From a virus, in IMG/VR virus record IMGVR_UViG_3300032323_001387, positions 108,209-172,208 of that record: a DNA stretch of 64,000 bases. One strand, written 5' to 3'. A program made the translations under genes and the position numbers. Below the pieces are notes generated by a model, which did no database searches, had not been told where the DNA came from, and was given only the letters and a program-made list of their open reading frames with translations. This document shows, piece by piece, positions 1-64,000 of this stretch (its first letter is position 1; every line of letters begins with the position of its first letter).

Positions 1-2
1 CA

Positions 3-287
3 AGAGCAACTGATGCAGATAGTATTTTTGAACTAAGCAGCGGCAATAAAGTATATGTAGAAGAAGGAAATACACTGGGCAAAAGTTCTTGGACATTAGT
101 AACACCCGGGGTAATTACTCCTGGTATTACAGCATTAGTTTTTGCTAAAGAAAGCAGAATTAATACCACAGATGTAAGTGGAAACTACGGCGGCCCCGGA
201 AAAACATTAGAGATATCAGTAGACGAGACGGGCGAAATCAATTCTATCACTGAAGTAGATATTGATATCGACGGCGGCAACTTCTAA
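3..287 (+). CDS. Fibre-type structural protein, C-terminal part
   Basis: An open frame enters from the left edge and stops with TAA at 285-287, leaving 94 residues. The visible part starts RATDADSIFELSSGNKVYVE and is rich in Gly, Thr and Val with an acidic end (DIDIDGGNF). This resembles repeat modules of tail-fibre or baseplate proteins in marine T4-like phages, and the next gene is a tail fibre. Family membership is inferred from composition and position; no enzymatic motif is seen. Confidence 0.6.
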   Translation, partial: RATDADSIFELSSGNKVYVEEGNTLGKSSWTLVTPGVITPGITALVFAKESRINTTDVSGNYGGPGKTLEISVDETGEINSITEVDIDIDGGNF

Positions 288-324
288 TTTAACACCTGTT
301 TCTTACACATAGTACTTTGTTTTG

Positions 325-332
325 GCTAAATA
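325..332 (+). promoter_or_regulatory. Late promoter (GCTAAATA)
   Basis: GCTAAATA followed by CTAG lies 54 bases before the tail fibre start. It matches the T4 late -10 element TATAAATA at TAAATA. The same TAAATACTAG occurs twice before the structural gene at 52764. Confidence 0.55.
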
Positions 333-386
333 CTAGACGAATAGTAGAAATCGAACGTTCTATAATTTCAAGGGGTATATACTCAA

Positions 387-3212
387 ATGGCCAATACAAT
401 TATTTTAAAGCGTAGTGCAACACCTGGCAAGGTACCAACGACAGGGCAGTTGGCATTAGGCGAAATCGCAATTAACACCTACGACGGTTTATTATACATC
501 AAAAAAGATGACGGAACAGCCAGTGTTGTTCAAATCGGTGGTGTAACCAGTGTTAACGGCGAAACCGGTGCAGTAACAATCGACACAGGCGACGTTGCTG
601 AAAACGGTAATCTTTATTTTACAAATGCTCGCGCACGTAGCGCGATCAGTGCAGGTTCCGGTATCACTTATAACAGTAGTACTGGTGCAATCAGCACAAC
701 ACAGACATTAACAACAGCAGGTACACCTACTTTTGCAGGTCTAACTTTAACTGGTGGTATCAGCAGCATTGCTGGTGACATCATTCCTAGCGCAGACATT
801 ACTTATGATCTAGGTAGTCCAACAAGACAGTGGAAAGATATCTACGTTGGTCCAGGTTCTTTGTACGTTAACGGAAGTAAAGTTCTAGAAGACAATTCTG
901 GTACTATTACATTCACAGCCGACGTTGATCAAAACATTCGCATCAACGCAGTTGGCGCAGGTGTATTACAATTAGGTTCTAGTACAACAAACGTTAACAT
1001 CGACGGCACACTACAAATCGCTAGCGGTAAGAACATTACTGACAGCTCTGGTATCAAAGTTAACTTCGGTGATAACATCGAAATGAACGGTAACAAAGTT
1101 ATCGGTCTTGGTGCTCCAAGTTCTGCAAACGATGCAGCTACAAAGACTTATGTTGATACAGCAATTGGTAATATTAGCACAAACAGTATCACACAAGGTA
1201 ACAGTAACGTTCAAGTTGTTGATACAGGTACTGGTACTGTTACAGTTACAGTTGACGGCAGCACAGCATTGACAGTAACCGCTAGCGGTGTTGTTATCGC
1301 AGGTAACATGACAGTTAACGGTACAACAACAAGCGTTAACTCAAATACAATCAGCTTGGCAGACAACATCATCACATTGAACAGTGATGCAACTGGTGCT
1401 CCAACACAAAACGCTGGTATTGAAGTTGAACGTGGTGACGAAGCCAACGTGCAAATTCGTTGGAACGAAGGCACACAACGTTGGACATTTACCAACGATG
1501 GCGCAGTTTATCACCCAATCGTAGTTAATACAGACGGTTTAACAGAAGGTTCAACAAACCTATATCATACAACAGCTCGTGCTCGTGGCGCTATTAGTGC
1601 TAGCAGCGCAACAGGTGTAAGTTACAACAGTTCTACCGGTGCAATCAGCTTAGGTTCTATTCCTAACAGCAGTTTGACAAACAACAGCATTACTATCAAC
1701 GGTACAAGCGTAGCACTTGGTGGTACACGTACTTTGGATACAGATGCAATCAGTGAAGGTTCTACAAACCAATATTTCACTACAGCTCGTGCACGTAGCA
1801 GTGTAAGTGCCGGTACAGGTATCAGCTACAACAGTACAACTGGTGCGATCAGTACAAGTGCTATTCCAAACGCAAGTTTGGCAAACAGCAGCGTTACAGT
1901 TGGTACAACAGCAATCGCATTGGGTGCAAGTGCTACTACACTGGGCGGATTGACAAGTGTTACATCTACTAGCTTCACTGGTGCTTTAACTGGTAACGCT
2001 GATACTGCTACAAGTGCAGGTAAGTGGACAACAGCACGTACAATTTCGTTGGGCGGTGACTTAACAGGTAGCGTGAGTTTCGACGGTAGCGCAAACGCAA
2101 CTTTAACTGCCACAGTGGCAGCTAACAGCGTTGCATTAGGTACAGACACAACTGGTAACTATATGGTTGACCTAACTGCTGGCACAGGCATCACAGTTAC
2201 TCATACACCAGGCGAAGGTTCTAACGCAACTGTAGCAGTTGACACAACTACAATCGCTACAAGAGCATACGTTGATAGTTCTGTTCAGGCTAAAGATAAC
2301 ACAGACGAGATCACTGAAGGTACAACAAACTTGTACTTCACTAATGCTCGCGCACGTGGTGCAGTTAGCTTTACAGCAGGCTCTGGTGCATACAACAGCA
2401 CAACAGGTGTTATCACAATTCCTACAAACACTAACCAATTGACTAACGGTGCAAACTTTGCAACGACCAGTTATGTTGATAGTGCAGTAGCAGGTAAAGA
2501 CAACACAGACGAAATCACAGAAGGTAGTACAAACTTGTATTTCACTAATGCTCGCGCACGTGGTGCAGTAAGTGTTACTGATGCAGGCGGCGACGGTAGT
2601 CTAAGTTACAATAGTACAACTGGTGTTATTACTTACACTGGTCCAAGTGCTAGCGAAGTACGTGCTCACTTCAGTGCAAGTACCGGTATAACAATTACTA
2701 ACGGTGCTATTGCAACAACAATTACTCAGTACACAGATGCATTGGCACGTGGTGCAGTAAGTGCAGGTACCGGTATTTCTTACAACAGCACAACTGGTGT
2801 AATTACTAACAGCTTATCTACAAGCGGTGGTTCAATCGGCGGCGCTATTGCAGTTAGCGGTGCAATTACAGCTACTGGTGAAATTACAGCTTACTTCTCT
2901 GACTTACGTTTGAAGACAAACATTGTTCCAATCGAAGATGCACTAGACAAAGTCGAAGCAATCAACGGTGTTACATTTGATCCAAACGACGCTGCTCTAG
3001 CATTAGGTATTGATGATCGTCACCAGATGGGTGTTATTGCTCAAGAAGTCGAAGCAGTTGCTCCTGAATTGGTATGTGACAGTGCATTTGCTGGTTACAA
3101 AACAGTTCGTTATGACAAGCTAACAGCATTGTTGATCGAAGCAGTTAAAGAATTAAGTGCTAAAGTGAAGACACTGGAAGCACAGTTGGGTAACACAAAG
3201 CCAACATTATAA
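387..3212 (+). CDS. Tail fibre with S74 intramolecular chaperone domain
   Basis: This 941-residue protein begins MANTIILKRSATPGKVPTTG, a common N-terminus of phage fibre proteins that probably attaches to the tail. The body consists of Thr/Ser/Gly/Asn-rich repeats; the motif TEGxTNLYFTNARARGAVS recurs at least five times with variation, as in trimeric beta-structured fibres. Residues from about 836 carry FSDLRLKTNI, the Peptidase_S74 signature, with Ser838 as the expected self-cleavage residue, then GVIAQEVE and a C-terminal coiled coil. In that family the chaperone domain drives trimerisation and is then released. It probably recognises the host surface. A late promoter lies upstream and a hairpin follows the stop. 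Confidence 0.9.
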   Translation: MANTIILKRSATPGKVPTTGQLALGEIAINTYDGLLYIKKDDGTASVVQIGGVTSVNGETGAVTIDTGDVAENGNLYFTNARARSAISAGSGITYNSSTGAISTTQTLTTAGTPTFAGLTLTGGISSIAGDIIPSADITYDLGSPTRQWKDIYVGPGSLYVNGSKVLEDNSGTITFTADVDQNIRINAVGAGVLQLGSSTTNVNIDGTLQIASGKNITDSSGIKVNFGDNIEMNGNKVIGLGAPSSANDAATKTYVDTAIGNISTNSITQGNSNVQVVDTGTGTVTVTVDGSTALTVTASGVVIAGNMTVNGTTTSVNSNTISLADNIITLNSDATGAPTQNAGIEVERGDEANVQIRWNEGTQRWTFTNDGAVYHPIVVNTDGLTEGSTNLYHTTARARGAISASSATGVSYNSSTGAISLGSIPNSSLTNNSITINGTSVALGGTRTLDTDAISEGSTNQYFTTARARSSVSAGTGISYNSTTGAISTSAIPNASLANSSVTVGTTAIALGASATTLGGLTSVTSTSFTGALTGNADTATSAGKWTTARTISLGGDLTGSVSFDGSANATLTATVAANSVALGTDTTGNYMVDLTAGTGITVTHTPGEGSNATVAVDTTTIATRAYVDSSVQAKDNTDEITEGTTNLYFTNARARGAVSFTAGSGAYNSTTGVITIPTNTNQLTNGANFATTSYVDSAVAGKDNTDEITEGSTNLYFTNARARGAVSVTDAGGDGSLSYNSTTGVITYTGPSASEVRAHFSASTGITITNGAIATTITQYTDALARGAVSAGTGISYNSTTGVITNSLSTSGGSIGGAIAVSGAITATGEITAYFSDLRLKTNIVPIEDALDKVEAINGVTFDPNDAALALGIDDRHQMGVIAQEVEAVAPELVCDSAFAGYKTVRYDKLTALLIEAVKELSAKVKTLEAQLGNTKPTL

Positions 3213-3222
3213 TTTCCGGAAA

Positions 3223-3248
3223 TTAAATGGGACTACGGTCCCATTTAA
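3223..3248 (+). terminator. Hairpin after tail fibre gene
   Basis: A perfect 11-bp inverted repeat (TTAAATGGGAC / GTCCCATTTAA) with loop TACG lies 11 bases after the tail fibre stop. The following T run is weak, so it may be a poor terminator or an RNA-stabilising hairpin. A palindrome (AATTTCCGGAAATT) sits just before it at 3211-3224. Confidence 0.6.
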
Positions 3249-3251
3249 TAG

Positions 3252-3259
3252 GATAAATA
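3252..3259 (+). promoter_or_regulatory. Late promoter (GATAAATA)
   Basis: GATAAATA sits 19 bases before the start of the 64-residue gene and is followed by an AGGAG ribosome site. Confidence 0.65.
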
Positions 3260-3277
3260 AACGAATAGGAGATTATA

Positions 3278-3472
3278 ATGGCAGTTTTACCAGCAACAGG
3301 TTCTGAAATTGTTATGGGTCGTGTTAGACAATCATATAATAACGTAGCCCCAGGTGCCGGCCAAAATATTTCATTAGGTGGTACACTTGGTGGATTTTTA
3401 GGACAATCAGCAGGAACTCAAATTAGCTTGAGTTCTAGATTCGGCGGCAGATTAACACCGTTCAACTACTAA
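3278..3472 (+). CDS. Small Gly/Ser-rich virion-type protein
   Basis: A 64-residue protein starting MAVLPATGSEIVMGRVRQSY, rich in Gly, Ser and Leu, with no recognisable enzyme motif. It has its own late promoter and a good AGGAG site. Its position between the tail fibre and other late genes suggests a minor virion or fibre-assembly protein. Function unknown. Confidence 0.65.
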   Translation: MAVLPATGSEIVMGRVRQSYNNVAPGAGQNISLGGTLGGFLGQSAGTQISLSSRFGGRLTPFNY

Positions 3473-3488
3473 TCTTAAGATAGAGAAC

Positions 3489-3520
3489 TATAAATACCTC
3501 AGTAACCCTGAGGTATTTTT
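3489..3520 (+). promoter_or_regulatory. Late promoter built into a terminator-like hairpin with embedded SD
   Basis: TATAAATA (3489-3496) overlaps the 5' arm of a perfect 11-bp hairpin (3492-3502 / 3508-3518, loop TAACC). The 3' arm contains GAGG, the only plausible Shine-Dalgarno, followed by TTTTT and directly by ATG at 3521. Transcripts arriving from upstream would fold the hairpin, whereas transcripts starting about 7 bases after the -10 would lack the 5' arm. Confidence 0.65.
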
Positions 3521-4105
3521 ATGGCTAAACAAAAAACGGTACAACATGAAAAAGATGAAGTATTAGAGCAATTATTTGCACTATGTCCTTTCAACTCGAC
3601 GAGTGAGTTTGAAAGACAAAACTTTATTGAATTAACAGGCGTAGCTCGCGCTCGTTATATAGTTTCTGTAATTAACAGAATTAGAAAAATCGACAGCGAT
3701 TTAGAACTAGAGCAACGTACATTTGAACAAAATTGTTTGTTAGAAGAACGTGCGTACTTGGTTAAATTTATTAAAAATGAACCACAGAATGAACTTCAAT
3801 CTATACTTACAAATTGGCAAATTACTGAAGAAGAGTATTGGATTGACTACCTAGGAAAAATTGCCGCTATAGAATTATTGACAATAGGCAAGCCTAGTTT
3901 AGAAACCATGACAAAAATGGTTAAACTTCCAGAAAGTGCTTATATTAAAGCTACACAAATCTGTGTTAAGTTAGCAAACGCAATCAAAGAAGCTACTGTA
4001 ATGGCAGAACAAGAAATTGGTATTGATACAAATAACACTGCGGATGTTACAGATCCATCGGCGCCTTCTCAACCTAAGAAATTAAAACTTAAAAAAATTA
4101 AATGA
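3521..4105 (+). CDS. Hypothetical late protein, helical, basic tail
   Basis: This 194-residue protein is predominantly charged and probably helical (many Glu, Lys, Leu), and ends in a disordered tail with a lysine-rich terminus (PKKLKLKKIK). No known family is recognised. It starts directly after a hairpin with an embedded late promoter, and its last bases overlap the next start (ATGA-type), so the two are translationally coupled. Confidence 0.75.
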   Translation: MAKQKTVQHEKDEVLEQLFALCPFNSTSEFERQNFIELTGVARARYIVSVINRIRKIDSDLELEQRTFEQNCLLEERAYLVKFIKNEPQNELQSILTNWQITEEEYWIDYLGKIAAIELLTIGKPSLETMTKMVKLPESAYIKATQICVKLANAIKEATVMAEQEIGIDTNNTADVTDPSAPSQPKKLKLKKIK

Positions 4106-4746
4106 ACTATAATGAAATTCGATTAGCAATTTGTATCCCTACCAGGGATACAATGCACAGTGGTTGCACGTATTCGCTGTATAATCTTTCGCAAAAGCTA
4201 ACCGAACACGATATAGATCATAAATTATTTTTAAGTCCAGGAACACTAATAGCAAACCAACGGCATGAATTAGTATTATCTGCAATAGAATGGGGTGCTA
4301 CTCATGTCATGTTTATTGACAGTGACATAGAGTTTCAACCCTATCATGTATTTGATTTATTGGAATTCAATGAATTAATTGTAGGAGCTGCATATAGTAA
4401 ACGAGTTGAACCGTTTATAACAACAGCTTGGCATAAAATATACGATTGGAATTCACACGTAGATGTAACTACGCAAACCGATAGCCATATACAAGTAGAA
4501 TGTATGGCGCTAGGTTTTTGTTTAATTAATACATCTGTATTTGAACAACTAGAACTGCCATGGTTTATATTAGGCTACAATAAAGAAGTGCATCAATATA
4601 CAGGCGAGGATATTGAATTTTTTAGGCAATGCAATGACGTCGGAATTCCGATTTGGCTTGATATAGCTACTACCTGCGAACTAGGACATTTAGGAACAAA
4701 ATCATTTAAAGTTGCTGGCGGTATCGAAGTAGACCCTGCCATTTAG
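4102..4746 (+). CDS. Glycosyltransferase-like protein (GT-A fold)
   Basis: This 214-residue protein opens with a beta strand and loop LAICIPTRDTMHSG, as in family-2-like glycosyltransferases that start with a nucleotide-sugar binding strand. A DxD-like motif (FIDSD, residues 71-75) would bind the metal and sugar nucleotide, and GAAYSKRVEP follows. It could glycosylate virion or host surface components. Substrate is unknown. It overlaps the preceding late gene by 4 bases and converges with the minus-strand gene at 4706 over 41 bases. Confidence 0.65.
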   Translation: MNYNEIRLAICIPTRDTMHSGCTYSLYNLSQKLTEHDIDHKLFLSPGTLIANQRHELVLSAIEWGATHVMFIDSDIEFQPYHVFDLLEFNELIVGAAYSKRVEPFITTAWHKIYDWNSHVDVTTQTDSHIQVECMALGFCLINTSVFEQLELPWFILGYNKEVHQYTGEDIEFFRQCNDVGIPIWLDIATTCELGHLGTKSFKVAGGIEVDPAI

Positions 4747-5092
4747 TATTCCATCTGTTTAGTTTAAGTATGTTAGCTTCTGCAGATACTATATTATCTT
4801 TATCTGCAAAATATCGTTGAACTGCAAGATCCTTTTCTGTATTGTCAATAAGCATGTTCAATGTGTTATCTTTAGTAGACAATAGTAACTTTATAATGGG
4901 ATGATCCATGTCTTCTAGATTTAGTAAATGCTGAGTTTGTAAATACCAACGTTCTACGTAACTTATTTCAGGTTTAAATAAAGTATTCAGCAACGGATTG
5001 TTTAGCCGCACATCCCAGCAATAGTATAAGTCTAATGATCTAGCGACTTTAAGAGGTTGTTCCTTTTTGGGAAATGGTATTATTTCTGCCAT
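4706..5092 (-). CDS. Hypothetical protein, end of minus-strand neck operon
   Basis: A 128-residue protein starting MAEIIPFPKKEQ, with several aromatic residues (YYCWD, ERWYLQ) and helical segments. No family recognised. Its start lies inside the Nudix gene (overlap 5049-5092), so it is probably coupled to it. It is the last gene of the minus-strand group gp14, gp15, Nudix. Confidence 0.65.
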   Translation of the reverse strand: MAEIIPFPKKEQPLKVARSLDLYYCWDVRLNNPLLNTLFKPEISYVERWYLQTQHLLNLEDMDHPIIKLLLSTKDNTLNMLIDNTEKDLAVQRYFADKDNIVSAEANILKLNRWNTKWQGLLRYRQQL

Positions 5093-5540
5093 TCTTTTTG
5101 TCCATCCAATTATAAAAATTCTTAAACTTTTCTTTCAACCGTTTTGAACTCAACATCTGCCTAGTCTTTGGATGTAAAGGGCCAGGCAAGTGATCTATAT
5201 CGGTCCATGCATATCCTATATTCTCTTCGTTCAGCTCTGGTATAAACTCTTTATTAACTAATACAATATATGTGTCGTAGACAAAATCTTTACTACGACT
5301 ATGATAACTATGCAACGGTATTATTTTTTTAATTTTTGTTAGTTGTAATTCTTCTTGTAACTCTCTCTTTAACGCATCTATAGGTTGTTCATCGGATTCT
5401 ACTTTACCGCCAGCAAAGGTCCAAGTGTTAGGATGACTTTCAGTAGGGCTTCTTAGAACAGACATAACTTTATTAGTTTGCTCACTGAGAATAATTGCAC
5501 CTACACCTTTAAACTGCTTCACAGATATAATCTCCACCAT
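5049..5540 (-). CDS. Nudix hydrolase
   Basis: This 163-residue protein has a full Nudix box at residues 45-67 (G-x5-E, then REL-Q-EE-LQL). Only the usual glycine near the end of the box is replaced by Gln. Nudix enzymes hydrolyse X-linked nucleoside diphosphates with Mg2+ held by the REXXEE glutamates; the substrate here (ADP-ribose, NADH, oxidised dNTP or mRNA cap) cannot be told. The position inside a late structural operon, overlapping gp15 by 22 bases, is unusual for a housekeeping enzyme and suggests late expression. Confidence 0.85.
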   Translation of the reverse strand: MVEIISVKQFKGVGAIILSEQTNKVMSVLRSPTESHPNTWTFAGGKVESDEQPIDALKRELQEELQLTKIKKIIPLHSYHSRSKDFVYDTYIVLVNKEFIPELNEENIGYAWTDIDHLPGPLHPKTRQMLSSKRLKEKFKNFYNWMDKKNGRNNTISQKGTTS

Positions 5541-6877
5541 CCATTTTGATAAGTTCCTTCAACAGCACTGATCCATTGACCATTTCGCCATTCATATGTT
5601 AAACTCGTTGTAGTATTTAACACCACAGCATTAGAATTGCTAGTACTATCAAATGACACAGTCCATGTACTTCCGTTGTATTGTATAATGTCATTGGCTC
5701 TAGCATTTACTATACCCCAGTATGAATTGTTAGGAACATCTTCTAAAATTAAGTAACGTTGCCCTGTAATAGCTGCTGGTAAATTTTTTCCTGGAGCACT
5801 TTTACTAGGATTAATAATAGCATTAACTGCGGCTTCTGTAGATGGAGGTAAACTATCGCTGTCCACAGATATGTAAGCAACATTTGATTTAGTAGGATCT
5901 TCATCCAAACTATCTATTACTGCAACAATGTCAGAACTAGGGTCACTGGGATCTATACCACGACGTAATCTTAGATTACTAATACCAGACTTCATTTCAC
6001 CGAATGGTTTAAGTATATTTGCCCAACTTAATAAATCGCCATTACTATCAGTGCCACCTCCTGCACTGTTTAATATTATTGCTCGATCACCTGTAATTTG
6101 TAATTGTAATTTTAAATTTTCAAAAGTAACAACTACCCATTCCTTGTTAGGAACAGGATCGCTGGGATTCCAATCTAACATACTATCGTTCTGCTTCTTT
6201 TTAATTTCAGTAAGGATGGTATGAATAAGTGTTTGTCGTTTAACTTTAGCAGGAGGATTGATTAGAATAGGCAATGTAAAGTTTAATGCGGCAACATCAA
6301 TGATGTCATCAGTACCTTGCGGCACACTTCTAACAGTCCAAACTACGTTAACTAATTCTGTGTAAGTTAAGTTACTCCAGTCAAATTGATTGTCGTTGGT
6401 TTTTAAGTTAATACTAGGATTGAACAATACTAATAATTGTTCCATTAGTTGTAGTTTTTGATCTGTATTGCTGGTCCATATATCCACTTGAACAGTCAAG
6501 TCATATGGTACAGGCATATAGCGTTCGATGGTATAAGTGTTGCCTACTTCACCTTCTAAATATTGTCCAGTAACGTTGTCAAACTTCTTTTCATAAACAC
6601 GTTGAGTATCTACGTGTGTAGGGTTTGTTCTACGTTCTGCACTAATTTGTAAATCAGTTACATAGCAACTGATAAATGGTACAGTATTGATAGCATTCTC
6701 ACTTTGGTTCTTTAGTATGTGTGCAGCCATACGATTAATATCACCATAGCGTACTGGCACTTGAATGTAGCTTTCATTGCCATCTCTGTCTTTGCCAGTT
6801 TTGACACTAAACCCACCTAAGATCCGCATAAATTGCAGTAAGTATTTTCTTATTTGTTCATCGTAAAAATATTGCAT
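5519..6877 (-). CDS. 15: Tail sheath stabiliser / completion protein gp15
   Basis: The N-terminal half matches the T4 gp15 pattern: MQYFYDEQIRKYLLQFMRIL, an IQVPVRYG strand, VPFISCYVTDLQISAERRTNP, then PYDLTVQVDIWTSN and a middle segment ending near residue 215 with PILINPPAKVKRQ. gp15 caps the tail tube and sheath and forms the tail side of the head-tail joint. At 452 residues it is much longer than T4 gp15 (about 270). The extra C-terminal part carries a SYWGIVNA...IIQYNGSTWTV unit like modules in gp14 and gp18 here. It starts 2 bases after gp14 ends. Confidence 0.85.
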   Translation of the reverse strand: MQYFYDEQIRKYLLQFMRILGGFSVKTGKDRDGNESYIQVPVRYGDINRMAAHILKNQSENAINTVPFISCYVTDLQISAERRTNPTHVDTQRVYEKKFDNVTGQYLEGEVGNTYTIERYMPVPYDLTVQVDIWTSNTDQKLQLMEQLLVLFNPSINLKTNDNQFDWSNLTYTELVNVVWTVRSVPQGTDDIIDVAALNFTLPILINPPAKVKRQTLIHTILTEIKKKQNDSMLDWNPSDPVPNKEWVVVTFENLKLQLQITGDRAIILNSAGGGTDSNGDLLSWANILKPFGEMKSGISNLRLRRGIDPSDPSSDIVAVIDSLDEDPTKSNVAYISVDSDSLPPSTEAAVNAIINPSKSAPGKNLPAAITGQRYLILEDVPNNSYWGIVNARANDIIQYNGSTWTVSFDSTSNSNAVVLNTTTSLTYEWRNGQWISAVEGTYQNGWWRLYL

Positions 6878-6879
6878 GG

Positions 6880-7932
6880 TTAATCTGCCTTGGGTTTAAC
6901 TACTTGACTTAATGCTTGACGTTCTGGCATTTCCTTACCGCCTACAACAGTTATGTTATCATTATTAATAAATCCAGCACCGTTGAGAACTTTGTCTCGC
7001 AGATCAACTGGACCGTTTGGTGTATTGATTCGTTGCCAACGAGTGCCACGATAAGCAAACATTGCAGGCGGTTGATAGTCAGTGCGTAAGAAGAAATCTC
7101 CTTGATGTGGATTTAGAGGGAAACTCAATCCTTCATTTAATGCTTCACCATGATCATATGTTGGATTTGCATCGCGCTGATAATTCTTACTAGTATCTTG
7201 TAATCCGTCTGTATTGGCTGTATTATCTAATATGTTGGGAGATAGCTGTTCACCTCGAGCAACAATAGCATTAGATATTTCTAATTCTTTTTGATATGTA
7301 CTTAACGCATCTTTTAATGTATCGTTGCCATAGTCATTGGCTTTGTTTTGTAAAATATCTCTGTACTCTTGAGCATCTGTCATCGGACTTGCTTTAATGC
7401 GCCAGATGTGTGGATACCAAGTTTGACTAAAACCTTCAGCGGCACGACTAGCATCTTGAACAACATAAAATTTATTTACAGCTGGTTTGCTTTGATCTAA
7501 CAATAGGTCGTCTCTAATATGTGGTAGTTCAATGACATCACCTGCCATTAGTTTTCTACCCATGCGTTCAACCATGTCATTGGTATGTAAACTGATAAAA
7601 ATAGTGTCAGCACTTAGAAACAATCCAAACTGAGTTAGGTCAAAGTCTTGATCTCCTACGTTATAAACTCCTCGAAGTTCATAGACGTCTGGATCATAAA
7701 TCCTATCACGATTCTCTAAGAACAATAAGTCTTGAATTTTAGTTTCGTTGAGTACGTCGTCGGCCTTGTAGTTAGGCTTGGTTGGATCAGTACTGGCGCC
7801 CTGATCTGCTGGTTGTAAATATTTGTGTACTAACACGCCAGTCCCGCCTACCATAAATTGTTCGCGGATAAGTCTATCCATGAAATGGTAGTCGTTGGTT
7901 TTTTCGGATTTCCACAGGCTTAGTCTTGGCAT
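6880..7932 (-). CDS. 14: Neck protein gp14
   Basis: A 350-residue protein matching T4-type gp14: an early segment naming a linear path (HFMDRLIREQFMVGGTGVLVHKY), a central DTIFISLHTNDM...GDVIELPHIRDDLLLD segment, and WYPHIWRIKASPMTD. gp14 joins gp13 in the neck linking portal to tail. The C-terminal region has a GDFFLRTDYQPPAMFAYRGTRW unit found in other virion proteins here. It is the first gene of a minus-strand late operon; the late -10 ends only 7 bases before its ATG. Confidence 0.85.
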   Translation of the reverse strand: MPRLSLWKSEKTNDYHFMDRLIREQFMVGGTGVLVHKYLQPADQGASTDPTKPNYKADDVLNETKIQDLLFLENRDRIYDPDVYELRGVYNVGDQDFDLTQFGLFLSADTIFISLHTNDMVERMGRKLMAGDVIELPHIRDDLLLDQSKPAVNKFYVVQDASRAAEGFSQTWYPHIWRIKASPMTDAQEYRDILQNKANDYGNDTLKDALSTYQKELEISNAIVARGEQLSPNILDNTANTDGLQDTSKNYQRDANPTYDHGEALNEGLSFPLNPHQGDFFLRTDYQPPAMFAYRGTRWQRINTPNGPVDLRDKVLNGAGFINNDNITVVGGKEMPERQALSQVVKPKAD

Positions 7933-7939
7933 AATGTAC

Positions 7940-7947
7940 TATTTACC
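7940..7947 (-). promoter_or_regulatory. Late promoter for gp14-gp15 operon (GGTAAATA)
   Basis: On the minus strand GGTAAATA is followed by 7 bases and the gp14 ATG, leaving essentially no leader. It diverges from the late promoter at 7989. Confidence 0.6.
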
Positions 7948-7988
7948 TAAAGTTTTTCTTTGGCTATCTTTTAAATTACTGTGTTTCG

Positions 7989-7996
7989 TATAAATA
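7989..7996 (+). promoter_or_regulatory. Late promoter (TATAAATA)
   Basis: A perfect T4 late consensus 28 bases before the 8025 start, with AAAGGA as ribosome site. Confidence 0.75.
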
Positions 7997-8024
7997 GTTA
8001 CAATACACTTTAAAGGATTTTATC

Positions 8025-8672
8025 ATGACTATTACAGATAACTGGGTAAAAGTTTTCCCTGCGAACACATTAGGAACTCCAGAATTGGCATATTTCGTAG
8101 TTGATATAGGCACAGATATTGAAACAAACTACACAGCAAGTGATAGCTTGTATTCTAAAGCAGTTAGAGCACTACAGTTAAAAACAGACTTATATATGGT
8201 AGGCGTACCAGACGGTAACATCTTTACATTTGCCGCTAGAGTATCATCTATCCCAGGTGCAGTTGCTGGCTCAATATCCGGCACTATCCCTAGTTTGGGC
8301 GATGACATCGCTGAATTTATCAGTGACGAAACAGTGACAAGTATTTCTGTACGTTCCGGAGGAACTGCCAATGACGTGGGTGACGAATTTGAATTCCGTC
8401 ATGCTTCTTTTGCTACACCATTAAGAGTTCGCGTTACAGCATCTAACTCAGGTGTTGCCACAGCAGTATCGATTGTAAACGGCGGAGTATGGACCGATGA
8501 TAATTCATACCCTGACAATACTACAGCAGGTGGATTTACCAGAGTGCAAGTTGCCGCAGGCCAGGATTGGAATGGCAACAATTTACAAGTCAACATTAAC
8601 TCCTGGGGACTAAGTGATGTTCAAGTTTACAATGCCAGCATTGTAGGCGGCAATCTAGTCTGGAACGACTAA
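8025..8672 (+). CDS. Late virion-type protein
   Basis: This 215-residue protein (MTITDNWVKVFPANTLGTPE) is beta-rich with Ser/Gly/Val/Asn composition typical of fibre or decoration proteins, e.g. TSISVRSGGTANDVGDEFEF. No specific family recognised. A perfect late promoter, a ribosome site and a strong terminator isolate it as a single-gene late unit. Structural role inferred. Confidence 0.7.
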   Translation: MTITDNWVKVFPANTLGTPELAYFVVDIGTDIETNYTASDSLYSKAVRALQLKTDLYMVGVPDGNIFTFAARVSSIPGAVAGSISGTIPSLGDDIAEFISDETVTSISVRSGGTANDVGDEFEFRHASFATPLRVRVTASNSGVATAVSIVNGGVWTDDNSYPDNTTAGGFTRVQVAAGQDWNGNNLQVNINSWGLSDVQVYNASIVGGNLVWND

Positions 8673-8690
8673 TAAAAACAAAAGTATTAC

Positions 8691-8713
8691 AAACCCGCTT
8701 CGGCGGGTTTTTT
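8691..8713 (+). terminator. Rho-independent terminator
   Basis: AAACCCGC-TTCG-GCGGGTTT hairpin followed by TTTA ends the 8025 unit. The next promoter begins 2 bases later. Confidence 0.9.
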
Positions 8714-8714
8714 A

Positions 8715-8743
8715 TTGACACAAATTGGTTTTGGTAATATAAT
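8715..8743 (+). promoter_or_regulatory. Early sigma70 promoter
   Basis: TTGACA (8715-8720), 17-base spacer beginning CAAATTGG, TATAAT (8738-8743). It belongs to the recurrent TTGACACAAATTGG family of this window. Confidence 0.9.
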
Positions 8744-8771
8744 ACACTTATAGACAGTAAAAAGGTCCAGA

Positions 8772-9209
8772 ATGGAATATAAAGTCGAAGCAACTAGCCA
8801 AAAAATACAAAAGTTTTTGGAATCACTGATGCCTTCGTTTATTGAACAACTTGGGTTGACTAACAGTAAACGAGCAGTTCTAGTAAAAGTCACAAAAGAT
8901 TTGGAAAAAGAGTTCCAAGGCTCTACTATGAACATTGAGTTCGCTGATTGTATGCTAGTGTTGATCAGGGCGCCCAAAAGAATCACCCCAATGGCTTTAA
9001 TAGAAATGGCTACTACTTTAGCACACGAAATGGTACACGTAAGGCAGCTGGCCAAAGGTATTATGCGTTTCGACCGCGGCGATGTAAGATATTGGAAAGG
9101 CAAAAGGTATACCAAAAAAACCAAGTATTTGGACATGCCATGGGAAATAGATGCCTTTTCAAAGCAAGAACTTTTGGTGCGCCGCGCATTTGAAATTGAC
9201 ACAAAATAG
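8772..9209 (+). CDS. Zinc metalloprotease-like protein (HExxH)
   Basis: A 145-residue protein with a HEMVH motif at residues 85-89 inside a helix (TTLAHEMVHVRQLAKG), followed by DMPWEIDAF, where the Glu could be a third zinc ligand. This layout is that of small HExxH zincins of the SprT/WLM type. Proteolytic activity is inferred from the motif only. It has a strong early promoter and a leader of about 25 bases, so it probably acts early in infection. Confidence 0.7.
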   Translation: MEYKVEATSQKIQKFLESLMPSFIEQLGLTNSKRAVLVKVTKDLEKEFQGSTMNIEFADCMLVLIRAPKRITPMALIEMATTLAHEMVHVRQLAKGIMRFDRGDVRYWKGKRYTKKTKYLDMPWEIDAFSKQELLVRRAFEIDTK

Positions 9210-9224
9210 AAGTTAGCATATAAT
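9196..9224 (+). promoter_or_regulatory. Early sigma70 promoter
   Basis: TTGACA (9196-9201), 17-base spacer, TATAAT (9219-9224). It lies across the end of the preceding gene, and the -35 is followed by CAAAATAG, a variant of the early family. Confidence 0.85.
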
Positions 9225-9246
9225 TACATTTTACCTAGGAGTAAAC

Positions 9247-10443
9247 ATGGCTACAAAAAGACCCGTTAAACAAGCAAGCTCGGATAAATTGGCTTGGCGT
9301 TTTGAACCGCCTGCTAAAACCGTTGCCTATCGAGAAGTTGATTCTAAGTATGTGGGCGAAGAACCAACTTACCCCAGCGTAGAAGAACAACAGGCTTGGA
9401 CTGCCAGCGAGTATAAAACACAGATCCTGCGTTCACTGAATTGGTATGCACATACACAGGATAAAAAGAAAAGTGCAGAATGGCTAGTTCAATTCCTTGC
9501 ACGTAATCCACGCCGCCAAAAATTAGCAGAAGCAGTCAAGCGTGGAGACATTTGGCCAGGCCCCACAGTTGGTTTTGCGCTAAGAGCAGGCCGAGTTGGA
9601 CTCGCATTGCGATTCGGTACACTTCGTACTCTTGTTAAACAGCTTAAACAAGCAGACGTTGGCATTGACACTAGTAATCAAGTCGCCGAAGTCGTTGTAG
9701 ATGACAAGCCAAAGTTCAATATCCAAGAACGTATGGCTGAAAAGACAGCAGAATTCCTGGGAGAACTCGAAGGTCGTTTTGATGACTTTATGGCTGAGTT
9801 CAAAGGCGAACCCAAGCTAGTCGAATTGATGACTTCGATGAACGTTCCTGCCGTACAGGTTAAAACAGTACAAGAGTTTATTAACAAAAAGATTGCAGAG
9901 TTTGAAGAAGTTAACTCTAGCAAAGATCCGCAGGTATTGGAAGCATATAAGCATCTAGGCAAGCGCCAAGTCAATACCATTATCAAATGGTGGACACAGG
10001 CTTTGGCAGACGCTAACAGCTACAACGTAGTTAAAAAAGCCAGCAAGGCTCCGCGTAAAAAGAAAGCAGTTACACCTGAAAAAGTTGTAGCCAAGTTGAA
10101 GTACGCAAAAGAGTTTAAAGAACTTAGTCTCAAAAGTGCGGACCCAACTACAATTCTCACGGCGCAAGAACTTTGGGTGTATAACACAAAGACACGTAAG
10201 CTGGGTATCTACATTGCAGATCAATATGCAGGCGCATTGACAGTTAAGAATAGTGCTATTGTAGGTTTTGATGCTAATGCAAGTGTACAAAAGACATTGC
10301 GTAAGCCCAAAGATCAACTTAAAGAGTTTAGTGCTAACGGCAAGCCGGCCGCTAAGAAATGGTTTAAAGGTATTAAAGCTACAGAAATCAAACTTAATGG
10401 CCGTATAAGTACTGATATCGTCTTGTTAAAGGTTTACAAATGA
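9247..10443 (+). CDS. Hypothetical early protein, Lys-rich, possibly DNA-binding
   Basis: A 398-residue protein with an acidic/Trp-containing N-terminus, a helical centre and a Lys/Arg-rich stretch near residue 265 (KKASKAPRKKKAVTPEK) that could bind nucleic acid. The C-terminal part looks beta-rich (ELWVYNTKTRKLGIYIADQ). No family could be named with certainty. It has a consensus early promoter and an AGGAG site, and overlaps the next gene by 4 bases. Confidence 0.7.
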   Translation: MATKRPVKQASSDKLAWRFEPPAKTVAYREVDSKYVGEEPTYPSVEEQQAWTASEYKTQILRSLNWYAHTQDKKKSAEWLVQFLARNPRRQKLAEAVKRGDIWPGPTVGFALRAGRVGLALRFGTLRTLVKQLKQADVGIDTSNQVAEVVVDDKPKFNIQERMAEKTAEFLGELEGRFDDFMAEFKGEPKLVELMTSMNVPAVQVKTVQEFINKKIAEFEEVNSSKDPQVLEAYKHLGKRQVNTIIKWWTQALADANSYNVVKKASKAPRKKKAVTPEKVVAKLKYAKEFKELSLKSADPTTILTAQELWVYNTKTRKLGIYIADQYAGALTVKNSAIVGFDANASVQKTLRKPKDQLKEFSANGKPAAKKWFKGIKATEIKLNGRISTDIVLLKVYK

Positions 10444-11606
10444 AAACACAATTAATTGCCACAGTTCTTATTTCATTATTAACCGGATGTTCGCTAACTG
10501 CTTGTGGAGGCAGCGGCAATAATAAGGCAACAGCGCCTAATGACCCTCCGCCTATTATAAATGCAGATACAATTAGTTGTCAAGTACAAAATCCTTTAAC
10601 ACTATTAAATGCAGAACCCGTATATAATTTCTCGGGCCTGAATAGTAACTGGTATAATTCTAAAAGTGTTCCGGGCGCAGAATCAAGTCAAAATTTTGTA
10701 ATTGCTTTTTCTAACTTTTCGGCAGTTGCAAAAGAGAAAAATGATGCGGCTTTAAAATCTACATTGGTATCGAATCTTCATCGCTGGGCAGTAGCAGACG
10801 CATTTAAAGGTAGCAGGCTTTGCTGGAATCCCACAACAGGCTGGGATAGTACTTGTACCCAATGGGTTGATCCAAATGGCAATGATTTGAGTGCCATTCA
10901 AGACAATAACTTTATCATGGAGATGGTGGAATCTATTAGACCTTCTTACAGTCTTATATCGGACTGGGCCAAAGAAAATGAGCCAACTAAACATGCCAAA
11001 ATTATGAGTTGGTTAGATTTTTGGGATGAAAATACACCAAATCCCGACAATGTATTTTTTGGACTAGGAATGGGAAGATACCATTGGGAAATACGGCGTA
11101 TTACTGATAAATCCGGCGTTGCGGCAACTACTCCATTGGTTCGTAGATTAATGCAGGATATTTTACTGCTAGTCAACGAAGACGGTTCCATTAGAGATAG
11201 AACAACCCGTGGAAATAGAGCTATGTGGTATCATTATTCCTCGCTCAACGAAATCATGACATCTATGTATTTGGCTAAACTAGCTGGTGTTGCAATAGAT
11301 CCTGTGCTGGAAAATAGACTGCATAAAGCAGTTGAATTATTTCTCAATACATTAGATAATCCTGCACATATTGTTAAATGGGCAAATACAGGACATAACA
11401 ACGGCGGAGATGGCACTGCACAAAACTTTAATTTTGCCGATTGGTATAACCAACCCTATGCAGGATCGTGGATTTATTTGTATGTAAATTGGTATCCTTC
11501 TAACAATAATACAGCAAGGCTGTCACAAAAAGTTCCTTTAAATTCTGCAAAATCAGCAAGTCAGGACAGGCAATTTGGTATACCTTTAGGTTGTTTGCTT
11601 TTTTAA
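10440..11606 (+). CDS. Lipoprotein resembling alginate lyase (PL5-like)
   Basis: The 388-residue product starts with a lipoprotein signal: hydrophobic segment, lipobox LTGC (Cys17) and a second possible Cys22. The mature part looks all-helical. Residues 210-218 (GMGRYHWEI) and 257-270 (RGNRAMWYHYSSLN) resemble the conserved NNH and RGxRAxxYH regions of alginate-lyase-type alpha/alpha barrels, where His, Arg and Tyr are catalytic; here His215, Arg257/260 and Tyr264 would take those places. It may cleave an anionic exopolysaccharide or be a non-catalytic relative. A phage-encoded membrane-anchored lyase is unusual. Its ATG overlaps the previous stop. Confidence 0.55.
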   Translation: MKTQLIATVLISLLTGCSLTACGGSGNNKATAPNDPPPIINADTISCQVQNPLTLLNAEPVYNFSGLNSNWYNSKSVPGAESSQNFVIAFSNFSAVAKEKNDAALKSTLVSNLHRWAVADAFKGSRLCWNPTTGWDSTCTQWVDPNGNDLSAIQDNNFIMEMVESIRPSYSLISDWAKENEPTKHAKIMSWLDFWDENTPNPDNVFFGLGMGRYHWEIRRITDKSGVAATTPLVRRLMQDILLLVNEDGSIRDRTTRGNRAMWYHYSSLNEIMTSMYLAKLAGVAIDPVLENRLHKAVELFLNTLDNPAHIVKWANTGHNNGGDGTAQNFNFADWYNQPYAGSWIYLYVNWYPSNNNTARLSQKVPLNSAKSASQDRQFGIPLGCLLF

Positions 11607-11620
11607 ATAACAAAACCAAA

Positions 11621-11655
11621 ATCTCCCGCTAAATATACATAGCGGGAGATTTTTT
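11621..11655 (+). promoter_or_regulatory. Late promoter inside terminator hairpin with embedded SD
   Basis: A perfect 10-bp inverted repeat (11621-11630 / 11641-11650) is followed by TTTTT and directly by the gp13 ATG. GCTAAATA (11628-11635) spans the end of the 5' arm and the loop; the 3' arm holds GGGAG, the Shine-Dalgarno. Read-through RNA would terminate or hide the ribosome site, while RNA started here would not form the hairpin. Confidence 0.7.
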
Positions 11656-12402
11656 ATGAGTATTAAAGACGAAATTACCAAGGACATAGAACTTAGACTT
11701 GGCGGAGGAATGGTTGATGTAGAATTAGATTCTGCACATTATGACTTGGCTATTAATCAGTCCTTACGCAAATATAGACAGCGTAGTAGTCGAGCAGTAG
11801 CGGAAAAATTTATCCCTATAGATATTAAAGCAGAACAGCAAGAATATCAATTGCCATTGAATGTACAATTGGTTAGGGAAGTAATGCTTCGTCAAACTGG
11901 TACAATGGGTATTAGCCAGACAGGCGTTGACTTTGAACCGTTCAACGCTATGTACCTTAACAATATGTTATTACAGCAATCTTCTAGCTTTGCTGGATTG
12001 ATGAATTATGAGTTATATTCAGGACGTCGTGAATTAATGGCTCGTATGTTTGGTGGTTATGTAACATTTACATTTAGCCAAAACGATAAAAAGATTTTGT
12101 TACATCGTAAGTTTAGAGCCGAAGATACAGTATTTGCGTGGTGCTGGGTTGAACGCGATGACGAAGATTTGCTAATAGATCCATATGCCGGTCCATGGTT
12201 AAAGGACTATGCCTTTGCCAAAGCCAAATTTATGTTAGGCGAAGCTCGTGCCAAGTTTGCTACTATCGCTGGCCCGCAAGGCGGAACAAGCTTAAACGGT
12301 GATGCACTGAAAAGCGAAGCGGCAGCAGACCTGGAAAAACTCGAAGAAGATTTAAAGAATTATGTAGACGGCGGCGGCTACGGAGGATTCATCATTGGAT
12401 GA
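11656..12402 (+). CDS. 13: Neck protein gp13
   Basis: A 248-residue protein with the hallmark gp13 order: LRKYRQRSSRAVAE, LPLNVQLVREVMLRQ, NYELYSGRRELMARMFGGYVTFTF, WLKDYAFAKAKFMLGEARAKF and the diagnostic AGPQGGTSLNGDALKSEA, then a helical tail ending NYVDGGGYGGF. gp13 forms the neck below the portal together with gp14. Unlike T4, gp13 is on the opposite strand from gp14/gp15 and about 3.7 kb away. The start directly follows the hairpin/late promoter. Confidence 0.92.
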   Translation: MSIKDEITKDIELRLGGGMVDVELDSAHYDLAINQSLRKYRQRSSRAVAEKFIPIDIKAEQQEYQLPLNVQLVREVMLRQTGTMGISQTGVDFEPFNAMYLNNMLLQQSSSFAGLMNYELYSGRRELMARMFGGYVTFTFSQNDKKILLHRKFRAEDTVFAWCWVERDDEDLLIDPYAGPWLKDYAFAKAKFMLGEARAKFATIAGPQGGTSLNGDALKSEAAADLEKLEEDLKNYVDGGGYGGFIIG

Positions 12403-12586
12403 TCTAGCAAAACTCAGAGTACTTGCAGGTGTCGATAAGCAAGCACAAAGTCCAGTCACAGGAGAAATCGGCACAGAAAAAGGAGAGTACCAGCGTAAGC
12501 ATAATATTCGACCTGGTACAGATGAATGGTTTAAATTATGGTTTGCTAGACCTTCATTGACTGGCGAAAAACCCATTGACAAATAG
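12395..12586 (+). CDS. Small hypothetical protein (TTG start)
   Basis: 63 residues beginning (TTG)DDLAKLRVLAGVDKQ. A GGAGGA ribosome site lies 8 bases before TTG, inside the gp13 end, and the frames overlap by 8 bases. The LRxLAG motif recurs in the protein at 19651 (MRKLAGI), suggesting a shared short binding motif. Function unknown; translational coupling to gp13 suggests a virion-assembly role. Confidence 0.6.
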   Translation: MDDLAKLRVLAGVDKQAQSPVTGEIGTEKGEYQRKHNIRPGTDEWFKLWFARPSLTGEKPIDK

Positions 12587-12604
12587 AAAGTACTGCTATA
12601 TACT
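12576..12604 (+). promoter_or_regulatory. Sigma70 promoter predicted to give leaderless mRNA
   Basis: TTGACA, 17-base spacer, TATACT, then only 6 bases to ATG at 12611. No Shine-Dalgarno is possible in so short a leader. Confidence 0.8.
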
Positions 12605-12610
12605 AGTAGT

Positions 12611-13099
12611 ATGAACATTTACCTTGACATGGATGACGTAGTTGCTGACTGGATGAAGGCAGCTCGCGAATATCTAAAAAGACCAAGTTGGGATTGGTCA
12701 CAAATTCTCCCAGACACCGAATGGCGACGTCTTAAAGACAATCAAAGAATGTATCGCCATCTCCCACTTAAACCAGGAGCCAATGAACTAGTTGATTGGG
12801 TCACACAATACTGTAGACGAACAGACTCTGGTTTATTCTTTTTAAGCGCATTGCCTCATAAGAACGATGTACCATGGGCAGTGCAAGACAAAGTATGGTG
12901 GGCGCATGACCACTTTCCGCATATCCCTGTTTTCCTTGGACCATATAGTCATGACAAGTGGGTAAGATGCGAACCAGGAGATATTTTGATTGACGATAGA
13001 CCCAGTAACTGCGAAGAATGGATTCGCGCAGGCGGAAGAGCTCATATGTACAAAAACTGGGAAGATTGTAAAGTGTGGCTAGAGGAGACATTAAAATGA
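12611..13099 (+). CDS. 5'(3')-deoxyribonucleotidase (HAD family)
   Basis: A 162-residue HAD-type phosphatase. The N-terminus MNIYLDMDDVVADW has the nucleophile/acid pair Asp6 and Asp8. SALPHKN is motif II, and ILIDDRPSNCEEWIRAGG is the acidic motif III typical of the 5'(3')-deoxyribonucleotidase group. It would dephosphorylate deoxynucleoside monophosphates. It overlaps the dNMP kinase start (ATGA) and forms a nucleotide-metabolism pair with it. The -10 box ends 6 bases before the ATG. Confidence 0.8.
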   Translation: MNIYLDMDDVVADWMKAAREYLKRPSWDWSQILPDTEWRRLKDNQRMYRHLPLKPGANELVDWVTQYCRRTDSGLFFLSALPHKNDVPWAVQDKVWWAHDHFPHIPVFLGPYSHDKWVRCEPGDILIDDRPSNCEEWIRAGGRAHMYKNWEDCKVWLEETLK

Positions 13100-13728
13100 T
13101 TATTGGTGTATGTGGTTTTATTGGCAGCGGCAAAGATACTATTGCAGACTATCTAGTAAACGTACATGGCTTTCGCCGTGAAAGTTTTGCTAATACATTA
13201 AAGGATGCAGTAGCCGCAGTATTCGGGTGGGATAGAGTTATGCTCGAAGGTCGTACAAAAGAAGCACGTGAATGGCGGGAACAAGTTGATCCGTGGTGGG
13301 CAAACAGGCTAGGCATACCTACTTTAACTCCTAGATGGGTATTACAGTATTGGGGCACAGAGGTATGCAGAAAAGGCTTTCACGACGATATCTGGATTGC
13401 TAGTGTAGAAAACAAATTACGCAGAAGTAAAGATAATATTGTTATCAGTGATTGTCGTTTTCCTAACGAAATTGCTAGTATCAAACAAGCAGGCGGCAGT
13501 ATTATCTGTGTTAACAGAGGCGAATTGCCTAGCTGGCATATTATGGCCGCCAAAGCAAATGACGGAGATTTATTCGCCGCCGAAAAGCTCAAGGCATTAG
13601 GCGTTCATGCCAGTGAAACTGCATGGGTTGGAACTAAGTTTGACTATGTCTTAGATAACAATTCTACATTGGATTCACTGTTTAGTCAAGTAGAAACAGT
13701 GGTGCAACCTGAACCAGTGAAAATATGA
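13096..13728 (+). CDS. 1: Deoxynucleoside monophosphate kinase (gp1-like)
   Basis: 210 residues from ATG 13096, which overlaps the previous stop as ATGA and has AGGAG upstream. A P-loop GFIGSGKDT lies at residues 7-15, and SDCRFPNEI is a hallmark of phage dNMP kinases. WVLQYWGTEVCRKGF is also typical of the T4 gp1 family. It phosphorylates dNMPs for dNTP supply. An in-frame codon 21 bases upstream would add MARGDIK, but it lacks a ribosome site. Confidence 0.88.
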   Translation: MIIGVCGFIGSGKDTIADYLVNVHGFRRESFANTLKDAVAAVFGWDRVMLEGRTKEAREWREQVDPWWANRLGIPTLTPRWVLQYWGTEVCRKGFHDDIWIASVENKLRRSKDNIVISDCRFPNEIASIKQAGGSIICVNRGELPSWHIMAAKANDGDLFAAEKLKALGVHASETAWVGTKFDYVLDNNSTLDSLFSQVETVVQPEPVKI

Positions 13729-13733
13729 ATTCC

Positions 13734-13769
13734 GCTAAATAGCCTGGTTTCTCCGAGAACGTATAAATA
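13734..13769 (+). promoter_or_regulatory. Tandem late promoters for sheath gene
   Basis: GCTAAATA (13734-13741) and perfect TATAAATA (13762-13769) lie 28 bases apart before gp18, followed by AAGGAG. Tandem late promoters suit the very high copy number of sheath protein. Confidence 0.75.
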
Positions 13770-13793
13770 TACATAACCGTTTAAGGAGAAAAC

Positions 13794-16187
13794 ATGGCTA
13801 CTTTAGTATCCCCAGGTGTAGCAGTTAGCGTTACAGATGAAAGCCAATATGGCTCAGCCGGACAAGGCACTGTACCGTTAATTATTCTAGCTACAGAAAC
13901 AAACAAATCAAATGTCAGTGCGTCTGGTTATGCAGAAGGCACAAAACCAGCGAATGCTGCTAAACCTTATCTATTAACTAGTCAAAGAGAGTTAGTAGAA
14001 CTTTTTGGTCAACCACAATTCAGCGTTGTCGATGGTACGCCTATACACGGAGCAGAAACAAACGAATATGGTTTATTAGCCGCTTACAGTTATTTAGGCA
14101 TTGCTAATAGAGCATACGTTCTTCGTGCTGATATCGATCTAGCACAATTAGAACCAACTATAGTTGAGCCATCCGGTGCTCCTGCTAATGGAACATTTTG
14201 GTTTGATTTAACATCAAGTTCTATGGGACTTTTCGAAGCTACTGCTTCTGGTTCTTCAAACTGGGAAGAACAATCTTTAACAATAATCACTGATCCATCA
14301 GACACTGCTAATGGAGCAGGCCTGCTTCCTGATGCTTCAGTAGGTTCAAATGGTGATTATGCAATAGTAGCTACTAGTGTAGTTGCTAGTTATCAAATTT
14401 ACAAAAAAGTAAGCGGAAGCTGGGTAATTTGTACCAACGTTGCATTAAGCAAAACAGTATTCGCTAGCCCACACTACACTATACCTACGTCAACAGCAGC
14501 TGGCGATTTATGGATCAAAACAACAAATCCAAATAATGGTTTGAAAGTTATTGTTAAAAAGTATGTAGCTGGCAATTTACCTGCTAAGAGTCCATGGGTA
14601 ACACAAAGCGTTTCTAGCTATGCATCAGATTCTGCTGCAACTACAGGCTTTGGTGCTGCACTATCAGCTGGAAAAATTTACGCAAGAGTTAGTGCTGGTT
14701 CTGCTAATATTGCACTAAGAATATATGATGGTTCTAATTGGACATCTTTAGATGAACAAGCCGGTATAGACGCACCACGTGGCGAAACAGCAGACGGTGC
14801 ATTATGGTATAACACTGATTTAATGGCAGACTTGTATATTAAATCAAATGGCAACTGGGAACCACTTACTGCTAATATTACCATTGATTCTACTTCACCT
14901 AGCTCTCCAGCAGCAGGCGACGTTTGGATTGATAGTAGCGATGTAGAGAATTATCCTCGTATCCAACAATTCGACGGTTCAACATGGGTAGAGCGCGACG
15001 TAGCAGATCAAACTACACCAAACGGTGTTGTGTTTGCTGACCTAACTAACGTGGCATCTGATACAAGTAACAACGGCGGCGCAACACCAGTAGATAATGA
15101 AGCTCCAGATCCGTTACTATATCCAGATGGCATTATCTTATGGAATAGCATGGTAAGCACAGGTAACGTCAAGCGTTATGATGCCACAAATGATGTATGG
15201 AACACATACAGCGGCAACATGACAGACGGTCGTCCATTCATGTTACGTAAGGCACAGCGTCAAGCAGTAGTTAAAGCAATGCAAGCGGCTGTGAATTCAA
15301 ACACACAGATTCGTGAAGAAACAACTTTCTTTACATTGATTGCTGCTCCTGGTTATCCTGAACTATTAGACGAAATGGTTTCATTGAACACAGATCGTAA
15401 AGAAACTGGTTTCATTATCGTTGATACACCATTCCGTTTACGTCCACAAGGTCAAGAACTAATTAACTGGATGACAGGTAACAATGCAACAGTTAACGGC
15501 GAAGCTGGTATTATTACTGCAACTAATACAGCAGCAGCTTACTATCCAAGCGGTATTACTAGCGATTTAAATGGCAACGATGTTGTTGTCCCTGCAAGTC
15601 ATATCGTATTACGCACAATGGCGTACAACGACCAAGTTGCTTATCCTTGGTTTGCACCGGCTGGTTTAACACGTGGTGTCGTAACAAACGCAAGTAACGT
15701 TGGTTACATTAACAACGAAGGTGAATTTATTCCAGTAGCACTAACAAACGGCCAACGTGACACATTGTATGGTGATGGTAGCAGAGTTGGTATTAACCCA
15801 ATCGCACGTTTCCCAGGACAAGGTTTATATGTGTTCGGTCAGCGTACACTACAAAGTTTTGCCAGCGCACTAGATCGCGTAAACGTTGCTCGTTTAATTG
15901 CATACTTGCGTGAACGTTTTGATCCTTTAGCAAGACCATTTATCTTTGAACCTAATGATAGAATTACTCGTGCTAATGCTAAACAAGTATTCGATGGCTT
16001 CTTGTCTGACTTGCTTGGCAAACGAGCAATTTATGATTACATCGTTGTTTGTGACGAAACAAACAACACACCTGCCAAGATTGACAGAAACGAATTATAC
16101 ATTGATGTAGCTATTGAGCCAGTTAAAGCGGCTGAATTTATCTACATTCCAATTCGTGTAGTCAACACCGGCGAGTTATCAGCCTGA
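13794..16187 (+). CDS. 18: Tail sheath protein gp18
   Basis: A 797-residue contractile sheath subunit. N-terminal MATLVSPGVAVSVTDESQY and the C-terminal domain (RPFMLRKAQRQAVVKAMQ, APGYPELLDEM, VPASHIVLRTMAYNDQ, GINPIARFPGQGLYVFGQRT, RVNVARLIAYLRERFDPLARPFIFEPND) are characteristic of gp18. It is longer than T4 gp18 (659). The extra length lies in the middle, where units of the form GDxW...YxxGxW recur about five times between residues 120 and 420. These would protrude from the sheath surface. Confidence 0.95.
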   Translation: MATLVSPGVAVSVTDESQYGSAGQGTVPLIILATETNKSNVSASGYAEGTKPANAAKPYLLTSQRELVELFGQPQFSVVDGTPIHGAETNEYGLLAAYSYLGIANRAYVLRADIDLAQLEPTIVEPSGAPANGTFWFDLTSSSMGLFEATASGSSNWEEQSLTIITDPSDTANGAGLLPDASVGSNGDYAIVATSVVASYQIYKKVSGSWVICTNVALSKTVFASPHYTIPTSTAAGDLWIKTTNPNNGLKVIVKKYVAGNLPAKSPWVTQSVSSYASDSAATTGFGAALSAGKIYARVSAGSANIALRIYDGSNWTSLDEQAGIDAPRGETADGALWYNTDLMADLYIKSNGNWEPLTANITIDSTSPSSPAAGDVWIDSSDVENYPRIQQFDGSTWVERDVADQTTPNGVVFADLTNVASDTSNNGGATPVDNEAPDPLLYPDGIILWNSMVSTGNVKRYDATNDVWNTYSGNMTDGRPFMLRKAQRQAVVKAMQAAVNSNTQIREETTFFTLIAAPGYPELLDEMVSLNTDRKETGFIIVDTPFRLRPQGQELINWMTGNNATVNGEAGIITATNTAAAYYPSGITSDLNGNDVVVPASHIVLRTMAYNDQVAYPWFAPAGLTRGVVTNASNVGYINNEGEFIPVALTNGQRDTLYGDGSRVGINPIARFPGQGLYVFGQRTLQSFASALDRVNVARLIAYLRERFDPLARPFIFEPNDRITRANAKQVFDGFLSDLLGKRAIYDYIVVCDETNNTPAKIDRNELYIDVAIEPVKAAEFIYIPIRVVNTGELSA

Positions 16188-16193
16188 TAAATA
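16186..16193 (+). promoter_or_regulatory. Late promoter (GATAAATA)
   Basis: GATAAATA overlaps the gp18 stop and precedes gp19; AAGGAG is the ribosome site. Confidence 0.7.
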
Positions 16194-16215
16194 ACATAGC
16201 CCAAGGAGAATACAC

Positions 16216-16836
16216 ATGGCAGATTTAACAAAATTTGGAGTTCCTACAGCAGGCCTAGGCGGTGATAACGCTATGGTTATGCCGAAACTTCAATATCGAT
16301 TCAGAGTTATTGCTTATAACTTTGGTCGCGAAGGCGGCACAACAGTTGCACTTACTCAAAACGTAGTAAGTGTAACTAGACCAAGCATAACGCACGACGA
16401 AATTACATTAGATGCATACAACAGCAAGGCTTATCTTGCTGGCAAGCATACATGGGAACCAGTTACATTGACATTACGTGATGATATCAATGGTACAGTA
16501 ACCAAGCACGTAGCCAGCCAATTGCAAAAACAACTTAATCAAGGACAACAAAGTGCTCCAGTAGCCGGCCGTGATTATAAGTTTGGTCTTGTAATTGAAC
16601 AATTAGACGGAAGTCAGCCAGGCGTAGTAATTGAGACATGGAGCATGAACGGATGCTTTATTCAAAATGCTAACTATGGTGAGAACAACTATTCTACAAG
16701 TGACGTAATGACTATCACATTGCAAATCCGCTTTGATGCTGCTGATATCCATGACACTCAAGTTGAGTCCGCTACTACAACAGGCGGCTTAACTACTGGC
16801 GTTATGGCAATTGGCGCAGGCAACAGCGCAATTTAA
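16216..16836 (+). CDS. 19: Tail tube protein gp19
   Basis: A 206-residue tail tube subunit directly after the sheath gene, as in T4. It has the expected beta-barrel pattern: YRFRVIAYNFG, VTRPSITHDEITLDAYNSKAY, WEPVTLTLRDD, VIETWSMNGCFIQNANYGEN, and a final MTITLQIRFDAADI. It polymerises into the inner tube. It has its own late promoter. Confidence 0.92.
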   Translation: MADLTKFGVPTAGLGGDNAMVMPKLQYRFRVIAYNFGREGGTTVALTQNVVSVTRPSITHDEITLDAYNSKAYLAGKHTWEPVTLTLRDDINGTVTKHVASQLQKQLNQGQQSAPVAGRDYKFGLVIEQLDGSQPGVVIETWSMNGCFIQNANYGENNYSTSDVMTITLQIRFDAADIHDTQVESATTTGGLTTGVMAIGAGNSAI

Positions 16837-16845
16837 AGGTAGTAA

Positions 16846-17715
16846 ATGGCGGCATTAACTGACGCACAGAAATGGTACGGTTTATTAGGCGAGCAAAAAG
16901 CTGCTCGCCTAAAGTATCATTTTAAAGTAGAATTCTTTAGTAGTCAATATCAAGCTCCTACGGCCAAGGCCCCAGCGTTGCAGGGTCCGGCACGATTAAT
17001 ATTTGATTGCATAAGATCGGTTGAGCTACCGAAATATAGTGTTGAAACAGAAGTTGCAAATTCGTGGAATATAAGACATCACGTACCTACAAGAATAAAT
17101 TTTGAACCTGTTAGTATTTCATTTACAGATACATTAGATAATAGGTTTATGAATTTCATCAAAGCATACATGGGCATTATCAGTAACAGTTTTCAACCTG
17201 CCAAAGAAAGTTTTCGTACTGGTTTTGGTGATACTCCTTTTGGTGTTAAATTATTAGACACCGGAAAAGATGCTCCAATAGATAAGATTGAGATAACACA
17301 ATTCTATGGTTCTGATAATACAAGAACAATAACATTGTGGCGTCCAAAAATAGTTGACGTACAGCATGATACTATAGATTACAGCGCCAGCGAAGCAGTA
17401 ACTTGGCAAATTGGTTTTAGATACGAAAGCGTGACCTACGACGATGGCAAAACAGCTGGAGCTCAAAAGTCAGAAAAAACACAACAGCAAACAGCAAGTA
17501 ATCCAAATGCCCAGGCATTTATAAAACAAGCACAAGATCAAGTAGCCTTAAATCAAAAAATGGCACAAGATCAAATCAAAGCATCTGAGACAGCAGTTAA
17601 TCTTCCAGCTGCTTCTTTAAATGGATTGTCATTTAAAGAAGCAAGTGCTATCGCCAATGCTAGAGCTAATAATGCTATTGGTGGCAGAGATCGCGGAACT
17701 AGAGGTGGCGTATAA
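16846..17715 (+). CDS. Second tail-tube-fold protein (tube initiator-like)
   Basis: A 289-residue protein starting 9 bases after gp19. It shares a tube-like pattern (YHFKVEFFSS, SVELPKYSVETEVANSWN, FEPVSISFTDTLDN, ITLWRPKIVDVQHDTIDY, WQIGFRYESVTYD) but has an extra Gln/Ala-rich coiled tail. In T4 the baseplate proteins gp54 and gp48 are gp19-fold homologues that start or cap the tube; this protein could fill such a role or be a gp19 duplicate. Late and co-transcribed with gp19. Confidence 0.7.
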   Translation: MAALTDAQKWYGLLGEQKAARLKYHFKVEFFSSQYQAPTAKAPALQGPARLIFDCIRSVELPKYSVETEVANSWNIRHHVPTRINFEPVSISFTDTLDNRFMNFIKAYMGIISNSFQPAKESFRTGFGDTPFGVKLLDTGKDAPIDKIEITQFYGSDNTRTITLWRPKIVDVQHDTIDYSASEAVTWQIGFRYESVTYDDGKTAGAQKSEKTQQQTASNPNAQAFIKQAQDQVALNQKMAQDQIKASETAVNLPAASLNGLSFKEASAIANARANNAIGGRDRGTRGGV

Positions 17716-17993
17716 TGTCATTAGAAACAAACAAATACGATATAATATACGGTAGATTGCTACATTTAAATTTTACACCAACACACGCCAAAGGTTTGGC
17801 AAAAGTGTTGTATGATGTTACTGAACAATATGGCTTCAGTGTAAATCATGTGCTACAACATGTGGACAGCAATGGTATTAGATTTGATAATGAAATTTAT
17901 GATGCACTGAATAAAGCAAGAACAAATAGCAGTCAAATTGGTTACATGGACAGAGAATACATACCGCCTGCAATATTACAGCAGGTGGCTTAA
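17715..17993 (+). CDS. Hypothetical protein between tube and gp4 genes
   Basis: A 92-residue helical protein (MSLETNKYDIIYGRLLHLNF) overlapping the preceding stop and the gp4 ATG by one base each (TAATG). No motif recognised. Tight coupling to tail and head genes suggests a small baseplate- or assembly-related protein. Confidence 0.7.
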   Translation: MSLETNKYDIIYGRLLHLNFTPTHAKGLAKVLYDVTEQYGFSVNHVLQHVDSNGIRFDNEIYDALNKARTNSSQIGYMDREYIPPAILQQVA

Positions 17994-18463
17994 TGGCTAA
18001 TAATTATAGTCAAGGGTATTTTGCACCAGAAAACCCAAGCAAGTATATAGGCAGCAATCGTCCCAAATATAGAAGCGGCTGGGAATTAACAGTAATGCGT
18101 TTCTGCGACAACCATCCTGCGGTTATAGCATGGGCCAGCGAAAGCCTGCGAGTGCCATATCGTAATCCTTTTACAGGCAAGGAAACGTTTTATGTGCCCG
18201 ACTTTCTTATAACTTACCAAGACAAAAACGGTAATAAAATCAGTGAAGTGATTGAAGTCAAACCACGCAATCAAGCAGTGCTTGAAATGGCTAAAACACA
18301 GCAAGAAAAAGCCGCAGTAGTATTAAACATGGCAAAATGGGAAGCCGCTAGAGCATGGTGCCAACGACATGGAATGAAGTTTAGAATACTCACTGAAGAA
18401 GATATATACAATAACTGGGGAGCAAAAAGCAAACCCAAAACAACAAGAGCAAAAAGAAGATGA
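17993..18463 (+). CDS. 4: Head completion protein gp4
   Basis: A 156-residue protein matching T4 gp4: QGYFAPENPSKYIG, YRSGWELTVMRFCDNHPAVIAWASE, VPYRNPFTGKETFYVPDFLITY and a SEVIEVKPRNQ strand. The E-x-PDF-x(n)-EVKP arrangement is that of PD-(D/E)xK / T7 endonuclease I-like folds, and gp4 acts in head completion, possibly trimming DNA ends. The basic tail (KPKTTRAKRR) may bind DNA. Confidence 0.88.
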   Translation: MANNYSQGYFAPENPSKYIGSNRPKYRSGWELTVMRFCDNHPAVIAWASESLRVPYRNPFTGKETFYVPDFLITYQDKNGNKISEVIEVKPRNQAVLEMAKTQQEKAAVVLNMAKWEAARAWCQRHGMKFRILTEEDIYNNWGAKSKPKTTRAKRR

Positions 18464-18975
18464 CTAAAAAGTTAGAAGATTTTTTTAATGTAGATTCTAT
18501 AGAACCGGATCGTAATGACAGCGTAGCTGAAGATCAGCAGTTATTACCCGTTGCTGAAATAGTGCCAATGTCAGATGCATTAACTAAAATCAAAGACCAA
18601 CTCAGTGTTGCTGCTAAAATAGATGAAGCATTGCCGCAAGTCAAAGGATTGGAAACAGAAGATCATGCATTAGATGATTACGCCAATCAAGCCATGGAAC
18701 AATTTGCTAGATTAATGGATTTGGGATTCAATGTTGATGACAGAAATGCCGGCAAAATATTCGAAGTTGCTAGTACTATGATGGGCAATGCTATTACAGC
18801 AAAAACAACTAAGCTAGACAAGAAGCTTAAGATGATTGAACTACAGTTAAAACTAGCAAAATTGCAAAAGGACTTGGGCAAAGATGACACCGGAGACGGA
18901 GATAAGCCCACAGAACTTACCACAGACCGTAATGCTATCCTTAACTTAATCAATCAGAACTTAAAGAACAAATGA
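18460..18975 (+). CDS. 16: Small terminase subunit gp16
   Basis: A 171-residue acidic, helical protein with the gp16 core: DDYANQAMEQFARLMDLGFNVDDRNAGKIFEVASTMMGNAITAKTTK, then a coiled coil (KLDKKLKMIELQLKLAKLQK). gp16 forms rings that recognise phage DNA and regulate gp17. In T4, genes 16 and 17 are adjacent; here two unknown genes lie between them. Overlaps gp4 by 4 bases. Confidence 0.85.
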   Translation: MTKKLEDFFNVDSIEPDRNDSVAEDQQLLPVAEIVPMSDALTKIKDQLSVAAKIDEALPQVKGLETEDHALDDYANQAMEQFARLMDLGFNVDDRNAGKIFEVASTMMGNAITAKTTKLDKKLKMIELQLKLAKLQKDLGKDDTGDGDKPTELTTDRNAILNLINQNLKNK

Positions 18976-18978
18976 ATT

Positions 18979-18986
18979 GATAAATA
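18979..18986 (+). promoter_or_regulatory. Late promoter (GATAAATA)
   Basis: GATAAATA lies 17 bases before the ATG at 19004, with CGGAGA as ribosome site. Because transcription would start after it, the ATG at 19004 rather than an upstream TTG is taken as the start. Confidence 0.65.
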
Positions 18987-19003
18987 ATGTATCGGAGATT
19001 ACA

Positions 19004-19648
19004 ATGAAGACTCTATTAGAATACATAGAAACATTACAGCAAAAACACGATGTTCGCATTAAATTAGCCTGCGAATGTACTGATGAACTTTGCGACAAAA
19101 TTGAAAAGCATCTAGAAAAATATGATGCAGAAAAAATTACTCGTCCTAGTAAAACAATACTAATGAGACGTCCTTTAGACTTTCCTAACTTGGATATGGC
19201 GGAAGTTTATATCATTGACTTCACATCCAATTTGCCAGTTAGTCCAGAAATGCTAAAGCAAGAACTAGCAAAACTGTTAAACATCAATGAAGGACTTGTT
19301 GTTGTTCGTATGGCCAATGAGCCACGTGAGATTGAAGCACAGAACGACGAAGAAGCAGAAAAGTTTAAAGTTAAAGACGAAGAATATAAAGCTAAGATTG
19401 GCACTGACTATGACAAGAGCGAAAAGTCTGACGTTAAAGCAGAAGATCTTTATGGCGACAAGTACAATACTAAGTTCTTAAAAGAATTGAAAAAATTAAG
19501 CGACGAACGCAAAAAAGAAACTAAAGCACCTAAGGTTATCAAGGATCCAGATGTTCCTGCAACTGAGCCTGAAATAGGTGACAGCAAAGCGACTAATAAA
19601 AAGAGTCCGGTGCGAACATTTACAGCCCCAGCGGGTAAAGGAAACTAA
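19004..19648 (+). CDS. Hypothetical late protein between gp16 and gp17
   Basis: 214 residues from MKTLLEYIETLQQKHDVRIK. The first half looks folded (alpha/beta, with a strand pair AEVYIIDFTSNLPVSPEML and GLVVVRMANEP); the second half is charged and probably disordered. Not recognised. It sits between the terminase subunit genes with its own late promoter, so a packaging or prohead role is possible. Confidence 0.7.
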   Translation: MKTLLEYIETLQQKHDVRIKLACECTDELCDKIEKHLEKYDAEKITRPSKTILMRRPLDFPNLDMAEVYIIDFTSNLPVSPEMLKQELAKLLNINEGLVVVRMANEPREIEAQNDEEAEKFKVKDEEYKAKIGTDYDKSEKSDVKAEDLYGDKYNTKFLKELKKLSDERKKETKAPKVIKDPDVPATEPEIGDSKATNKKSPVRTFTAPAGKGN

Positions 19649-19650
19649 TC

Positions 19651-20409
19651 ATGGATTTAGCAAGACTAATGAGCAAATTAAACGCAATCGGTGGCATGCA
19701 AGGCGCAGTCACTGAAGCTGAAGAAGAAAAATGCACAGACTGTGGCAAAGCTCACGAAGGTGACTGTGCAGTCGAAGAAGCTAAAAAGCCAGATTTCATC
19801 GATGCAGATGACGATGGTAATAAAACAGAGCCTATGTCAGATGCTCTTAAAGACAAAGAAGAAGTTAAAGAAACTGATTCATTATCAGCAATGCGTAAAC
19901 TTGCAGGCATCACAGAGTGTGGCGAAGAATATGCCGACATGAGTCCGATGTCAGTAACTGGTACGGAAGCACCTGGCATGGGTGTACCTGCTCAAGTAAT
20001 GGGCATGGATACATCAACTAGTGATGCTGGTTTAAAAGCAAAGTATACATTAAGTATTCAAAATGGTGAAAACAATTTACAAATGACAACAGACATGCCT
20101 GATGAGATTATTCACATCATGAAGCTAGCTGGTGTTAACAAAGATGCCGAAGTAACTAAAACGGCTGCACCACAAGAAGAACAAGCTAAAGCTCCTAAGC
20201 AAGAAGTAGAAGAAGAATGGGGCAATACTCCTGCTCAAACTAAAGAGCGTGATCCAAAAGCCTATGGCGATATCCGTGACTGGGGTATGAAAGGCACAGG
20301 AGCTGGTAAGCCAGGCAGTGCAATGAACAAGCCATCTGGACAAGGTGATAATCCATTAGGCGAACAGGCAATGATGGAAGCTTACAAAAAATTTAAAGCA
20401 GGCAAATGA
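19651..20409 (+). CDS. Hypothetical late protein with Cys cluster, largely disordered
   Basis: A 252-residue acidic protein rich in Glu, Lys, Ala and Met. Near the N-terminus CTDCGKAHEGDC could bind a metal. Two MxxLAG-type helices (SAMRKLAGI and HIMKLAGVN) resemble the motif in the small gene at 12395. The C-terminal half is low-complexity. It overlaps the gp17 start by 4 bases. Possibly a scaffold or packaging accessory; function unknown. Confidence 0.65.
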   Translation: MDLARLMSKLNAIGGMQGAVTEAEEEKCTDCGKAHEGDCAVEEAKKPDFIDADDDGNKTEPMSDALKDKEEVKETDSLSAMRKLAGITECGEEYADMSPMSVTGTEAPGMGVPAQVMGMDTSTSDAGLKAKYTLSIQNGENNLQMTTDMPDEIIHIMKLAGVNKDAEVTKTAAPQEEQAKAPKQEVEEEWGNTPAQTKERDPKAYGDIRDWGMKGTGAGKPGSAMNKPSGQGDNPLGEQAMMEAYKKFKAGK

Positions 20410-21941
20410 GCGGCACCCCGGTTTTAGTTAAACAAGCCTATAAAAAAGAAAATTACACAGAGCATCAGATAACAGAGATTGTAAAATCTGCTACTGATCC
20501 TGTGTATTTTATTCAAGAGTACATGTGGGTGCAACACCCAACAAAAGGCCGTGTCAGGTTTCATTTGTACGATTATCAAGTAGACTTAATTAAATGCTAT
20601 CATGAAAATCGTTATAGCATTAACATGCTTGGTAGACAGATGGGTAAATCAACTTGTGCCGCAGGTTACTTGCTATGGTACGCTATGTTCGTGCCAGACA
20701 GTACAATTCTAATTGCCGCACACAAATATACTGGTTCTCAAGAAATTATGCAACGTGTTCGTTTCATGTATGAGAACTTGCCTGAATGGATCAAAGCAGG
20801 TGCTACTAGCTATAACAAAGGTAGCATAGACTTTGATAACGGGTCACGTATTGTCAGTGCCACAACAACAGAAAATACTGGTCGTGGTATGTCTATCACG
20901 CTGGTATACTTAGACGAGTTTGCCTTCGTTCCACCTCGCATTGCCAAAGAGTTTTGGACAGCATTGAGTCCGACGCTAGCAACAGGTGGTAAGTGTATTA
21001 TCACAAGCACACCTAACCAAGACAATGACCAATTCGCACAAATTTGGAATGAAGCCAATAAAAAGACAGATGCTTTTGGCAACCCAAGTAATGTAGGTAA
21101 GAATGGCTTTGCCAGTATATCCTATATATGGAGTGACCATCCAGATAGAGATGAAAAATGGGGCGACACTGAGCGTAGTAAAATCGGCGAAGAACGTTTC
21201 CTCCGAGAGCATGAATGTATATTCATTACCGCAGATGAGACATTGGTTAGCAGTATGATGTTAACTGGCATGACTGGCATAGATCCTATTAATAAAATCG
21301 GACAAATACGAATCTATGACCGTATTATGACAGATAATATGTATGTTGTTGCATGGGATCCTAGTTTAGGTACAGGCAGCGATCCAGCAGCCATTGAAAT
21401 TTTTAGATTACCAGATCTTGTGCAAGTAGCAGAATGGCAGCACAATAAAACAGATGTGCGCGGCCAGTTGCGTATGCTTATAACTATACTAGAATATCTG
21501 CGTGAAAATGGCGTCGCCAATGACCAAATTTATTGGAGCGTGGAAAACAATACACTGGGGGAAGCTGCATTGGTTGCTATTACAGAGTATGGAGAAGAAC
21601 GTATTCCTGGATACTTTATCAGCGAACCAGGAGGCAAACGTCGTGGCTTTAATACGACAAATAAAAGTAAACTTGCCGCATGTACTAAGTTAAAGTATTA
21701 TATCGAAAGCGGTAAAATGACTCCAAAGAGCAAGAATTTAATACAAGAACTAAAAACCTTTGTTGCTCATGGTGCTAGCTTTGCTGCCAAAGAAGGCGAA
21801 ACAGATGACTTGGTTATGGGTACAATTCTAGCAGTTAGACTCATTGAGCATTTAATGAAATACGATGAGCAAACGTATAACAAGCTAGTAGAGCGCGGCA
21901 GTGGCGATTTTATTGCTCCTATGCCAATTGGAATAATTTAA
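20406..21941 (+). CDS. 17: Large terminase subunit gp17 (packaging ATPase/nuclease)
   Basis: A 511-residue gp17 homologue. Walker A GRQMGKS at 76-82, Walker B VYLDEFAFV with Asp170/Glu171, and a motif III region (IITSTPNQ). The C-terminal RNase H-like nuclease has VVAWDPSLGTGSDP with its Asp near residue 316, YWSVENNTLGEA, and a final ETDDLVMG acidic pair. It pumps DNA into proheads through the portal and cuts concatemers. Its ATG overlaps the upstream stop. Confidence 0.96.
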   Translation: MSGTPVLVKQAYKKENYTEHQITEIVKSATDPVYFIQEYMWVQHPTKGRVRFHLYDYQVDLIKCYHENRYSINMLGRQMGKSTCAAGYLLWYAMFVPDSTILIAAHKYTGSQEIMQRVRFMYENLPEWIKAGATSYNKGSIDFDNGSRIVSATTTENTGRGMSITLVYLDEFAFVPPRIAKEFWTALSPTLATGGKCIITSTPNQDNDQFAQIWNEANKKTDAFGNPSNVGKNGFASISYIWSDHPDRDEKWGDTERSKIGEERFLREHECIFITADETLVSSMMLTGMTGIDPINKIGQIRIYDRIMTDNMYVVAWDPSLGTGSDPAAIEIFRLPDLVQVAEWQHNKTDVRGQLRMLITILEYLRENGVANDQIYWSVENNTLGEAALVAITEYGEERIPGYFISEPGGKRRGFNTTNKSKLAACTKLKYYIESGKMTPKSKNLIQELKTFVAHGASFAAKEGETDDLVMGTILAVRLIEHLMKYDEQTYNKLVERGSGDFIAPMPIGII

Positions 21942-21950
21942 TTAAAATAG

Positions 21951-21957
21951 GTAAATA
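21951..21957 (+). promoter_or_regulatory. Late promoter, leaderless type (GTAAATA)
   Basis: GGTAAATA ends 5 bases before the ATG at 21963, so the transcript would start at or next to the start codon. No Shine-Dalgarno can be placed. Confidence 0.55.
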
Positions 21958-21962
21958 TATAC

Positions 21963-23225
21963 ATGGCGATTGATTATAATACTATAGCTGATAGAGTGTT
22001 TGACCAACTCAAAGGATTTGGTTATAGCATTACTATGAATGATAAAAGTGGCAAACAAACTGCCACTGCTACAAAAGCAAGATACTTTTATAGTACAGAT
22101 GAAAAGTTTACAATTATCATCGACGAAAAAGAACGAGTAATAAAAATCAAATATGGTGATAATACGGATCGCGAAAGATTAAACAAATTAGAAAATACCA
22201 TACGCAATGGTATTGCAAAGAAATTCGTTATGGGCGTAGATTTAATGCCCTATACAGGTAAAAATATTGAACCAAAGGATGTAGAGAACATGGCAAGAGT
22301 ACAAGAAAGTTTAAGCCCAGTACAAGGGTCAATGAAAACTAGCTATCAACAAACTGATGGCGCTAAACTAATCATTCGTCACAGCAAGCCTGTTAACGAA
22401 GAAGTAATGGGCAGTAGAAGCCGTAACATCAGAGCATTGTTTATTGAAAACGCTCAAGGTGAACGCTTCCGTTATCCACAAATCCATTTGGCAGGTGCTC
22501 GCACAATGACTCGTCACGTTGCTGAAGGTGGTACACCTTATGATGAAGTCGGACAAAAGATTATCGGCCTAAGCGAAGAGCGTAGTCAACTAATGCAAGT
22601 TGCTCGTTATATTAGAAGTCAAGGTTTACAAGAACAGGCCAACGATGTACAGTTTGCAGTTACTGGCCGTTTAAATGAAATTAAAGATTTATTGGGTCGT
22701 TATAACACTGATCGCTTGATGAGTGATGTACACGAACAAGATGAAAATGATCTGGACGCACTAAAAGAAAAACTAACTAAAAACGTATTTGACGAAACTA
22801 TTGGCTCAATGTTACCAAAACTAAATGGCTACTTAAAAGAATACCAAGCAAAAATGGAAGCAACTCAGGCATTTGATTCATTAAAACAGCAAGTAGAAGA
22901 AAGTTCTACTATTGCTGTAAGTGCGATTCCAGACTTAGATTTTACAAGTATGATTGTTTACGAAAGCCCAACAGTTAATACGTCACAGTTAATTAATTTG
23001 GTACTTCCTGTTTTGGAAGACGACACAATTAAAAACCAATTAACTCGTGTAGCAGAAGGCGTGGCAAAAGGTCATTTAGATCCAATGGCAGTAGAAAATC
23101 TAACTCGCAGTATTATTGGTAAGAGTAGTAAGCAAACAGCAACATTTGAAGATAGCCGTTTTGAAATTGGCGCTATGTTCGAAAGTGCTTTGAAGAAATA
23201 CTCCCTAGAAGAAATATTGAAATAA
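21963..23225 (+). CDS. Hypothetical late protein, probably virion-associated
   Basis: A 420-residue protein. N-terminal MAIDYNTIADRVFDQLKGFG; central part GSRSRNIRALFIENAQGERFRYPQIHLAGARTMTRHVAEGG, a pattern I associate with conserved structural-region proteins of marine T4-like phages; C-terminal half helical. Function unknown. It lies directly after gp17, with a late promoter at its start. Confidence 0.7.
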   Translation: MAIDYNTIADRVFDQLKGFGYSITMNDKSGKQTATATKARYFYSTDEKFTIIIDEKERVIKIKYGDNTDRERLNKLENTIRNGIAKKFVMGVDLMPYTGKNIEPKDVENMARVQESLSPVQGSMKTSYQQTDGAKLIIRHSKPVNEEVMGSRSRNIRALFIENAQGERFRYPQIHLAGARTMTRHVAEGGTPYDEVGQKIIGLSEERSQLMQVARYIRSQGLQEQANDVQFAVTGRLNEIKDLLGRYNTDRLMSDVHEQDENDLDALKEKLTKNVFDETIGSMLPKLNGYLKEYQAKMEATQAFDSLKQQVEESSTIAVSAIPDLDFTSMIVYESPTVNTSQLINLVLPVLEDDTIKNQLTRVAEGVAKGHLDPMAVENLTRSIIGKSSKQTATFEDSRFEIGAMFESALKKYSLEEILK

Positions 23226-23228
23226 AGA

Positions 23229-23302
23229 CTAAATAAATTCAACAGCAATTCATCCAAACGGTAGAATTGCTGTTGACGTAACACACAATAGAGTGTTACA
23301 AT
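23229..23302 (+). promoter_or_regulatory. gp32 promoter region: late element, hairpin and sigma70 promoter with operator-like repeat
   Basis: A late element CTAAATA (23229-23235) is followed by a perfect 11-bp inverted repeat (23241-23251 / 23264-23274), then TTGACG (23273-23278), an 18-base spacer and TACAAT (23297-23302). A second inverted repeat GTAACAC / GTGTTAC (23278-23284 / 23293-23299) fills the spacer and touches both boxes, as an operator would. gp32 may therefore be transcribed both early and late. Confidence 0.65.
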
Positions 23303-23331
23303 ACGTTCACAGGATGAGAGTATCTTGTGTT

Positions 23332-23358
23332 CCAGGCAACAAACTTTTTAAACCCTGG
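23332..23358 (+). other. gp32 mRNA leader hairpin (possible autoregulatory site)
   Basis: CCAGG (23332-23336) can pair with CCTGG (23354-23358) across a 17-base A/T-rich loop, ending 21 bases before the gp32 ATG. T4 gp32 represses its own translation through a pseudoknot and unstructured leader; this could be an analogue. Only the simple stem is directly visible. Confidence 0.4.
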
Positions 23359-23378
23359 CATTTTATAAGGAAAAAATC

Positions 23379-24395
23379 ATGGCAACATTAGCAGAAATTC
23401 GCGCTCGACTACTAGAGCAAGAAAACCGTACAAGCGGTAACAAACAAGGCGGCGGAGGCGACAACGCAATTTTCCCGTTTTGGAACATCCCAGAAAACAG
23501 CACAGCAGTTCTTCGTTTCCTACCAGATGGTGACGACACTAACACATTCCCATGGCGTGAGCGCCAAATGATCCGACTAGAGTTCGGTGGCGTTAAAGGC
23601 GGCGATGAAAGCAAGCGTGTAACAGTTACTGTTCCATGTATGGAAATGTGGAAAGAAACTTGCCCTATCCACGCAGAGATTCGTCCTTGGTTCAAAGATA
23701 AGTCTTTGGAAGACCTAGGTCGTAAATACTGGAAGAAAAAATCTTATGTCTTCCAAGGCTTTGTTGTACAAAGCAGTTTGGCAGAAGAAACATTGCCAGA
23801 GAATCCAATCCGTAGATTGATTATCAACCCAAGTATCTTTAACATTGTTAAAGGTGCGTTGATGGATCCGGATATGGAAAGTCTGTTCACAGACTACGAA
23901 AACGGCACAGACTTCCGTTTGACAAAAACAACTAAGGGTCAATATGCAGACTACAGCACAAGTAGTTTTGCTCGCAAAGAGCGTGGCCTTAATGAGACAG
24001 AACTTGAAGCAATTGCCAAGTATGGTCTTTACAATCTAAATGACTTTATGCCTAAGAAGCCGACTAAAGAAGAAGTTGAAGTCATTTATGACATGTTCAA
24101 AGCCAGCGTAGATGGTGAGTTGTATGATCCTAAGCGTTGGGGACAATACTTCAAGCCAGCAGGTGTAAACCTTGGTAACTTGGTTCCGTCTGGTGTAGCA
24201 GATGACGTAGATGCGGCAGAAGCAAGCTTTAAAGCACCTGCACAGGCAGCTCGTCCGGTACCAGTGGCTAAGCCTACTGTGGTAGCAGATGATGAAGATG
24301 ACGCACCTTTTGAAACAGACAACGCTCCTGCACCAGAAGGTAAAAAGAATGTCAACGACATTCTTGCGATGATCCGTAATCGTCAACAAAAGTAA
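23379..24395 (+). CDS. 32: Single-stranded DNA binding protein gp32
   Basis: A 338-residue T4 gp32 homologue. The N-terminal MATLAEIRARLLEQENRTSG is the LAST-like cooperativity segment, followed by FPFWNIPENSTAVLRFLPDGD and WRERQMIRLEFGG of the OB fold. The zinc site appears as CMEMWKETCPIH (two Cys and a His). The acidic tail (DDEDDAPFETDNAPAPE) is the protein-interaction region. It coats ssDNA in replication and recombination. UvsX and UvsY follow in the same cluster. Confidence 0.92.
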   Translation: MATLAEIRARLLEQENRTSGNKQGGGGDNAIFPFWNIPENSTAVLRFLPDGDDTNTFPWRERQMIRLEFGGVKGGDESKRVTVTVPCMEMWKETCPIHAEIRPWFKDKSLEDLGRKYWKKKSYVFQGFVVQSSLAEETLPENPIRRLIINPSIFNIVKGALMDPDMESLFTDYENGTDFRLTKTTKGQYADYSTSSFARKERGLNETELEAIAKYGLYNLNDFMPKKPTKEEVEVIYDMFKASVDGELYDPKRWGQYFKPAGVNLGNLVPSGVADDVDAAEASFKAPAQAARPVPVAKPTVVADDEDDAPFETDNAPAPEGKKNVNDILAMIRNRQQK

Positions 24396-24475
24396 TACGG
24401 CTTGGGCCTCTGCGATAACTAACCGGTAAATGGTTATTGTACGCCCAGGTTCTTCTATGCAGTAGAGAAGATAAA

Positions 24476-24748
24476 ATGACACTACCAGACGAAAGATATC
24501 GTGCTGTGATGTGGGCAGAAAGGTTCCTTCGAGAACTTGCCCACGATACTAAAAAGTATCCTAGGATTTCCAAACAAGTCAGACGTGAAGCTTATTCTAT
24601 CGCTAGACATTTCCCTAACAGTTGGGATATGAAACGTGTAGCAGATGCATCACCAGAAGTCTTTCAAGAACAAATGGAACCATTGACAAGGATGCTGGAA
24701 GTATATAAAATAGAACAAAAGGAAGATCAAAATGACAAAACCATTTGA
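24476..24748 (+). CDS. Small conserved protein (MTLPDERYRAVMWAERFL type)
   Basis: 90 residues starting at ATG 24476. The PDERYRAVxWAxxFLREL start recalls a small family seen in proteobacteria and phages (BPSL0761-like); the rest is charged and helical. Function unknown. It overlaps UvsX by 17 bases, implying coupling in the gp32-uvsX-uvsY cluster. Confidence 0.65.
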   Translation: MTLPDERYRAVMWAERFLRELAHDTKKYPRISKQVRREAYSIARHFPNSWDMKRVADASPEVFQEQMEPLTRMLEVYKIEQKEDQNDKTI

Positions 24749-25799
24749 CGTAAGCAAATTTAGAAAAGAAATCACTAAGAGCATTGAAGGTCTTAGTATC
24801 GGTTTCAATGATCCCACAGATTGGATCAGCACAGGTAACTATACACTGAACTATTTGATCAGTGGCGACTTTTTCAAAGGCGTGCCAATGGGTAAGGTCA
24901 CTGTGTTCGCTGGCGAATCTGGCGCAGGTAAAAGTTATATCTGTTCAGGTAACTTAATTCGTCACGCACAAGAGCAGGGCATTTATGTTGTGCTTATTGA
25001 CAGTGAAAACGCTCTAGACGAAGCATGGCTTCACGCACTTGGAGTCGACACTGATGAAAGCAAATTGTTGAAACTTAACATGGCTATGATTGATGACGTA
25101 GCTAAAACAGTTACAAAGTTCGTAGCAGATTACAAAGCATTGCCAGAGGATAATCGTCCCAAAGTCTTGTTTGTTGTTGACAGTCTGGGTATGTTGTTGA
25201 CTCCCACAGACGTTAATCAGTTTGAAGCAGGCGACTTAAAAGGTGACATGGGCCGTAAGCCTAAGGCACTAACAGCGTTGGTTCGTAACTGTGTAAACAT
25301 GTTTGGTAATTTAAACATTGGTTTAGTGGCTACTAACCACACATACGCTAGCCAGGACATGTTTGACCCAGATGACAAAATTTCAGGTGGACAGGGCTTT
25401 ATCTATGCGAGTTCTATTGTAGTTGCTATGCGTAAGCTAAAACTTAAACTAGACGAAGATGGTAATAAGACTACAACAGTCAACGGTATCCGTGCTAGTT
25501 GTAAGATTATGAAAACTCGTTATGCTAAACCTTTTGAGACAGTTCACGTACAAATTCCATATGCAACAGGTATGAGCCCTTACAGTGGTTTGTTTGATAT
25601 GTTGGAAGAAAAAGGTAGCCTGAAGCGTGAAGGCAATAGTTATCTTTATACAACTAAAGATGGAGAAATTCTTAAGGCTATGCGTAAGGGTTGGACCAAC
25701 GAATTGCTTGACAAGGTTATGGCAGACATAATGCTTAGAGATTTGACTGCCGGAGTAAATACAGGAGAATCATCTAAGGAGGAAGAAGATGTTGCATGA
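24732..25799 (+). CDS. uvsX: Recombinase UvsX (RecA-like)
   Basis: A 355-residue recombinase. Walker A GESGAGKS at 61-68, VVLIDSENALDEAWLHALGVD, Walker B VLFVVDSLGMLL, and the loop region around GLVATNHTYASQDMFDPDDKISGGQGF that binds DNA in RecA-type proteins. UvsX forms filaments on ssDNA for strand exchange and recombination-dependent replication with gp32, UvsY and UvsW. AGGAAGA serves as ribosome site. Confidence 0.95.
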   Translation: MTKPFDVSKFRKEITKSIEGLSIGFNDPTDWISTGNYTLNYLISGDFFKGVPMGKVTVFAGESGAGKSYICSGNLIRHAQEQGIYVVLIDSENALDEAWLHALGVDTDESKLLKLNMAMIDDVAKTVTKFVADYKALPEDNRPKVLFVVDSLGMLLTPTDVNQFEAGDLKGDMGRKPKALTALVRNCVNMFGNLNIGLVATNHTYASQDMFDPDDKISGGQGFIYASSIVVAMRKLKLKLDEDGNKTTTVNGIRASCKIMKTRYAKPFETVHVQIPYATGMSPYSGLFDMLEEKGSLKREGNSYLYTTKDGEILKAMRKGWTNELLDKVMADIMLRDLTAGVNTGESSKEEEDVA

Positions 25800-26058
25800 T
25801 GAAGAAGTTAATTTGATTGTTGATACATGGACAAGTGTTAAGACTTATATTGACAAAAAAGAAAGATATGATGCCGCTAGTGCATTCCTGCGTAGTTTAG
25901 AAAATCACTACGACATGGATAGTGTGGCCGAAGAACTTCTTGGAAACGACAGCACATTGGACACAGTAATTAAAGATTTGTATACCGCCGATGACATCAT
26001 TGACGAAGACGACGACTACGAAGAAGATAATTACGACTCAGACTACGACGACGAATGA
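25789..26058 (+). CDS. Small acidic hypothetical protein
   Basis: 89 residues; helical N-terminal two thirds, then an extremely acidic tail (DEDDDYEEDNYDSDYDDE). Lies between uvsX and the UvsY candidate, overlapping both by several bases. The tail could mimic DNA or contact gp32/UvsX; this is inference only. Confidence 0.7.
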   Translation: MLHDEEVNLIVDTWTSVKTYIDKKERYDAASAFLRSLENHYDMDSVAEELLGNDSTLDTVIKDLYTADDIIDEDDDYEEDNYDSDYDDE

Positions 26059-26516
26059 GTAATTGGTATAGACAAGTATCGGGCGACATCACAACGTTGC
26101 CTGATGCTATTTCATATTTCGAATCCGAGTTACAGAGTGCTAGGATAGAAACTAGCCTCAAAGGTAACTTGGAGATGAATAGCAGACTTATGCCCGGCAT
26201 TGTCGAGCATAGGTTCAACCAATTACAAGAGATCGAAGCAATTCTAGAATATCTTAATATACAGTTAAGAAAAAAACGAAGCGAAAGCTTTCGTAAGTTT
26301 ACAGAAAATTATAACAGAGCATTGACTAGTCGTGACGCAGAACGATATGTTGATGGTGATGCAGAAGTATACAATTGGCAGTTACTTATAAATGAATTTT
26401 CTATGGTGCGTAACAAATTTTTGGGACTGCTCAAAGCAATCGATGCAAAGCAATTTCAAATTAATAACATTACAAAACTCAGAGTCGCTGGCATGGAAGA
26501 CACTACCCTAGGTTAA
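26055..26516 (+). CDS. uvsY: Recombination mediator UvsY-like
   Basis: A 153-residue, highly helical protein close in size to T4 UvsY (137). The central helical region IEAILEYLNIQLRKKRSESF, the SRDAERYVDGDAEVYNWQLL stretch and the terminal KAIDAKQFQINNITKLRVAGME resemble UvsY layout, and the gene sits just downstream of uvsX. UvsY loads UvsX on gp32-coated ssDNA. Assignment is from pattern and synteny. Confidence 0.7.
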   Translation: MSNWYRQVSGDITTLPDAISYFESELQSARIETSLKGNLEMNSRLMPGIVEHRFNQLQEIEAILEYLNIQLRKKRSESFRKFTENYNRALTSRDAERYVDGDAEVYNWQLLINEFSMVRNKFLGLLKAIDAKQFQINNITKLRVAGMEDTTLG

Positions 26517-26545
26517 TTGACACAAATTGGATCCTTTGCTATAAT
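26517..26545 (+). promoter_or_regulatory. Early sigma70 promoter
   Basis: TTGACA, 17-base spacer starting CAAATTGG, TATAAT (26540-26545); TTGACACAAATTGG family. Starts at the uvsY stop. Confidence 0.88.
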
Positions 26546-26572
26546 ACTTGTATTGTAGTAAAAGGAGTTCAA

Positions 26573-26704
26573 ATGCAGTTCACGTTGATTACCCCTAAAG
26601 GCAAAATCTATACCTTTTACTTAGAAGCAGTTGCACTCTGCTTCCAACAAGCATATGGTGGTACATTAGTTAATACTTCGGTATTACAAACTGAAACCGC
26701 TTAA
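26573..26704 (+). CDS. 43-residue early protein
   Basis: ATG 26573 to TAA 26704, with AAAGGAG just upstream. The protein begins MQFTLITPKGKIYTFYLEAV and continues with a hydrophobic/aromatic segment and GGTLVNTSV. It is the only gene between two copies of the early promoter, so it is an independent early cassette. Function unknown. Confidence 0.7.
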   Translation: MQFTLITPKGKIYTFYLEAVALCFQQAYGGTLVNTSVLQTETA

Positions 26705-26733
26705 TTGACACAAATTGGCATAAGTGTTATAAT
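26705..26733 (+). promoter_or_regulatory. Early sigma70 promoter
   Basis: TTGACA, 17-base spacer (CAAATTGG...), TATAAT (26728-26733). Drives the AAA+ gene; the leader ends with CAGGAG. Confidence 0.88.
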
Positions 26734-26764
26734 ACATTTTAAGTTAACAAAACAGGAGTTTTAG

Positions 26765-27838
26765 ATGGCTAATGTAACAATTTTTGCTGGCGAGTACCGT
26801 GGCACTAAAGTTAAAAACGAAACATTCCGTTTGGTATCTGACATTAAAACAGGCGCCAAAGGTATGTATGTAACAGTTCAGGATAATGGTACTCTTGGCT
26901 ACAAAGGCAAGAGTGTTCGCGTTAAAATTAAAAGCATGGAAGATATCACTGTGAGCGGTCAAACAATGGCAGACATGACAGATGCAGAGCGCACTCGTGC
27001 AAATAACGATGACAATGTTCTCAGCATTGTTAAACCCAAAGAGCCAGAAGTGTACACAGAAACAGAAGAAGCTGCCATTGAGCGCATTCGTGAACGTTTT
27101 GACATCTTGGACCAAATGGCAGAAGGTACTACTTCAGGTGCAGTTCGCGCTATGATTGTTAGTGGCCCTCCGGGCGTAGGTAAATCCTTTGGCGTTGAGA
27201 AGGTACTTGAGCAGGCTAGTTTGTTTGACAAAATGGCTCAACGCAAGAATCGTTTTGAAGTTGTTAAAGGTGCAATGAGTGCCATTGGCTTGTATTGCAA
27301 ACTGTTCCAGTATGCAGACGAAGGCAATGTGCTGGTGTTTGACGACTGTGACAGCATTTTGCTGGACGACTTGTCGCTGAACATCCTTAAGGCTGCTTTG
27401 GACAGTTCTAAGAAGCGTACAATCTCTTGGAACATTGACAGCAATATGTTGCGCCGTGAAGGTGTGCCAGATCGTTTCGATTTTAAAGGCAGTGTGATTT
27501 TCATCACTAACATTAAGTTTGAGCATGTTCGCAGTAAGAAGTTGCGCGACCACTTGGATGCACTTGAGTCACGTTGCCACTATTTGGATCTGACTATGGA
27601 TACCCAGCGTGATAAGTATCTGCGTATTAAGCAAATCGTACAAGACGGCATGTTGAACAGTTATGATTTTGAAGATGGTGCAGAAAACGAAATCGTAGAG
27701 TATGTATGGGAACAGAAGAATCGTTTGCGTGAGTTGAGCCTGCGTACAGTTTTGAAGATTGCAGACCTGCGTAAGATGAGTGCTACTAACTGGAAGAAGC
27801 TGGCAGAGACAACAATTTTGAAACGTGCAGAAGCATAA
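26765..27838 (+). CDS. AAA+ ATPase
   Basis: A 357-residue protein. The first 95 residues form a separate beta-rich domain. The AAA+ part has Walker A GPPGVGKS (134-141), Walker B VFDD (191-194), a sensor-1-like VIFITNI and an arginine-rich LRDHLDALESRCHYLDL region. It does not look like clamp loader gp44. It could be a chaperone or remodelling ATPase acting early on host or phage complexes. Its own early promoter makes it a separate cassette. Confidence 0.8.
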   Translation: MANVTIFAGEYRGTKVKNETFRLVSDIKTGAKGMYVTVQDNGTLGYKGKSVRVKIKSMEDITVSGQTMADMTDAERTRANNDDNVLSIVKPKEPEVYTETEEAAIERIRERFDILDQMAEGTTSGAVRAMIVSGPPGVGKSFGVEKVLEQASLFDKMAQRKNRFEVVKGAMSAIGLYCKLFQYADEGNVLVFDDCDSILLDDLSLNILKAALDSSKKRTISWNIDSNMLRREGVPDRFDFKGSVIFITNIKFEHVRSKKLRDHLDALESRCHYLDLTMDTQRDKYLRIKQIVQDGMLNSYDFEDGAENEIVEYVWEQKNRLRELSLRTVLKIADLRKMSATNWKKLAETTILKRAEA

Positions 27839-27846
27839 TTAACTAA

Positions 27847-27880
27847 CAATGCCCAATTAATTGACACTAATTGGGCATTG
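27847..27880 (+). promoter_or_regulatory. Perfect 13-bp inverted repeat over the -35 of the subtilase promoter
   Basis: CAATGCCCAATTA (27847-27859) and its exact complement (27868-27880) flank 8 bases that contain TTGACA. No T run follows, so an operator is more likely than a terminator; a repressor binding both arms would cover the -35 box. Confidence 0.6.
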
Positions 27881-27889
27881 TGCTATAAT
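27861..27889 (+). promoter_or_regulatory. Early sigma70 promoter of subtilase gene
   Basis: TTGACA, 17-base spacer (CTAATTGG...), TATAAT (27884-27889). A variant of the TTGACACAAATTGG family; the variant base is part of the inverted repeat. Confidence 0.85.
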
Positions 27890-27918
27890 ACATACATATT
27901 AAGCAATAAGGACTTTAA

Positions 27919-30003
27919 ATGAAATTCAAACCCACCCTTGTAGCACTGGCAGTTTCCACTTTGGCAGTAAGTGTGCAAGCTCAAGTTTTTGCTAATCGCG
28001 AAGCAGATACTCAAATCAAATTTCTAAACGCCGTTGGTGCTCCACAGGCATGGGCACGTGGTATCACTGGTAAAGGTGTTATCATTGGTATTGTTGATAA
28101 CGGGTTTGATGTTAATCACAGTGATCTCAAAGGCAAAGTAATTAGCCTGACTAATACAGGTTCGACAGCGCAGGCAGTGGGTGTGCATGGTACACAAATG
28201 GCCAGTATTGCCGCCGGCAAGCTAGATGGATGGGGCACAGTTGGTGTGGCTCCTGATGCTCAACTAGTGTTGTTCCAAGCAAATAGTTCTATTAGTTCGG
28301 CCAATGGCTTGGCTGGTACTGGTATTAATATGAGTGCAGTTCACAGGGGTATGACACTGGCAGAGCGAGCAGGTGCCAGCGTTATCAATCTTAGTTTAGG
28401 TTCAAACTTTGACGCTAATTTTCAAAGAACCACGGTAGAAGTTAGTCCTGGTATTTTCCGTGCTCCTAGCAATTATAACAGTGCAGTGACGGGCGGCAAA
28501 AGTTTTCTGTATGGTAACTCGATGAGAGATGTAGCGGCATTTGCCAATGCAACATCCAGGTCAGTGATTGTCATATCATCAGGTAATGCAGGTACAAAGT
28601 ATGCACAGATGCCAGCGGCATTTGCAACTCAAACAGATGCCAACGGTAATTTGCTCATGGGTGGTCGTGTGCTGATTGTAGGCAACGTGGTTGGTGATGG
28701 CAAAGGTGGCTGGACTATGAATAAAACCAGCAACCAAGCAGGTACCTTGTGCAATAGTTTTACTGGCAACATCTGCAATGACAAATACTATGTTAAAGAC
28801 TTTTATGTTGTGGCACCGGGTACTGGCATGTGGGGCGCAGTTCCAGACGCGGCTAGAACTGCCGCAGGTATTAAGTCAGGCGGCACTGACGGCATTGGTG
28901 CAGTAACAGGTACTAGCCCAGCAGCCGCAGTGGTCAGTGGCGGTGTTGCATTGCTCAAACAAGCATGGCCACAACTTAGTTCTGCACAGTTGGTTCATTT
29001 GGTCAAGACCACTGCAACTGACATGGGTGCAAAAGGTGTTGACGAAGTTTATGGTTGGGGTATGGTAAACTTCGACAAAGCTACACAGCCACAAGGCACG
29101 ATGACTATTGCTAATTTTAAAGGTTACGCTACGGCTATTCCTTTGACAGCTTCGGGTGTTGCGTCTAGCGGTAGTATTAGCCTTAAGACTAGTAGTGTGC
29201 TTCAAAACGTTCAAGGCTTGGACAGCTACAATCGTAACTATACATTGGACATGACTCGAGCAGTAGCAGTTAATCCTGTAATGACTTATCGTGCGTCTAG
29301 TTCTTACTTGGCAATGAGCCCAGTAGGCTATAATGAAATTGCTACTCCTGTTAATGAAAATTACAGCATTAAAATGATGCAGAGCCAAGCAGGTACGGCT
29401 ACTGAAGTTTCCTATACTGAACAAGGCGTCAGCTATAGTGTGCAGATTGGTTCGATGACAGAAAAGTCAGGCTTCCTTGGTAACATTGGCTCGGGCGCAA
29501 TGGCATTTGGTAACAGCTCTACTAACTATTTCCAGCTTGGAACTGAACGTAAGTTTGGTGACGTTGCAGTATCTGGTGCATATGGCTTTGGTGTTACTCG
29601 TGCAGGAAGTGTGGCAGATTCGATGATTCAACTCGGTAATCGTATTAGCAGTGATACCTGGAGACTGGCTGTGGCCAAGAACAATGTGTTCCAAAACAAA
29701 GACGCTGTGAGTTTGACATTGGTTAGTCCCGTAAGTGTGCGAAAAGGTTCGGCAACTATCACAGGTGTAACTGGCTATGAGTTTACCGACAATGGTGATG
29801 GAGCAGATGCAAAGGCGATTGTTGGTACAGAATCAATTAGTCTTCGCCAACAAGTTAAACCTATGGACTTGGTCCTAGGTTATACTGTAATTGGTAAGGG
29901 CTATGACCGTGTAAACGTAAATGTAGCACGCCAGTTTAATGTCGGCGGAGTTCCAGGTAACAATATGAATTCAATTGGTGTTATGGCAGTTAAGTCTTTC
30001 TAA
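27919..30003 (+). CDS. Secreted subtilisin-like serine protease (S8) with possible C-terminal barrel
   Basis: The 694-residue product has a clear signal peptide (MKFKPTLVALAVSTLAVSVQA, cut probably after Ala21). The S8 catalytic triad is complete: Asp60 (IVDNGFDVNH), His90 (VGVHGTQMAS) and Ser333 (GTSPAAAVVSGG), with Asn223 for the oxyanion hole. The last 250 residues are beta-rich with alternating hydrophobics and end in Phe, recalling autotransporter-type outer membrane barrels. A secreted protease on its own early promoter is unusual for a T4-like phage. It may act on the host envelope or surface, or on competitors. Probably acquired from a bacterium. Confidence 0.85.
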   Translation: MKFKPTLVALAVSTLAVSVQAQVFANREADTQIKFLNAVGAPQAWARGITGKGVIIGIVDNGFDVNHSDLKGKVISLTNTGSTAQAVGVHGTQMASIAAGKLDGWGTVGVAPDAQLVLFQANSSISSANGLAGTGINMSAVHRGMTLAERAGASVINLSLGSNFDANFQRTTVEVSPGIFRAPSNYNSAVTGGKSFLYGNSMRDVAAFANATSRSVIVISSGNAGTKYAQMPAAFATQTDANGNLLMGGRVLIVGNVVGDGKGGWTMNKTSNQAGTLCNSFTGNICNDKYYVKDFYVVAPGTGMWGAVPDAARTAAGIKSGGTDGIGAVTGTSPAAAVVSGGVALLKQAWPQLSSAQLVHLVKTTATDMGAKGVDEVYGWGMVNFDKATQPQGTMTIANFKGYATAIPLTASGVASSGSISLKTSSVLQNVQGLDSYNRNYTLDMTRAVAVNPVMTYRASSSYLAMSPVGYNEIATPVNENYSIKMMQSQAGTATEVSYTEQGVSYSVQIGSMTEKSGFLGNIGSGAMAFGNSSTNYFQLGTERKFGDVAVSGAYGFGVTRAGSVADSMIQLGNRISSDTWRLAVAKNNVFQNKDAVSLTLVSPVSVRKGSATITGVTGYEFTDNGDGADAKAIVGTESISLRQQVKPMDLVLGYTVIGKGYDRVNVNVARQFNVGGVPGNNMNSIGVMAVKSF

Positions 30004-30032
30004 TTGACACAAATTGGTTTTGGTGTTATAAT
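30004..30032 (+). promoter_or_regulatory. Early sigma70 promoter
   Basis: TTGACA, 17-base spacer (CAAATTGG...), TATAAT (30027-30032), starting at the subtilase stop codon. Confidence 0.88.
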
Positions 30033-30064
30033 ATATTTTTAGTAAACAAAACAGGAGTTTTTAA

Positions 30065-31204
30065 ATGGCAAAAGTAAATGCAATGAGTCTTACAGTGGGA
30101 ACAATAAAAACCAAAATGAGCAAGACTAAACAAAAAGAACAGCGTATTAAGAATTTTCTTAGCAACTATGCAGTTCCTTTTGACATGGAAGATTCCGCAA
30201 TTGACCTGCGGACCATGGCTAATAATTATCCTAACGGCATTATCCCAAACAAAGATATCGGCGAAGCAGTAGCCGCAGTTTTGGGCCCAGCACCTATGCC
30301 TCGACTTTCTGTTGACCCCAAGCTACTTAATGTTCCTAAATTTACATGGGTACATATGGATGACATTGCTGTTGATCCTCGCTTTCAGCGTGACGTGATT
30401 CCTAACCACGTTATAAAGATTGAACCACTGTTTAAAGCAGATACTATCATTGTTCCTTGTGCAGTCAAAGATCCTGTTAGTGGAAAATATCTGCTGTGGG
30501 ACGGCCACCATACTACTCGTGTTTGCGAACGCCAAGGATGGACTCATATGCCTGTTTGGTATACCGAAGCTAACATCAATGACGAACATAGTCTAGACGA
30601 AGCCACTAAGATTCTAATCAGCCATGCTGGTAACAGTATGATTACTATTAACAAGTCTGGTAAGCGTCAACTGGATCGCTACAATGAGCACATGATTGCT
30701 GTAGAGTGCGGCCATGCAGAACCTGTTATGGTTCAAAACATTGTTGATGCAAACAACTGCCAAGTGAAACGTGCCAGCACTAAAGCTGGCGATATTAGTC
30801 ACATTGAACATTTGTATGGTGCCTATGACCTTGTGCAAGCAAGCTCGGGTATTAAAGGTATTTACTTGGCTCGCAGTTTGAAGTTTCATCGTGATACATG
30901 GCCTAAGGAAGAAGTGCGTGGTATTATGATGCTAGCTATGGCTCGCTTGTACCAACAAACTGAATTGCAAACTGGTAAGATGCTTCCTTCTACATTTGAC
31001 GTAGAGTTCGGTAACATTCTTAAGAAAGTATACGGACAAAGTGAAAAAGTTCATACTCGTTTGAAGGAACAGTTTGAAAATCACTTTGGTAGTTTGGGTG
31101 CTCACCCAGTTGTGGTTACCAGCGGCCTTGCGCTTACTTACAATAAGCATCAAACTAAGGGCTTCAAGTTGGCACAACCAGAAGCTACTTATCCTGTTAA
31201 GTAA
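30065..31204 (+). CDS. ParB/sulfiredoxin-like domain protein
   Basis: A 379-residue protein. Region 92-165 resembles the ParB/Srx fold: KFTWVHMDDIAVDPRFQRD, then KYLLWDGHHTTRVCERQGW with the DGHHxxR nucleotide-binding/catalytic motif at 146-152 (DGxHR in ParB). The rest is helical. ParB-type domains can bind or hydrolyse CTP, act as nucleases or bind DNA; which applies is unknown. Expressed from its own early promoter and overlaps the next gene by one base. Confidence 0.65.
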   Translation: MAKVNAMSLTVGTIKTKMSKTKQKEQRIKNFLSNYAVPFDMEDSAIDLRTMANNYPNGIIPNKDIGEAVAAVLGPAPMPRLSVDPKLLNVPKFTWVHMDDIAVDPRFQRDVIPNHVIKIEPLFKADTIIVPCAVKDPVSGKYLLWDGHHTTRVCERQGWTHMPVWYTEANINDEHSLDEATKILISHAGNSMITINKSGKRQLDRYNEHMIAVECGHAEPVMVQNIVDANNCQVKRASTKAGDISHIEHLYGAYDLVQASSGIKGIYLARSLKFHRDTWPKEEVRGIMMLAMARLYQQTELQTGKMLPSTFDVEFGNILKKVYGQSEKVHTRLKEQFENHFGSLGAHPVVVTSGLALTYNKHQTKGFKLAQPEATYPVK

Positions 31205-31617
31205 TGCGCTATTATATTTTATATCTGCGAAAGTGTCCGGGGGTCGCTGATCCTCGACACTTTAAGATTGGAATTGCGGCATTGGACAAAGTTCGCACTC
31301 GTCTTGCTAGTTATCAAAACGCAGTAGGCCCGGTATATCTAGAAGAGTTTATGTATTTCTGGATCGGCGAAGATGTAGATGTAAAGGAAGCAGAAAAGAA
31401 AGTTAAGATAAATTTTAAGTCTAAGATTTCAAGTGCAGAAGCAGGACTCAGCGAATGGATCTGTGAAATTGACAAGCAAGAAATTCTTAACTATATCGAA
31501 GAACTGAAAACAGAGCATTTCATCAAACTAGAAGATAGTCCAAAAGAGTTTACTCCGTTATCAATGAATAACTGCCAAGACTTTACTGAATGGTTTGATA
31601 CGATCACTTTAAATTAA
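31204..31617 (+). CDS. GIY-YIG/MUG113-like small nuclease-fold protein
   Basis: 137 residues. The N-terminus MRYYILYLRK... FKIGIAALDKVRTRLASYQN, spaced as in T5orf172/MUG113-type GIY-YIG relatives (strand, KIG strand, helix with Arg). The rest is charged and helical. The catalytic Tyr/Arg/Glu set is only partly convincing, so a DNA-binding or inactive nuclease role is possible. TAATG overlap with the ParB-like gene. Confidence 0.55.
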   Translation: MRYYILYLRKCPGVADPRHFKIGIAALDKVRTRLASYQNAVGPVYLEEFMYFWIGEDVDVKEAEKKVKINFKSKISSAEAGLSEWICEIDKQEILNYIEELKTEHFIKLEDSPKEFTPLSMNNCQDFTEWFDTITLN

Positions 31618-31639
31618 GCAACCGAAAGGTTGCTTTTTT
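31616..31639 (+). terminator. Rho-independent terminator whose 3' arm contains the next -35 box
   Basis: AAGCAACC-GAAA-GGTTGCTT plus T run. TTGCTT (31630-31635) in the 3' arm is spaced 17 bases from TATAAT at 31653. Confidence 0.85.
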
Positions 31640-31658
31640 ATTGACGAGTGTGTATAAT
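31630..31658 (+). promoter_or_regulatory. Sigma70-like promoter, leaderless type
   Basis: TTGCTT, 17-base spacer, TATAAT (31653-31658), then 7 bases to the HNH gene ATG at 31666. The same terminator-promoter unit recurs before uvsW. Confidence 0.65.
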
Positions 31659-31665
31659 TACCTTT

Positions 31666-32649
31666 ATGAAAATTATATGGCCTGTTGAACTTAAAGAATC
31701 TAAATATAGTAAATGGTACGAAGCATTAATATATAAAGCGAAAAATCGTACCATCGAAGGTTATGTAGAAACGCATCATATAATTCCGAGAAGTTTTGGG
31801 GGTAACGATAGTAAGAGTAACTTAGTAAAGCTCACCGCCAGAGAACATTATATTGCCCATGCATTATTATGGAAAATGAAATTTCCAGGCATTTATAATA
31901 GTAAAATGGCATTTGCATTTAATACGTTCATCAACAAAATGACGACTAAAGTCAGAGGCGTTCACCACACCTATACTATTTCCAGTAGAACGTACGAAAT
32001 TTTCAGAAAAGAATATTCGAGACTTCTCAAAGAAAAATACGCAAGAGAAGGTGGAACATTTCTTGGTAGAAAACATTCAGAAGAAACAAAACGTAAGATT
32101 GGAGAGAAAAGTAAATTAAAAGAATTTAAACGAGGACCAGAAAACCCGCAGTGGGGGAAAAAACAAAACGTCTCTCCAGAAGGTAAAGAAAGACGCAAAG
32201 CAGCCTCGAAAGAAAGATGGGCAGATCCAGAGTTTAGAGAAAAAATGATTCAAAAGAAAAAAGAATTTCTTCAAACCCCAGCCGGCATCGCCCAACGTCA
32301 AGCAACTAGTCGACGAGTAAAAGGTGTTAAACGCGATCCTGCAATCATGGAAAAATGTGCTTCTGCCAAAAGAGGTAAAAAAGAACACGAGATATATTCA
32401 CCAGAAGCTATTGCAAAAAGAAAAGAAGCACTGAAGAACAGAGTCGTATCGGATGAAGCAAAAGAAAAAATTCGCCAAGGTGCATTAAAAGGATGTAAGA
32501 TGCCAAAATCAGATGATTGGAAGAAACAAATGAGTGAAAGAATGACAGGAATAAAACGCCAAACTTTTGTGTGTGCTCATTGCGGAAAAGAAGCCGTGTT
32601 ATCTAATATTAATCGATGGCATAATGATAATTGTAAATTTAAGAAATGA
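31666..32649 (+). CDS. HNH homing endonuclease with NUMOD-like repeats
   Basis: 327 residues from ATG 31666; an upstream GTG would lie before the likely transcription start. The HNH core is at 36-66 (THHIIPRSFGG, SNLVKLTAREHYIAH: His37/38, Asn52, His61). The basic middle has HSEETKRKIGEKSK-type DNA-binding repeats (NUMOD3-like). The end carries CAHCGK and a later Cys, a possible zinc knuckle. It sits between an accessory block and uvsW and is flanked by two near-identical terminator-promoter units, as expected for a mobile insertion. Confidence 0.85.
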   Translation: MKIIWPVELKESKYSKWYEALIYKAKNRTIEGYVETHHIIPRSFGGNDSKSNLVKLTAREHYIAHALLWKMKFPGIYNSKMAFAFNTFINKMTTKVRGVHHTYTISSRTYEIFRKEYSRLLKEKYAREGGTFLGRKHSEETKRKIGEKSKLKEFKRGPENPQWGKKQNVSPEGKERRKAASKERWADPEFREKMIQKKKEFLQTPAGIAQRQATSRRVKGVKRDPAIMEKCASAKRGKKEHEIYSPEAIAKRKEALKNRVVSDEAKEKIRQGALKGCKMPKSDDWKKQMSERMTGIKRQTFVCAHCGKEAVLSNINRWHNDNCKFKK

Positions 32650-32657
32650 ACAAATTG

Positions 32658-32680
32658 GCAACCTATTAGGTTGCTTTTTT
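32658..32680 (+). terminator. Rho-independent terminator whose 3' arm contains the uvsW -35 box
   Basis: GCAACCT-ATT-AGGTTGC plus TTTTTT. TTGCTT (32671-32676) forms the end of the hairpin and lies 18 bases from TATACT. Confidence 0.85.
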
Positions 32681-32700
32681 GTGGCCTAATATGTTATACT
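32671..32700 (+). promoter_or_regulatory. Sigma70-like promoter of uvsW, leaderless type
   Basis: TTGCTT, 18-base spacer, TATACT (32695-32700), 6 bases, then ATG 32707. Confidence 0.65.
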
Positions 32701-32706
32701 ACATCT

Positions 32707-34158
32707 ATGACAGTTTGTACAATACATATAAAAGATGAAGTTAATATTAAAATTAGCGGATTAGAAACAGCTACTAGGCGCAGGTTAGAAAAAGAATTGA
32801 AGTTTTTCATGCCATATGCAAGGCATACACCAGCTTATAAACTAGGACGCTGGGATGGCTGTGTTGGTTTCTTTACACTAGGCGGCGCCAGCTTTTTTAA
32901 TTTACTAGATAAGATTCTACCAGTAATTGTTGATGAAGGTTATTCAGTTGAGATTGATGATCAAAGGCAACAGCATGACTTCAAGTTTGTTGAAGTAAAT
33001 GAAACAACACATGAACAAACAATCTGGCCCAAAGGGCACGTTAACGAAGGCAATCCAGTACTGCTACGTGACTATCAGATTGATGCCATCAACAAGTTTT
33101 TAACTAATCTACAATGCGTACAAGAGATTAGTACAGGCGCCGGTAAAACAATTACAACTGCCACATTGAGTAAAAGTGTGGAAAGTTATGGTAGAACATT
33201 GGTCATTGTTCCTAACAAAGACCTAGTCAAGCAAACATTAGAAGATTATGAATTACTTGGCCTGGACGTTGGTGTTTACTTTGGCGATAAAAAAGAACTA
33301 GGTAAGACACATACTATTTGTACATGGCAAAGTCTTAACAGTGTACAAAAGAGATTTAAAGAAGGCGAAAGCCCAATCAGCTTGGAAGAGTTCAGCGAAG
33401 ACTTAGTGGCAATCATTGTTGACGAAGTTCACCAAGCCAAAGCAGACGTACTTAAAGCATTGTTAAGTGGTCCTTTCTCCAATGTTCCTATCCGTTGGGG
33501 TTTAACTGGAACTATTCCTAAAGAAGATTTTGAGCAACTAGGCTTGGTTGCATGTATTGGTCCAGTGGTAAATAAGATAGCTGCCAAAGACTTACAAGCC
33601 AAAGGAGTGTTGGCAAATTGCTTGGTTAATGTACTGCAATTACAGGACACAGTATCATATAATACATATCAAGAAGAACTAACATACCTGACTACCAACG
33701 TTAAACGTGTAGACTTCATTGCTGAGTTTGTTAGTAAACTTTCAGAATCGGGAAATACGTTAGTCTTAGTTGATCGAGTTAAAAGCGGCGAAATGTTAGT
33801 AGAGCGTTTACCTGACAGTATTTTTGTCAGTGGTGCAATGAAAACAACAGATAGAAAAGAGCAGTATGACGAAGTTAAAACAGCTACTAATAAGATCATT
33901 GTGGCTACCTATGGTGTTGCCGCTGTGGGCATTAATATCCCTAGGATTTTTAATCTGGTTCTTTTGGAACCCGGGAAAAGCTTTGTCCGCGTTATTCAAA
34001 GTATTGGACGTGGCATAAGAAAAGCAGAAGACAAAGATCACGTGGAGATTTGGGACGTGACAAGTAGCGCAAAGTTTAGTAAACGACATCTTACTACACG
34101 AAAGAAATACTATGATGATGCAGGCTATCCGTATCAAGTACAAAAGGTAAAATACTAA
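32707..34158 (+). CDS. uvsW: Helicase UvsW
   Basis: 483 residues from ATG 32707. The N-terminal domain (YARHTPAYKLGRWDGCVGFF) is the UvsW DNA-binding module. The SF2 core has LLRDYQIDAI, Walker A STGAGKT (142-148), DEVH (239-242), a LTGTIP motif III and VIQSIGRGIRK motif VI. UvsW unwinds recombination intermediates, R-loops and stalled forks, shifting origin to recombination-dependent replication. An in-frame start 36 bases upstream would fall before the -10 box and is rejected. Confidence 0.93.
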   Translation: MTVCTIHIKDEVNIKISGLETATRRRLEKELKFFMPYARHTPAYKLGRWDGCVGFFTLGGASFFNLLDKILPVIVDEGYSVEIDDQRQQHDFKFVEVNETTHEQTIWPKGHVNEGNPVLLRDYQIDAINKFLTNLQCVQEISTGAGKTITTATLSKSVESYGRTLVIVPNKDLVKQTLEDYELLGLDVGVYFGDKKELGKTHTICTWQSLNSVQKRFKEGESPISLEEFSEDLVAIIVDEVHQAKADVLKALLSGPFSNVPIRWGLTGTIPKEDFEQLGLVACIGPVVNKIAAKDLQAKGVLANCLVNVLQLQDTVSYNTYQEELTYLTTNVKRVDFIAEFVSKLSESGNTLVLVDRVKSGEMLVERLPDSIFVSGAMKTTDRKEQYDEVKTATNKIIVATYGVAAVGINIPRIFNLVLLEPGKSFVRVIQSIGRGIRKAEDKDHVEIWDVTSSAKFSKRHLTTRKKYYDDAGYPYQVQKVKY

Positions 34159-34658
34159 TGAATATATTAACAGTAGACAATAAAGCATTTGAATTGAATT
34201 CTTTGCCGGAAGAGGTAGATGATTTACGATATGCAGTTCTTGATTGGAATGATCCTAAGAACGTAGATTATCATTTTGTGCCTTTGATCTTTATGGAAAC
34301 ATTCCATGCGCCTGCCGCAGTACTAAAGATTGGCGAGCATGTTATTCAAGTGCCTTTGGATTGGTATGTAGTCATAGGTGAAAAGGATCACGGAGACCCT
34401 GAGATTGTTCCTATTATGAATATCAATGACAGAGGCTTTAGTGCATTTACTTTTAATCCCATTAGTAGTTTTAGATTAGACTTCCAGCCATTGGAAATTA
34501 TCAATGTGTTTCAAGATATTCGGTGGTATACCCCAAAACTTAAACATGGACACATTCTAGCAGTGCCATTAGACAACAGCGATAAACCTCAATGTGCTTA
34601 TTTTGTCAAGGAAACAAATAAACTTCCGGAAGTTTTAGCCATTGAAAAGATGTATTAA
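34158..34658 (+). CDS. Hypothetical protein downstream of uvsW
   Basis: 166 residues, beta-rich, overlapping the uvsW stop by one base. The sequence (VDYHFVPLIFMETFHAPAAVLKIGEHVIQVPLDWYVVIG, WYTPKLKHGHILAVPL) looks like a conserved globular protein. No motif indicating enzymatic activity. Position suggests a replication or recombination accessory. Confidence 0.7.
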   Translation: MNILTVDNKAFELNSLPEEVDDLRYAVLDWNDPKNVDYHFVPLIFMETFHAPAAVLKIGEHVIQVPLDWYVVIGEKDHGDPEIVPIMNINDRGFSAFTFNPISSFRLDFQPLEIINVFQDIRWYTPKLKHGHILAVPLDNSDKPQCAYFVKETNKLPEVLAIEKMY

Positions 34659-34670
34659 AGAGTGTATAAT
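34642..34670 (+). promoter_or_regulatory. Sigma70-like promoter, leaderless type
   Basis: TTGAAA, 17-base spacer, TATAAT (34665-34670), then 5 bases to ATG 34676; lies in the end of the preceding gene. Confidence 0.7.
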
Positions 34671-34675
34671 ATAGT

Positions 34676-35164
34676 ATGGCAACTAAAGCACCAATGTTAG
34701 ATATGTTCAAGCGAGTATTGCCCGCGGCAGATACTAGGAACAAAGATTTTTACGAGCAACTCAGCGATGAGGAAAAGAAAGGATTTAGTCCTTGGCTTAT
34801 CCAACGCTATTTAAGTAGTGCAGAAAGTGCCACGCCTGAAATGATTGAGCATTATCTTATAATGACCAACGAGTTAGTTAACACAGATTACAGTACCATT
34901 AAGGATCATCCAGAGCTAATGTGGAAATTAATGAGCATGGTTGGTGTTGGCAAATCAATGAAGCATCCATATGTTGCTCCTGGTAAAGGTAAAAAGAAAA
35001 AAGGTAATGCATTTAAATTGTGGCTACATGAACAATATCCGCATCTTAACGAGCAAGAAGTAGAAGTATGGTTCAACATGTTTACAAAAGAACAAGCCAA
35101 AGACATGTTGGAACAATATCAAGTTAAAGACAAAGATGTTATCGCTGGTGCAAATGACTTATAA
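34676..35164 (+). CDS. Possible clamp-loader small subunit (gp62-like)
   Basis: 162 residues. The segment FSPWLIQRYLSSAESATPEMIEHYLIMTNELVN followed by HPELMWKLMSMVGVGKSMKHPY resembles the pattern of gp62-type clamp loader subunits in T4-like phages (a PWxIxRxLS stretch, then a basic KxxRxxKW-like region). The residue order is only roughly similar and gp44 is not in the window. If right, it would help load the gp45 clamp. Predicted leaderless mRNA. Confidence 0.4.
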   Translation: MATKAPMLDMFKRVLPAADTRNKDFYEQLSDEEKKGFSPWLIQRYLSSAESATPEMIEHYLIMTNELVNTDYSTIKDHPELMWKLMSMVGVGKSMKHPYVAPGKGKKKKGNAFKLWLHEQYPHLNEQEVEVWFNMFTKEQAKDMLEQYQVKDKDVIAGANDL

Positions 35165-35834
35165 GTGTAAATTTTGTAATAAAGATTTTGCTAGGGAAAG
35201 TACGCTGATATCGCATATGTGCGAGAAAAAGCGTAGGATGAATGCCAAAGATGACAAGCAAAATCGCATTGCATATCAAAGTTGGTTAATCTATAGAAAG
35301 ACAATGATTGCCAACGTTAAGCATGACAAGCCCTACGATGACTTCATCCACGACAGATACTACATGTCTTTTATGAAGTTAGCCAAGCATATCATTGATT
35401 TGAATTTGGACAAACCCGAAGAGTTTGTCAAGTTTATATTAAAGAATAGCGTTAAAATAGATGACTGGTGTAAGGCAGTTGTCTATGAAACTTATGTTAA
35501 AGATAGAACCAAAAAAGAAACTGTAGAACGAGCAATTGAGCGAAGTGTGTTAAATATGAAAGCATGGGCAGAAAAGACAGGCTTTGAATGGGAAGATTAT
35601 TTTCAACGAGTTAGCACGCCAGAAGCAGTACAAGACATTAGAATGGGACGTATTAGTCCTTGGTGTACATTTGCCACAGATCAAGGCAGTAGACTTATTG
35701 ATAGATTTGAACCCGGTCAGATACAGCAACTAATCGAATATATCGAACCCCAGAGTTGGCGTGTCAAAGTTAAGAGACAACAGCAGGATGCTGATTGGGT
35801 GCAACAAGTTTTTAACGAAGCGAGGATACAATGA
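35154..35834 (+). CDS. Zinc-finger protein, function unknown
   Basis: 226 residues from ATG 35154, overlapping the previous gene by 11 bases. It begins with a finger CKFCNKDFARESTLISHMC (Cys5, Cys8, His21, Cys23), then a long basic helical part (CEKKRRMNAKDDKQNRIAYQ). It probably binds nucleic acid; no known partner can be named. It lies in the replication-gene cluster. Confidence 0.7.
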   Translation: MTYKCKFCNKDFARESTLISHMCEKKRRMNAKDDKQNRIAYQSWLIYRKTMIANVKHDKPYDDFIHDRYYMSFMKLAKHIIDLNLDKPEEFVKFILKNSVKIDDWCKAVVYETYVKDRTKKETVERAIERSVLNMKAWAEKTGFEWEDYFQRVSTPEAVQDIRMGRISPWCTFATDQGSRLIDRFEPGQIQQLIEYIEPQSWRVKVKRQQQDADWVQQVFNEARIQ

Positions 35835-36079
35835 ACCAGTACAGTGAAAAGAGAAGAGTTCCTAGACTCTTACAAAGCCAACAATCTACTAAGGCTAGTT
35901 TTCAAATGCTCAACGGCATGGCAGAGTTTACCATAGATGGCGAGCGTGTAAGTATGCCCACAGCAGAAGCATTTCAACGTTTACTTAAAAAAGTTGCTGT
36001 TCTAGAACAACGATTAGCTGTCACTGATAATAAGGCTGCTACTGCATCTAGAGTAGCAAGGTCCAAGAATGAAAGATAA
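35831..36079 (+). CDS. Small hypothetical protein
   Basis: 82 residues: a basic N-terminus, a central MAEFTIDGERVSMPTAEAF hairpin, and a C-terminal coiled coil (LKKVAVLEQRLAV). Overlaps neighbours by 4 and 11 bases in one operon. Confidence 0.65.
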   Translation: MNQYSEKRRVPRLLQSQQSTKASFQMLNGMAEFTIDGERVSMPTAEAFQRLLKKVAVLEQRLAVTDNKAATASRVARSKNER

Positions 36080-36296
36080 AGAAGAGCAAGTACTCGAAGT
36101 TTATAAAGAAACTTTAATTATGATTGATAAGTTAATTGCAGATCACGATCCTTTGGTAATAGCAGGAGTCATGATGGCGCAGTCAATGAGTCTATATAGA
36201 AGTACGTTAAGTGAAGAAGACTATACTAGTGTAGTTGAATCTATTCTAGAAAAGAAAGACAAAGTCTATACATTTACATCGAGGAATTTACATTGA
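36069..36296 (+). CDS. Small helical hypothetical protein
   Basis: 75 residues, all-helical (EQVLEVYKETLIMIDKLIADHD, PLVIAGVMMAQSMSLYRSTL). Overlaps the next TTG start by 4 bases. Function unknown. Confidence 0.65.
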   Translation: MKDKEEQVLEVYKETLIMIDKLIADHDPLVIAGVMMAQSMSLYRSTLSEEDYTSVVESILEKKDKVYTFTSRNLH

Positions 36297-36856
36297 GCAC
36301 AGACGTTGACATTGACTTTGCTGACAGGGAACAGATATTAAAATTGCTTGACTATACTCCGGCAATGATTAAAGATGGTCAAAAAGAAAAGAAACACAAT
36401 ACAGGCGTGTACTTTCATAACGCACCTGTAAATCCGTTTACTGGTTTGGCCACTATAGATTATAAAAGTGCCGAAGAAATGGGCTGGTTTAAAATTGACT
36501 TGCTTAATGTTGGTATCTATAATGACTTTGACAGCAACGAGCAGATTGATAGTTTATTGGCCAAAGAACCAATGTGGGAGTTATTGGAACATAAAGAAGT
36601 TATAGAACAACTGTTTCATATTCACAATCATGCTGACACTGTTATACGAATGAAACCCAGAAGTGTAGAACAACTAGCCATGGTTTTGGCCTGTATTCGT
36701 CCTGGAAAGAAACATTTAATAGGACAAAGTTGGAGTGAGATTGAGCGAGAAGTATGGACTAAGACTGATGATACTTATAGCTTTAAGCACAGTCACGCTA
36801 TTGGGTACGCTATGGCAATTATATTGCAAATGAACAAGCTAAGTTACAGCTTTTGA
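36293..36856 (+). CDS. Miniature DNA polymerase III alpha (DnaE)-like protein
   Basis: 187 residues from a TTG start; GAGGA lies upstream and the frame overlaps the previous stop. It carries DnaE landmarks in the right order: DVDIDF (Asp6, Asp8; compare the PDxDVDF pair), KHNTGVYF (35-41; compare KHAGGVVI), GWFKIDLL (Asp69; compare the VKFDFLG third aspartate), SVEQLAMVLACIRPGKK (compare the ALxRPG region) and YSFKHSHAIGYA (162-173; compare FNKSHSxAYA). A full DnaE has about 1160 residues; PHP, fingers and clamp-binding parts are absent. Activity is uncertain; it may be a minimal palm-like relic with a new role in replication. Confidence 0.6.
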   Translation: MSTDVDIDFADREQILKLLDYTPAMIKDGQKEKKHNTGVYFHNAPVNPFTGLATIDYKSAEEMGWFKIDLLNVGIYNDFDSNEQIDSLLAKEPMWELLEHKEVIEQLFHIHNHADTVIRMKPRSVEQLAMVLACIRPGKKHLIGQSWSEIEREVWTKTDDTYSFKHSHAIGYAMAIILQMNKLSYSF

Positions 36857-37212
36857 ACTAGTTGAATTTGGCGCCTTTTAATTCTTTTTGTTATAATATT
36901 TTGTAAACTAACTGCTTCGCCATGCAGTATTTCAAAATCTTTGACATTGTACGTTCGTAAGCTATAACTAAACTTTTTAAACTTTGGCCCTATGACTAAA
37001 TTTATGGGCAAGCTACGATTACTTTGCCACCACCATTCTTCGCCCATTTCTAAGAATTCCTGTTTGTCTTCGGTGCAAGTAAGCACATTATAGACATATA
37101 CGCTGGCCAGAGTACTGGTATAGTTTTGTATAATTCCTAAAATTTCTTCTTCCCCAGCCATGCATAGACTTAAGAAGGGGAACTTTTCTAATATTTCTTT
37201 ATGGTCTGCCAT
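36844..37212 (-). CDS. Hypothetical protein, minus strand
   Basis: 122 residues (MADHKEILEKFPFLSLCMAG), alpha/beta, with a conserved-looking GEEWWWQSNRSLPINLVIG segment. Overlaps the convergent DnaE-like gene end by 13 bases. A minus-strand late element ends 6 bases before its ATG. Function unknown. Confidence 0.7.
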   Translation of the reverse strand: MADHKEILEKFPFLSLCMAGEEEILGIIQNYTSTLASVYVYNVLTCTEDKQEFLEMGEEWWWQSNRSLPINLVIGPKFKKFSYSLRTYNVKDFEILHGEAVSLQNIITKRIKRRQIQLVQKL

Positions 37213-37218
37213 CGGTAA

Positions 37219-37226
37219 TATTTAGC
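37219..37226 (-). promoter_or_regulatory. Minus-strand late promoter (GCTAAATA), leaderless type
   Basis: On the minus strand GCTAAATA is followed by 6 bases and the ATG at 37212. Diverges from the plus-strand late element at 37252. Confidence 0.55.
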
Positions 37227-37251
37227 ACCGAATTCATTTCAATTAAATTTA

Positions 37252-37259
37252 AATAAATA
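37252..37259 (+). promoter_or_regulatory. Late promoter (AATAAATA), leaderless type
   Basis: AATAAATA ends 5 bases before ATG 37265; no ribosome site can fit. Confidence 0.55.
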
Positions 37260-37264
37260 TAGCT

Positions 37265-38047
37265 ATGAGCGACACATTCACATTATTAAGCTATCCGCAA
37301 CGCAGTATATTGATATATGCAGAAGGACATAGCAGGACACAAAACATGCCATTCAATACCACACGAAAAACAATCTATAAAGGTGTAGATAGTACCTTAG
37401 GATTTGATGTTAAAAATCAAGACCGAAAGCCAGTAAATTTACTGGGCAAAGATATTATGGTCAACATCATGCAAGTTAGAACAGGAGAACTTGTAGTGCA
37501 ACGCAGGGCAATGGCAGTAGAACCAGAATCTGGATTTTGTGAATTTACAGTATTCAGCAGTGACTTGGTTGATTTAGATCCAGGCATATATCAATTAAGT
37601 GCTGTAGTCTATGAAGCGGACGGCCGCGCTAAGAGTTTGTACACTGACCATAATCGTAGAGTTACTATGGAACTTGAAGTAAGTGATGGGGCTTATCCAA
37701 AATACCTACCAAGTGTTGGTCTAACATTTACACAATTAGGCAGCAGTTGGGTCAGCCAACCTATCGCTAGTAATTTACAAAAGAATGACAGTAGCACATT
37801 GCATACCATTCAAATTGGCGTTACTAACTATACTGGCATCATTGAAGCACTTGTTAGTTTGGAATACGACAGTGGCGGAAATTATTTCCCAGTTAGATTC
37901 GTCAATGATAAATTCCAAATCGAATTCGACGGAGCAACTGATATTCAAGGTTGGAACTTTATAGCAGACGCTCGTTGGGTGAAGATAGTATACACTCCTT
38001 CAAATACGAACACAGGAACAGTTGACAAAGTACTATATAGAAGTTAA
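37265..38047 (+). CDS. Virion-type beta-rich protein
   Basis: 260 residues. It looks like Ig-like/beta-sandwich structure: KGVDSTLGFDVKNQDRKPVNLLGKDIMVNI, LDPGIYQLSAVVYEADGRAKSLYTDHNRRVTMELEV and a C-terminal second domain. Baseplate or fibre component is the best guess. Late expression from its own promoter, although the genes that follow encode primase and helicase. Confidence 0.65.
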   Translation: MSDTFTLLSYPQRSILIYAEGHSRTQNMPFNTTRKTIYKGVDSTLGFDVKNQDRKPVNLLGKDIMVNIMQVRTGELVVQRRAMAVEPESGFCEFTVFSSDLVDLDPGIYQLSAVVYEADGRAKSLYTDHNRRVTMELEVSDGAYPKYLPSVGLTFTQLGSSWVSQPIASNLQKNDSSTLHTIQIGVTNYTGIIEALVSLEYDSGGNYFPVRFVNDKFQIEFDGATDIQGWNFIADARWVKIVYTPSNTNTGTVDKVLYRS

Positions 38048-38059
38048 AATTGTAGGGTC

Positions 38060-39031
38060 ATGATGGCCTTACAAACTTTACTTAGAAGCAGAATACACGG
38101 ACATGCTAGCCCAAAAGGCTGGGTTAGTTTCAATTGTCCTATGTGTGTTGTCAACGGACAAGCTCGTCCAGATACAAAGCGCCGCGGCGGAGTCTTGTTT
38201 AGTCCTGACGGCAGCGTCGCATACCAATGCTTTAATTGTCAATACAAAACAGGTTGGAGCCCGGGCTGGACATTAGGCTTCAGAATGCGTAAGTTGATGC
38301 GACAACTTGGCTTCGATGAAGCCGAAGTTCAAAGACTTGCATTAGAATTATTAAGCCAAGCAGATGTAGAAAGCTTAGTCAAACGAGAACCCGATCCTGT
38401 ATGGACTCCGGATTGGCCAGAATTTAACTTTGATTTTAATGTTAAGCAACTAGAAGATCCTAATAAAATTGCATATTTGCAAGACAGGCAAATTTATGAT
38501 CTAGCAACATGGTTAGAAACAGATGACGGATATGCCGGGTTGAATAACAGGGTTATATTGCCCTTCACTTATCAAAATAAAATTGTAGGGTTCCAAAGTA
38601 GGTATGTAGGGCAAGTGCCCGAGAAGCTGGCAAAGTATTTTAAAAAGAGTCCTGCTAACTATGTATATGGTCTAGATCATCAAACAGATAAGCAAGAGTA
38701 TGTAATTGTTACAGAAGGTGAATTTGATGCACTGCTGACTAGGGGAGTATCTTTGGGCAGTAATAATTTAAGCGACCGCCAGGCGCAACTGATAGAAGAC
38801 TTAAATATAGAACCTATACTATTACCAGACGCTGACAAGCCAGGCAGGGAATTAGTAGAAAAAGCCGCAGACTATGGATGGAGTGTTAGCTTTCCTGAGT
38901 GGGAAGGTTGTAAAGACGCCGGTGACGCTGTGATGAAATACGGTAGACTATTTACAGTGTATAGCATATTGCAGGCAGCAGAACACAGTCCAACAAAAAT
39001 TAGATTAATGGGAAAGAAATATTGTCAATGA
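38060..39031 (+). CDS. 61: DNA primase gp61
   Basis: 323 residues. Zinc-binding domain with CPMC (26-29) and CFNC (57-60), then a TOPRIM-type catalytic part with TEGEFDA (218-224) and PDADKPGR (256-263). It makes RNA primers for lagging-strand synthesis together with helicase gp41, whose gene overlaps its stop (ATGA). Two consecutive ATG codons are possible starts. Confidence 0.92.
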   Translation: MMALQTLLRSRIHGHASPKGWVSFNCPMCVVNGQARPDTKRRGGVLFSPDGSVAYQCFNCQYKTGWSPGWTLGFRMRKLMRQLGFDEAEVQRLALELLSQADVESLVKREPDPVWTPDWPEFNFDFNVKQLEDPNKIAYLQDRQIYDLATWLETDDGYAGLNNRVILPFTYQNKIVGFQSRYVGQVPEKLAKYFKKSPANYVYGLDHQTDKQEYVIVTEGEFDALLTRGVSLGSNNLSDRQAQLIEDLNIEPILLPDADKPGRELVEKAADYGWSVSFPEWEGCKDAGDAVMKYGRLFTVYSILQAAEHSPTKIRLMGKKYCQ

Positions 39032-40482
39032 GTAATGAAGTAAAAGAATACAGTGCAGACTTGCAAAAGTTATTTTTAGAGTTTTTAGTCAGTGATAAAG
39101 AACTACTGAGTCGTTGCCAAAACGTTTTAGAAGGCAGTTACTTTACTAGAAGTTTGCAGGCAACAGCAGAGTTTATTAAAGAGTATGCCAGTAAGTACAG
39201 CGATTGTCCCACAGTAGATCAAATTAAAGCAGTAACTGATACAGAACTCAGAGTTATTCCTGGAGAAGCTGCCAGTCATAAAGAATGGTTCTTAACGGAG
39301 TTTGAACAGTTTGCTAGACATAAAGCATTAGAGAAGGCTATTCTTAAAAGTGCTGACTTGCTGGACAAACAACGTTATGGCGAAGTTGAAAAACTAATTA
39401 AAGACGCTAGCAATATTGGCTTGCCCAAGAGCTTTGGTACAGACTATTATGCAGACCCAATGGGTCGATTAATGTTGCTGAAGAATCAAAACGGTGGCAC
39501 TAGTACTGGTTGGAAGACCATTGACGAAAAACTATATGGCGGTTTTAACAGAGGCGAACTTAATATCTTTGCAGGAGGTTCTGGCGCAGGTAAGAGTTTG
39601 TTCTTACAAAACTTGGCATTGAATTGGAGTTTGCAAGGACTCAATGGCGTTTACTTTAGTCTGGAACTTAGTGAAGGACTATGTAGTATGCGTATGGACG
39701 CTATGCTTATGGGAATTGCAACTAAAGAGATTTATAAAAATATCGATGACGTTGATTTGCAGATTAGGATGAAAGGTAAGAAAGCTGGTAAGTTGCAGAT
39801 TGTACAACTTACTGCGGGTATTACTGTTAACGATTTGAAGTCTTGGATTAAAGAATTCCAAATCCAGCACAATAATAAGATTGACTTTGTTGTAGTTGAC
39901 TACTTGGATTTGATGACACCTGTATCTGTTAAGATCTCAGCAGAGAATACATTTATCAAAGACAAGTATGTATCAGAAGAACTTAGGGCAATGGCAGTGC
40001 AAGGTGGCTATTTGTTCTGCACAGCCAGTCAGTTGAATCGAGGTGCTGTTGAAAGTGTTGAATTTGATCACAGTCACATTAGTGGTGGTTTAAGTAAGAT
40101 TCAAACTGCTGATAACGTTATTGGTATTTTTAACAGCATTACAATGCGCGAGCGAGGAAGAGTACAATTACAATTCATGAAGACACGTTCGAGTAGTGCT
40201 GTAGGTACAAAGATAGAATTAGATTTCAATACTACTAGTTTGCGTATCACTGATTTGGATGAAGATAGTCCAGAAGTTCCTACTACAACCGATGTAATGT
40301 TTAATCAATTGAGGCGCAAAGCAGAGACTCCAAGTACTGGTAATTCAGGTGGGGAATCTGGACCATTGGATGTAACTAAAGCACCATGGGCAAACTCAAC
40401 TGACAAAAAGAATGAGCCCAAAATCCCTATTAGGACTATGGACTCAAGTAGTAAGTTAGCTAGTATTCTTAAAAAGAGTTAA
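39028..40482 (+). CDS. 41: Replicative helicase gp41 (DnaB-like)
   Basis: 484 residues from ATG 39028, which overlaps the primase stop. N-terminal helical domain, then a RecA-like core with Walker A GGSGAGKS (183-190), FSLELSEGLCSMRMDAM, Walker B IDFVVVDYLDLM, TASQLNRG and a final FMKTRSS arginine region. It unwinds the fork as a hexamer. The C-terminal tail is disordered. Converges with the minus-strand gene over 4 bases. Confidence 0.93.
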   Translation: MSNEVKEYSADLQKLFLEFLVSDKELLSRCQNVLEGSYFTRSLQATAEFIKEYASKYSDCPTVDQIKAVTDTELRVIPGEAASHKEWFLTEFEQFARHKALEKAILKSADLLDKQRYGEVEKLIKDASNIGLPKSFGTDYYADPMGRLMLLKNQNGGTSTGWKTIDEKLYGGFNRGELNIFAGGSGAGKSLFLQNLALNWSLQGLNGVYFSLELSEGLCSMRMDAMLMGIATKEIYKNIDDVDLQIRMKGKKAGKLQIVQLTAGITVNDLKSWIKEFQIQHNNKIDFVVVDYLDLMTPVSVKISAENTFIKDKYVSEELRAMAVQGGYLFCTASQLNRGAVESVEFDHSHISGGLSKIQTADNVIGIFNSITMRERGRVQLQFMKTRSSSAVGTKIELDFNTTSLRITDLDEDSPEVPTTTDVMFNQLRRKAETPSTGNSGGESGPLDVTKAPWANSTDKKNEPKIPIRTMDSSSKLASILKKS

Positions 40483-40970
40483 TTAGTTTTCATATCACGC
40501 ATACCAGCTACAGGTGATGCAGTACCAGGGGCTCCTACTTCAGGAGCCTTTGTTGTTTGTGGAGCAGCGCCGCTTGGAAATGCTTCGCCGCCGGCATCGG
40601 CTTGATCTTGGGCTTGTGCATCCTTGTTCAAATCACTTTTTAAACGCTGGAATAGTGTAGTATCCTCGGCTACATAACTCAATATTGTTTCTAGTAAATC
40701 CATTAAAGCAGTCATTTGCTTTAAATTTGGACGATGATTCATATACATTGATCGAACACCTGTTCGCAAATCATTGTAATGTTCTTCGCCTACTGCGTCT
40801 TTGATAGCAGCCAAACGCATCATAGTGCGTGAAAAACTATTTTGGTCGATCTCTTTGCCGCTGGCATCCATTTCTGGATCGTGACGTACTGTATCGCCGA
40901 TATCTTCTTCGATAGCTCTTAGTTTGTTCAATACTGAACTCATGTCAAAATTAGTGCTTGAAAATGTCAT
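40479..40970 (-). CDS. Hypothetical late protein, minus strand
   Basis: 163 residues, helical core (MSSVLNKLRAIEEDIGDTVRHD... LDLLETILSYVAEDTTLFQRLKSDL) and an Ala/Pro/Gly-rich disordered tail. A late element on the minus strand precedes it, sharing a palindrome with the opposite promoter. Probably virion- or assembly-related; not recognised. Confidence 0.7.
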   Translation of the reverse strand: MTFSSTNFDMSSVLNKLRAIEEDIGDTVRHDPEMDASGKEIDQNSFSRTMMRLAAIKDAVGEEHYNDLRTGVRSMYMNHRPNLKQMTALMDLLETILSYVAEDTTLFQRLKSDLNKDAQAQDQADAGGEAFPSGAAPQTTKAPEVGAPGTASPVAGMRDMKTN

Positions 40971-40989
40971 ATTAATTCCCTCTTAAGAT

Positions 40990-41008
40990 TATTTATCTTA
41001 GATAAATA
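40990..41008. promoter_or_regulatory. Divergent late promoters in one palindrome
   Basis: TATTTATC-TTA-GATAAATA: GATAAATA reads toward 41027 on the plus strand and, 3 bases away, toward 40970 on the minus strand. The two -10 elements are perfect mirror images in a 19-base palindrome. Confidence 0.7.
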
Positions 41009-41026
41009 TTTGATAAGGAATTAATT

Positions 41027-41287
41027 GTGCGTAAGCAAACTAAATCAATATTAGAAGAAATTACAAATATCGTGCCGCAGCGTGATAAGGAAAGCTTTGT
41101 GGAAAATAAAGCCATCAATGTCATTGCCAGCACCAAATACCTTGTTGAATACATACAAGAGAATTTCAATAAAGACCAAAGCGATGATTTGCTTAAAAGG
41201 CTATTTAATAGTCTAAAGACAGGGGATGAAAGCAAGTTTCGCAGAGGCATTAAACAAATAAAAGAATCAAAACATGGAACAATTTGA
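41027..41287 (+). CDS. Small hypothetical late protein (GTG start)
   Basis: 86 residues from GTG 41027, with AAGGAA upstream. Charged and helical (LVEYIQENFNKDQSDDLLKRLFNSLKTGDESKFRRG). Overlaps the next gene by 14 bases. Function unknown. Confidence 0.65.
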   Translation: MRKQTKSILEEITNIVPQRDKESFVENKAINVIASTKYLVEYIQENFNKDQSDDLLKRLFNSLKTGDESKFRRGIKQIKESKHGTI

Positions 41288-42062
41288 AGATTTACAAGCA
41301 TGGGATTTAATGGTAGAAAGCCGCCAATATAGAGCTAGCGGCGCCCGTGGATTAAATCTAAGAAACGTTGCAGATTTTGCATTTTTAGATTTGCTATCTT
41401 TGTTTATATTACATAATGAATATGAAACAGCACCAATAGCAGCCAAATACGCGGATTCTACAATAAGTTATAGAAACTTTGCCAAAGCTAGATTAAGTGG
41501 CACAGACTTATATGTTAGTATGAACATATTAAGTGATCCAACTAGTATATTCAGTTCTAAAATTGCACAGAACGCAGATGCCGATGCGATATTGCGAGGA
41601 AAATTAAAAGTAAATCTTCCCACAGTAAAACGCTATTTAGATATGCTAGCAGACGGTACAATAACAAAAGACGATGCCGCAACATTATTTTTACGTTTGG
41701 AAAAACAGTTAAACATTACTGACAGTAAATTAAGAAGTATTCGTAGATTAGTCCAAGATTGGCCTGGACTTAATACCATGCAACGTGAACTAGCCACAAC
41801 AAAAATGCTACAGTATTATAAAAAATTTGCCAAGCGCAGTGAAATGTCAGTGTTCTTAAGTGACTTGGCCAAGGGCAAGGGTTATGAAATGCGTGGTGGT
41901 ATTGATGCCGAATTATCTAATTTAGGATACACTGGCAGCAGCTCCAAAGGCGCAGACCGCCATGACAAGCACGATAAACACGGTCCATCATGGTCAAAAA
42001 TAGCCAGCGATTTAATGCCAGCAGCGGGATTTTATGCGGGATACAAGCTAGGTAAACGCTAA
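41274..42062 (+). CDS. Hypothetical late protein, helical
   Basis: 262 residues, mostly helical (LVESRQYRASGARGLNLRNVADFAFLDLLSLFILHNE), with a His/Asp/Lys-rich stretch (DRHDKHDKHG) and a final glycine-containing helix. No family recognised; the basic character and late context suggest a virion or head-internal protein. Confidence 0.65.
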   Translation: MEQFEDLQAWDLMVESRQYRASGARGLNLRNVADFAFLDLLSLFILHNEYETAPIAAKYADSTISYRNFAKARLSGTDLYVSMNILSDPTSIFSSKIAQNADADAILRGKLKVNLPTVKRYLDMLADGTITKDDAATLFLRLEKQLNITDSKLRSIRRLVQDWPGLNTMQRELATTKMLQYYKKFAKRSEMSVFLSDLAKGKGYEMRGGIDAELSNLGYTGSSSKGADRHDKHDKHGPSWSKIASDLMPAAGFYAGYKLGKR

Positions 42063-42067
42063 AAGAA

Positions 42068-42079
42068 GATAAATAAATA
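42068..42079 (+). promoter_or_regulatory. Late promoter (GATAAATAAATA)
   Basis: Two overlapping late -10 elements 40 bases before 42119; AAAGGAG is the ribosome site. Confidence 0.65.
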
Positions 42080-42118
42080 CAAGAAACTTAGTGTTTCGAA
42101 CAATTAAAGGAGTCTATT

Positions 42119-42496
42119 ATGACAGCAAGAGTAAACGGTTCAGTTGGTACTACAGACGGTGGTATCTATAATCCAGGTCAAAGCTTGGCATTTTTCAGAA
42201 TCACTGTAAGAGATGATTCTGCAGCCGCAGTTGATCTACGTAGCAGTGACGGTACAGGTCAAGCATTGGAAGCTATCTTCTTTGCTTTGCCAACAGGCAT
42301 CATTGCTTATGATACAGCAAACGCTAACACAGGTGTTATCCACGTTATCGTTGACGGTCACGCCGCTCACACAGTTGCTAGCCTACAAGCCGCAATTCGT
42401 GCTTTAGGTACAGACGTTGGTAGCGATAGCAAAGACGTTTCTGGTACAGTCGTTGAAGCTGGTGCTGGTTTCACAGTATCTGCTAGCGCAGTTTAA
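42119..42496 (+). CDS. Small late virion-type protein
   Basis: 125 residues (MTARVNGSVGTTDGGIYNPGQ), beta-rich, Ala/Gly/Thr/Ser composition. The codon usage is like that of the fibre and sheath genes. Single late unit closed by a terminator. Possible decoration or fibre protein; unrecognised. Confidence 0.65.
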   Translation: MTARVNGSVGTTDGGIYNPGQSLAFFRITVRDDSAAAVDLRSSDGTGQALEAIFFALPTGIIAYDTANANTGVIHVIVDGHAAHTVASLQAAIRALGTDVGSDSKDVSGTVVEAGAGFTVSASAV

Positions 42497-42517
42497 TCCT
42501 AAAAGTTTACAGGATAG

Positions 42518-42540
42518 AAAGCCGCTCATCGAGCGGCTTT
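42518..42540 (+). terminator. Terminator-like hairpin
   Basis: Perfect 10-bp AAAGCCGCTC / GAGCGGCTTT with a 3-base loop after the 42119 gene; the T run is interrupted (TTTCATTT). Confidence 0.75.
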
Positions 42541-42567
42541 CATTTGGCTCCTACTTTTGTTTTATAA

Positions 42568-42575
42568 GGTAAATA
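42568..42575 (+). promoter_or_regulatory. Late promoter (GGTAAATA)
   Basis: GGTAAATA 18 bases before ATG 42594; AAGGAAG is the ribosome site. Confidence 0.6.
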
Positions 42576-42593
42576 GTTAAAAGGAAGTTTAAT

Positions 42594-43037
42594 ATGCAAG
42601 CAACAGCAAGAACAGGCGAATATATCGGAGGTAACATAGAGTACTTTACTTGTTATACTCTAGTAGATATATCAGATTCAGGAATTTACGATCCTACCGC
42701 AGGGCAGCCCTACGAACAAGCACAGAATTTAAATGCATTACTACAAGCTATTAGTTTAGGTAGTCAACCTATATTAACCAGCGTGGAAAAATTAATAGCG
42801 GCAGATATGGATGACTTTGAATTTGGCAGCGACTTTACTGGCACACATAATATGTGGGTATTGCGTTTTGCCAGTGAAAGAGTTGGCAGTATCACTGTTA
42901 ATACATTGGTAAGGGATGTAGATGGCTTGCCAGTATATGATGATTTGGATGAAACTGCTACATTTGATTCAAATGTATTCGAAACCAACGATTCGGCACA
43001 GACAAACATATATTTCGTTCGCAACGACAATCTATAA
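42594..43037 (+). CDS. Late virion-type protein
   Basis: 147 residues (MQATARTGEYIGGNIEYFTC), acidic and beta-rich. The middle segment LNALLQAISLGSQPIL resembles in style the preceding gene and the gene at 8025, which also mix a helix with strands. Its own late promoter. Structural role inferred. Confidence 0.65.
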   Translation: MQATARTGEYIGGNIEYFTCYTLVDISDSGIYDPTAGQPYEQAQNLNALLQAISLGSQPILTSVEKLIAADMDDFEFGSDFTGTHNMWVLRFASERVGSITVNTLVRDVDGLPVYDDLDETATFDSNVFETNDSAQTNIYFVRNDNL

Positions 43038-43041
43038 TTTA

Positions 43042-43049
43042 GATAAATA
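43042..43049 (+). promoter_or_regulatory. Late promoter (GATAAATA)
   Basis: GATAAATA after the 42594 stop; the leader to 43148 is nearly 100 bases, longer than any other late leader in the window. Confidence 0.6.
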
Positions 43050-43147
43050 TTAGCAACATTTTGGCACCAATCCATTGGCACATAACTTAGGCACAAAAAA
43101 TAATAACGCAGAGTGAGATAAACACATTTACAAGGAGTTAGTGTTAA

Positions 43148-43459
43148 ATGGTGAAAGCAGTAGCAGAACGACTGGGAATAGTTGAGACTAAAGTAGAAAA
43201 TCTTGATAGCAAGATGGACGAATTGAAAGTCGATGTAAAAGAAATGCACGATTGTCTTGACAAAACCAGGGACGATTTAAAAGCAAAGTTAGATGAAATG
43301 TACAGTGCCAGTTGCACTCAGCATGCCGAACTAGCTAAAAAAATCGCCACTATGGAAAAATTAAAAGATCGCTGGACATTTACAGTGGCAGGCGTTTTAG
43401 TTGCAGTTGGGTGGATCAGTGCTCATGGTACTGATATTATTAGAGTTTTAGCAAAATAA
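43148..43459 (+). CDS. Coiled-coil protein with C-terminal membrane helix (XhlA/holin-like layout)
   Basis: 103 residues. Residues 8-75 form a heptad-rich coiled coil (IVETKVENLDSKMDELKVDVKEM), followed by WTFTVAGVLVAVGWISAHG, a probable membrane helix. This layout resembles XhlA-like haemolysin/holin accessory proteins. A lysis or membrane-anchor role is possible but unproven. Late expressed. Confidence 0.6.
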   Translation: MVKAVAERLGIVETKVENLDSKMDELKVDVKEMHDCLDKTRDDLKAKLDEMYSASCTQHAELAKKIATMEKLKDRWTFTVAGVLVAVGWISAHGTDIIRVLAK

Positions 43460-43460
43460 T

Positions 43461-43766
43461 ATGAATGAATTTGAAGTCATTGTCGAAGACACAGAAGAAC
43501 CTTTAACAGAGGCTAAGAGAGTATGGGCCAAGCGCGGCAAGAAATTAAAGCGCATGATTCGTTGCACCAGCGGTAAGAAAAAAGGCAGGACAGTGGCTAA
43601 TATCGGTGCATGTAGTAAAGCTATTGATGTTAAGAAGAGATTTATGATGAAGCGTATCAGAAAACGCTTCAACACAAAGATAGTTAGAAAAAGCAAGAGA
43701 ACAAAAGCATTTAATCCGCTAAGTAAACGATTAAAGACAATGAATAAAGCAACAAATAAAAGGTAA
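43461..43766 (+). CDS. Very basic small protein
   Basis: 101 residues. After an acidic start (MNEFEVIVEDTEEPLTEAKR) the protein is very Lys/Arg-rich, with RCTSGKKKGR and two Cys (RC...GAC). It probably binds DNA or RNA, or is packaged in the head. I recall similar MNEFEV-type proteins near structural genes in T4-like phages. Begins 1 base after the membrane protein stop. Confidence 0.65.
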   Translation: MNEFEVIVEDTEEPLTEAKRVWAKRGKKLKRMIRCTSGKKKGRTVANIGACSKAIDVKKRFMMKRIRKRFNTKIVRKSKRTKAFNPLSKRLKTMNKATNKR

Positions 43767-43772
43767 ACATAT

Positions 43773-44192
43773 ATGGCAGATGATCGCAGTTTAAAAGATG
43801 TTATACGATTCGTGGATCCTAGCGGTGACATGAGTGATGCTGACATCGCACAAGTTGGTCGTGAATTAAAGTTTACCGAAGTTCTAGACTTAATTACAAA
43901 AGTAGGCGAAGATGACGTCGATGGCGCAAGAAACATACTAGCAAAATATGACGACCGATTTAACGTAGCCAAAGAATACAGTAATGCTAAACCGGGTCCT
44001 GGTAGTAGCTTTAAACCAATCAAGCCCGTGGGATCTGCTCCAACAATAGCTAGGCCCAATACAAATCCAAATGGCCCGCAAGATGACGACAGCGAAGGCG
44101 CAAAATTGGATACAGCACTACAAGATCCACAGACTAAGAATAGACCAGAAGTAAGACAAATACAAAATCTTTTACAAAGGATGAAGAGATGA
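43773..44192 (+). CDS. Hypothetical late protein
   Basis: 139 residues: an acidic helical half (SDADIAQVGRELKFTEVLDLITKVG) and a Pro/Gly/Asn-rich linker ending in a helix (EVRQIQNLLQRMKR). Overlaps the next start by 4 bases. Unknown. Confidence 0.65.
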   Translation: MADDRSLKDVIRFVDPSGDMSDADIAQVGRELKFTEVLDLITKVGEDDVDGARNILAKYDDRFNVAKEYSNAKPGPGSSFKPIKPVGSAPTIARPNTNPNGPQDDDSEGAKLDTALQDPQTKNRPEVRQIQNLLQRMKR

Positions 44193-44572
44193 AAGTAGTT
44201 GATCTTATAGCAGAAAGCTATCATGGCTTTGTTGGTCACATGAAAGAATTTGGCAAAGTTAGGCGAGAAATAGATCAATCAATTCCAAATGCTAGGATTG
44301 AACCACAACTAAGAAATACAGATACTTACATGCAAATGCGATATGGTATGGCATTAGCGGCAGCTTCTGCTGCTCAAGATAAAAGCTTTGAACAAGAAAG
44401 TCCATGGGCAGAAAATCTAGGTATACTGGCATATTCGGACGAAGAGATCAAAATTATACAGGCAGCTGACAAACTAATGGGTGTTAAAAGCGTAGCACTC
44501 AGTAAGAAAAGCAAAGAGCGTGACGACATTGGATCTGCCAGTCCAGTCGCCGATACTTCCTGGAGACGCTAA
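44189..44572 (+). CDS. Hypothetical late protein
   Basis: 127 residues. KVVDLIAESYHGFVGHMKEFGKVRREIDQ, then a RYGMALAAASAAQ helix. I have seen this type of protein in the structural regions of T4-like phages, but its function is not known to me. One-base overlap with the next gene. Confidence 0.65.
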   Translation: MKVVDLIAESYHGFVGHMKEFGKVRREIDQSIPNARIEPQLRNTDTYMQMRYGMALAAASAAQDKSFEQESPWAENLGILAYSDEEIKIIQAADKLMGVKSVALSKKSKERDDIGSASPVADTSWRR

Positions 44573-44787
44573 TGAAAATAGGTGAATTGATATCTGGTCT
44601 TAAGTATATGGTAACCAATGAGCAAAGGGAAGTATTCACGTTGCTCAAACAACACAAAGAAATCCCCAGAACAGAACTGGATGAAAGACAGCATAGATTG
44701 GCAGAGCAAATGTCCAGTCAAGGTTTAATAGATAGAATTTACAATGAAGAAACAGAAACGGTCAGCTACAAACTATTCAACAAGTAA
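44572..44787 (+). CDS. Small winged-helix-like protein
   Basis: 71 residues with the pattern VFTLLKQHKEIPRTELDERQHRLAEQMSSQGLIDRIYNEETETVSYKL, i.e. helix, turn, recognition-like helix and a beta wing. Possibly DNA-binding. It overlaps the next gene by 44 bases in another frame. Confidence 0.55.
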   Translation: MKIGELISGLKYMVTNEQREVFTLLKQHKEIPRTELDERQHRLAEQMSSQGLIDRIYNEETETVSYKLFNK

Positions 44788-45235
44788 TATAGACATTACT
44801 CGTTTGCAAAAGAAAGTTGGTAGTATGTTGGATTCTAGTATACCAAAAAATATATTAGGAATGCTTGCTACAGTAGAAGACATGGGTGATAGTTTGATAT
44901 TTTATAAAAGATGGAAACTAGTCCCAGTAGAGAAACATAATTACGAAATCATCGATCTGAGAACTAACGAAACTGTTTATTCGATGATATCATTATTCAC
45001 TAGTGCAATGTACATGATATATCATATGCACAAGCAAACAGCTTATCCTTGTCCAAAAGAACAGTTAATCTACGGAGTCGACCAGGAATATTACAGGTGT
45101 ATGGAAAACATAAGGTTTTATGCTAAAAAATCCAGTACCAAAGATATGGACAAGTTAGAACTATACTCGGCTAGAATTCAAGACAGTTATTATAAACTGG
45201 ATGAAATTAAAACCCGATTATCTAAAATATATTGA
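44744..45235 (+). CDS. Hypothetical late protein
   Basis: 163 residues with helical ends and a middle segment SLIFYKRWKLVPVEKHNYEIIDLRTNE. Starts inside the preceding gene; function unknown. The 44-base overlap is long, and a later start is possible. Confidence 0.6.
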   Translation: MKKQKRSATNYSTSNIDITRLQKKVGSMLDSSIPKNILGMLATVEDMGDSLIFYKRWKLVPVEKHNYEIIDLRTNETVYSMISLFTSAMYMIYHMHKQTAYPCPKEQLIYGVDQEYYRCMENIRFYAKKSSTKDMDKLELYSARIQDSYYKLDEIKTRLSKIY

Positions 45236-45241
45236 TAAATA
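45234..45241 (+). promoter_or_regulatory. Late promoter (GATAAATA)
   Basis: GATAAATA overlaps the previous stop, 20 bases before ATG 45262. An in-frame TTG at 45232 would lie upstream of the transcription start. Confidence 0.65.
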
Positions 45242-45261
45242 AACAAAAGGATACCTTAACC

Positions 45262-45951
45262 ATGAACACTTCAGAAATTTTTAATCCAGCACAGCGTAAA
45301 CAGCGTGTTATTGAAAGTTTTTTAAACAGCCACTATGGCCTTAAGTTGCAAGCTCGCGGCGATGTTGTACAAGTACAAACTTTGATTAATAAGTTGGTCA
45401 CTGAAAACCATCATATGGCCAGCACAACAAGAAACTATCAAAATACAGATCGTTATGTAAAGAACACAATGATCATTGAAGCATTAAAGCACATTCTTAA
45501 AGAGATTGCTCCTATGCGTACAGTTCGTAAAATGAACGAACAAAGCGGCGAAGATTTGGCTCAAGCTGAACTGATCCTTGTTGCACAAAACATGGTAGAA
45601 GAACTACAGAAGATGGCTGAAGACGTTGCACAAATGCAAACGGATGATCTAATGCCATTGGAAGAGAAAATGAAAACTACTTTTGGTCAAGAACAAGGTC
45701 AAGCATTTGGCGCTAGTGCAGATCAAGTATTTTCTACGTTGTTAGACGCAGTTAAGGCTGCTAAAGACGAACTAAGCAACGCAGTTGGTGTACTTAAAGG
45801 CGAAGCTCCTGCAATGCCCGGTGACGCAACGGGCGGCGCTGATCTGGACCAGACTGGCGGAGCATTGGACGCATTAGCCGGTGACGAATTTGGCACAGCA
45901 GACGCAGCTTCGGGCGAAGAAGATTTACCAACAGGCCGTGATCTAAAGTAA
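45262..45951 (+). CDS. Hypothetical late protein with acidic low-complexity tail
   Basis: 229 residues from MNTSEIFNPAQRKQRVIESF. Helical core (LILVAQNMVEELQKMAEDVAQM), then an Ala/Gly/Asp-rich acidic tail. This resembles scaffold or head-core proteins in general character only. Chosen start follows the late promoter. Overlaps the next start by one base. Confidence 0.65.
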   Translation: MNTSEIFNPAQRKQRVIESFLNSHYGLKLQARGDVVQVQTLINKLVTENHHMASTTRNYQNTDRYVKNTMIIEALKHILKEIAPMRTVRKMNEQSGEDLAQAELILVAQNMVEELQKMAEDVAQMQTDDLMPLEEKMKTTFGQEQGQAFGASADQVFSTLLDAVKAAKDELSNAVGVLKGEAPAMPGDATGGADLDQTGGALDALAGDEFGTADAASGEEDLPTGRDLK

Positions 45952-46280
45952 TGAGACTATTTGAATTTGTTGACAGTGATGCAGAATTATTGGGCTTGAT
46001 TAAGCCCATTCTGCTTCGCGCCAAAGCCGAAGGTGCAACTGATATTCCTATGACTCAATTGTTAAACGATTTAGACCACAGAGATGAAATCACCCCAGAG
46101 TTAATGATAGATGTATTACGTAGACATAGAAAAGATTTAAAAAATATTATAACAACAGCAAATGTAGACAGTATTGTTTTATCTACAGGTCCTGTCAAAG
46201 CAATGACATCGAAACAAGATCAAAATGTTAACAAAATGAAAAATACAGCGTTACAACAAGCATTGGATAACCTAAAATGA
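45951..46280 (+). CDS. Hypothetical late protein
   Basis: 109 residues, helical (MRLFEFVDSDAELLGLIKPI). Coupled by one- and four-base overlaps to its neighbours. Unknown. Confidence 0.6.
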   Translation: MRLFEFVDSDAELLGLIKPILLRAKAEGATDIPMTQLLNDLDHRDEITPELMIDVLRRHRKDLKNIITTANVDSIVLSTGPVKAMTSKQDQNVNKMKNTALQQALDNLK

Positions 46281-46618
46281 AAAACATAATGTTAACAGCA
46301 ACACAGGCCCGTGCCAAATCACAAAATGATTCATTAATTTTCAATGAAGTTAGAGACATTGAAGATGCAATTTTATCTGCAATCGATTCTGGATTATATG
46401 ACGCTACTGTAACTGGTACAGCAATGACAGCAACTGTTAGCCCAGGATCTTTAACAGCCATCCAGTATTTTAATACATGGCAAGGTAGCATCGATGACAG
46501 AGCCAAATTTTTACAAATGAGTCAAGTTATAACTTACTTCACTGATTTGGGATACTCTATAGAACGCAGAACTAACTCATTGACTGGTAACACATTCAAA
46601 TGGGTTATTAGTTGGTAA
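46277..46618 (+). CDS. Hypothetical late protein
   Basis: 113 residues with the pattern LTATQARAKSQNDSLIFNEVRDIEDAIL... AIQYFNTWQG... YFTDLGYSIERRTNSLTGNTFKWVISW. Proteins of this style, with a YxxxR strand and a C-terminal W-strand, are common in structural regions of marine T4-like phages. Function unknown. Confidence 0.65.
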   Translation: MKNIMLTATQARAKSQNDSLIFNEVRDIEDAILSAIDSGLYDATVTGTAMTATVSPGSLTAIQYFNTWQGSIDDRAKFLQMSQVITYFTDLGYSIERRTNSLTGNTFKWVISW

Positions 46619-46626
46619 TACTACCA

Positions 46627-46663
46627 TAGACACAACTGTAATAAGAGTGTAAAATAACACTCT
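46627..46663 (+). promoter_or_regulatory. Leaderless-type promoter with a hairpin around its -10 box
   Basis: TAGACA (46627-46632), 17-base spacer, TAAAAT (46650-46655). The -10 is inside a hairpin AGAGTGT / ACACTCT (46644-46650 / 46657-46663) whose last base is directly followed by ATG 46664. Confidence 0.55.
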
Positions 46664-47326
46664 ATGCTATTCAATCCAAAATATCAATATCAAACATTAA
46701 AGCGAGTAGAATCCAATGGCTCTCGACTTTACGACACACCGGCAGGCAAAGTTGCCAGTGTTACAACAATCCTCGACAGTACCAAAGACAAAACATTTCT
46801 AATTGAATGGCGTAAACGTGTAGGTGACTCCGAGGCTAATCGGATTAGTAAAGAAGCATCCGGTTTAGGTACACTAATGCACTTGCATTTGGAAAATTAC
46901 GTTATCGGCAAACCGAGACCAGAAGGTAATAATTTGGTTCAGACTATGGCTCGCTCCATGGCCGATACTATGATTAACGAAGCCTTTCCTAACGTAGACG
47001 AAGTATGGGGAATCGAATCTAGTCTTTATTACCCGGGCCTTTATGCAGGCACTAGTGATATGATCGGTGTATGGCGAGGTAAGCCTGCTATTATCGATCA
47101 TAAGACAAGTACCAAGCCTAAGAAGAAAGAATGGATTGAAGACTATTTCCTACAATGTTGTGCATACGCATTAGCGCACAATGAAGTACATGGCACTGAT
47201 ATTAGAACATGTGCTATTAATATCATTGACCGCGACGCAAAGTTACAAAGCTTTGTTATTGAAGGCAATGAGTTCGATCATTATAGTATAGAGTGGACCA
47301 AGCGAGTTGATCAATTTTATAAATAA
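46664..47326 (+). CDS. PD-(D/E)xK nuclease (Cas4/RecB-like)
   Basis: 220 residues. RVESNGSRLYDTPAGKVASVTTIL, GTLMHLHLENYV, then YAGTSDMIGVWRGKPAIIDHKTSTK, the D-x(n)-(D/E)xK core (Asp in SDMIG, DHK), and later FLQCCAYALAHNEV. This is the layout of PDDEXK_1 exonucleases. It could degrade host DNA or process recombination ends. No Cys cluster for an Fe-S centre is seen. Predicted leaderless mRNA. Confidence 0.8.
   Translation: MLFNPKYQYQTLKRVESNGSRLYDTPAGKVASVTTILDSTKDKTFLIEWRKRVGDSEANRISKEASGLGTLMHLHLENYVIGKPRPEGNNLVQTMARSMADTMINEAFPNVDEVWGIESSLYYPGLYAGTSDMIGVWRGKPAIIDHKTSTKPKKKEWIEDYFLQCCAYALAHNEVHGTDIRTCAINIIDRDAKLQSFVIEGNEFDHYSIEWTKRVDQFYK
47318..47325 (+). promoter_or_regulatory. Late promoter (TATAAATA)
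   Basis: Perfect late consensus in the last codons of the nuclease gene, 21 bases before the GTG start at 47347. Confidence 0.65.
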
Positions 47327-47346
47327 CATTTTAAAGCAGGAATAAA

Positions 47347-47799
47347 GTGCATCACGATTTAACTGTCTGGTACGGAACAACAACGGAAAAGATTTTAGCA
47401 TGGAGAGAACTACGAACCACGCTAGCAGATAAGCAGCCCGAAGAAATTATCGAGGCAGTGGATCAATGGTGGACATTCACACCGTGGGTACGTAAGACTA
47501 TAGATCCATATAAACCCGATACCTGGCCCACTCCATGGGATATGATTAATAAAGGCGAGTTCTGTCGCAGTGCTATTGCATTAGGACAAGCATATACATT
47601 ATGGATGTGTAGTCCCCAACTTAACACTGAGCTTTGGTTAGTGAATAATTTTAGTGAAAAAGATGTTCATTTAGTAGTAGTTATTGATCAGAATACTGTG
47701 CTAAATTATACACTAGGCCACGTGTTGCCCATGGAAGAATGTAACTTTGAGGTCTTGAATAAAGTTACCAAAAGTGAACTCAATCACATTAAAATATAA
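47347..47799 (+). CDS. Conserved hypothetical protein (GTG start)
   Basis: 150 residues, Trp-rich (VWYGTTTEKILAWRELRTTL, EAVDQWWTFTPWVRKTIDPY, PDTWPTPWDMINKGEFC). The DTWPTPWD...YCxxAIALG style is seen in other T4-like phages. Function unknown. Late element and a CAGGAA site precede the GTG start. Confidence 0.7.
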   Translation: MHHDLTVWYGTTTEKILAWRELRTTLADKQPEEIIEAVDQWWTFTPWVRKTIDPYKPDTWPTPWDMINKGEFCRSAIALGQAYTLWMCSPQLNTELWLVNNFSEKDVHLVVVIDQNTVLNYTLGHVLPMEECNFEVLNKVTKSELNHIKI

Positions 47800-47877
47800 T
47801 AAAATAACCTGTAACAGAAGTTAAATAGACTACTAAGAATTAAAAGCAGTACAAGAAGAGAAAAGGAAATTACATAC

Positions 47878-50220
47878 ATGATAACATCCAACAAGCCCAT
47901 TACGGTTTTAAAGCGAAGCGGAGATTACGAAGAACTACACATAGAAAAATGGCAAGCGCAAGTAGCTAAAATTTGTAAAGGCATAGCTGATGTTAGCCAA
48001 TCAATGATTGAGATCAAAGCACAACCACATTTTTATGATGGTATTACTACTCGCGAAATTGATGAGATTACATTACGTGCCATTGTCAACCTTATTGACG
48101 TTGAAGCAAATCCAGACATTGGCAATATTAACTATCAATTCGTAGCAGGCAAACAGCGCATTAGTATGTTGCGTAAAGACGTATACGGTTCATACAAGCC
48201 TCCGCACCTTTATGACATTGTGTTAAAGAATGTCAGCGTGGGATTATACACACCTGAGCTTCTACAGTGGTATACAGCAGAAGATTGGGACAAGATGAAT
48301 GCCATGCTGGATCATGAAAAAGATGAACAGTATAGTTATGCCGCTATCGAACAACTAATTGAAAAATATCTTGTCAAGAATCGTAGCACTAAGGAAATTT
48401 ATGAAACACCACAGATCAGATATATGGTCGCCGCCGCTACTGTGTTCCACAAAGAAGAGCCTAATTCGGCTCGTATGCGCTACATCAAAGAATACTACAA
48501 TGCTGCTAGTGATGGTCTTTTCACTCTCGCTACTCCTGTACTTGCTGGGCTTGGTACTCCGACTAAACAGTTTAGCAGTTGCGTTCTTATCCGTAGTGAT
48601 GACGATCTCGATTCTATATTTGCTAGTGGTGAAATGATGGCCAAGTATGCCAGCAAGCGAGCTGGTATTGGTTTAGAAATTGGTCGCTTACGTCCACTAG
48701 GTAGTCCTATACGTGGCGGCGAGATCATGCACACAGGCATGATACCCTTCTTGAAGAAGTGGTTTGGAGATCTGCGTAGTTGCAGTCAAGGAGGCATTCG
48801 TAATGCTAGTGCTACAGTTTTTTATCCTATTTGGCATCATCAGTTTGATGATCTTATCGTCCTTAAGAACAACCAAGGAACAGAAGAAACCCGAGTCCGT
48901 CATATGGATTATGGGGTTGTGCTTAGTGCCTTCTTCTTCCGACGATTTAAAAACAAAGAAAACATAACATTCTTTGATCCTAATGAAGTACCCGACTTGT
49001 ACGAAGCTTTCTATTCAAACACTAGTTTGTTTGAAGAACTATATGTAAAATATGAAAATACTACAGGTCTTCGTAAGAAGACTATGAGTGCCGAAGAAGT
49101 ATTCAAGAGTGGTATTCTAAAAGAACGTACAGACACTGGGCGCATCTATCTAGTGTTTATTGACAACGTGATGAATCAAGGTCCTTTCGATCCTGAATAT
49201 CATACCATTTACCAGAGTAACCTTTGCTGTGAAATCTTATTACCTACTAAGTCTTTTAAACGTCTTGATGATCCCGATGGTCGTATCGCTTTATGTACAC
49301 TTGGTAGCATCAACTGGGGAGCTTTCCGCAATCCAGAAGATATGCGTAGGGCTTGCCGTATTCTTCACCGCAGCCTTAACAATATTCTCGATTACCAAGA
49401 TTTTCTTTCTATACAGTCTAAGTTAAGCAACGAAGAAATTCGCCCGTTGGGCATTGGAGTAACTAACTTAGCTTACTGGCATGCCAAGCGTGGTATGAAG
49501 TACGGTGAAAAAGACTCATTGAATGAAGTTAAATCATGGAGCGAACATCAAGCTTATTACTTAACTGAAGCTAGCGTTGAGCTAGCCAAAGAGCGAGGCA
49601 AATGTTTGGACAGTGATAGAACAAGATATGGACAAGGTATTTTCCCTTGGGAACGTCGCACCGAAGGTGTAAACGAATTGGCAAACTTTGTTCCTGAATT
49701 AGATTGGGAACCATTACGTGAACAAATGAAAATCTATGGTGTTCGTAATGCAACACTAATGGCTATTGCCCCTGTCGAGTCTAGCAGTGTTGTTATTAAT
49801 TCAACTAATGGTATCGAAATGCCAATGAGTTTAATCAGTACTAAGGAAAGTAAAGCGGGATCATTTACACAGGTAGTACCCGAGTATCACAAGTTAAAGA
49901 ACAAGTATCAACTAATGTGGGATCAAAAGGATTGTATTGGCTATATTAAGACTGCGGCAGTATTGGCAGCATATACCGATCAAAGTATTAGTACGAACAC
50001 ATTCTATAATCCTGCACATTTCTCTGATAGAAAAGTTCCTACTACTTTAATTGCCAAGAATTTGATGTTGGCACACCACTGGGGATTGAAGACATTCTAT
50101 TATAGCTTGATTAACAAAGCAGGAAGTAAAGCAGTAGAAGAACAACCTGATAATGTTATCAGTTTAAATTTTAATCAACAAGATGATTTTGAAGATGATT
50201 GCGAGGCATGTAAATTATGA
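47878..50220 (+). CDS. nrdA: Ribonucleotide reductase class Ia, alpha subunit NrdA
   Basis: 780 residues. An N-terminal ATP-cone-like region is followed by the catalytic barrel: TPVLAGLGTPTKQFSSCVLI with the first redox Cys, SNLCCEILLPT with the second Cys region, LGSINWGAF, GVTNLAYWHAKRGMKYG and APVESSSVVINSTNG. The tail ends DDCEACKL, the mobile Cys pair re-reduced by glutaredoxin, which is encoded just downstream. It reduces NDPs to dNDPs for phage DNA synthesis. ATGA overlap with nrdB. The leader of about 50 bases before the ATG has AAAGGAA. Confidence 0.96.
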   Translation: MITSNKPITVLKRSGDYEELHIEKWQAQVAKICKGIADVSQSMIEIKAQPHFYDGITTREIDEITLRAIVNLIDVEANPDIGNINYQFVAGKQRISMLRKDVYGSYKPPHLYDIVLKNVSVGLYTPELLQWYTAEDWDKMNAMLDHEKDEQYSYAAIEQLIEKYLVKNRSTKEIYETPQIRYMVAAATVFHKEEPNSARMRYIKEYYNAASDGLFTLATPVLAGLGTPTKQFSSCVLIRSDDDLDSIFASGEMMAKYASKRAGIGLEIGRLRPLGSPIRGGEIMHTGMIPFLKKWFGDLRSCSQGGIRNASATVFYPIWHHQFDDLIVLKNNQGTEETRVRHMDYGVVLSAFFFRRFKNKENITFFDPNEVPDLYEAFYSNTSLFEELYVKYENTTGLRKKTMSAEEVFKSGILKERTDTGRIYLVFIDNVMNQGPFDPEYHTIYQSNLCCEILLPTKSFKRLDDPDGRIALCTLGSINWGAFRNPEDMRRACRILHRSLNNILDYQDFLSIQSKLSNEEIRPLGIGVTNLAYWHAKRGMKYGEKDSLNEVKSWSEHQAYYLTEASVELAKERGKCLDSDRTRYGQGIFPWERRTEGVNELANFVPELDWEPLREQMKIYGVRNATLMAIAPVESSSVVINSTNGIEMPMSLISTKESKAGSFTQVVPEYHKLKNKYQLMWDQKDCIGYIKTAAVLAAYTDQSISTNTFYNPAHFSDRKVPTTLIAKNLMLAHHWGLKTFYYSLINKAGSKAVEEQPDNVISLNFNQQDDFEDDCEACKL

Positions 50221-51317
50221 GCACACAACAATATAACCTAACAACTAAAACAGATTATTTGAATCGTAAAATGTTTTTGGACCCAGAAGGCCCGGTAACT
50301 ATTCAAAGGTTTGAAGAAGTAAAATATAAAAAAGTCGCAGACTTTGAAACTACAGCACGTGGTTTCTTTTGGGTGCCAGAAGAAATTAGTTTGACCAAAG
50401 ATGCAAATGATTTTAAAGATGCCAGTGACGCAGTTAAGCATATTTTTACCAGTAACTTGCTAAGACAAACAGCACTTGATAGTTTGCAAGGGCGCGGACC
50501 TAGCCAAGTGTTTTCGCCTGTGGTATCGTTGCCTGAACTAGAAGCATTGATTTATAACTGGAGTTTCTTTGAAACAAACATTCACAGTCGCAGTTACAGC
50601 CATATCATTCGTAATATCTACAACGTGCCCAAGGAAGTGTTTAACACTATTCACGACACCAAAGAGATTGTAGACATGGCCAGTAGTGTTGGTCGTTATT
50701 ACGATGCACTGCACAAAATTAATTGCTTAAAAGAGGTCGGCGGTGAAGTCAATGAAAGCGAACACATCAAAGCAATTTGGTTAGCACTAAACGCCAGCTA
50801 TGCGTTAGAGGCGTTCCGCTTTATGGTATCATTTGCTACAAGTCTTGCTATGGTGGAGAATAAAATCTTTATCGGTAATGGCAACATCATTAGCTTGATT
50901 CTACAAGACGAGCTGCTACACAAAGGATGGACTGCTTTCTTAATTAACCAAGTGGTCAAAGAAGACGCTCGCTTTGCACAGGCTAAAATCGAATGTGAAG
51001 CCGAGGTATACCAAATGTACGTGGAAGTTATCCGTGAAGAAAAAGACTGGGCAGATTATTTGTTTAAAATGGGTCCGGTTATTGGACTTAACGCAAACAT
51101 TTTAAAGGACTTTGTTGACTATACAGCAGTCAATGCTTTAAAGGAAATAGGCATTAAATATCAAAGTACTGCACCAAAGAGTACTCCTATTCCTTGGTTT
51201 AACAAACACAGCGACACAAGTAAGAAACAAACAGCGTTACAGGAAAGTGAAAGCACTAATTATGTTATTGGTGTGATGAGTGAAAATATTGACTATGATG
51301 CATTACCTGCGCTATAA
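50217..51317 (+). CDS. nrdB: Ribonucleotide reductase beta subunit NrdB
   Basis: 366 residues. The di-iron helices are visible: SLPELEALIYNWSFFETNIHSRSY (Glu and His ligands), FATSLAMVENKIFIG and ILQDELLHKGWTAFLINQ (Glu/His). The tyrosyl radical would lie in the SHIIRNIYN region. The C-terminus (YVIGVMSENIDYDALPAL) is the tail that docks onto NrdA. Functions with NrdA and the glutaredoxin. Confidence 0.95.
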   Translation: MSTQQYNLTTKTDYLNRKMFLDPEGPVTIQRFEEVKYKKVADFETTARGFFWVPEEISLTKDANDFKDASDAVKHIFTSNLLRQTALDSLQGRGPSQVFSPVVSLPELEALIYNWSFFETNIHSRSYSHIIRNIYNVPKEVFNTIHDTKEIVDMASSVGRYYDALHKINCLKEVGGEVNESEHIKAIWLALNASYALEAFRFMVSFATSLAMVENKIFIGNGNIISLILQDELLHKGWTAFLINQVVKEDARFAQAKIECEAEVYQMYVEVIREEKDWADYLFKMGPVIGLNANILKDFVDYTAVNALKEIGIKYQSTAPKSTPIPWFNKHSDTSKKQTALQESESTNYVIGVMSENIDYDALPAL

Positions 51318-51318
51318 T
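51289..51318 (+). promoter_or_regulatory. Sigma70-like promoter, leaderless type
   Basis: TTGACT, 18-base spacer, TATAAT (51313-51318), then 5 bases to ATG 51324; lies in the end of nrdB. Confidence 0.7.
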
Positions 51319-51323
51319 ATATC

Positions 51324-51761
51324 ATGAAAATAAACGAAGTAACAGACACTAATACTACACATATCGACGATAATTGGTTCGATCAAGCCACTATACGAGT
51401 TGCCAAAAAAGCAAATCCTATAAATTACAAAAGAGCCATTGAATCTGGTAGTATCGAAACCTTAGAAGGCCCGGTGAGCTATCAAGCTGGCTATTATATT
51501 ATTACAGGACCAAAAGGAGAGCAGTATCCTGTTCCCCCTGCTAAGTTCAATGAATTATATAATGACAATAAAGATAACACAGCGACACCTAAGAAAATTA
51601 TTAAAGTTGCAAAGCTCGCTGACCATAATGGGGTTGTGAATACTAGTTGGGGAGAACCATTAAATTATACAACTGGTAATGATTATATTGTACGTCATGG
51701 CCCCGGAGATTTTGGAGTGGTAAAGAAAGATATCTTTGCAAAGACATACGAAGAGGTTTAA
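51324..51761 (+). CDS. Two-repeat PGDYG-like protein
   Basis: 145 residues with two similar halves: GPVSYQAGYYIITGPKGEQYPVPPAKFNELY and EPLNYTTGNDYIVRHGPGDFGVVKKDIFAKTY. Each resembles the short PGDYG-type module (Y-x-GD-x-IV...GE-x...I...F-x-x-Y). Function of that module is unknown. Lies between nrdB and the small CDGSH-like/glutaredoxin genes; predicted leaderless mRNA. Confidence 0.65.
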   Translation: MKINEVTDTNTTHIDDNWFDQATIRVAKKANPINYKRAIESGSIETLEGPVSYQAGYYIITGPKGEQYPVPPAKFNELYNDNKDNTATPKKIIKVAKLADHNGVVNTSWGEPLNYTTGNDYIVRHGPGDFGVVKKDIFAKTYEEV

Positions 51762-51762
51762 T

Positions 51763-51921
51763 ATGCAAGTAAGAGTAAAAGAAAATCCAGAAGAATTTGG
51801 AACATGCGGTTGCGGTAGAAGCCCGACTGGTCATTGTAACGGCTGGCACGGCCTAACTGAAGAACAGTATCAACTTGAATTAGAAAAATACGAAGCAAGT
51901 TTATTTGGGGACGAAGAATGA
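51763..51921 (+). CDS. Small CDGSH-like Cys/His protein
   Basis: 52 residues from ATG 51763. The motif CGCGRSPTGHCNGWHGL (C-x-C-x2-S-x4-C-N-G-x-H) is close to the CDGSH iron-sulphur signature, with one residue fewer in the loop. It may hold a 2Fe-2S cluster. Its position beside glutaredoxin and ribonucleotide reductase suggests electron transfer, which is inference. Overlaps the glutaredoxin start. Confidence 0.6.
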   Translation: MQVRVKENPEEFGTCGCGRSPTGHCNGWHGLTEEQYQLELEKYEASLFGDEE

Positions 51922-52157
51922 AAGTAGAAATTTATACAAAGGATGCATGTCCATATTGCGTACAAGCAAAGAATTTAATGAAAAGTAAAGGCTGGGAATT
52001 TACTGAACATTACATCAGCGCAGAAACAAGAGAAACATTGTTAGAACAACTAACAACAAGATTAGGCACACCCCCACGCACAGTGCCTCAAATCTTTATC
52101 GACGATCAGGCCATTGGTGGTTATACTGATCTAGTTCAGTGGGTGAAAAGCAATTAA
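51918..52157 (+). CDS. Glutaredoxin
   Basis: 79 residues. The thioredoxin fold starts MKVEIYTKDACPYC with the dithiol CPYC at 11-14, then TVPQIFI with the cis-proline and GGYTDL, the glutathione-binding GG motif. It would reduce NrdA in the adjacent nrd operon. ATGA overlap with the preceding gene. Confidence 0.93.
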   Translation: MKVEIYTKDACPYCVQAKNLMKSKGWEFTEHYISAETRETLLEQLTTRLGTPPRTVPQIFIDDQAIGGYTDLVQWVKSN

Positions 52158-52158
52158 T

Positions 52159-52467
52159 ATGTTAAAAGAAAATAGAATCGGTCATACCGTAAGTATGAAA
52201 TTAACCAGCGGCGACGAAGTTGTTGGTAAAGTAGCTGGCCAAACAGCAGAAGGTCTTACTATCAGTAAGCCTGTTATTCTTGCTGCCAGCAGAGATGGAC
52301 TACAAATGGTTCCTTTTATGATGACAGCCAGTCCCGACGGCGACTTTTTGTTTAAAGCGCACAATATCATGTGTGTTGCTACAACAGCCGATCAAGTAGC
52401 AGATGCTTATTTAGAAAGCACAACTGGCATTAAGCCAGTTAGAAATTCTAGCAGTATTATAGTTTAA
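52159..52467 (+). CDS. Sm-like-fold hypothetical protein
   Basis: 102 residues. HTVSMKLTSGDEVVGKVAGQTAEGLTISKPVIL has the strand pattern of small Sm/LSm-like barrels (x-V-x-L-x-x-G-x-x-x-x-G). Function unknown. It starts 1 base after the glutaredoxin stop. Confidence 0.6.
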   Translation: MLKENRIGHTVSMKLTSGDEVVGKVAGQTAEGLTISKPVILAASRDGLQMVPFMMTASPDGDFLFKAHNIMCVATTADQVADAYLESTTGIKPVRNSSSIIV

Positions 52468-52468
52468 T

Positions 52469-52744
52469 ATGCCACAAGTACACCGATTAACTGATGACAA
52501 TACAGCTGGCGCACCTATAATAAGAACGGTGCAAAATACAGTATACGCAAATAATCTGTTAGTCGGTGTAGACGGTAGTCCGGTAGAAGGCCACGGCCCT
52601 GGAGTTCATGGTAGCCCGTTAACTGCGAATGGATCCACTGACGTGTTCATTGAAAATATCCCTGTTAATAGAAAAGGCGATCCTGATACCTGCGGTCACC
52701 CTAGAAATATAGGCAGTCCTGACGTTTATGTCAATGGTGATTAA
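52469..52744 (+). CDS. PAAR-repeat spike tip protein (gp5.4-like)
   Basis: 91 residues. PAAR-type signature: MPQVHRLTDDNTAGAPIIRT, VGVDGSPVEGHGPGVHGSPLT, then DVFIENIPVNRKGDPDTCGHPRN, which gives His/Cys positions for the metal at the tip. PAAR proteins cap the central spike of contractile tails (gp5.4 in T4) and sharpen it for membrane puncture. The next gene is a large baseplate/tail candidate. Confidence 0.85.
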   Translation: MPQVHRLTDDNTAGAPIIRTVQNTVYANNLLVGVDGSPVEGHGPGVHGSPLTANGSTDVFIENIPVNRKGDPDTCGHPRNIGSPDVYVNGD

Positions 52745-52762
52745 ATACTAGGTAAATACTAG
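52742..52762 (+). promoter_or_regulatory. Tandem late promoters, direct repeat TAAATACTAG
   Basis: TAAATACTAG occurs at 52742-52751 and 52753-52762, followed by T and ATG 52764. The second -10 ends 5 bases before ATG: leaderless type. Confidence 0.6.
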
Positions 52763-52763
52763 T

Positions 52764-55613
52764 ATGGCAACATTACCAATTAACACCAACCCATTAAAAG
52801 TTACATTTCCGGCAAACTTGCCAAGAAACGAAAAAGATCTTATATGTATGCTCCTTGCCGGGCGTCTTAAGGATCTCTGGCGTGGTAGATTAGTCTGTGT
52901 CCAGCTAGCTATAGATGATTTAATTAAAGATGTTACCGGCGTATCCGGTTTAGGTGCTCTGCGTGATAGTTTAATTAACGTTAAATCATCATTGAATGAT
53001 ATGCGACGAGCCAGCGGATATGATAAGATTTTAGGCAAAGTTAATTCAGCTCTGGGGCAAGTAAATCAAGTTTTTAGTCTAGGAGGCCTGTGCCCGAGCC
53101 CAGTTCAAGCACCTAGGATTCCTGATATTCTTTCAACACTAAATCAAAATTTATTTGGTCAAGCAAACGGCATTCTTAATGCATTGGCGCAAGCAAGCAA
53201 TCCTAAAGTTTGTCTAGGTGGTGGCCCAAAAGGTTTTAGTTTAGACTGGAGAAAAGTAACTGGTGATTTAAAATTATTAAAAGGCGCAATCAGTCAATTC
53301 AAACGAGACCCTGCTGGATTTACGGGTGTAATGGCTGGCTTCGAACAAAATTTAAAGAATCAAGCTAAACGTTTAAACTCTGAAATTACAAGATTAGAAA
53401 AAAATCTAACTGATCCACTTGGCATAAATGATTCTAAAAATACAGTAGGCGCGATCAGGCGTGTTAAATCAATCAGTGACGACTATGCTGTAAAAGATAG
53501 AAACGGCATTGAATATAAGAATCCAACCAGGATGATGATACCTGCAGAGGTAGATTACGTATTAGACAGAAACGAACCAATATACACATCGCCTATAAAA
53601 TATGTTACTACACCGATATTAGATTATTGTGGTAATATAATAGGTTACGAAAAGAAAGTCATAACTGGTGATCCAACTTATGCAGGATGGGACCCTAACA
53701 ACGATTCAGTTAATACTAATACTCCTACAGAAAATCCAGTTGCGACTACAAGGCAATATGATTTTACATTTATTGAGGAAAATGGAACAATTAATGTTTA
53801 TGATGATACTAATAAAATAGTGCCAACCATAGAATTAATTCGTGGTAAACATTACCGATTTGGCTTAAAGCTAACTACTAAAAAGATTAAAATTTACAAA
53901 GAAGATAAGTCGGTATGGTCTGCTGGATTAACTTTAACTAAAGAACCTGATTATGGTAAAGGACTTGAGATAGTTGCTGTGGACGCAACTTCTAATCTAT
54001 TTGGTGTTGAATTTGATTGGGCAGTTAGTATAGAAAATCCAACTACACCAAATAGATTGTATTGGGCTGTTGATTCTAATCTTGTAGGAACTATTAATAT
54101 TTCTGGTATTACAGAAATTCCAGAATCAGACAAGACATATGATATATCAATGGCGGCCAAAAAAGCATGGATGCATTTATATAAAAAGACAGTTAGTATT
54201 CCCACAGGCGGCTCAATAAGTCATGAAGAAACGTATGTTAAAAGAAGATATAATATGTCTGCAAATATTATTGCGCCCAGCGGAGCCTGGTCAAAGTCTG
54301 CAATATTAACATACGGTCCGGGATATACAGTATTAGACGATGACGAAACAATCGACGATAATGGCGATATTGTAGCAGGTAATAAGATTTCAAGATGGGT
54401 GCTTCAACTATCTACGGCACCAATAAGATATCTTGTTATTAAAAAATATTACAATGAAACTTCGGGGATGAAAATAAATCAAGTATCTTGTTATATTTCA
54501 GATTCGTTGTTGCCCGATCCTGATTATTTTGAATCCCTTGCATGTCTAATTTATGATGAACCTATAGAAGTATTAAATGATATAACATTACCCTATACGG
54601 ACTTCAATGAATACAAATTAGCATTGCTGACTAATGGAAGCTTGCCGACCGATGGCAAATTAACAAACAGCGATGAATTTAAAATTGAATTATTAACAGA
54701 AGGTAGTAACAAGTTCTTTATCATAAATCTCACTACAAACCGTGAAAATTCTATAAGCAGTTTGCCTGTAAATGAATTCGTTTATACTAGCAAAATTAAA
54801 TTTGATCCAACTGATTATAGCAGAAACTTTGTCAACTCTGATCCACGCGAAGAACGAAATTATGTGTATTTTAAGGGCGACAATGGATTTAAAGTTGAAT
54901 GTACAATTGAATACATTGATGATGCCGGTAATCCTCCGCCTCCGCCTCCTCCACCCCCACCCCCACCCCCTCCACCACCTCCTCCACCACCACCTCCTGG
55001 TGATGGCGTCTGGTATTTTAACGGAACTGCCTGTATATTTTCTCCGGGCGGATTCGTCCCAGGACCCGGAGCAACATATTCGAGCCAGGCCGCCTGTCAG
55101 GCTGCAAACAACGGCGATGGAAGATTTGGTCCGACTCCCGGCATGCTTTACGGAAGAGATTATTATACCTATAACAGTCCTGAACCAAATACGCAGCCAG
55201 AGTATATAGATTTAAGAAACAAAAACCCAATTAAGGTTACCTATGAACCACTTGAAATGGGTAAAGGGGTAGGCTACGAGTGGAATGTTGATGGTAAAGT
55301 ATTCAGTACTGGAATATTTTACACTCAGGCATTGACACTGCCCAGACACTGGGCCTACGGTAATTTATCATCGACGCAACAAAATGCCTTACGAACAGAA
55401 TATATAAACAGTTTCAATCCGCCATTGGATGTTATTATTAGTGTTGGCAATTGGGATTCTCCGAACAGTATTCCGGGTTCATTCTGGATTAATTTCTTAG
55501 CAACTAAGGGAATAAAACCAGCAGACGGTACAACACACACATCCACTCACGGTGATCTATACACATGGGTTGGCGAAAGTTGGCAGTTAACAACACCTTG
55601 GACTAGGTCTTAA
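52764..55613 (+). CDS. Large virion protein with 22-proline tract
   Basis: 949 residues. The N-terminal 240 residues look helical and may anchor the protein (SSLNDMRRASGYDKILGKVN, AISQFKRDPAGFTGVMAGFE). The middle is beta-rich with phage-structural style (GKHYRFGLKLTTKKIKIYKE). Codons at 54933-54998 encode 22 consecutive prolines, then a GDGVWYFNGTACIFSPGGF module with Cys pairs and a final beta domain. Position after the PAAR gene suggests a baseplate or spike-associated adhesin. Not assigned to a T4 protein. Confidence 0.7.
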   Translation: MATLPINTNPLKVTFPANLPRNEKDLICMLLAGRLKDLWRGRLVCVQLAIDDLIKDVTGVSGLGALRDSLINVKSSLNDMRRASGYDKILGKVNSALGQVNQVFSLGGLCPSPVQAPRIPDILSTLNQNLFGQANGILNALAQASNPKVCLGGGPKGFSLDWRKVTGDLKLLKGAISQFKRDPAGFTGVMAGFEQNLKNQAKRLNSEITRLEKNLTDPLGINDSKNTVGAIRRVKSISDDYAVKDRNGIEYKNPTRMMIPAEVDYVLDRNEPIYTSPIKYVTTPILDYCGNIIGYEKKVITGDPTYAGWDPNNDSVNTNTPTENPVATTRQYDFTFIEENGTINVYDDTNKIVPTIELIRGKHYRFGLKLTTKKIKIYKEDKSVWSAGLTLTKEPDYGKGLEIVAVDATSNLFGVEFDWAVSIENPTTPNRLYWAVDSNLVGTINISGITEIPESDKTYDISMAAKKAWMHLYKKTVSIPTGGSISHEETYVKRRYNMSANIIAPSGAWSKSAILTYGPGYTVLDDDETIDDNGDIVAGNKISRWVLQLSTAPIRYLVIKKYYNETSGMKINQVSCYISDSLLPDPDYFESLACLIYDEPIEVLNDITLPYTDFNEYKLALLTNGSLPTDGKLTNSDEFKIELLTEGSNKFFIINLTTNRENSISSLPVNEFVYTSKIKFDPTDYSRNFVNSDPREERNYVYFKGDNGFKVECTIEYIDDAGNPPPPPPPPPPPPPPPPPPPPPPGDGVWYFNGTACIFSPGGFVPGPGATYSSQAACQAANNGDGRFGPTPGMLYGRDYYTYNSPEPNTQPEYIDLRNKNPIKVTYEPLEMGKGVGYEWNVDGKVFSTGIFYTQALTLPRHWAYGNLSSTQQNALRTEYINSFNPPLDVIISVGNWDSPNSIPGSFWINFLATKGIKPADGTTHTSTHGDLYTWVGESWQLTTPWTRS
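54933..54998 (+). repeat. Polyproline-coding CCN tract
   Basis: 22 CCN codons in a row (CCT, CCG, CCA and CCC mixed), giving a polyproline linker between two domains of the 52764 protein. Codon mixing shows that the protein repeat, not only the DNA repeat, is maintained. A known cause of ribosome stalling. Confidence 0.9.
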
Positions 55614-55635
55614 TAAATTTTTGGTAAACTGATAT

Positions 55636-55664
55636 TTGACATTAATTAAGTTTTCCTTTATACT
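55636..55664 (+). promoter_or_regulatory. Sigma70 promoter
   Basis: TTGACA, 17-base spacer, TATACT (55659-55664); ATG 55686 follows an AAAGGA site 21 bases after the -10. Confidence 0.85.
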
Positions 55665-55685
55665 AGCAAAGTAAAGGAAAATCTT

Positions 55686-56159
55686 ATGCTAAAATCAATA
55701 GCCAAATTCCTTGCCAAAATTGGCAGGCAACGAATCATTTTAGACAGGGAAAGTAATGAACCATATCTCGAACGCTACTACGTTTTTCTTAAAGATAGAA
55801 AGTATTTCCCCTTCAATGTGTTTCTTCACAAATTCCTTAAATCAGATCCCGATGATGTGCATGATCATCCATGGCCTTACGCTACTCTAATCCTTAAAGG
55901 CGGATACTGGGAATGGGTCCCGCAGTTTAACAGCGAAGGTCTAAAAGTCGGCGAGATTGCAAAGTGGAGAGCTCCTGGGCATTTCCGTATTTGTAGTCCT
56001 ACTAGTTATCATAGAATTGAACTGGATCCCGAAGTAGAATGTTGGACACTGTTCATGCCAGGCCCGCAAAAACGTGAATGGGGATTTTTAGTTAATAACA
56101 AATGGATACATAACGATGAATATATCAAACAGAGAACTGCCAAAGCTAATCACAGTTGA
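55686..56159 (+). CDS. Cupin-type metal-binding protein
   Basis: 157 residues. The segment DVHDHPWPYATLILKGGYWEWV has the His-x-His metal motif of cupins (HDHPW), and FRICSPTSYHRIELDPEVECWTLFMPG supplies a later His. Cupins of this size include isomerases and dioxygenases; the substrate is unknown. First gene of an apparent early operon of small proteins. Confidence 0.7.
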   Translation: MLKSIAKFLAKIGRQRIILDRESNEPYLERYYVFLKDRKYFPFNVFLHKFLKSDPDDVHDHPWPYATLILKGGYWEWVPQFNSEGLKVGEIAKWRAPGHFRICSPTSYHRIELDPEVECWTLFMPGPQKREWGFLVNNKWIHNDEYIKQRTAKANHS

Positions 56160-56322
56160 AAAAAATTCTATATGGGCATCTCTCGATAAAACGTTTAAAG
56201 TAACGGATGTCATTGAATCTGATACTGGAATATGGGTTCATTATTTTAATATAAAAACTAATCAAACATATAACTGTTTGATTGATGCATTTAAATCTAG
56301 ATTTACTAAGGACATAGGATGA
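56116..56322 (+). CDS. Small hypothetical protein
   Basis: 68 residues, starting within the previous gene (44-base overlap), beta-rich (ITVEKNSIWASLDKTFKVTD, GIWVHYFNIKTNQTYN). Coupled by a 4-base overlap to the next. Unknown. Confidence 0.6.
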   Translation: MNISNRELPKLITVEKNSIWASLDKTFKVTDVIESDTGIWVHYFNIKTNQTYNCLIDAFKSRFTKDIG

Positions 56323-56627
56323 CTAATAACATATTGTTACAACCACCAAACACTGAGTGGACTGAAGAACAATGGACTACTTTTCGTGATTGGATTGTTA
56401 GTCATCTTCGAGCAGGCCCAGTTACAGTTACATTCAATAAAAAAGATGGCGCCGAAAGAGTAATGACATGCAGCCTACAACCAGAGCTATTGCCACCTGC
56501 CCCAATTAAAGAATCAACAACTACTAAAAAAGAAAATCCCAATATCATCAGTGTGTATGATTTGGAAGCACAGGGATGGCGCAGTTTTATTGTCAAGAAT
56601 GTAACTAATGTTACACTTAAATTATGA
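56319..56627 (+). CDS. SH3-like beta-barrel protein
   Basis: 102 residues with the phage SH3-fold pattern: GPVTVTFNKKDGAERVMTCSLQPELLP, linker, ISVYDLEAQGWRSFIVKNV. Similar proteins occur in many T4-like phages with unknown function. Overlaps both neighbours by 4 bases. Confidence 0.65.
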   Translation: MTNNILLQPPNTEWTEEQWTTFRDWIVSHLRAGPVTVTFNKKDGAERVMTCSLQPELLPPAPIKESTTTKKENPNIISVYDLEAQGWRSFIVKNVTNVTLKL

Positions 56628-57061
56628 AAAGATATTATTTTGCCTATGGCATGAACACAAATATTGCTGAAATGTCAATGCGCTGTCCTAAAGCAATCAA
56701 TTTAGGTCGTTGTACATTGCAAGGATTTGAACTAAAGTTTAGGCATCATGCTGATATAGACGCTAACATTAACAGTGAAATGGAAGGTGTACTTTGGGAC
56801 ATAACTCCTGACTGTGAACGCTCATTGGATCAATTAGAAGGGTATCCTTATTACTATGACAAAGTTGATGTAATAGTTATTCCAGCTAATCCTGTTAATG
56901 GAAATAGATATATCCGTGCCATGGCCTATACTATGACCAGCAAAGGTCCGGAAGAAGCACCTAGCGTTGGTTACGAACAATGTTTAATCGAAGGCTATAC
57001 AGCGAACGGATTGAATGTTGATAAGTTGACAGAAAAAATTGATTCCACTATAATTGCGTAA
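56624..57061 (+). CDS. Gamma-glutamylcyclotransferase-like protein
   Basis: 145 residues. FAYGMN at 6-11 is the substrate-binding loop (YGSN in relatives), and LDQLEGYPYYYDK supplies Glu72, the probable general acid/base of this AIG2/GGCT fold. GGCT enzymes convert gamma-glutamyl amides to 5-oxoproline; the phage substrate is unknown. One-base overlap with the next gene. Confidence 0.8.
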   Translation: MKRYYFAYGMNTNIAEMSMRCPKAINLGRCTLQGFELKFRHHADIDANINSEMEGVLWDITPDCERSLDQLEGYPYYYDKVDVIVIPANPVNGNRYIRAMAYTMTSKGPEEAPSVGYEQCLIEGYTANGLNVDKLTEKIDSTIIA

Positions 57062-57372
57062 TGTATAAACAAGACAGCATTCGTCAAATCGTATCGGATT
57101 ATAAGATAACGATTGTCAACCAACGAATGGACCGCAGGTTTAGTCATCCATATTCTTATTCTTATAAGAATATTACAAATGTATACGATCAATACGATCC
57201 TATATCTTTTCAAGAAGAGCTTGTTCCTATAATCACTGTCGAAATGCCGGAAAAAGAATTTACAGCAATGGCAGACGCATTATGTGAAATGACAGACTTA
57301 ATGCGCGATCCAGAAACAGCTAGATTGTTAATGGAAGCAAGATTTATAAATAGACTAAAAGGAAGTTTTTAA
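57061..57372 (+). CDS. Hypothetical protein
   Basis: 103 residues. Tyr-rich start (HPYSYSYKNITNVYDQYD), then a helical, acidic end (EFTAMADALCEMTDLMRDPETAR). No family recognised; coupled by single-base overlaps on both sides. Confidence 0.65.
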   Translation: MYKQDSIRQIVSDYKITIVNQRMDRRFSHPYSYSYKNITNVYDQYDPISFQEELVPIITVEMPEKEFTAMADALCEMTDLMRDPETARLLMEARFINRLKGSF

Positions 57373-58217
57373 TGGCTCACCATTCAAAATATTGGAGTTG
57401 CACTCCGTTCGCAGACTGGCTTCGTGGCACTAAAAAGCTTGGCGCCGGCACCGCTGAACAATGGGATGACTGGAGAACTACTGCTAAAATGAAACATAAT
57501 TTCCGCTACTGGTTAGCAGAAGAGTTCCTTGATCATGTTCAAGATTTTGTGACATGGCCTATTAGAAAGATCTACGATGTCAAATATTACATTAACAACC
57601 GCTGGGTTACTCGTACTCATAGTCTTACCGCTCATCCCCGGGATATTAAGCCTGGCCAGTGGCAAGACGTGGGGAACCGCTTTTTGCCTTGCCTATTCAA
57701 TGAGCTTGTTGATTTTGTTGAAATAGAACAAGCATGGAGCCATATTGCTTGGGGTAGCGAAGAAGATAAGGCAAAGTATAAGGCGCCTTTCTGGGCTACA
57801 GGTTGGTTTCGTTGGCGTACATGGCGCTGTCCCCGAGCAGGCTTAGATCACCTTGATTGGGCAATGACACTTACTAACAATGACTGGTGCGGACCTGAAC
57901 ATCCTGACTATGGCCTGCCTACTAGACAAGCCATTAATGCTAAGGAAGTTAAAGAGCTATACACATGGTGGAAAGAAGTTTATCCTAACCGCCCTGACCC
58001 ATACGATATCAGTGGTTGGACCAAGTATTGCGAACTTAAAAGACAAGAACACGGCGCAACCGGTTTGAGTTTCATGAAGGAGAGTGCCAATCCAGAAACT
58101 CGTGCCCTTGGCGAGTCTGCTCTTACAAAGTCTCATGAAATTGAGCAAGCATACGAAGCTGAAGATGAAGAAATGATGATCCGTTTGATTAAGGTGCGCC
58201 ATGCCTTGTGGACCTAA
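57372..58217 (+). CDS. Conserved Trp-rich phage protein
   Basis: 281 residues, extremely Trp-rich (KYWSCTPFADWLRGTKK, WRTTAKMKHNFRYWLAEEFLDHVQDFVTWP, GWFRWRTWRCPRAGLDHLDWAM). The CTPFADWLRG/TAxQWDDWR style matches conserved hypothetical proteins of T4-like phages. Possibly membrane- or head-associated; unknown. Confidence 0.7.
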   Translation: MAHHSKYWSCTPFADWLRGTKKLGAGTAEQWDDWRTTAKMKHNFRYWLAEEFLDHVQDFVTWPIRKIYDVKYYINNRWVTRTHSLTAHPRDIKPGQWQDVGNRFLPCLFNELVDFVEIEQAWSHIAWGSEEDKAKYKAPFWATGWFRWRTWRCPRAGLDHLDWAMTLTNNDWCGPEHPDYGLPTRQAINAKEVKELYTWWKEVYPNRPDPYDISGWTKYCELKRQEHGATGLSFMKESANPETRALGESALTKSHEIEQAYEAEDEEMMIRLIKVRHALWT

Positions 58218-58347
58218 CTGTGTAGAAGGCTTCTCGGAAGAGCACGATGCCTTTTACTGCTTAACCTGTAACGAATGGCTGGAATCAAAGTGCGACGATC
58301 CGGAATGTGAATATTGTCCTAATCGTCCAGAGAAACCAATAAATTAA
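58201..58347 (+). CDS. Small Cys-rich zinc-type protein
   Basis: 48 residues from ATG 58201, overlapping the previous gene by 17 bases. MPCGPNCVEGFSEEHDAFYC is followed by CNEW and CDDPECEYC: eight Cys in all, arranged as CxxxC, CxxC and CxxxxCxxC, probably one or two zinc sites. The codon pattern and coupling argue that it is real. Function unknown. Confidence 0.7.
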   Translation: MPCGPNCVEGFSEEHDAFYCLTCNEWLESKCDDPECEYCPNRPEKPIN

Positions 58348-58351
58348 TTGC

Positions 58352-58359
58352 GATAAATA
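58352..58359 (+). promoter_or_regulatory. Late promoter (GATAAATA)
   Basis: GATAAATA ends 10 bases before ATG 58370; no ribosome site is visible in the short leader. Confidence 0.6.
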
Positions 58360-58369
58360 TTTCTTATTA

Positions 58370-59896
58370 ATGAAACCACATTGCATAATTTTATACGGTA
58401 ATAACACACACCCGGGATCTAAATACGCCGGCGCATTTAGGATAGCATCAGAATTAAGAAAAAACGGCTACGACGTCAATTGTATTGACATGACTGCGTT
58501 TAAAGGATTTGATGTTTCTTTAAGATTATTGTTGACAAAATTAATAACTGAAAAAACATTATGGGTTGGATTCAGTACGACATTCCTTCCTGACATTTTC
58601 GGTCTGCCTATCTTAAAACAATACGAATCGTATAACAGACGATGGAAAAATAAAAATATAGATGTGGGAATTATTTCCTTCAAAGAGTTTGTTCATTCTA
58701 TAAATCCCAAAACAAAATTAATTGCCGGCGGCGCCCGTTACTTTCCATTAGAACCGTATGGGTTTCATATTTTTAAATCATACAGTGATAAAACTATCAT
58801 TGATTACACTAAATGGTGCACTGGCGAAATAGAAACTGCTGAGTTCGATAATCCTATTGTTCAAGGAGCAGAATATCAAGACTTTACTTCTAGTCAAATT
58901 TGCTATAATGAAAGTGACATTATTTTCGGTGACGAAACGTTACCTATAGAAATTAGTAGAGGTTGCATTTTTAAATGTAAATTTTGCACATACAACCTTA
59001 AAGGTAAGAAAAAAGGCGACTGGGTAAAACATAGCAATATATTAAAAGATGAATTAGTTCGTAATTACGAAATGTTCGGAGTTACAGACTACGTGTTTGC
59101 AGATGACACTTACAATGATAGTATAGACAAAATTAAATTGTTACACGACGATGTGTTTTCTAGATTACCATTTAAAATGGAGTTTACAACTTACCTGCGT
59201 TTAGACTTAATGATGCGTTATCCTGAAAGTGCCGCAATACTCAGAGATAGTGGCATCAAAGTCGCTATGTTTGGTATTGAAACACTGCACCCATTAAGTG
59301 CTAAGGCAATCGGCAAAGGCGTTGATCCGCGCGAACAATTTGATTATCTTAGACAAATAAAACAAAATGAATTTAAAGATGTCATAGCGCACAGTGGAAT
59401 GATTGCTGGCCTTCCTTATGACACTGAAGAATCATTATTGGAAATGGAAGAATTTTTATTATCCGATCAGAACTATTTAGATTACTTTCTAGTAAATCCT
59501 TTGGGAATCCATCCAATCAACACTAATCAGCAAGTTGTTGAGCACAGTGAGTTCGATTCGGAGTATGAAAAATATGGTTATGAAATAATCATTGACTATG
59601 ATGCTGATTTTAACAATGAAATGAAATGGCGTAATAAAAACACAGGATTGACCAAGGATTGGTGTGCTACTTTTTCTAATCGAATAAACAATAAGGTTCA
59701 TAATAGTGGAAAGTTTAAGTACGGGGCATTCTTATACGCACAATATAAATCCCTGGGTGTTCCCGGTGATGAACTAAGAAAATTATCTACCATAGAAATT
59801 TCTAAGAAATATAACCTAAGTGAATTGGGCAAACAACGTTTGCAACAATACAAATCCAGACTATTGACATATCATGGCATCCCTGCTATTATATAA
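58370..59896 (+). CDS. Radical SAM protein with B12-binding-like N-terminal domain
   Basis: 508 residues. The Rossmann-like N-terminus (CIILYGNNTHPGSKYAGAFR, LWVGFSTTFLP, KLIAGGARYFPLE) recalls cobalamin-binding domains. The radical SAM cluster motif is SRGCIFKCKFC with Cys199, Cys203 and Cys206; FADDTYND and VAMFGIETLHP are typical barrel strands. It would cleave SAM to make a radical for methylation or another modification. The target is unknown. The late promoter implies action on virion components or during assembly. Confidence 0.85.
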   Translation: MKPHCIILYGNNTHPGSKYAGAFRIASELRKNGYDVNCIDMTAFKGFDVSLRLLLTKLITEKTLWVGFSTTFLPDIFGLPILKQYESYNRRWKNKNIDVGIISFKEFVHSINPKTKLIAGGARYFPLEPYGFHIFKSYSDKTIIDYTKWCTGEIETAEFDNPIVQGAEYQDFTSSQICYNESDIIFGDETLPIEISRGCIFKCKFCTYNLKGKKKGDWVKHSNILKDELVRNYEMFGVTDYVFADDTYNDSIDKIKLLHDDVFSRLPFKMEFTTYLRLDLMMRYPESAAILRDSGIKVAMFGIETLHPLSAKAIGKGVDPREQFDYLRQIKQNEFKDVIAHSGMIAGLPYDTEESLLEMEEFLLSDQNYLDYFLVNPLGIHPINTNQQVVEHSEFDSEYEKYGYEIIIDYDADFNNEMKWRNKNTGLTKDWCATFSNRINNKVHNSGKFKYGAFLYAQYKSLGVPGDELRKLSTIEISKKYNLSELGKQRLQQYKSRLLTYHGIPAII

Positions 59897-59902
59897 TAAA
59901 TA
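59895..59902 (+). promoter_or_regulatory. Late promoter (AATAAATA)
   Basis: AATAAATA overlaps the radical SAM stop, 18 bases before ATG 59921; AAAGG is the ribosome site. Confidence 0.55.
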
Positions 59903-59920
59903 TCAATAAAGGCTAATTGT

Positions 59921-60247
59921 ATGAAAAAATTATTCGTAAGTTTATTATTGTTTGGAGCAACGTTGCCAGCACTGGCGCAATATCACGGGCATGGTATTCG
60001 TTACAATCACCATCATCATTATCACAGAAGTCCAAACTGGGGTCCTGTAATTGGCGGTGCCATTTTAGGTGCTGTAATCTATGATATTTACAATCGTCCA
60101 GTTGTGGTACAACAACCTCCTGTTGTATTTCAGCAACCACCTGTTATAGTTCAGAGTCCTACGGTAACTATACAAAACTGTACACCCTGGACAGAAACAC
60201 AACATTCAGATGGCACAATTACAAGAACTCGCACCTGTAATCAGTAA
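59921..60247 (+). CDS. Small secreted protein
   Basis: 108 residues with a signal peptide (MKKLFVSLLLFGATLPALA, cleavage before Gln20). A His-rich segment (YNHHHHYH) could bind metal. A Gly-zipper-like GPVIGGAILGAVIYDIY may span or insert in a membrane; a Pro/Gln/Val-rich repeat (VVVQQPPVVFQQPPV) and CTPWTETQHSDGTITRTRTC follow. The C-terminal motif is common in proteobacterial periplasmic proteins. Late expression: could be a lysis or envelope factor, unproven. Confidence 0.7.
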   Translation: MKKLFVSLLLFGATLPALAQYHGHGIRYNHHHHYHRSPNWGPVIGGAILGAVIYDIYNRPVVVQQPPVVFQQPPVIVQSPTVTIQNCTPWTETQHSDGTITRTRTCNQ

Positions 60248-60374
60248 TTTGGCACTGGCATTGATAATAATCGGATTACATGGTTATTGGATATATAAAG
60301 TTGTCACTTATAATTGGGATAATTTTGATGAAGATAGCAAAGATGACGATTTCCTAAAGCCCTACGATAAGTGA
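60210..60374 (+). CDS. 54-residue membrane protein, overlapping
   Basis: ATG 60210 to TGA 60374, overlapping the secreted protein by 38 bases in another frame. Starts MAQLQELAPVISNLALALII, with one clear membrane helix (residues 9-31), followed by an acidic tail (DNFDEDSKDDDF). The overlap with a secreted protein and the late context suggest a lysis-type partner. No obvious ribosome site. Confidence 0.55.
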   Translation: MAQLQELAPVISNLALALIIIGLHGYWIYKVVTYNWDNFDEDSKDDDFLKPYDK

Positions 60375-60380
60375 TAAATA
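60373..60380 (+). promoter_or_regulatory. Late promoter (GATAAATA), leaderless type
   Basis: GATAAATA overlaps the upstream stop and ends 4 bases before ATG 60385. Confidence 0.6.
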
Positions 60381-60384
60381 TTCT

Positions 60385-60954
60385 ATGCGTATTAATGAAA
60401 TTGTAATATACGAATTGAATAGATTAAAAGAAGCTAAAGTATCTGTCAAAGATCAAGTCATCAATGATGTTAGAAAGAATGGCGGCAATGCCAATGAATA
60501 CTTTGTTCGCTTTACAGACGTAGACAAATTAGGCTTTAGTGCAAGACAACAATTCGGCCGCAGCCTAGATGTTGACCATCCAGACTATTATCCAGACTAT
60601 ATTGGTGCAGGCAAAGGTAATCCTGCATTATGGTTCTACCCACTAAAAACTTATATAAACGACAATGGTTTATATGCTATAGAAAAGCCTTATGTTTGGC
60701 TAGTTAGATTGAAACCCAATGCTTGGTTGCAACCCGTAAATGCAAAAACAACAACTAAACAAGAAGCGCCGCAGGGTAAAGAAAGAGTTGGTATTTTAAA
60801 GAACATTAGACCTTGGCCAGCAGCAATATTTTTTAAGACAGGTTTTGATGTTGTGGGAAAATACTATGACTATGGTAGTCAACATAAAAGACACGGCGAA
60901 GTAAAAGGTCGTCCTGAGCCATCGTTCTTTGATCGAGTAAGAGGTGATACATGA
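60385..60954 (+). CDS. Conserved hypothetical late protein
   Basis: 189 residues. DKLGFSARQQFGRSLDVDHPDYYPDYIG, ALWFYPLKTYI, VWLVRLKPNAWLQPV, IFFKTGFDVVGKYYDYG. A globular alpha/beta protein; I recall similar ones in T4-like phages, without a known function. Predicted leaderless late mRNA. Confidence 0.7.
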   Translation: MRINEIVIYELNRLKEAKVSVKDQVINDVRKNGGNANEYFVRFTDVDKLGFSARQQFGRSLDVDHPDYYPDYIGAGKGNPALWFYPLKTYINDNGLYAIEKPYVWLVRLKPNAWLQPVNAKTTTKQEAPQGKERVGILKNIRPWPAAIFFKTGFDVVGKYYDYGSQHKRHGEVKGRPEPSFFDRVRGDT

Positions 60955-61025
60955 AAGATGATTTAACTATATTTGGAGTAAGCGTACTTGTTGTACTCAT
61001 AGTATTTGCTCTAGTTCTTTTATAA
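60951..61025 (+). CDS. 24-residue membrane peptide
   Basis: ATG 60951 overlaps the upstream stop (ATGA) and ends TAA 61025. The peptide is a short charged start (MKDDLT) plus one hydrophobic helix (IFGVSVLVVLIVFALVLL). The coupling and clean hydrophobicity suggest a real microprotein, but no homologue can be named. Confidence 0.45.
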   Translation: MKDDLTIFGVSVLVVLIVFALVLL

Positions 61026-61048
61026 TAGTTATTTTGGATAATATAAAT

Positions 61049-61077
61049 TTGACATTGTTGTTGGATAAGTATATAAT
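61049..61077 (+). promoter_or_regulatory. Consensus sigma70 promoter of tmRNA
   Basis: TTGACA, 17-base spacer, TATAAT (61072-61077), an ideal promoter; the predicted start is near 61084. Confidence 0.9.
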
Positions 61078-61083
61078 ATAATT

Positions 61084-61453
61084 TAAGACTGTATGAAGTA
61101 GACAGAAAAGGATTCAAGACGCGGGGGCAGTGCCCGCCAGGTCCACCAAAAACATACTTAAACCTCTGAAAAGAGGGGCCGACGGGATTCGGTAAAGTCT
61201 GATTGTAATATATCGGTTATTCCCATAGTATGTTTTTGATGGGCCTGACACAGGATCGATTGGGTCAAGAGTACGGAAATGGACAGTCCGGCAATGTAGA
61301 AGCCGTTAGGATTGGAGGCATGATCTGAAGCAAGCTAGACTTGACAGTAGGATTTTCCGGTCGAAGAAGCAAAACAAAGTAATCGCAAACGATTCACAAT
61401 ATTTGGTAGCAGCTAACGCTTGACGCCAAACGAGGTAGTTATACCTTGTCACC
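61084..61453 (+). ncRNA. ssrA: Circularly permuted tmRNA (two-piece ssrA precursor)
   Basis: The acceptor half comes first: T stem GCGGG / CCCGC (61122-61126 / 61134-61138) with loop GGCAGTG, acceptor strand CAGGTCC (61139-61145) and encoded ACCA (61146-61149). The coding half begins GGGCCTG (61242-61248), which pairs with CAGGTCC, and continues GACACAGGATCGATTGGG, as in tmRNA 5' ends. Resume codon GCA is at 61385, and the tag frame reads ANDSQYLVAANA, TGA at 61421. The spacer is closed by a perfect 11-bp helix (61149-61159 / 61228-61238) that extends the acceptor stem, as expected for pre-tmRNA cut by host RNases. Permuted tmRNAs are known from alphaproteobacteria, some betaproteobacteria and cyanobacteria. 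Confidence 0.9.
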
Positions 61454-61462
61454 AAAAATAGC

Positions 61463-61487
61463 AATAGGGACTTCGGTCCCTATTTTT
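61463..61487. terminator. Bidirectional terminator after tmRNA
   Basis: AATAGGGAC-TTCG-GTCCCTATT followed by TTTT on the plus strand. On the minus strand the hairpin is followed by GCTATTTTT, so it can also end the HNH gene transcript. Confidence 0.9.
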
Positions 61488-62112
61488 ATGGATATTGCCA
61501 AGTCCACGATCCATCCTCTCTATATAAACGTTTTCTGCCTATGACTTTGGCAGAAAGTTTAGCGGCACCTTTCCTGGCATTGTCAGCCGCAGTAGGATTA
61601 GGTAATCCTTTATTCCAAGATGTTCTACCATCTGCTTTTGTTTTTATGTTTCCGATAGGCTTATCTCTAAATTGAGAAATATATGTATTACGACACCGAG
61701 CATCGCAGTAATAATGTTCTTTTGGTGTATGGTGACAAAATTCCGTGTATTCTAAATCAGAATTACAATTGGAACACTTGTAATGTCTTATCTCTTTTGG
61801 TTTAGTCTTTGTTCGTCTGTTTGTTTCAGAGACCATTTTTGAATGTTCTATTCGAGATCTTTCATAATGTCTGTTAGAATACTTCTTTAATCTACCCATT
61901 AAATTCACGGCATGCCATAATGGTCCTCCGTGTATTTTAGCCAATAACAAATGTGCTATGTAATGTTCTCGATATGTTAAATTAACTAAATTAGAAGTAT
62001 CATCTGCACCGCCCAAACATTTTGGAAAAATATGGTGTGCTTCTTTGTATTGTGTTAAGGTTCTGAATTTGGCTCTTTCTATTAAAGATGTATAATGGTT
62101 TAAGTAGTTCAT
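61486..62112 (-). CDS. HNH endonuclease beside tmRNA
   Basis: 208 residues. HNH core: EAHHIFPKCLGG (His26, His27), SNLVNLTYREHYIAH (Asn41, His50), very similar to the core of the HNH at 31666. A Cys-rich zinc part follows (CSNC, later CDARC), then SWNKGLPNPTAADNARKGA, a NUMOD-like DNA-binding segment. Its ATG is 5 bases after a minus-strand late -10. It is a probable homing endonuclease inserted next to the tmRNA gene. Confidence 0.85.
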   Translation of the reverse strand: MNYLNHYTSLIERAKFRTLTQYKEAHHIFPKCLGGADDTSNLVNLTYREHYIAHLLLAKIHGGPLWHAVNLMGRLKKYSNRHYERSRIEHSKMVSETNRRTKTKPKEIRHYKCSNCNSDLEYTEFCHHTPKEHYYCDARCRNTYISQFRDKPIGNIKTKADGRTSWNKGLPNPTAADNARKGAAKLSAKVIGRKRLYREDGSWTWQYP

Positions 62113-62117
62113 AACTT

Positions 62118-62125
62118 TATTTATG
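62118..62125 (-). promoter_or_regulatory. Minus-strand late promoter (CATAAATA), leaderless type
   Basis: On the minus strand CATAAATA is followed by 5 bases and the HNH ATG at 62112. Confidence 0.55.
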
Positions 62126-62163
62126 CTTTCGCAGCCTAATACACCTCGTAACAGAAACTCTAG

Positions 62164-62186
62164 AAAGCACCTTCGGGTGCTTTTTT
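62164..62186 (+). terminator. Orphan plus-strand terminator
   Basis: AAAGCACC-TTCG-GGTGCTTT followed by TTTTTT. The nearest plus-strand transcription unit upstream is the tmRNA, which already has its own terminator; the HNH gene between them is antisense. Confidence 0.85.
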
Positions 62187-62246
62187 ATTATTAGTTTTTC
62201 CTATTGCTGCCATTAAAAAATATTAGGCAAAAACTATAGAAAACCA

Positions 62247-62300
62247 TTGATTTATAGCGTAAATAAATGTACAATAACTGTACAGTACAAAAATGTACAG
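62247..62300 (+). promoter_or_regulatory. ahpC promoter with TGTACA operator-like repeats
   Basis: TTGATT, 17-base spacer, TACAAT (62270-62275). TGTACA occurs at 62268-62273, 62279-62284 and 62294-62299, plus a partial GTACA at 62285-62289. The first covers the -10; the last two form an inverted repeat CTGTACA / TGTACAG with a 9-base gap near the expected start. Confidence 0.65.
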
Positions 62301-62335
62301 GTAAGTTTTTTCATTTCACACACAAAGGAGATAAT

Positions 62336-62875
62336 ATGAAAACAGTTGGCGACAAATTAGCCCCATTCGCAGTCACAGGCGTTAAGCCAGGACAACCAGA
62401 AGATGCATTCTATACTATTACAGAAAATAGTTTCGAAGGCAAGTGGAAAGTAATCGTTTACTATCCAAAAGACTTTACATTCGTTTGCCCTACAGAAATC
62501 GTAGCCTACGACAAGTTGGCACAAGACTTTGCTGACCGTGATGCAGTATTGCTAACAGGCAGCACAGACAACGAGTTCTGTAAAGTGGCATGGCAAAATG
62601 CACATGCTGATTTGAAGAAAATCACACACCACCAGTTCGCTGACACACAGCGCGGTGAGTTGAGCTTGATCGAGCAGTTGGGCGTATTCTATGCTCCAGC
62701 AGGTGCCGCACTTCGTGCAACATTTATTGTTGATCCAAGCAATGAAATCCAGCACGTTACTGTCAACAACTTGAACGTTGGTCGTAGCCCAGAAGAAACA
62801 CTTCGTGTATTGGATGCGCTACAGACTGGTGAACTGTGTGCTTGCAACCGTACAGTTGGTGGCGAGACTCTATAA
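62336..62875 (+). CDS. ahpC: Alkyl hydroperoxide reductase C (2-Cys peroxiredoxin)
   Basis: 179 residues from ATG 62336 (AAAGGAG upstream); a start 69 bases earlier would lie in the promoter. Peroxidatic Cys51 in FTFVCPTE, active-site Arg and Trp regions (VAWQNAHADLKKIT, APAGAALRATFIVDP), and a C-terminal GELCACN with the resolving Cys at 168/170. It reduces peroxides, using a host reductase. A phage copy would protect the infected cell from oxidative stress. The ATG of the aldolase gene overlaps its stop. Confidence 0.92.
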   Translation: MKTVGDKLAPFAVTGVKPGQPEDAFYTITENSFEGKWKVIVYYPKDFTFVCPTEIVAYDKLAQDFADRDAVLLTGSTDNEFCKVAWQNAHADLKKITHHQFADTQRGELSLIEQLGVFYAPAGAALRATFIVDPSNEIQHVTVNNLNVGRSPEETLRVLDALQTGELCACNRTVGGETL

Positions 62876-63510
62876 TGTTAGAAACTATATGCGACACTCT
62901 TGTTGAAGCATATAGACGCAACTGGATTACCAGTCGTGATGGCAATGTTTCAATTCGTCATCACGACCGTGATCACTTTTATATCACACCCAGTGGCGTC
63001 CGTAAACAAACACTACAGCCGGACCAGTTCAAGAAGATTGGTATCAGCCGTGGCAGTCACGCCGCACCTGTGGCAATTGATCTTCCTTATACTGACATCA
63101 GTGCTAATCTAAAGCCCAGTGGTGAGTTGCCTCTACACTTCGGACTTCAGAAAGAAATGGGTCAGCATAGCAGTGAAGTAAGAGTGGTGGTACATCTACA
63201 TCCTACGTATTGTGTTGCTGCTATGCATCGTGGTATTGAGTTAAGTAGTTTAGCCAAGGAGTTTCCTGAACTTAGTCGCTATACCAAGGTTGCGTCTAAC
63301 GTTGGTGATGTTCCTCCAATCAGTCAAGAACTTGCAGATCAATGTTTTGAGAAGTTAGAACTCGATGATTATGGAAACATTGCTTATGATATCGTAGGTA
63401 TAAAAGGTCACGGAGTAGTGGCCATTGACACAAGCCCATGGAGGGCTTTTGAGCACATTGAACGATTAGAACATATTTGTCAAATCGTATTGGCCTCAGG
63501 GAAATATTAA
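62875..63510 (+). CDS. Class II aldolase/adducin-family protein
   Basis: 211 residues from ATG 62875, which overlaps the ahpC stop (TAATG). Family signatures: SRDGNVSIR (20-28), YITPSG, KPSGELPLHFGL (Glu84 and His88) and VHLHP with His107/His109 as zinc ligands, then IKGHGVVAID with a third His. Relatives are fuculose-phosphate or ribulose-phosphate aldolases and MtnB dehydratase; the substrate here is unknown. Co-transcription with ahpC is unusual. Confidence 0.88.
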   Translation: MLETICDTLVEAYRRNWITSRDGNVSIRHHDRDHFYITPSGVRKQTLQPDQFKKIGISRGSHAAPVAIDLPYTDISANLKPSGELPLHFGLQKEMGQHSSEVRVVVHLHPTYCVAAMHRGIELSSLAKEFPELSRYTKVASNVGDVPPISQELADQCFEKLELDDYGNIAYDIVGIKGHGVVAIDTSPWRAFEHIERLEHICQIVLASGKY

Positions 63511-63511
63511 A

Positions 63512-64000
63512 ATGAGTTTTCTAGTAGCAAACTTACCACCAGTAAAATGTTTTGTTCGTAGAGAGTTTCTATATGACTTTGAAAAAGGTCACGGAGAACT
63601 AGAACCATGTTGGTGGATTACAATAAAGTCTCAACGTAGTCAAGCATTTCGTATCGAATCATATTTAAATCAGTATGGTGCGCTATATGATAAATTGCCA
63701 CTACACGCTTACTGTTGGAAACCCATAGAAGGTGATCCTTACCCTTTGGATTTCTTACAACTATGGAACAGTATGTCTTATGATATTACTGTGATCAGAA
63801 AAGCAATGATTGCTAACATGAGATGTAAAATTAAAATGAAGGATGGATCTTGGTTAGAAGGTGAATATCTTTTTACCGTTGATTCTGCACATCCAGATTT
63901 TAATACAATAGATTGCGGTCATAGTGAAGACGTCGAGGATCACAAAAGTTTTAACTTTATCAAATGTGACAATGGGCAATTTGCCGCACAACCAAATAAC
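63512..64000 (+). CDS. Conserved phage hypothetical protein, truncated by window end
   Basis: ATG 63512 opens a frame without stop to the right edge (163 residues visible). It begins MSFLVANLPPVKCFVRREFL, which I recall from conserved hypothetical proteins of T4-like phages, and contains YDFEKGHGELEPCWWITIKS and later MRCKIKMKDGSWLEGEYLF. Function unknown. Follows the aldolase gene by 1 base. Confidence 0.75.
   Translation, partial: MSFLVANLPPVKCFVRREFLYDFEKGHGELEPCWWITIKSQRSQAFRIESYLNQYGALYDKLPLHAYCWKPIEGDPYPLDFLQLWNSMSYDITVIRKAMIANMRCKIKMKDGSWLEGEYLFTVDSAHPDFNTIDCGHSEDVEDHKSFNFIKCDNGQFAAQPNN

Follow-up and report, generated by a model that had tools for sequence, protein, structure and literature searches.

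The window analysed here comes from an IMG/VR virus record of 172 kb, of which it forms the final 64 kb. It carries an intact phage gene for a two-piece (circularly permuted) tmRNA. Rfam release 15 finds two RNAs in the window, both on this gene. Model RF04321 (tmRNA_permuted) matches positions 61087–61423 over its whole length (model positions 1–213) with 84.6 bits (gathering cut-off 47 bits) and an E-value of 9.2e-15. Model RF01849 (alpha_tmRNA) matches with 53.5 bits (cut-off 50), the match being confined to the acceptor region (model positions 84–170 of 355); some relatives of the gene match this model from 1 to 355. ARAGORN, run on the window, missed the gene and reported nothing.

All parts of the gene lie on the plus strand. 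The acceptor piece (61087–61148) starts where the RF04321 model starts and shows covariation in 72 phage genes. It contains the 5' strand of the P2 helix (61111–61117, pairing with 61260–61266) and the T arm (61121–61137), made of a stem (61121–61125/61133–61137) and a 7-nt loop (61126–61132). In the acceptor stem CAGGTCC (61138–61144) pairs with GGGCCTG (61241–61247) in all seven positions, including the alanine identity pair G3–U70 (G61243–T61142), and is followed by A73 and an encoded CCA (61146–61148). The intervening sequence (IVS, 61149–61240) is 92 nt long, holds no ORF and ends with TGAT right before G1; it is closed by a perfect 11-bp helix (61148–61158 with 61227–61237), a structure that is conserved in relatives. 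The coding piece (61241–61462) consists of the acceptor 5' strand, the P2 3' strand, the PK1 region, the tag and a 3' pseudoknot. In the gene, the 3' half of the tRNA part, with T arm, 3' acceptor strand and CCA, precedes both the 5' half and the tag. Between PK1 and the tag there is an insert module of about 43 nt (61315–61357) that by direct comparison recurs in L112, L200 and L222. The tag frame (61385–61423) encodes ANDSQYLVAANA from the resume codon GCA (61385–61387) to position 61420 and ends with TGA (61421–61423). It is followed by an H-type pseudoknot (61430–61462; S1 61430–61436/61443–61449, S2 61438–61442/61458–61462).

The gene has signals of its own. A sigma-70 promoter, TTGACA-17-TATAAT (61049–61077, plus strand), matches the consensus at 12 of 12 positions about 10 nt ahead of the acceptor piece. 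A scan located a rho-independent, probably bidirectional terminator downstream (AATAGGGAC-TTCG-GTCCCTATT-TT, 61463–61486, plus strand) with a hairpin at 61463–61484 and a short T tail. Thus a preliminary description of this DNA, which had claimed a complete permuted tmRNA with a promoter and a terminator, is borne out by the full-length RF04321 match and by the presence of all the elements it listed, among them the two paired acceptor strands and the 11-bp helix; of the Rfam tmRNA models it had proposed as a check, the alpha model scores above its cut-off. There are nine perfect TTGACA-N16–18-TATAAT sites within the 64 kb, including those at 8715, 26517, 57026 and 61049, which is far above chance, so promoters of the host sigma-70 type are apparently in wide use by this phage. 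Convergent to the tmRNA gene, on the minus strand, lies an HNH homing endonuclease gene (61486–62112; PHROG 655, E-value 2.6e-41). Genes for a peroxiredoxin-like (62267–62875) and a class II aldolase-like protein (62836–63510) are found nearby and are possible metabolic cargo.

Relatives of the gene and their intervening sequences

Relatives were collected from IMG/VR with two search anchors, a 19-mer (GTGCCCGCCAGGTCCACCA) and a PK1 element (GGCAATGTAGAAGCCGTTAGG); either one matches at least 119 stretches of viral contigs. Parsing of the anchor matches together with those of a search for -NA tags gave 123 permuted tmRNAs, 75 of them unique, and the second anchor added 44 new unique genes. Rfam confirmed all ten of the relative loci tested. 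In an alignment of 72 phage genes all seven acceptor pairs and all five T-stem pairs are kept in every sequence, with exchanges in both strands, and the seven P2 pairs are nearly intact with compensatory changes. The G3–U70 pair is present in 75 of 75 phage genes, and TGAT or TAAT precedes G1 in 69 of 74. The IVS-closing helix has a median length of 11 bp (mean 9.8) in about 45 different sequences, as compared to a mean of 3.4 bp in shuffles. Stem S2 of the 3' pseudoknot covaries as well (GTTAT/ATAGC, GTTAT/ATAAC, ACTAT/ATAGT and long versions such as GGTAGGTT/AACCTACC). These helices are conserved far beyond chance. ARAGORN reports a tmRNA in 17 of 60 phage loci carrying a permuted one, and surveys of phages based on this program therefore miss most of them and are strong under-counts; the permuted phage tmRNA family seems badly under-counted.

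The IVS has a median length of 88 nt in phages and 30 nt in bacteria (maximum 126), and it reaches 130 nt or more in 22 of 108 phage relatives but in none of 106 bacterial genes. A single ORF fills 16 of the 19 unique long IVS of the first set, against 26 of 3800 shuffles, by which a chance origin is ruled out. These ORFs start 9–12 nt past CCA behind a TAAGGA-type site, and most of them stop 1 nt before G1. More specifically, the TGAT or TAAT ahead of G1 provides the stop codon and the ribosome-binding site belongs to the closing helix. In a second set, two of four long IVS are filled likewise; in a third, L354, an ORF of 101 aa begins at nucleotide 23. Complete IVS-filling ORFs are found in L101, L121, L131, L134, L147, L184, L185, L189, L223, L224, L379 and others. 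In four of six pairs of homologous ORFs pS is well above pN. Pfam recognizes one DUF2061 and one CxxCxxCC protein among them, and most have no match. The ORFs may be translated, in which case tRNA-processing enzymes would excise a minimal mRNA from the IVS. For the IVS of permuted genes, the available part of the tmRNA database paper names a tRNA and a repeat but no such ORFs; this way of nesting a protein gene in a stable-RNA gene would be undescribed in the literature searched. The jumbo phage of L147, which has a tmRNA with an IVS ORF, also encodes a GOLLD RNA with an embedded tRNA (9451–9914).

The tag ending

The tag of the window gene has 12 residues and ends with -AANA, i.e. with Asn-Ala in place of the C-terminal Ala-Ala of the ClpXP degron. 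The unusual end was the strongest point of the preliminary description, and it proves to be a conserved phage variant: some nine different tags with this ending occur in about 20 further viral contigs. A direct pattern scan for -NA tags picked out 27 stretches of viral sequence. tmRNAs account for 23 of them, some being copies of one phage, and the tags include ANDSQFLLAANA, ANDDTFLLAANA, ANDSHFLQAANA, ANDELFLMMANA, ANDEQFLMAANA, ANDDTYLLTANA and ANDSQFLQAVNA. ARAGORN independently called AANA tags in L206, L209, L212, L223 and L225. In the -NA tails the Asn codon (AAC or AAT) and the Ala codon (GCC or GCT) vary silently, and the stop codon is TAA or TGA. L400 encodes exactly the tag of the window gene with silent codon differences; this, together with the wide recurrence of the ending, rules out a sequencing error at the stop codon. 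Since synonymous codon changes and different stop codons are seen across the further contigs, the comparison of sequences indicates that the -NA tail is a conserved variant under selection, not an error.

Among such phages -NA tags are a minority. Endings vary (LAA, MAA, LVA, IAA, NA), and in two samples picked regardless of the tag 4 of 102 unique genes end with -NA and nearly all others with AA; most such phages thus do not need the -NA tail. The sound comparison with bacteria is a sample of 399 genomes of one phylum, in which all 105 permuted tags end with AA and none with -NA. A scan of 84,980 species genomes for the -NA pattern gave three matches, none of them a tmRNA, which is a weak negative because the pattern requires GTAANYGCAAACGA before the tag and few bacterial genes have it there. 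Alphaproteobacterial permuted tmRNAs (RF01849; merged model RF04321, PMC11915505) share with the window gene the gene order and the G3–U70 acceptor stem. A G-rich T loop of the GGCRGTR type and the resume sequence GCN-AAY-GAY are also common to both. The bacterial tags are mostly ANDN..., as compared to ANDSQYLVAANA in the window. Two bacterial genomes, G238 and G325, have two permuted tmRNAs each (L338/L339 and L334/L340); the second one, with the tag ANDNVALNEVRLAA and CCT replacing CCA, probably belongs to a mobile element.

Phage background, mosaicism and the HNH gene

PHROGs matches in the window include TerL, tail sheath, tail tube, SSB, UvsX, a DnaB-like helicase and NrdA. These T4-type head, tail and replication genes agree with the earlier assignment to a T4-like myovirus. 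Finding a permuted tmRNA in such a phage had been called notable, which does not hold: a two-piece phage tmRNA was published in 2022 for phage Melnitz, and 53 were found by ARAGORN (PMC9004378). Similarly to Methylophilales phage Melnitz and the pelagimyophages (Buchholz 2022), the window has a circularly permuted alpha-type tmRNA in a T4-like myovirus with no host integration needed. Melnitz differs in having a glutamine riboswitch, of which Rfam finds none in the window. In the available sections of the Melnitz and pelagimyophage literature (PMC9004378) there is no -NA tag ending, and it is the tag ending that looks new here, the two-piece phage tmRNA being already known.

TerL of the window is closest to those of Pseudomonas phage PA5oct and Sinorhizobium phage Phosso (51–54%). 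Phosso itself carries an unannotated permuted tmRNA (PV764938.1, 349596–350198, minus strand) with the tag ANDNVSTKVALAA and a 410-nt IVS. When the window region, L209 and L213 were searched with blastn, no cultured phage with the same gene was found; the matches of L209 amount to one 36-nt piece (7% of the query), and the window gene has no match among 50,697 phage records. The T loop had been taken as a hint of the host lineage. It does resemble the alphaproteobacterial loop, GGCGGTA or GGCAGTA in most of the bacterial permuted genes sampled. However, the host lineage cannot be read from it, as we are dealing with a mosaic gene and relatives sharing its tag module have TTCGAAT-type loops.

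The mosaic structure is seen when the parts of the gene are compared separately. Phages with the tags ANDSQFALAA and ANDAYFGEDRLAA agree with the window in every one of the last 59 nt of the acceptor piece, whereas the tag/3' module is 63–74% alike in the same comparison. Among -NA phages, tag/3' modules are 90–100% alike across acceptor halves that are less than 75% alike; L205 and L212, for example, share 100% of the tag/3' module and have 68% identical acceptor and 5' coding parts. As judged from these alignments, the window gene is a mosaic in which the acceptor half, the tag and the 3' module have different histories. The tag module would have been swapped among phages by recombination, and in some cases it was probably carried along with the neighbouring HNH gene. 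Full-length HNH relatives or C-terminal remnants adjoin several other -NA tmRNAs. Such adjacency is found at 7 of 22 -NA loci as compared to 1 of 94 others (p 2.6e-5) and, after dereplication, at 4 of 15 as compared to 1 of 60 (p 0.005), the counts being small and the loci partly redundant and not fully independent. The -NA module may owe part of its spread to co-conversion around HNH sites. Protein genes and homing endonucleases are associated also with the group I intron tmRNAs described in PMC11915505. The window gene differs from them in that it has no intron and the HNH gene lies outside it; in its relatives the ORFs are located in the IVS of the permuted gene.

Possible function and fate of tagged chains

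Transcription from the consensus promoter would yield a precursor that host RNase P is predicted to cut before G1 (61241), with trimming at CCA (61148). The IVS would be discarded and the two tmRNA pieces would remain paired. Host AlaRS would then charge the tmRNA via G3–U70, host SmpB would deliver it, and stalled ribosomes would resume at GCA and append A-ANDSQYLVAANA. SmpB was found in none of the 17 phage records searched, the window record included, and SspB in none of 16. The window record, which is possibly incomplete, has no SmpB, SspB or ClpP match and, as it stands, host factors must therefore serve.

With a -NA-COOH tail in place of -AA-COOH, tagged fragments would be expected to be poorer ClpXP substrates or to be sent to another protease. 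The phage would gain ribosome recycling and at the same time alter the fate of the tagged chains. Laboratory work uses tag variants of the ssrA-DD type as a tool to block degradation. The window ending is similar in that a C-terminal change is expected to weaken ClpXP recognition, and different in that it is natural, conserved in viruses and still has Ala as the last residue. E. coli ClpXP depends on the terminal Ala-Ala more than on any other element of the tag, and exchange of the penultimate Ala increases KM while Vmax hardly changes (PMC7652416). One would thus naturally expect degradation to be weaker or redirected, although the effect of Asn is read across from E. coli ClpX and may differ in the host. 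On the whole, we think it reasonably likely that the gene makes a working tmRNA that acts via host factors, that -NA-tagged fragments are poorer ClpXP substrates or are rerouted, and that the module is exchanged between phages. A bolder and more tentative idea is that phages have evolved an address label of their own, -[A/V]NA, which keeps the rescue and holds the chains off ClpXP, together with a permuted gene serving as a gene-capture site.

Alternatively, the tmRNA could be functional and the -NA ending neutral, if ribosome release is what matters and the tag C-terminus is free to drift. The variety of phage tag endings fits with this, and -NA could arise from -AA-stop by the loss of one base near the stop codon (GCTTAACGC to GCTAACGC, as the window reads). 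Drift would, however, yield a wide range of endings, whereas -AA and -NA prevail; in nine or so tags on different acceptor backgrounds the N and A codons persist, with synonymous variation and more than one stop codon. Both points make neutrality rather unlikely in our view. It is also conceivable, with a somewhat lower probability, that the gene is kept chiefly as cargo of a selfish HNH homing endonuclease, which would cut sites linked to the tmRNA and convert its 3' half, and that the phage benefits little. An intact HNH gene does abut the terminator, and HNH genes or remnants lie beside several -NA genes and almost no others, with the reservations about the counts given above. Most -NA tmRNAs nevertheless have no HNH neighbour, and structure and tag are kept in the phages without one; homing may spread the module and leaves its upkeep unexplained.

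Instead of tagging, the RNA could inhibit the host tmRNA system or act as a decoy, for which the tag-less tmRNA-like RNA of mycobacteriophage DS6A is a reported precedent (PMC11915505). Unlike that RNA, the window gene has a complete selected tag frame, a resume codon and a 3' pseudoknot, and we regard this role as improbable. Finally, the position of the gene near the end of a metagenomic contig would suit a non-functional relic captured from a host chromosome, but covarying helices, promoter, terminator and an intact tag in dozens of relatives make this very hard to believe.

If the working tmRNA with altered proteolysis is the correct reading, the -NA tag AANDSQYLVAANA should decay more slowly by ClpXP than AANDSQYLVAA or the E. 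coli tag. A conserved viral ending that breaks the Ala-Ala rule of bacterial tags offers a direct and cheap test of why phages carry tmRNA: for rescue, for control of proteolysis, or for both. As a lead only, given fragment records, an unplanned test and the fact that some phage ClpP homologues are prohead proteases, we note that ClpP homologues are present in five of nine records with other, mostly LAA, tags (G007, G033, G034, G035 and G036) and in none of seven with -NA (p 0.034).
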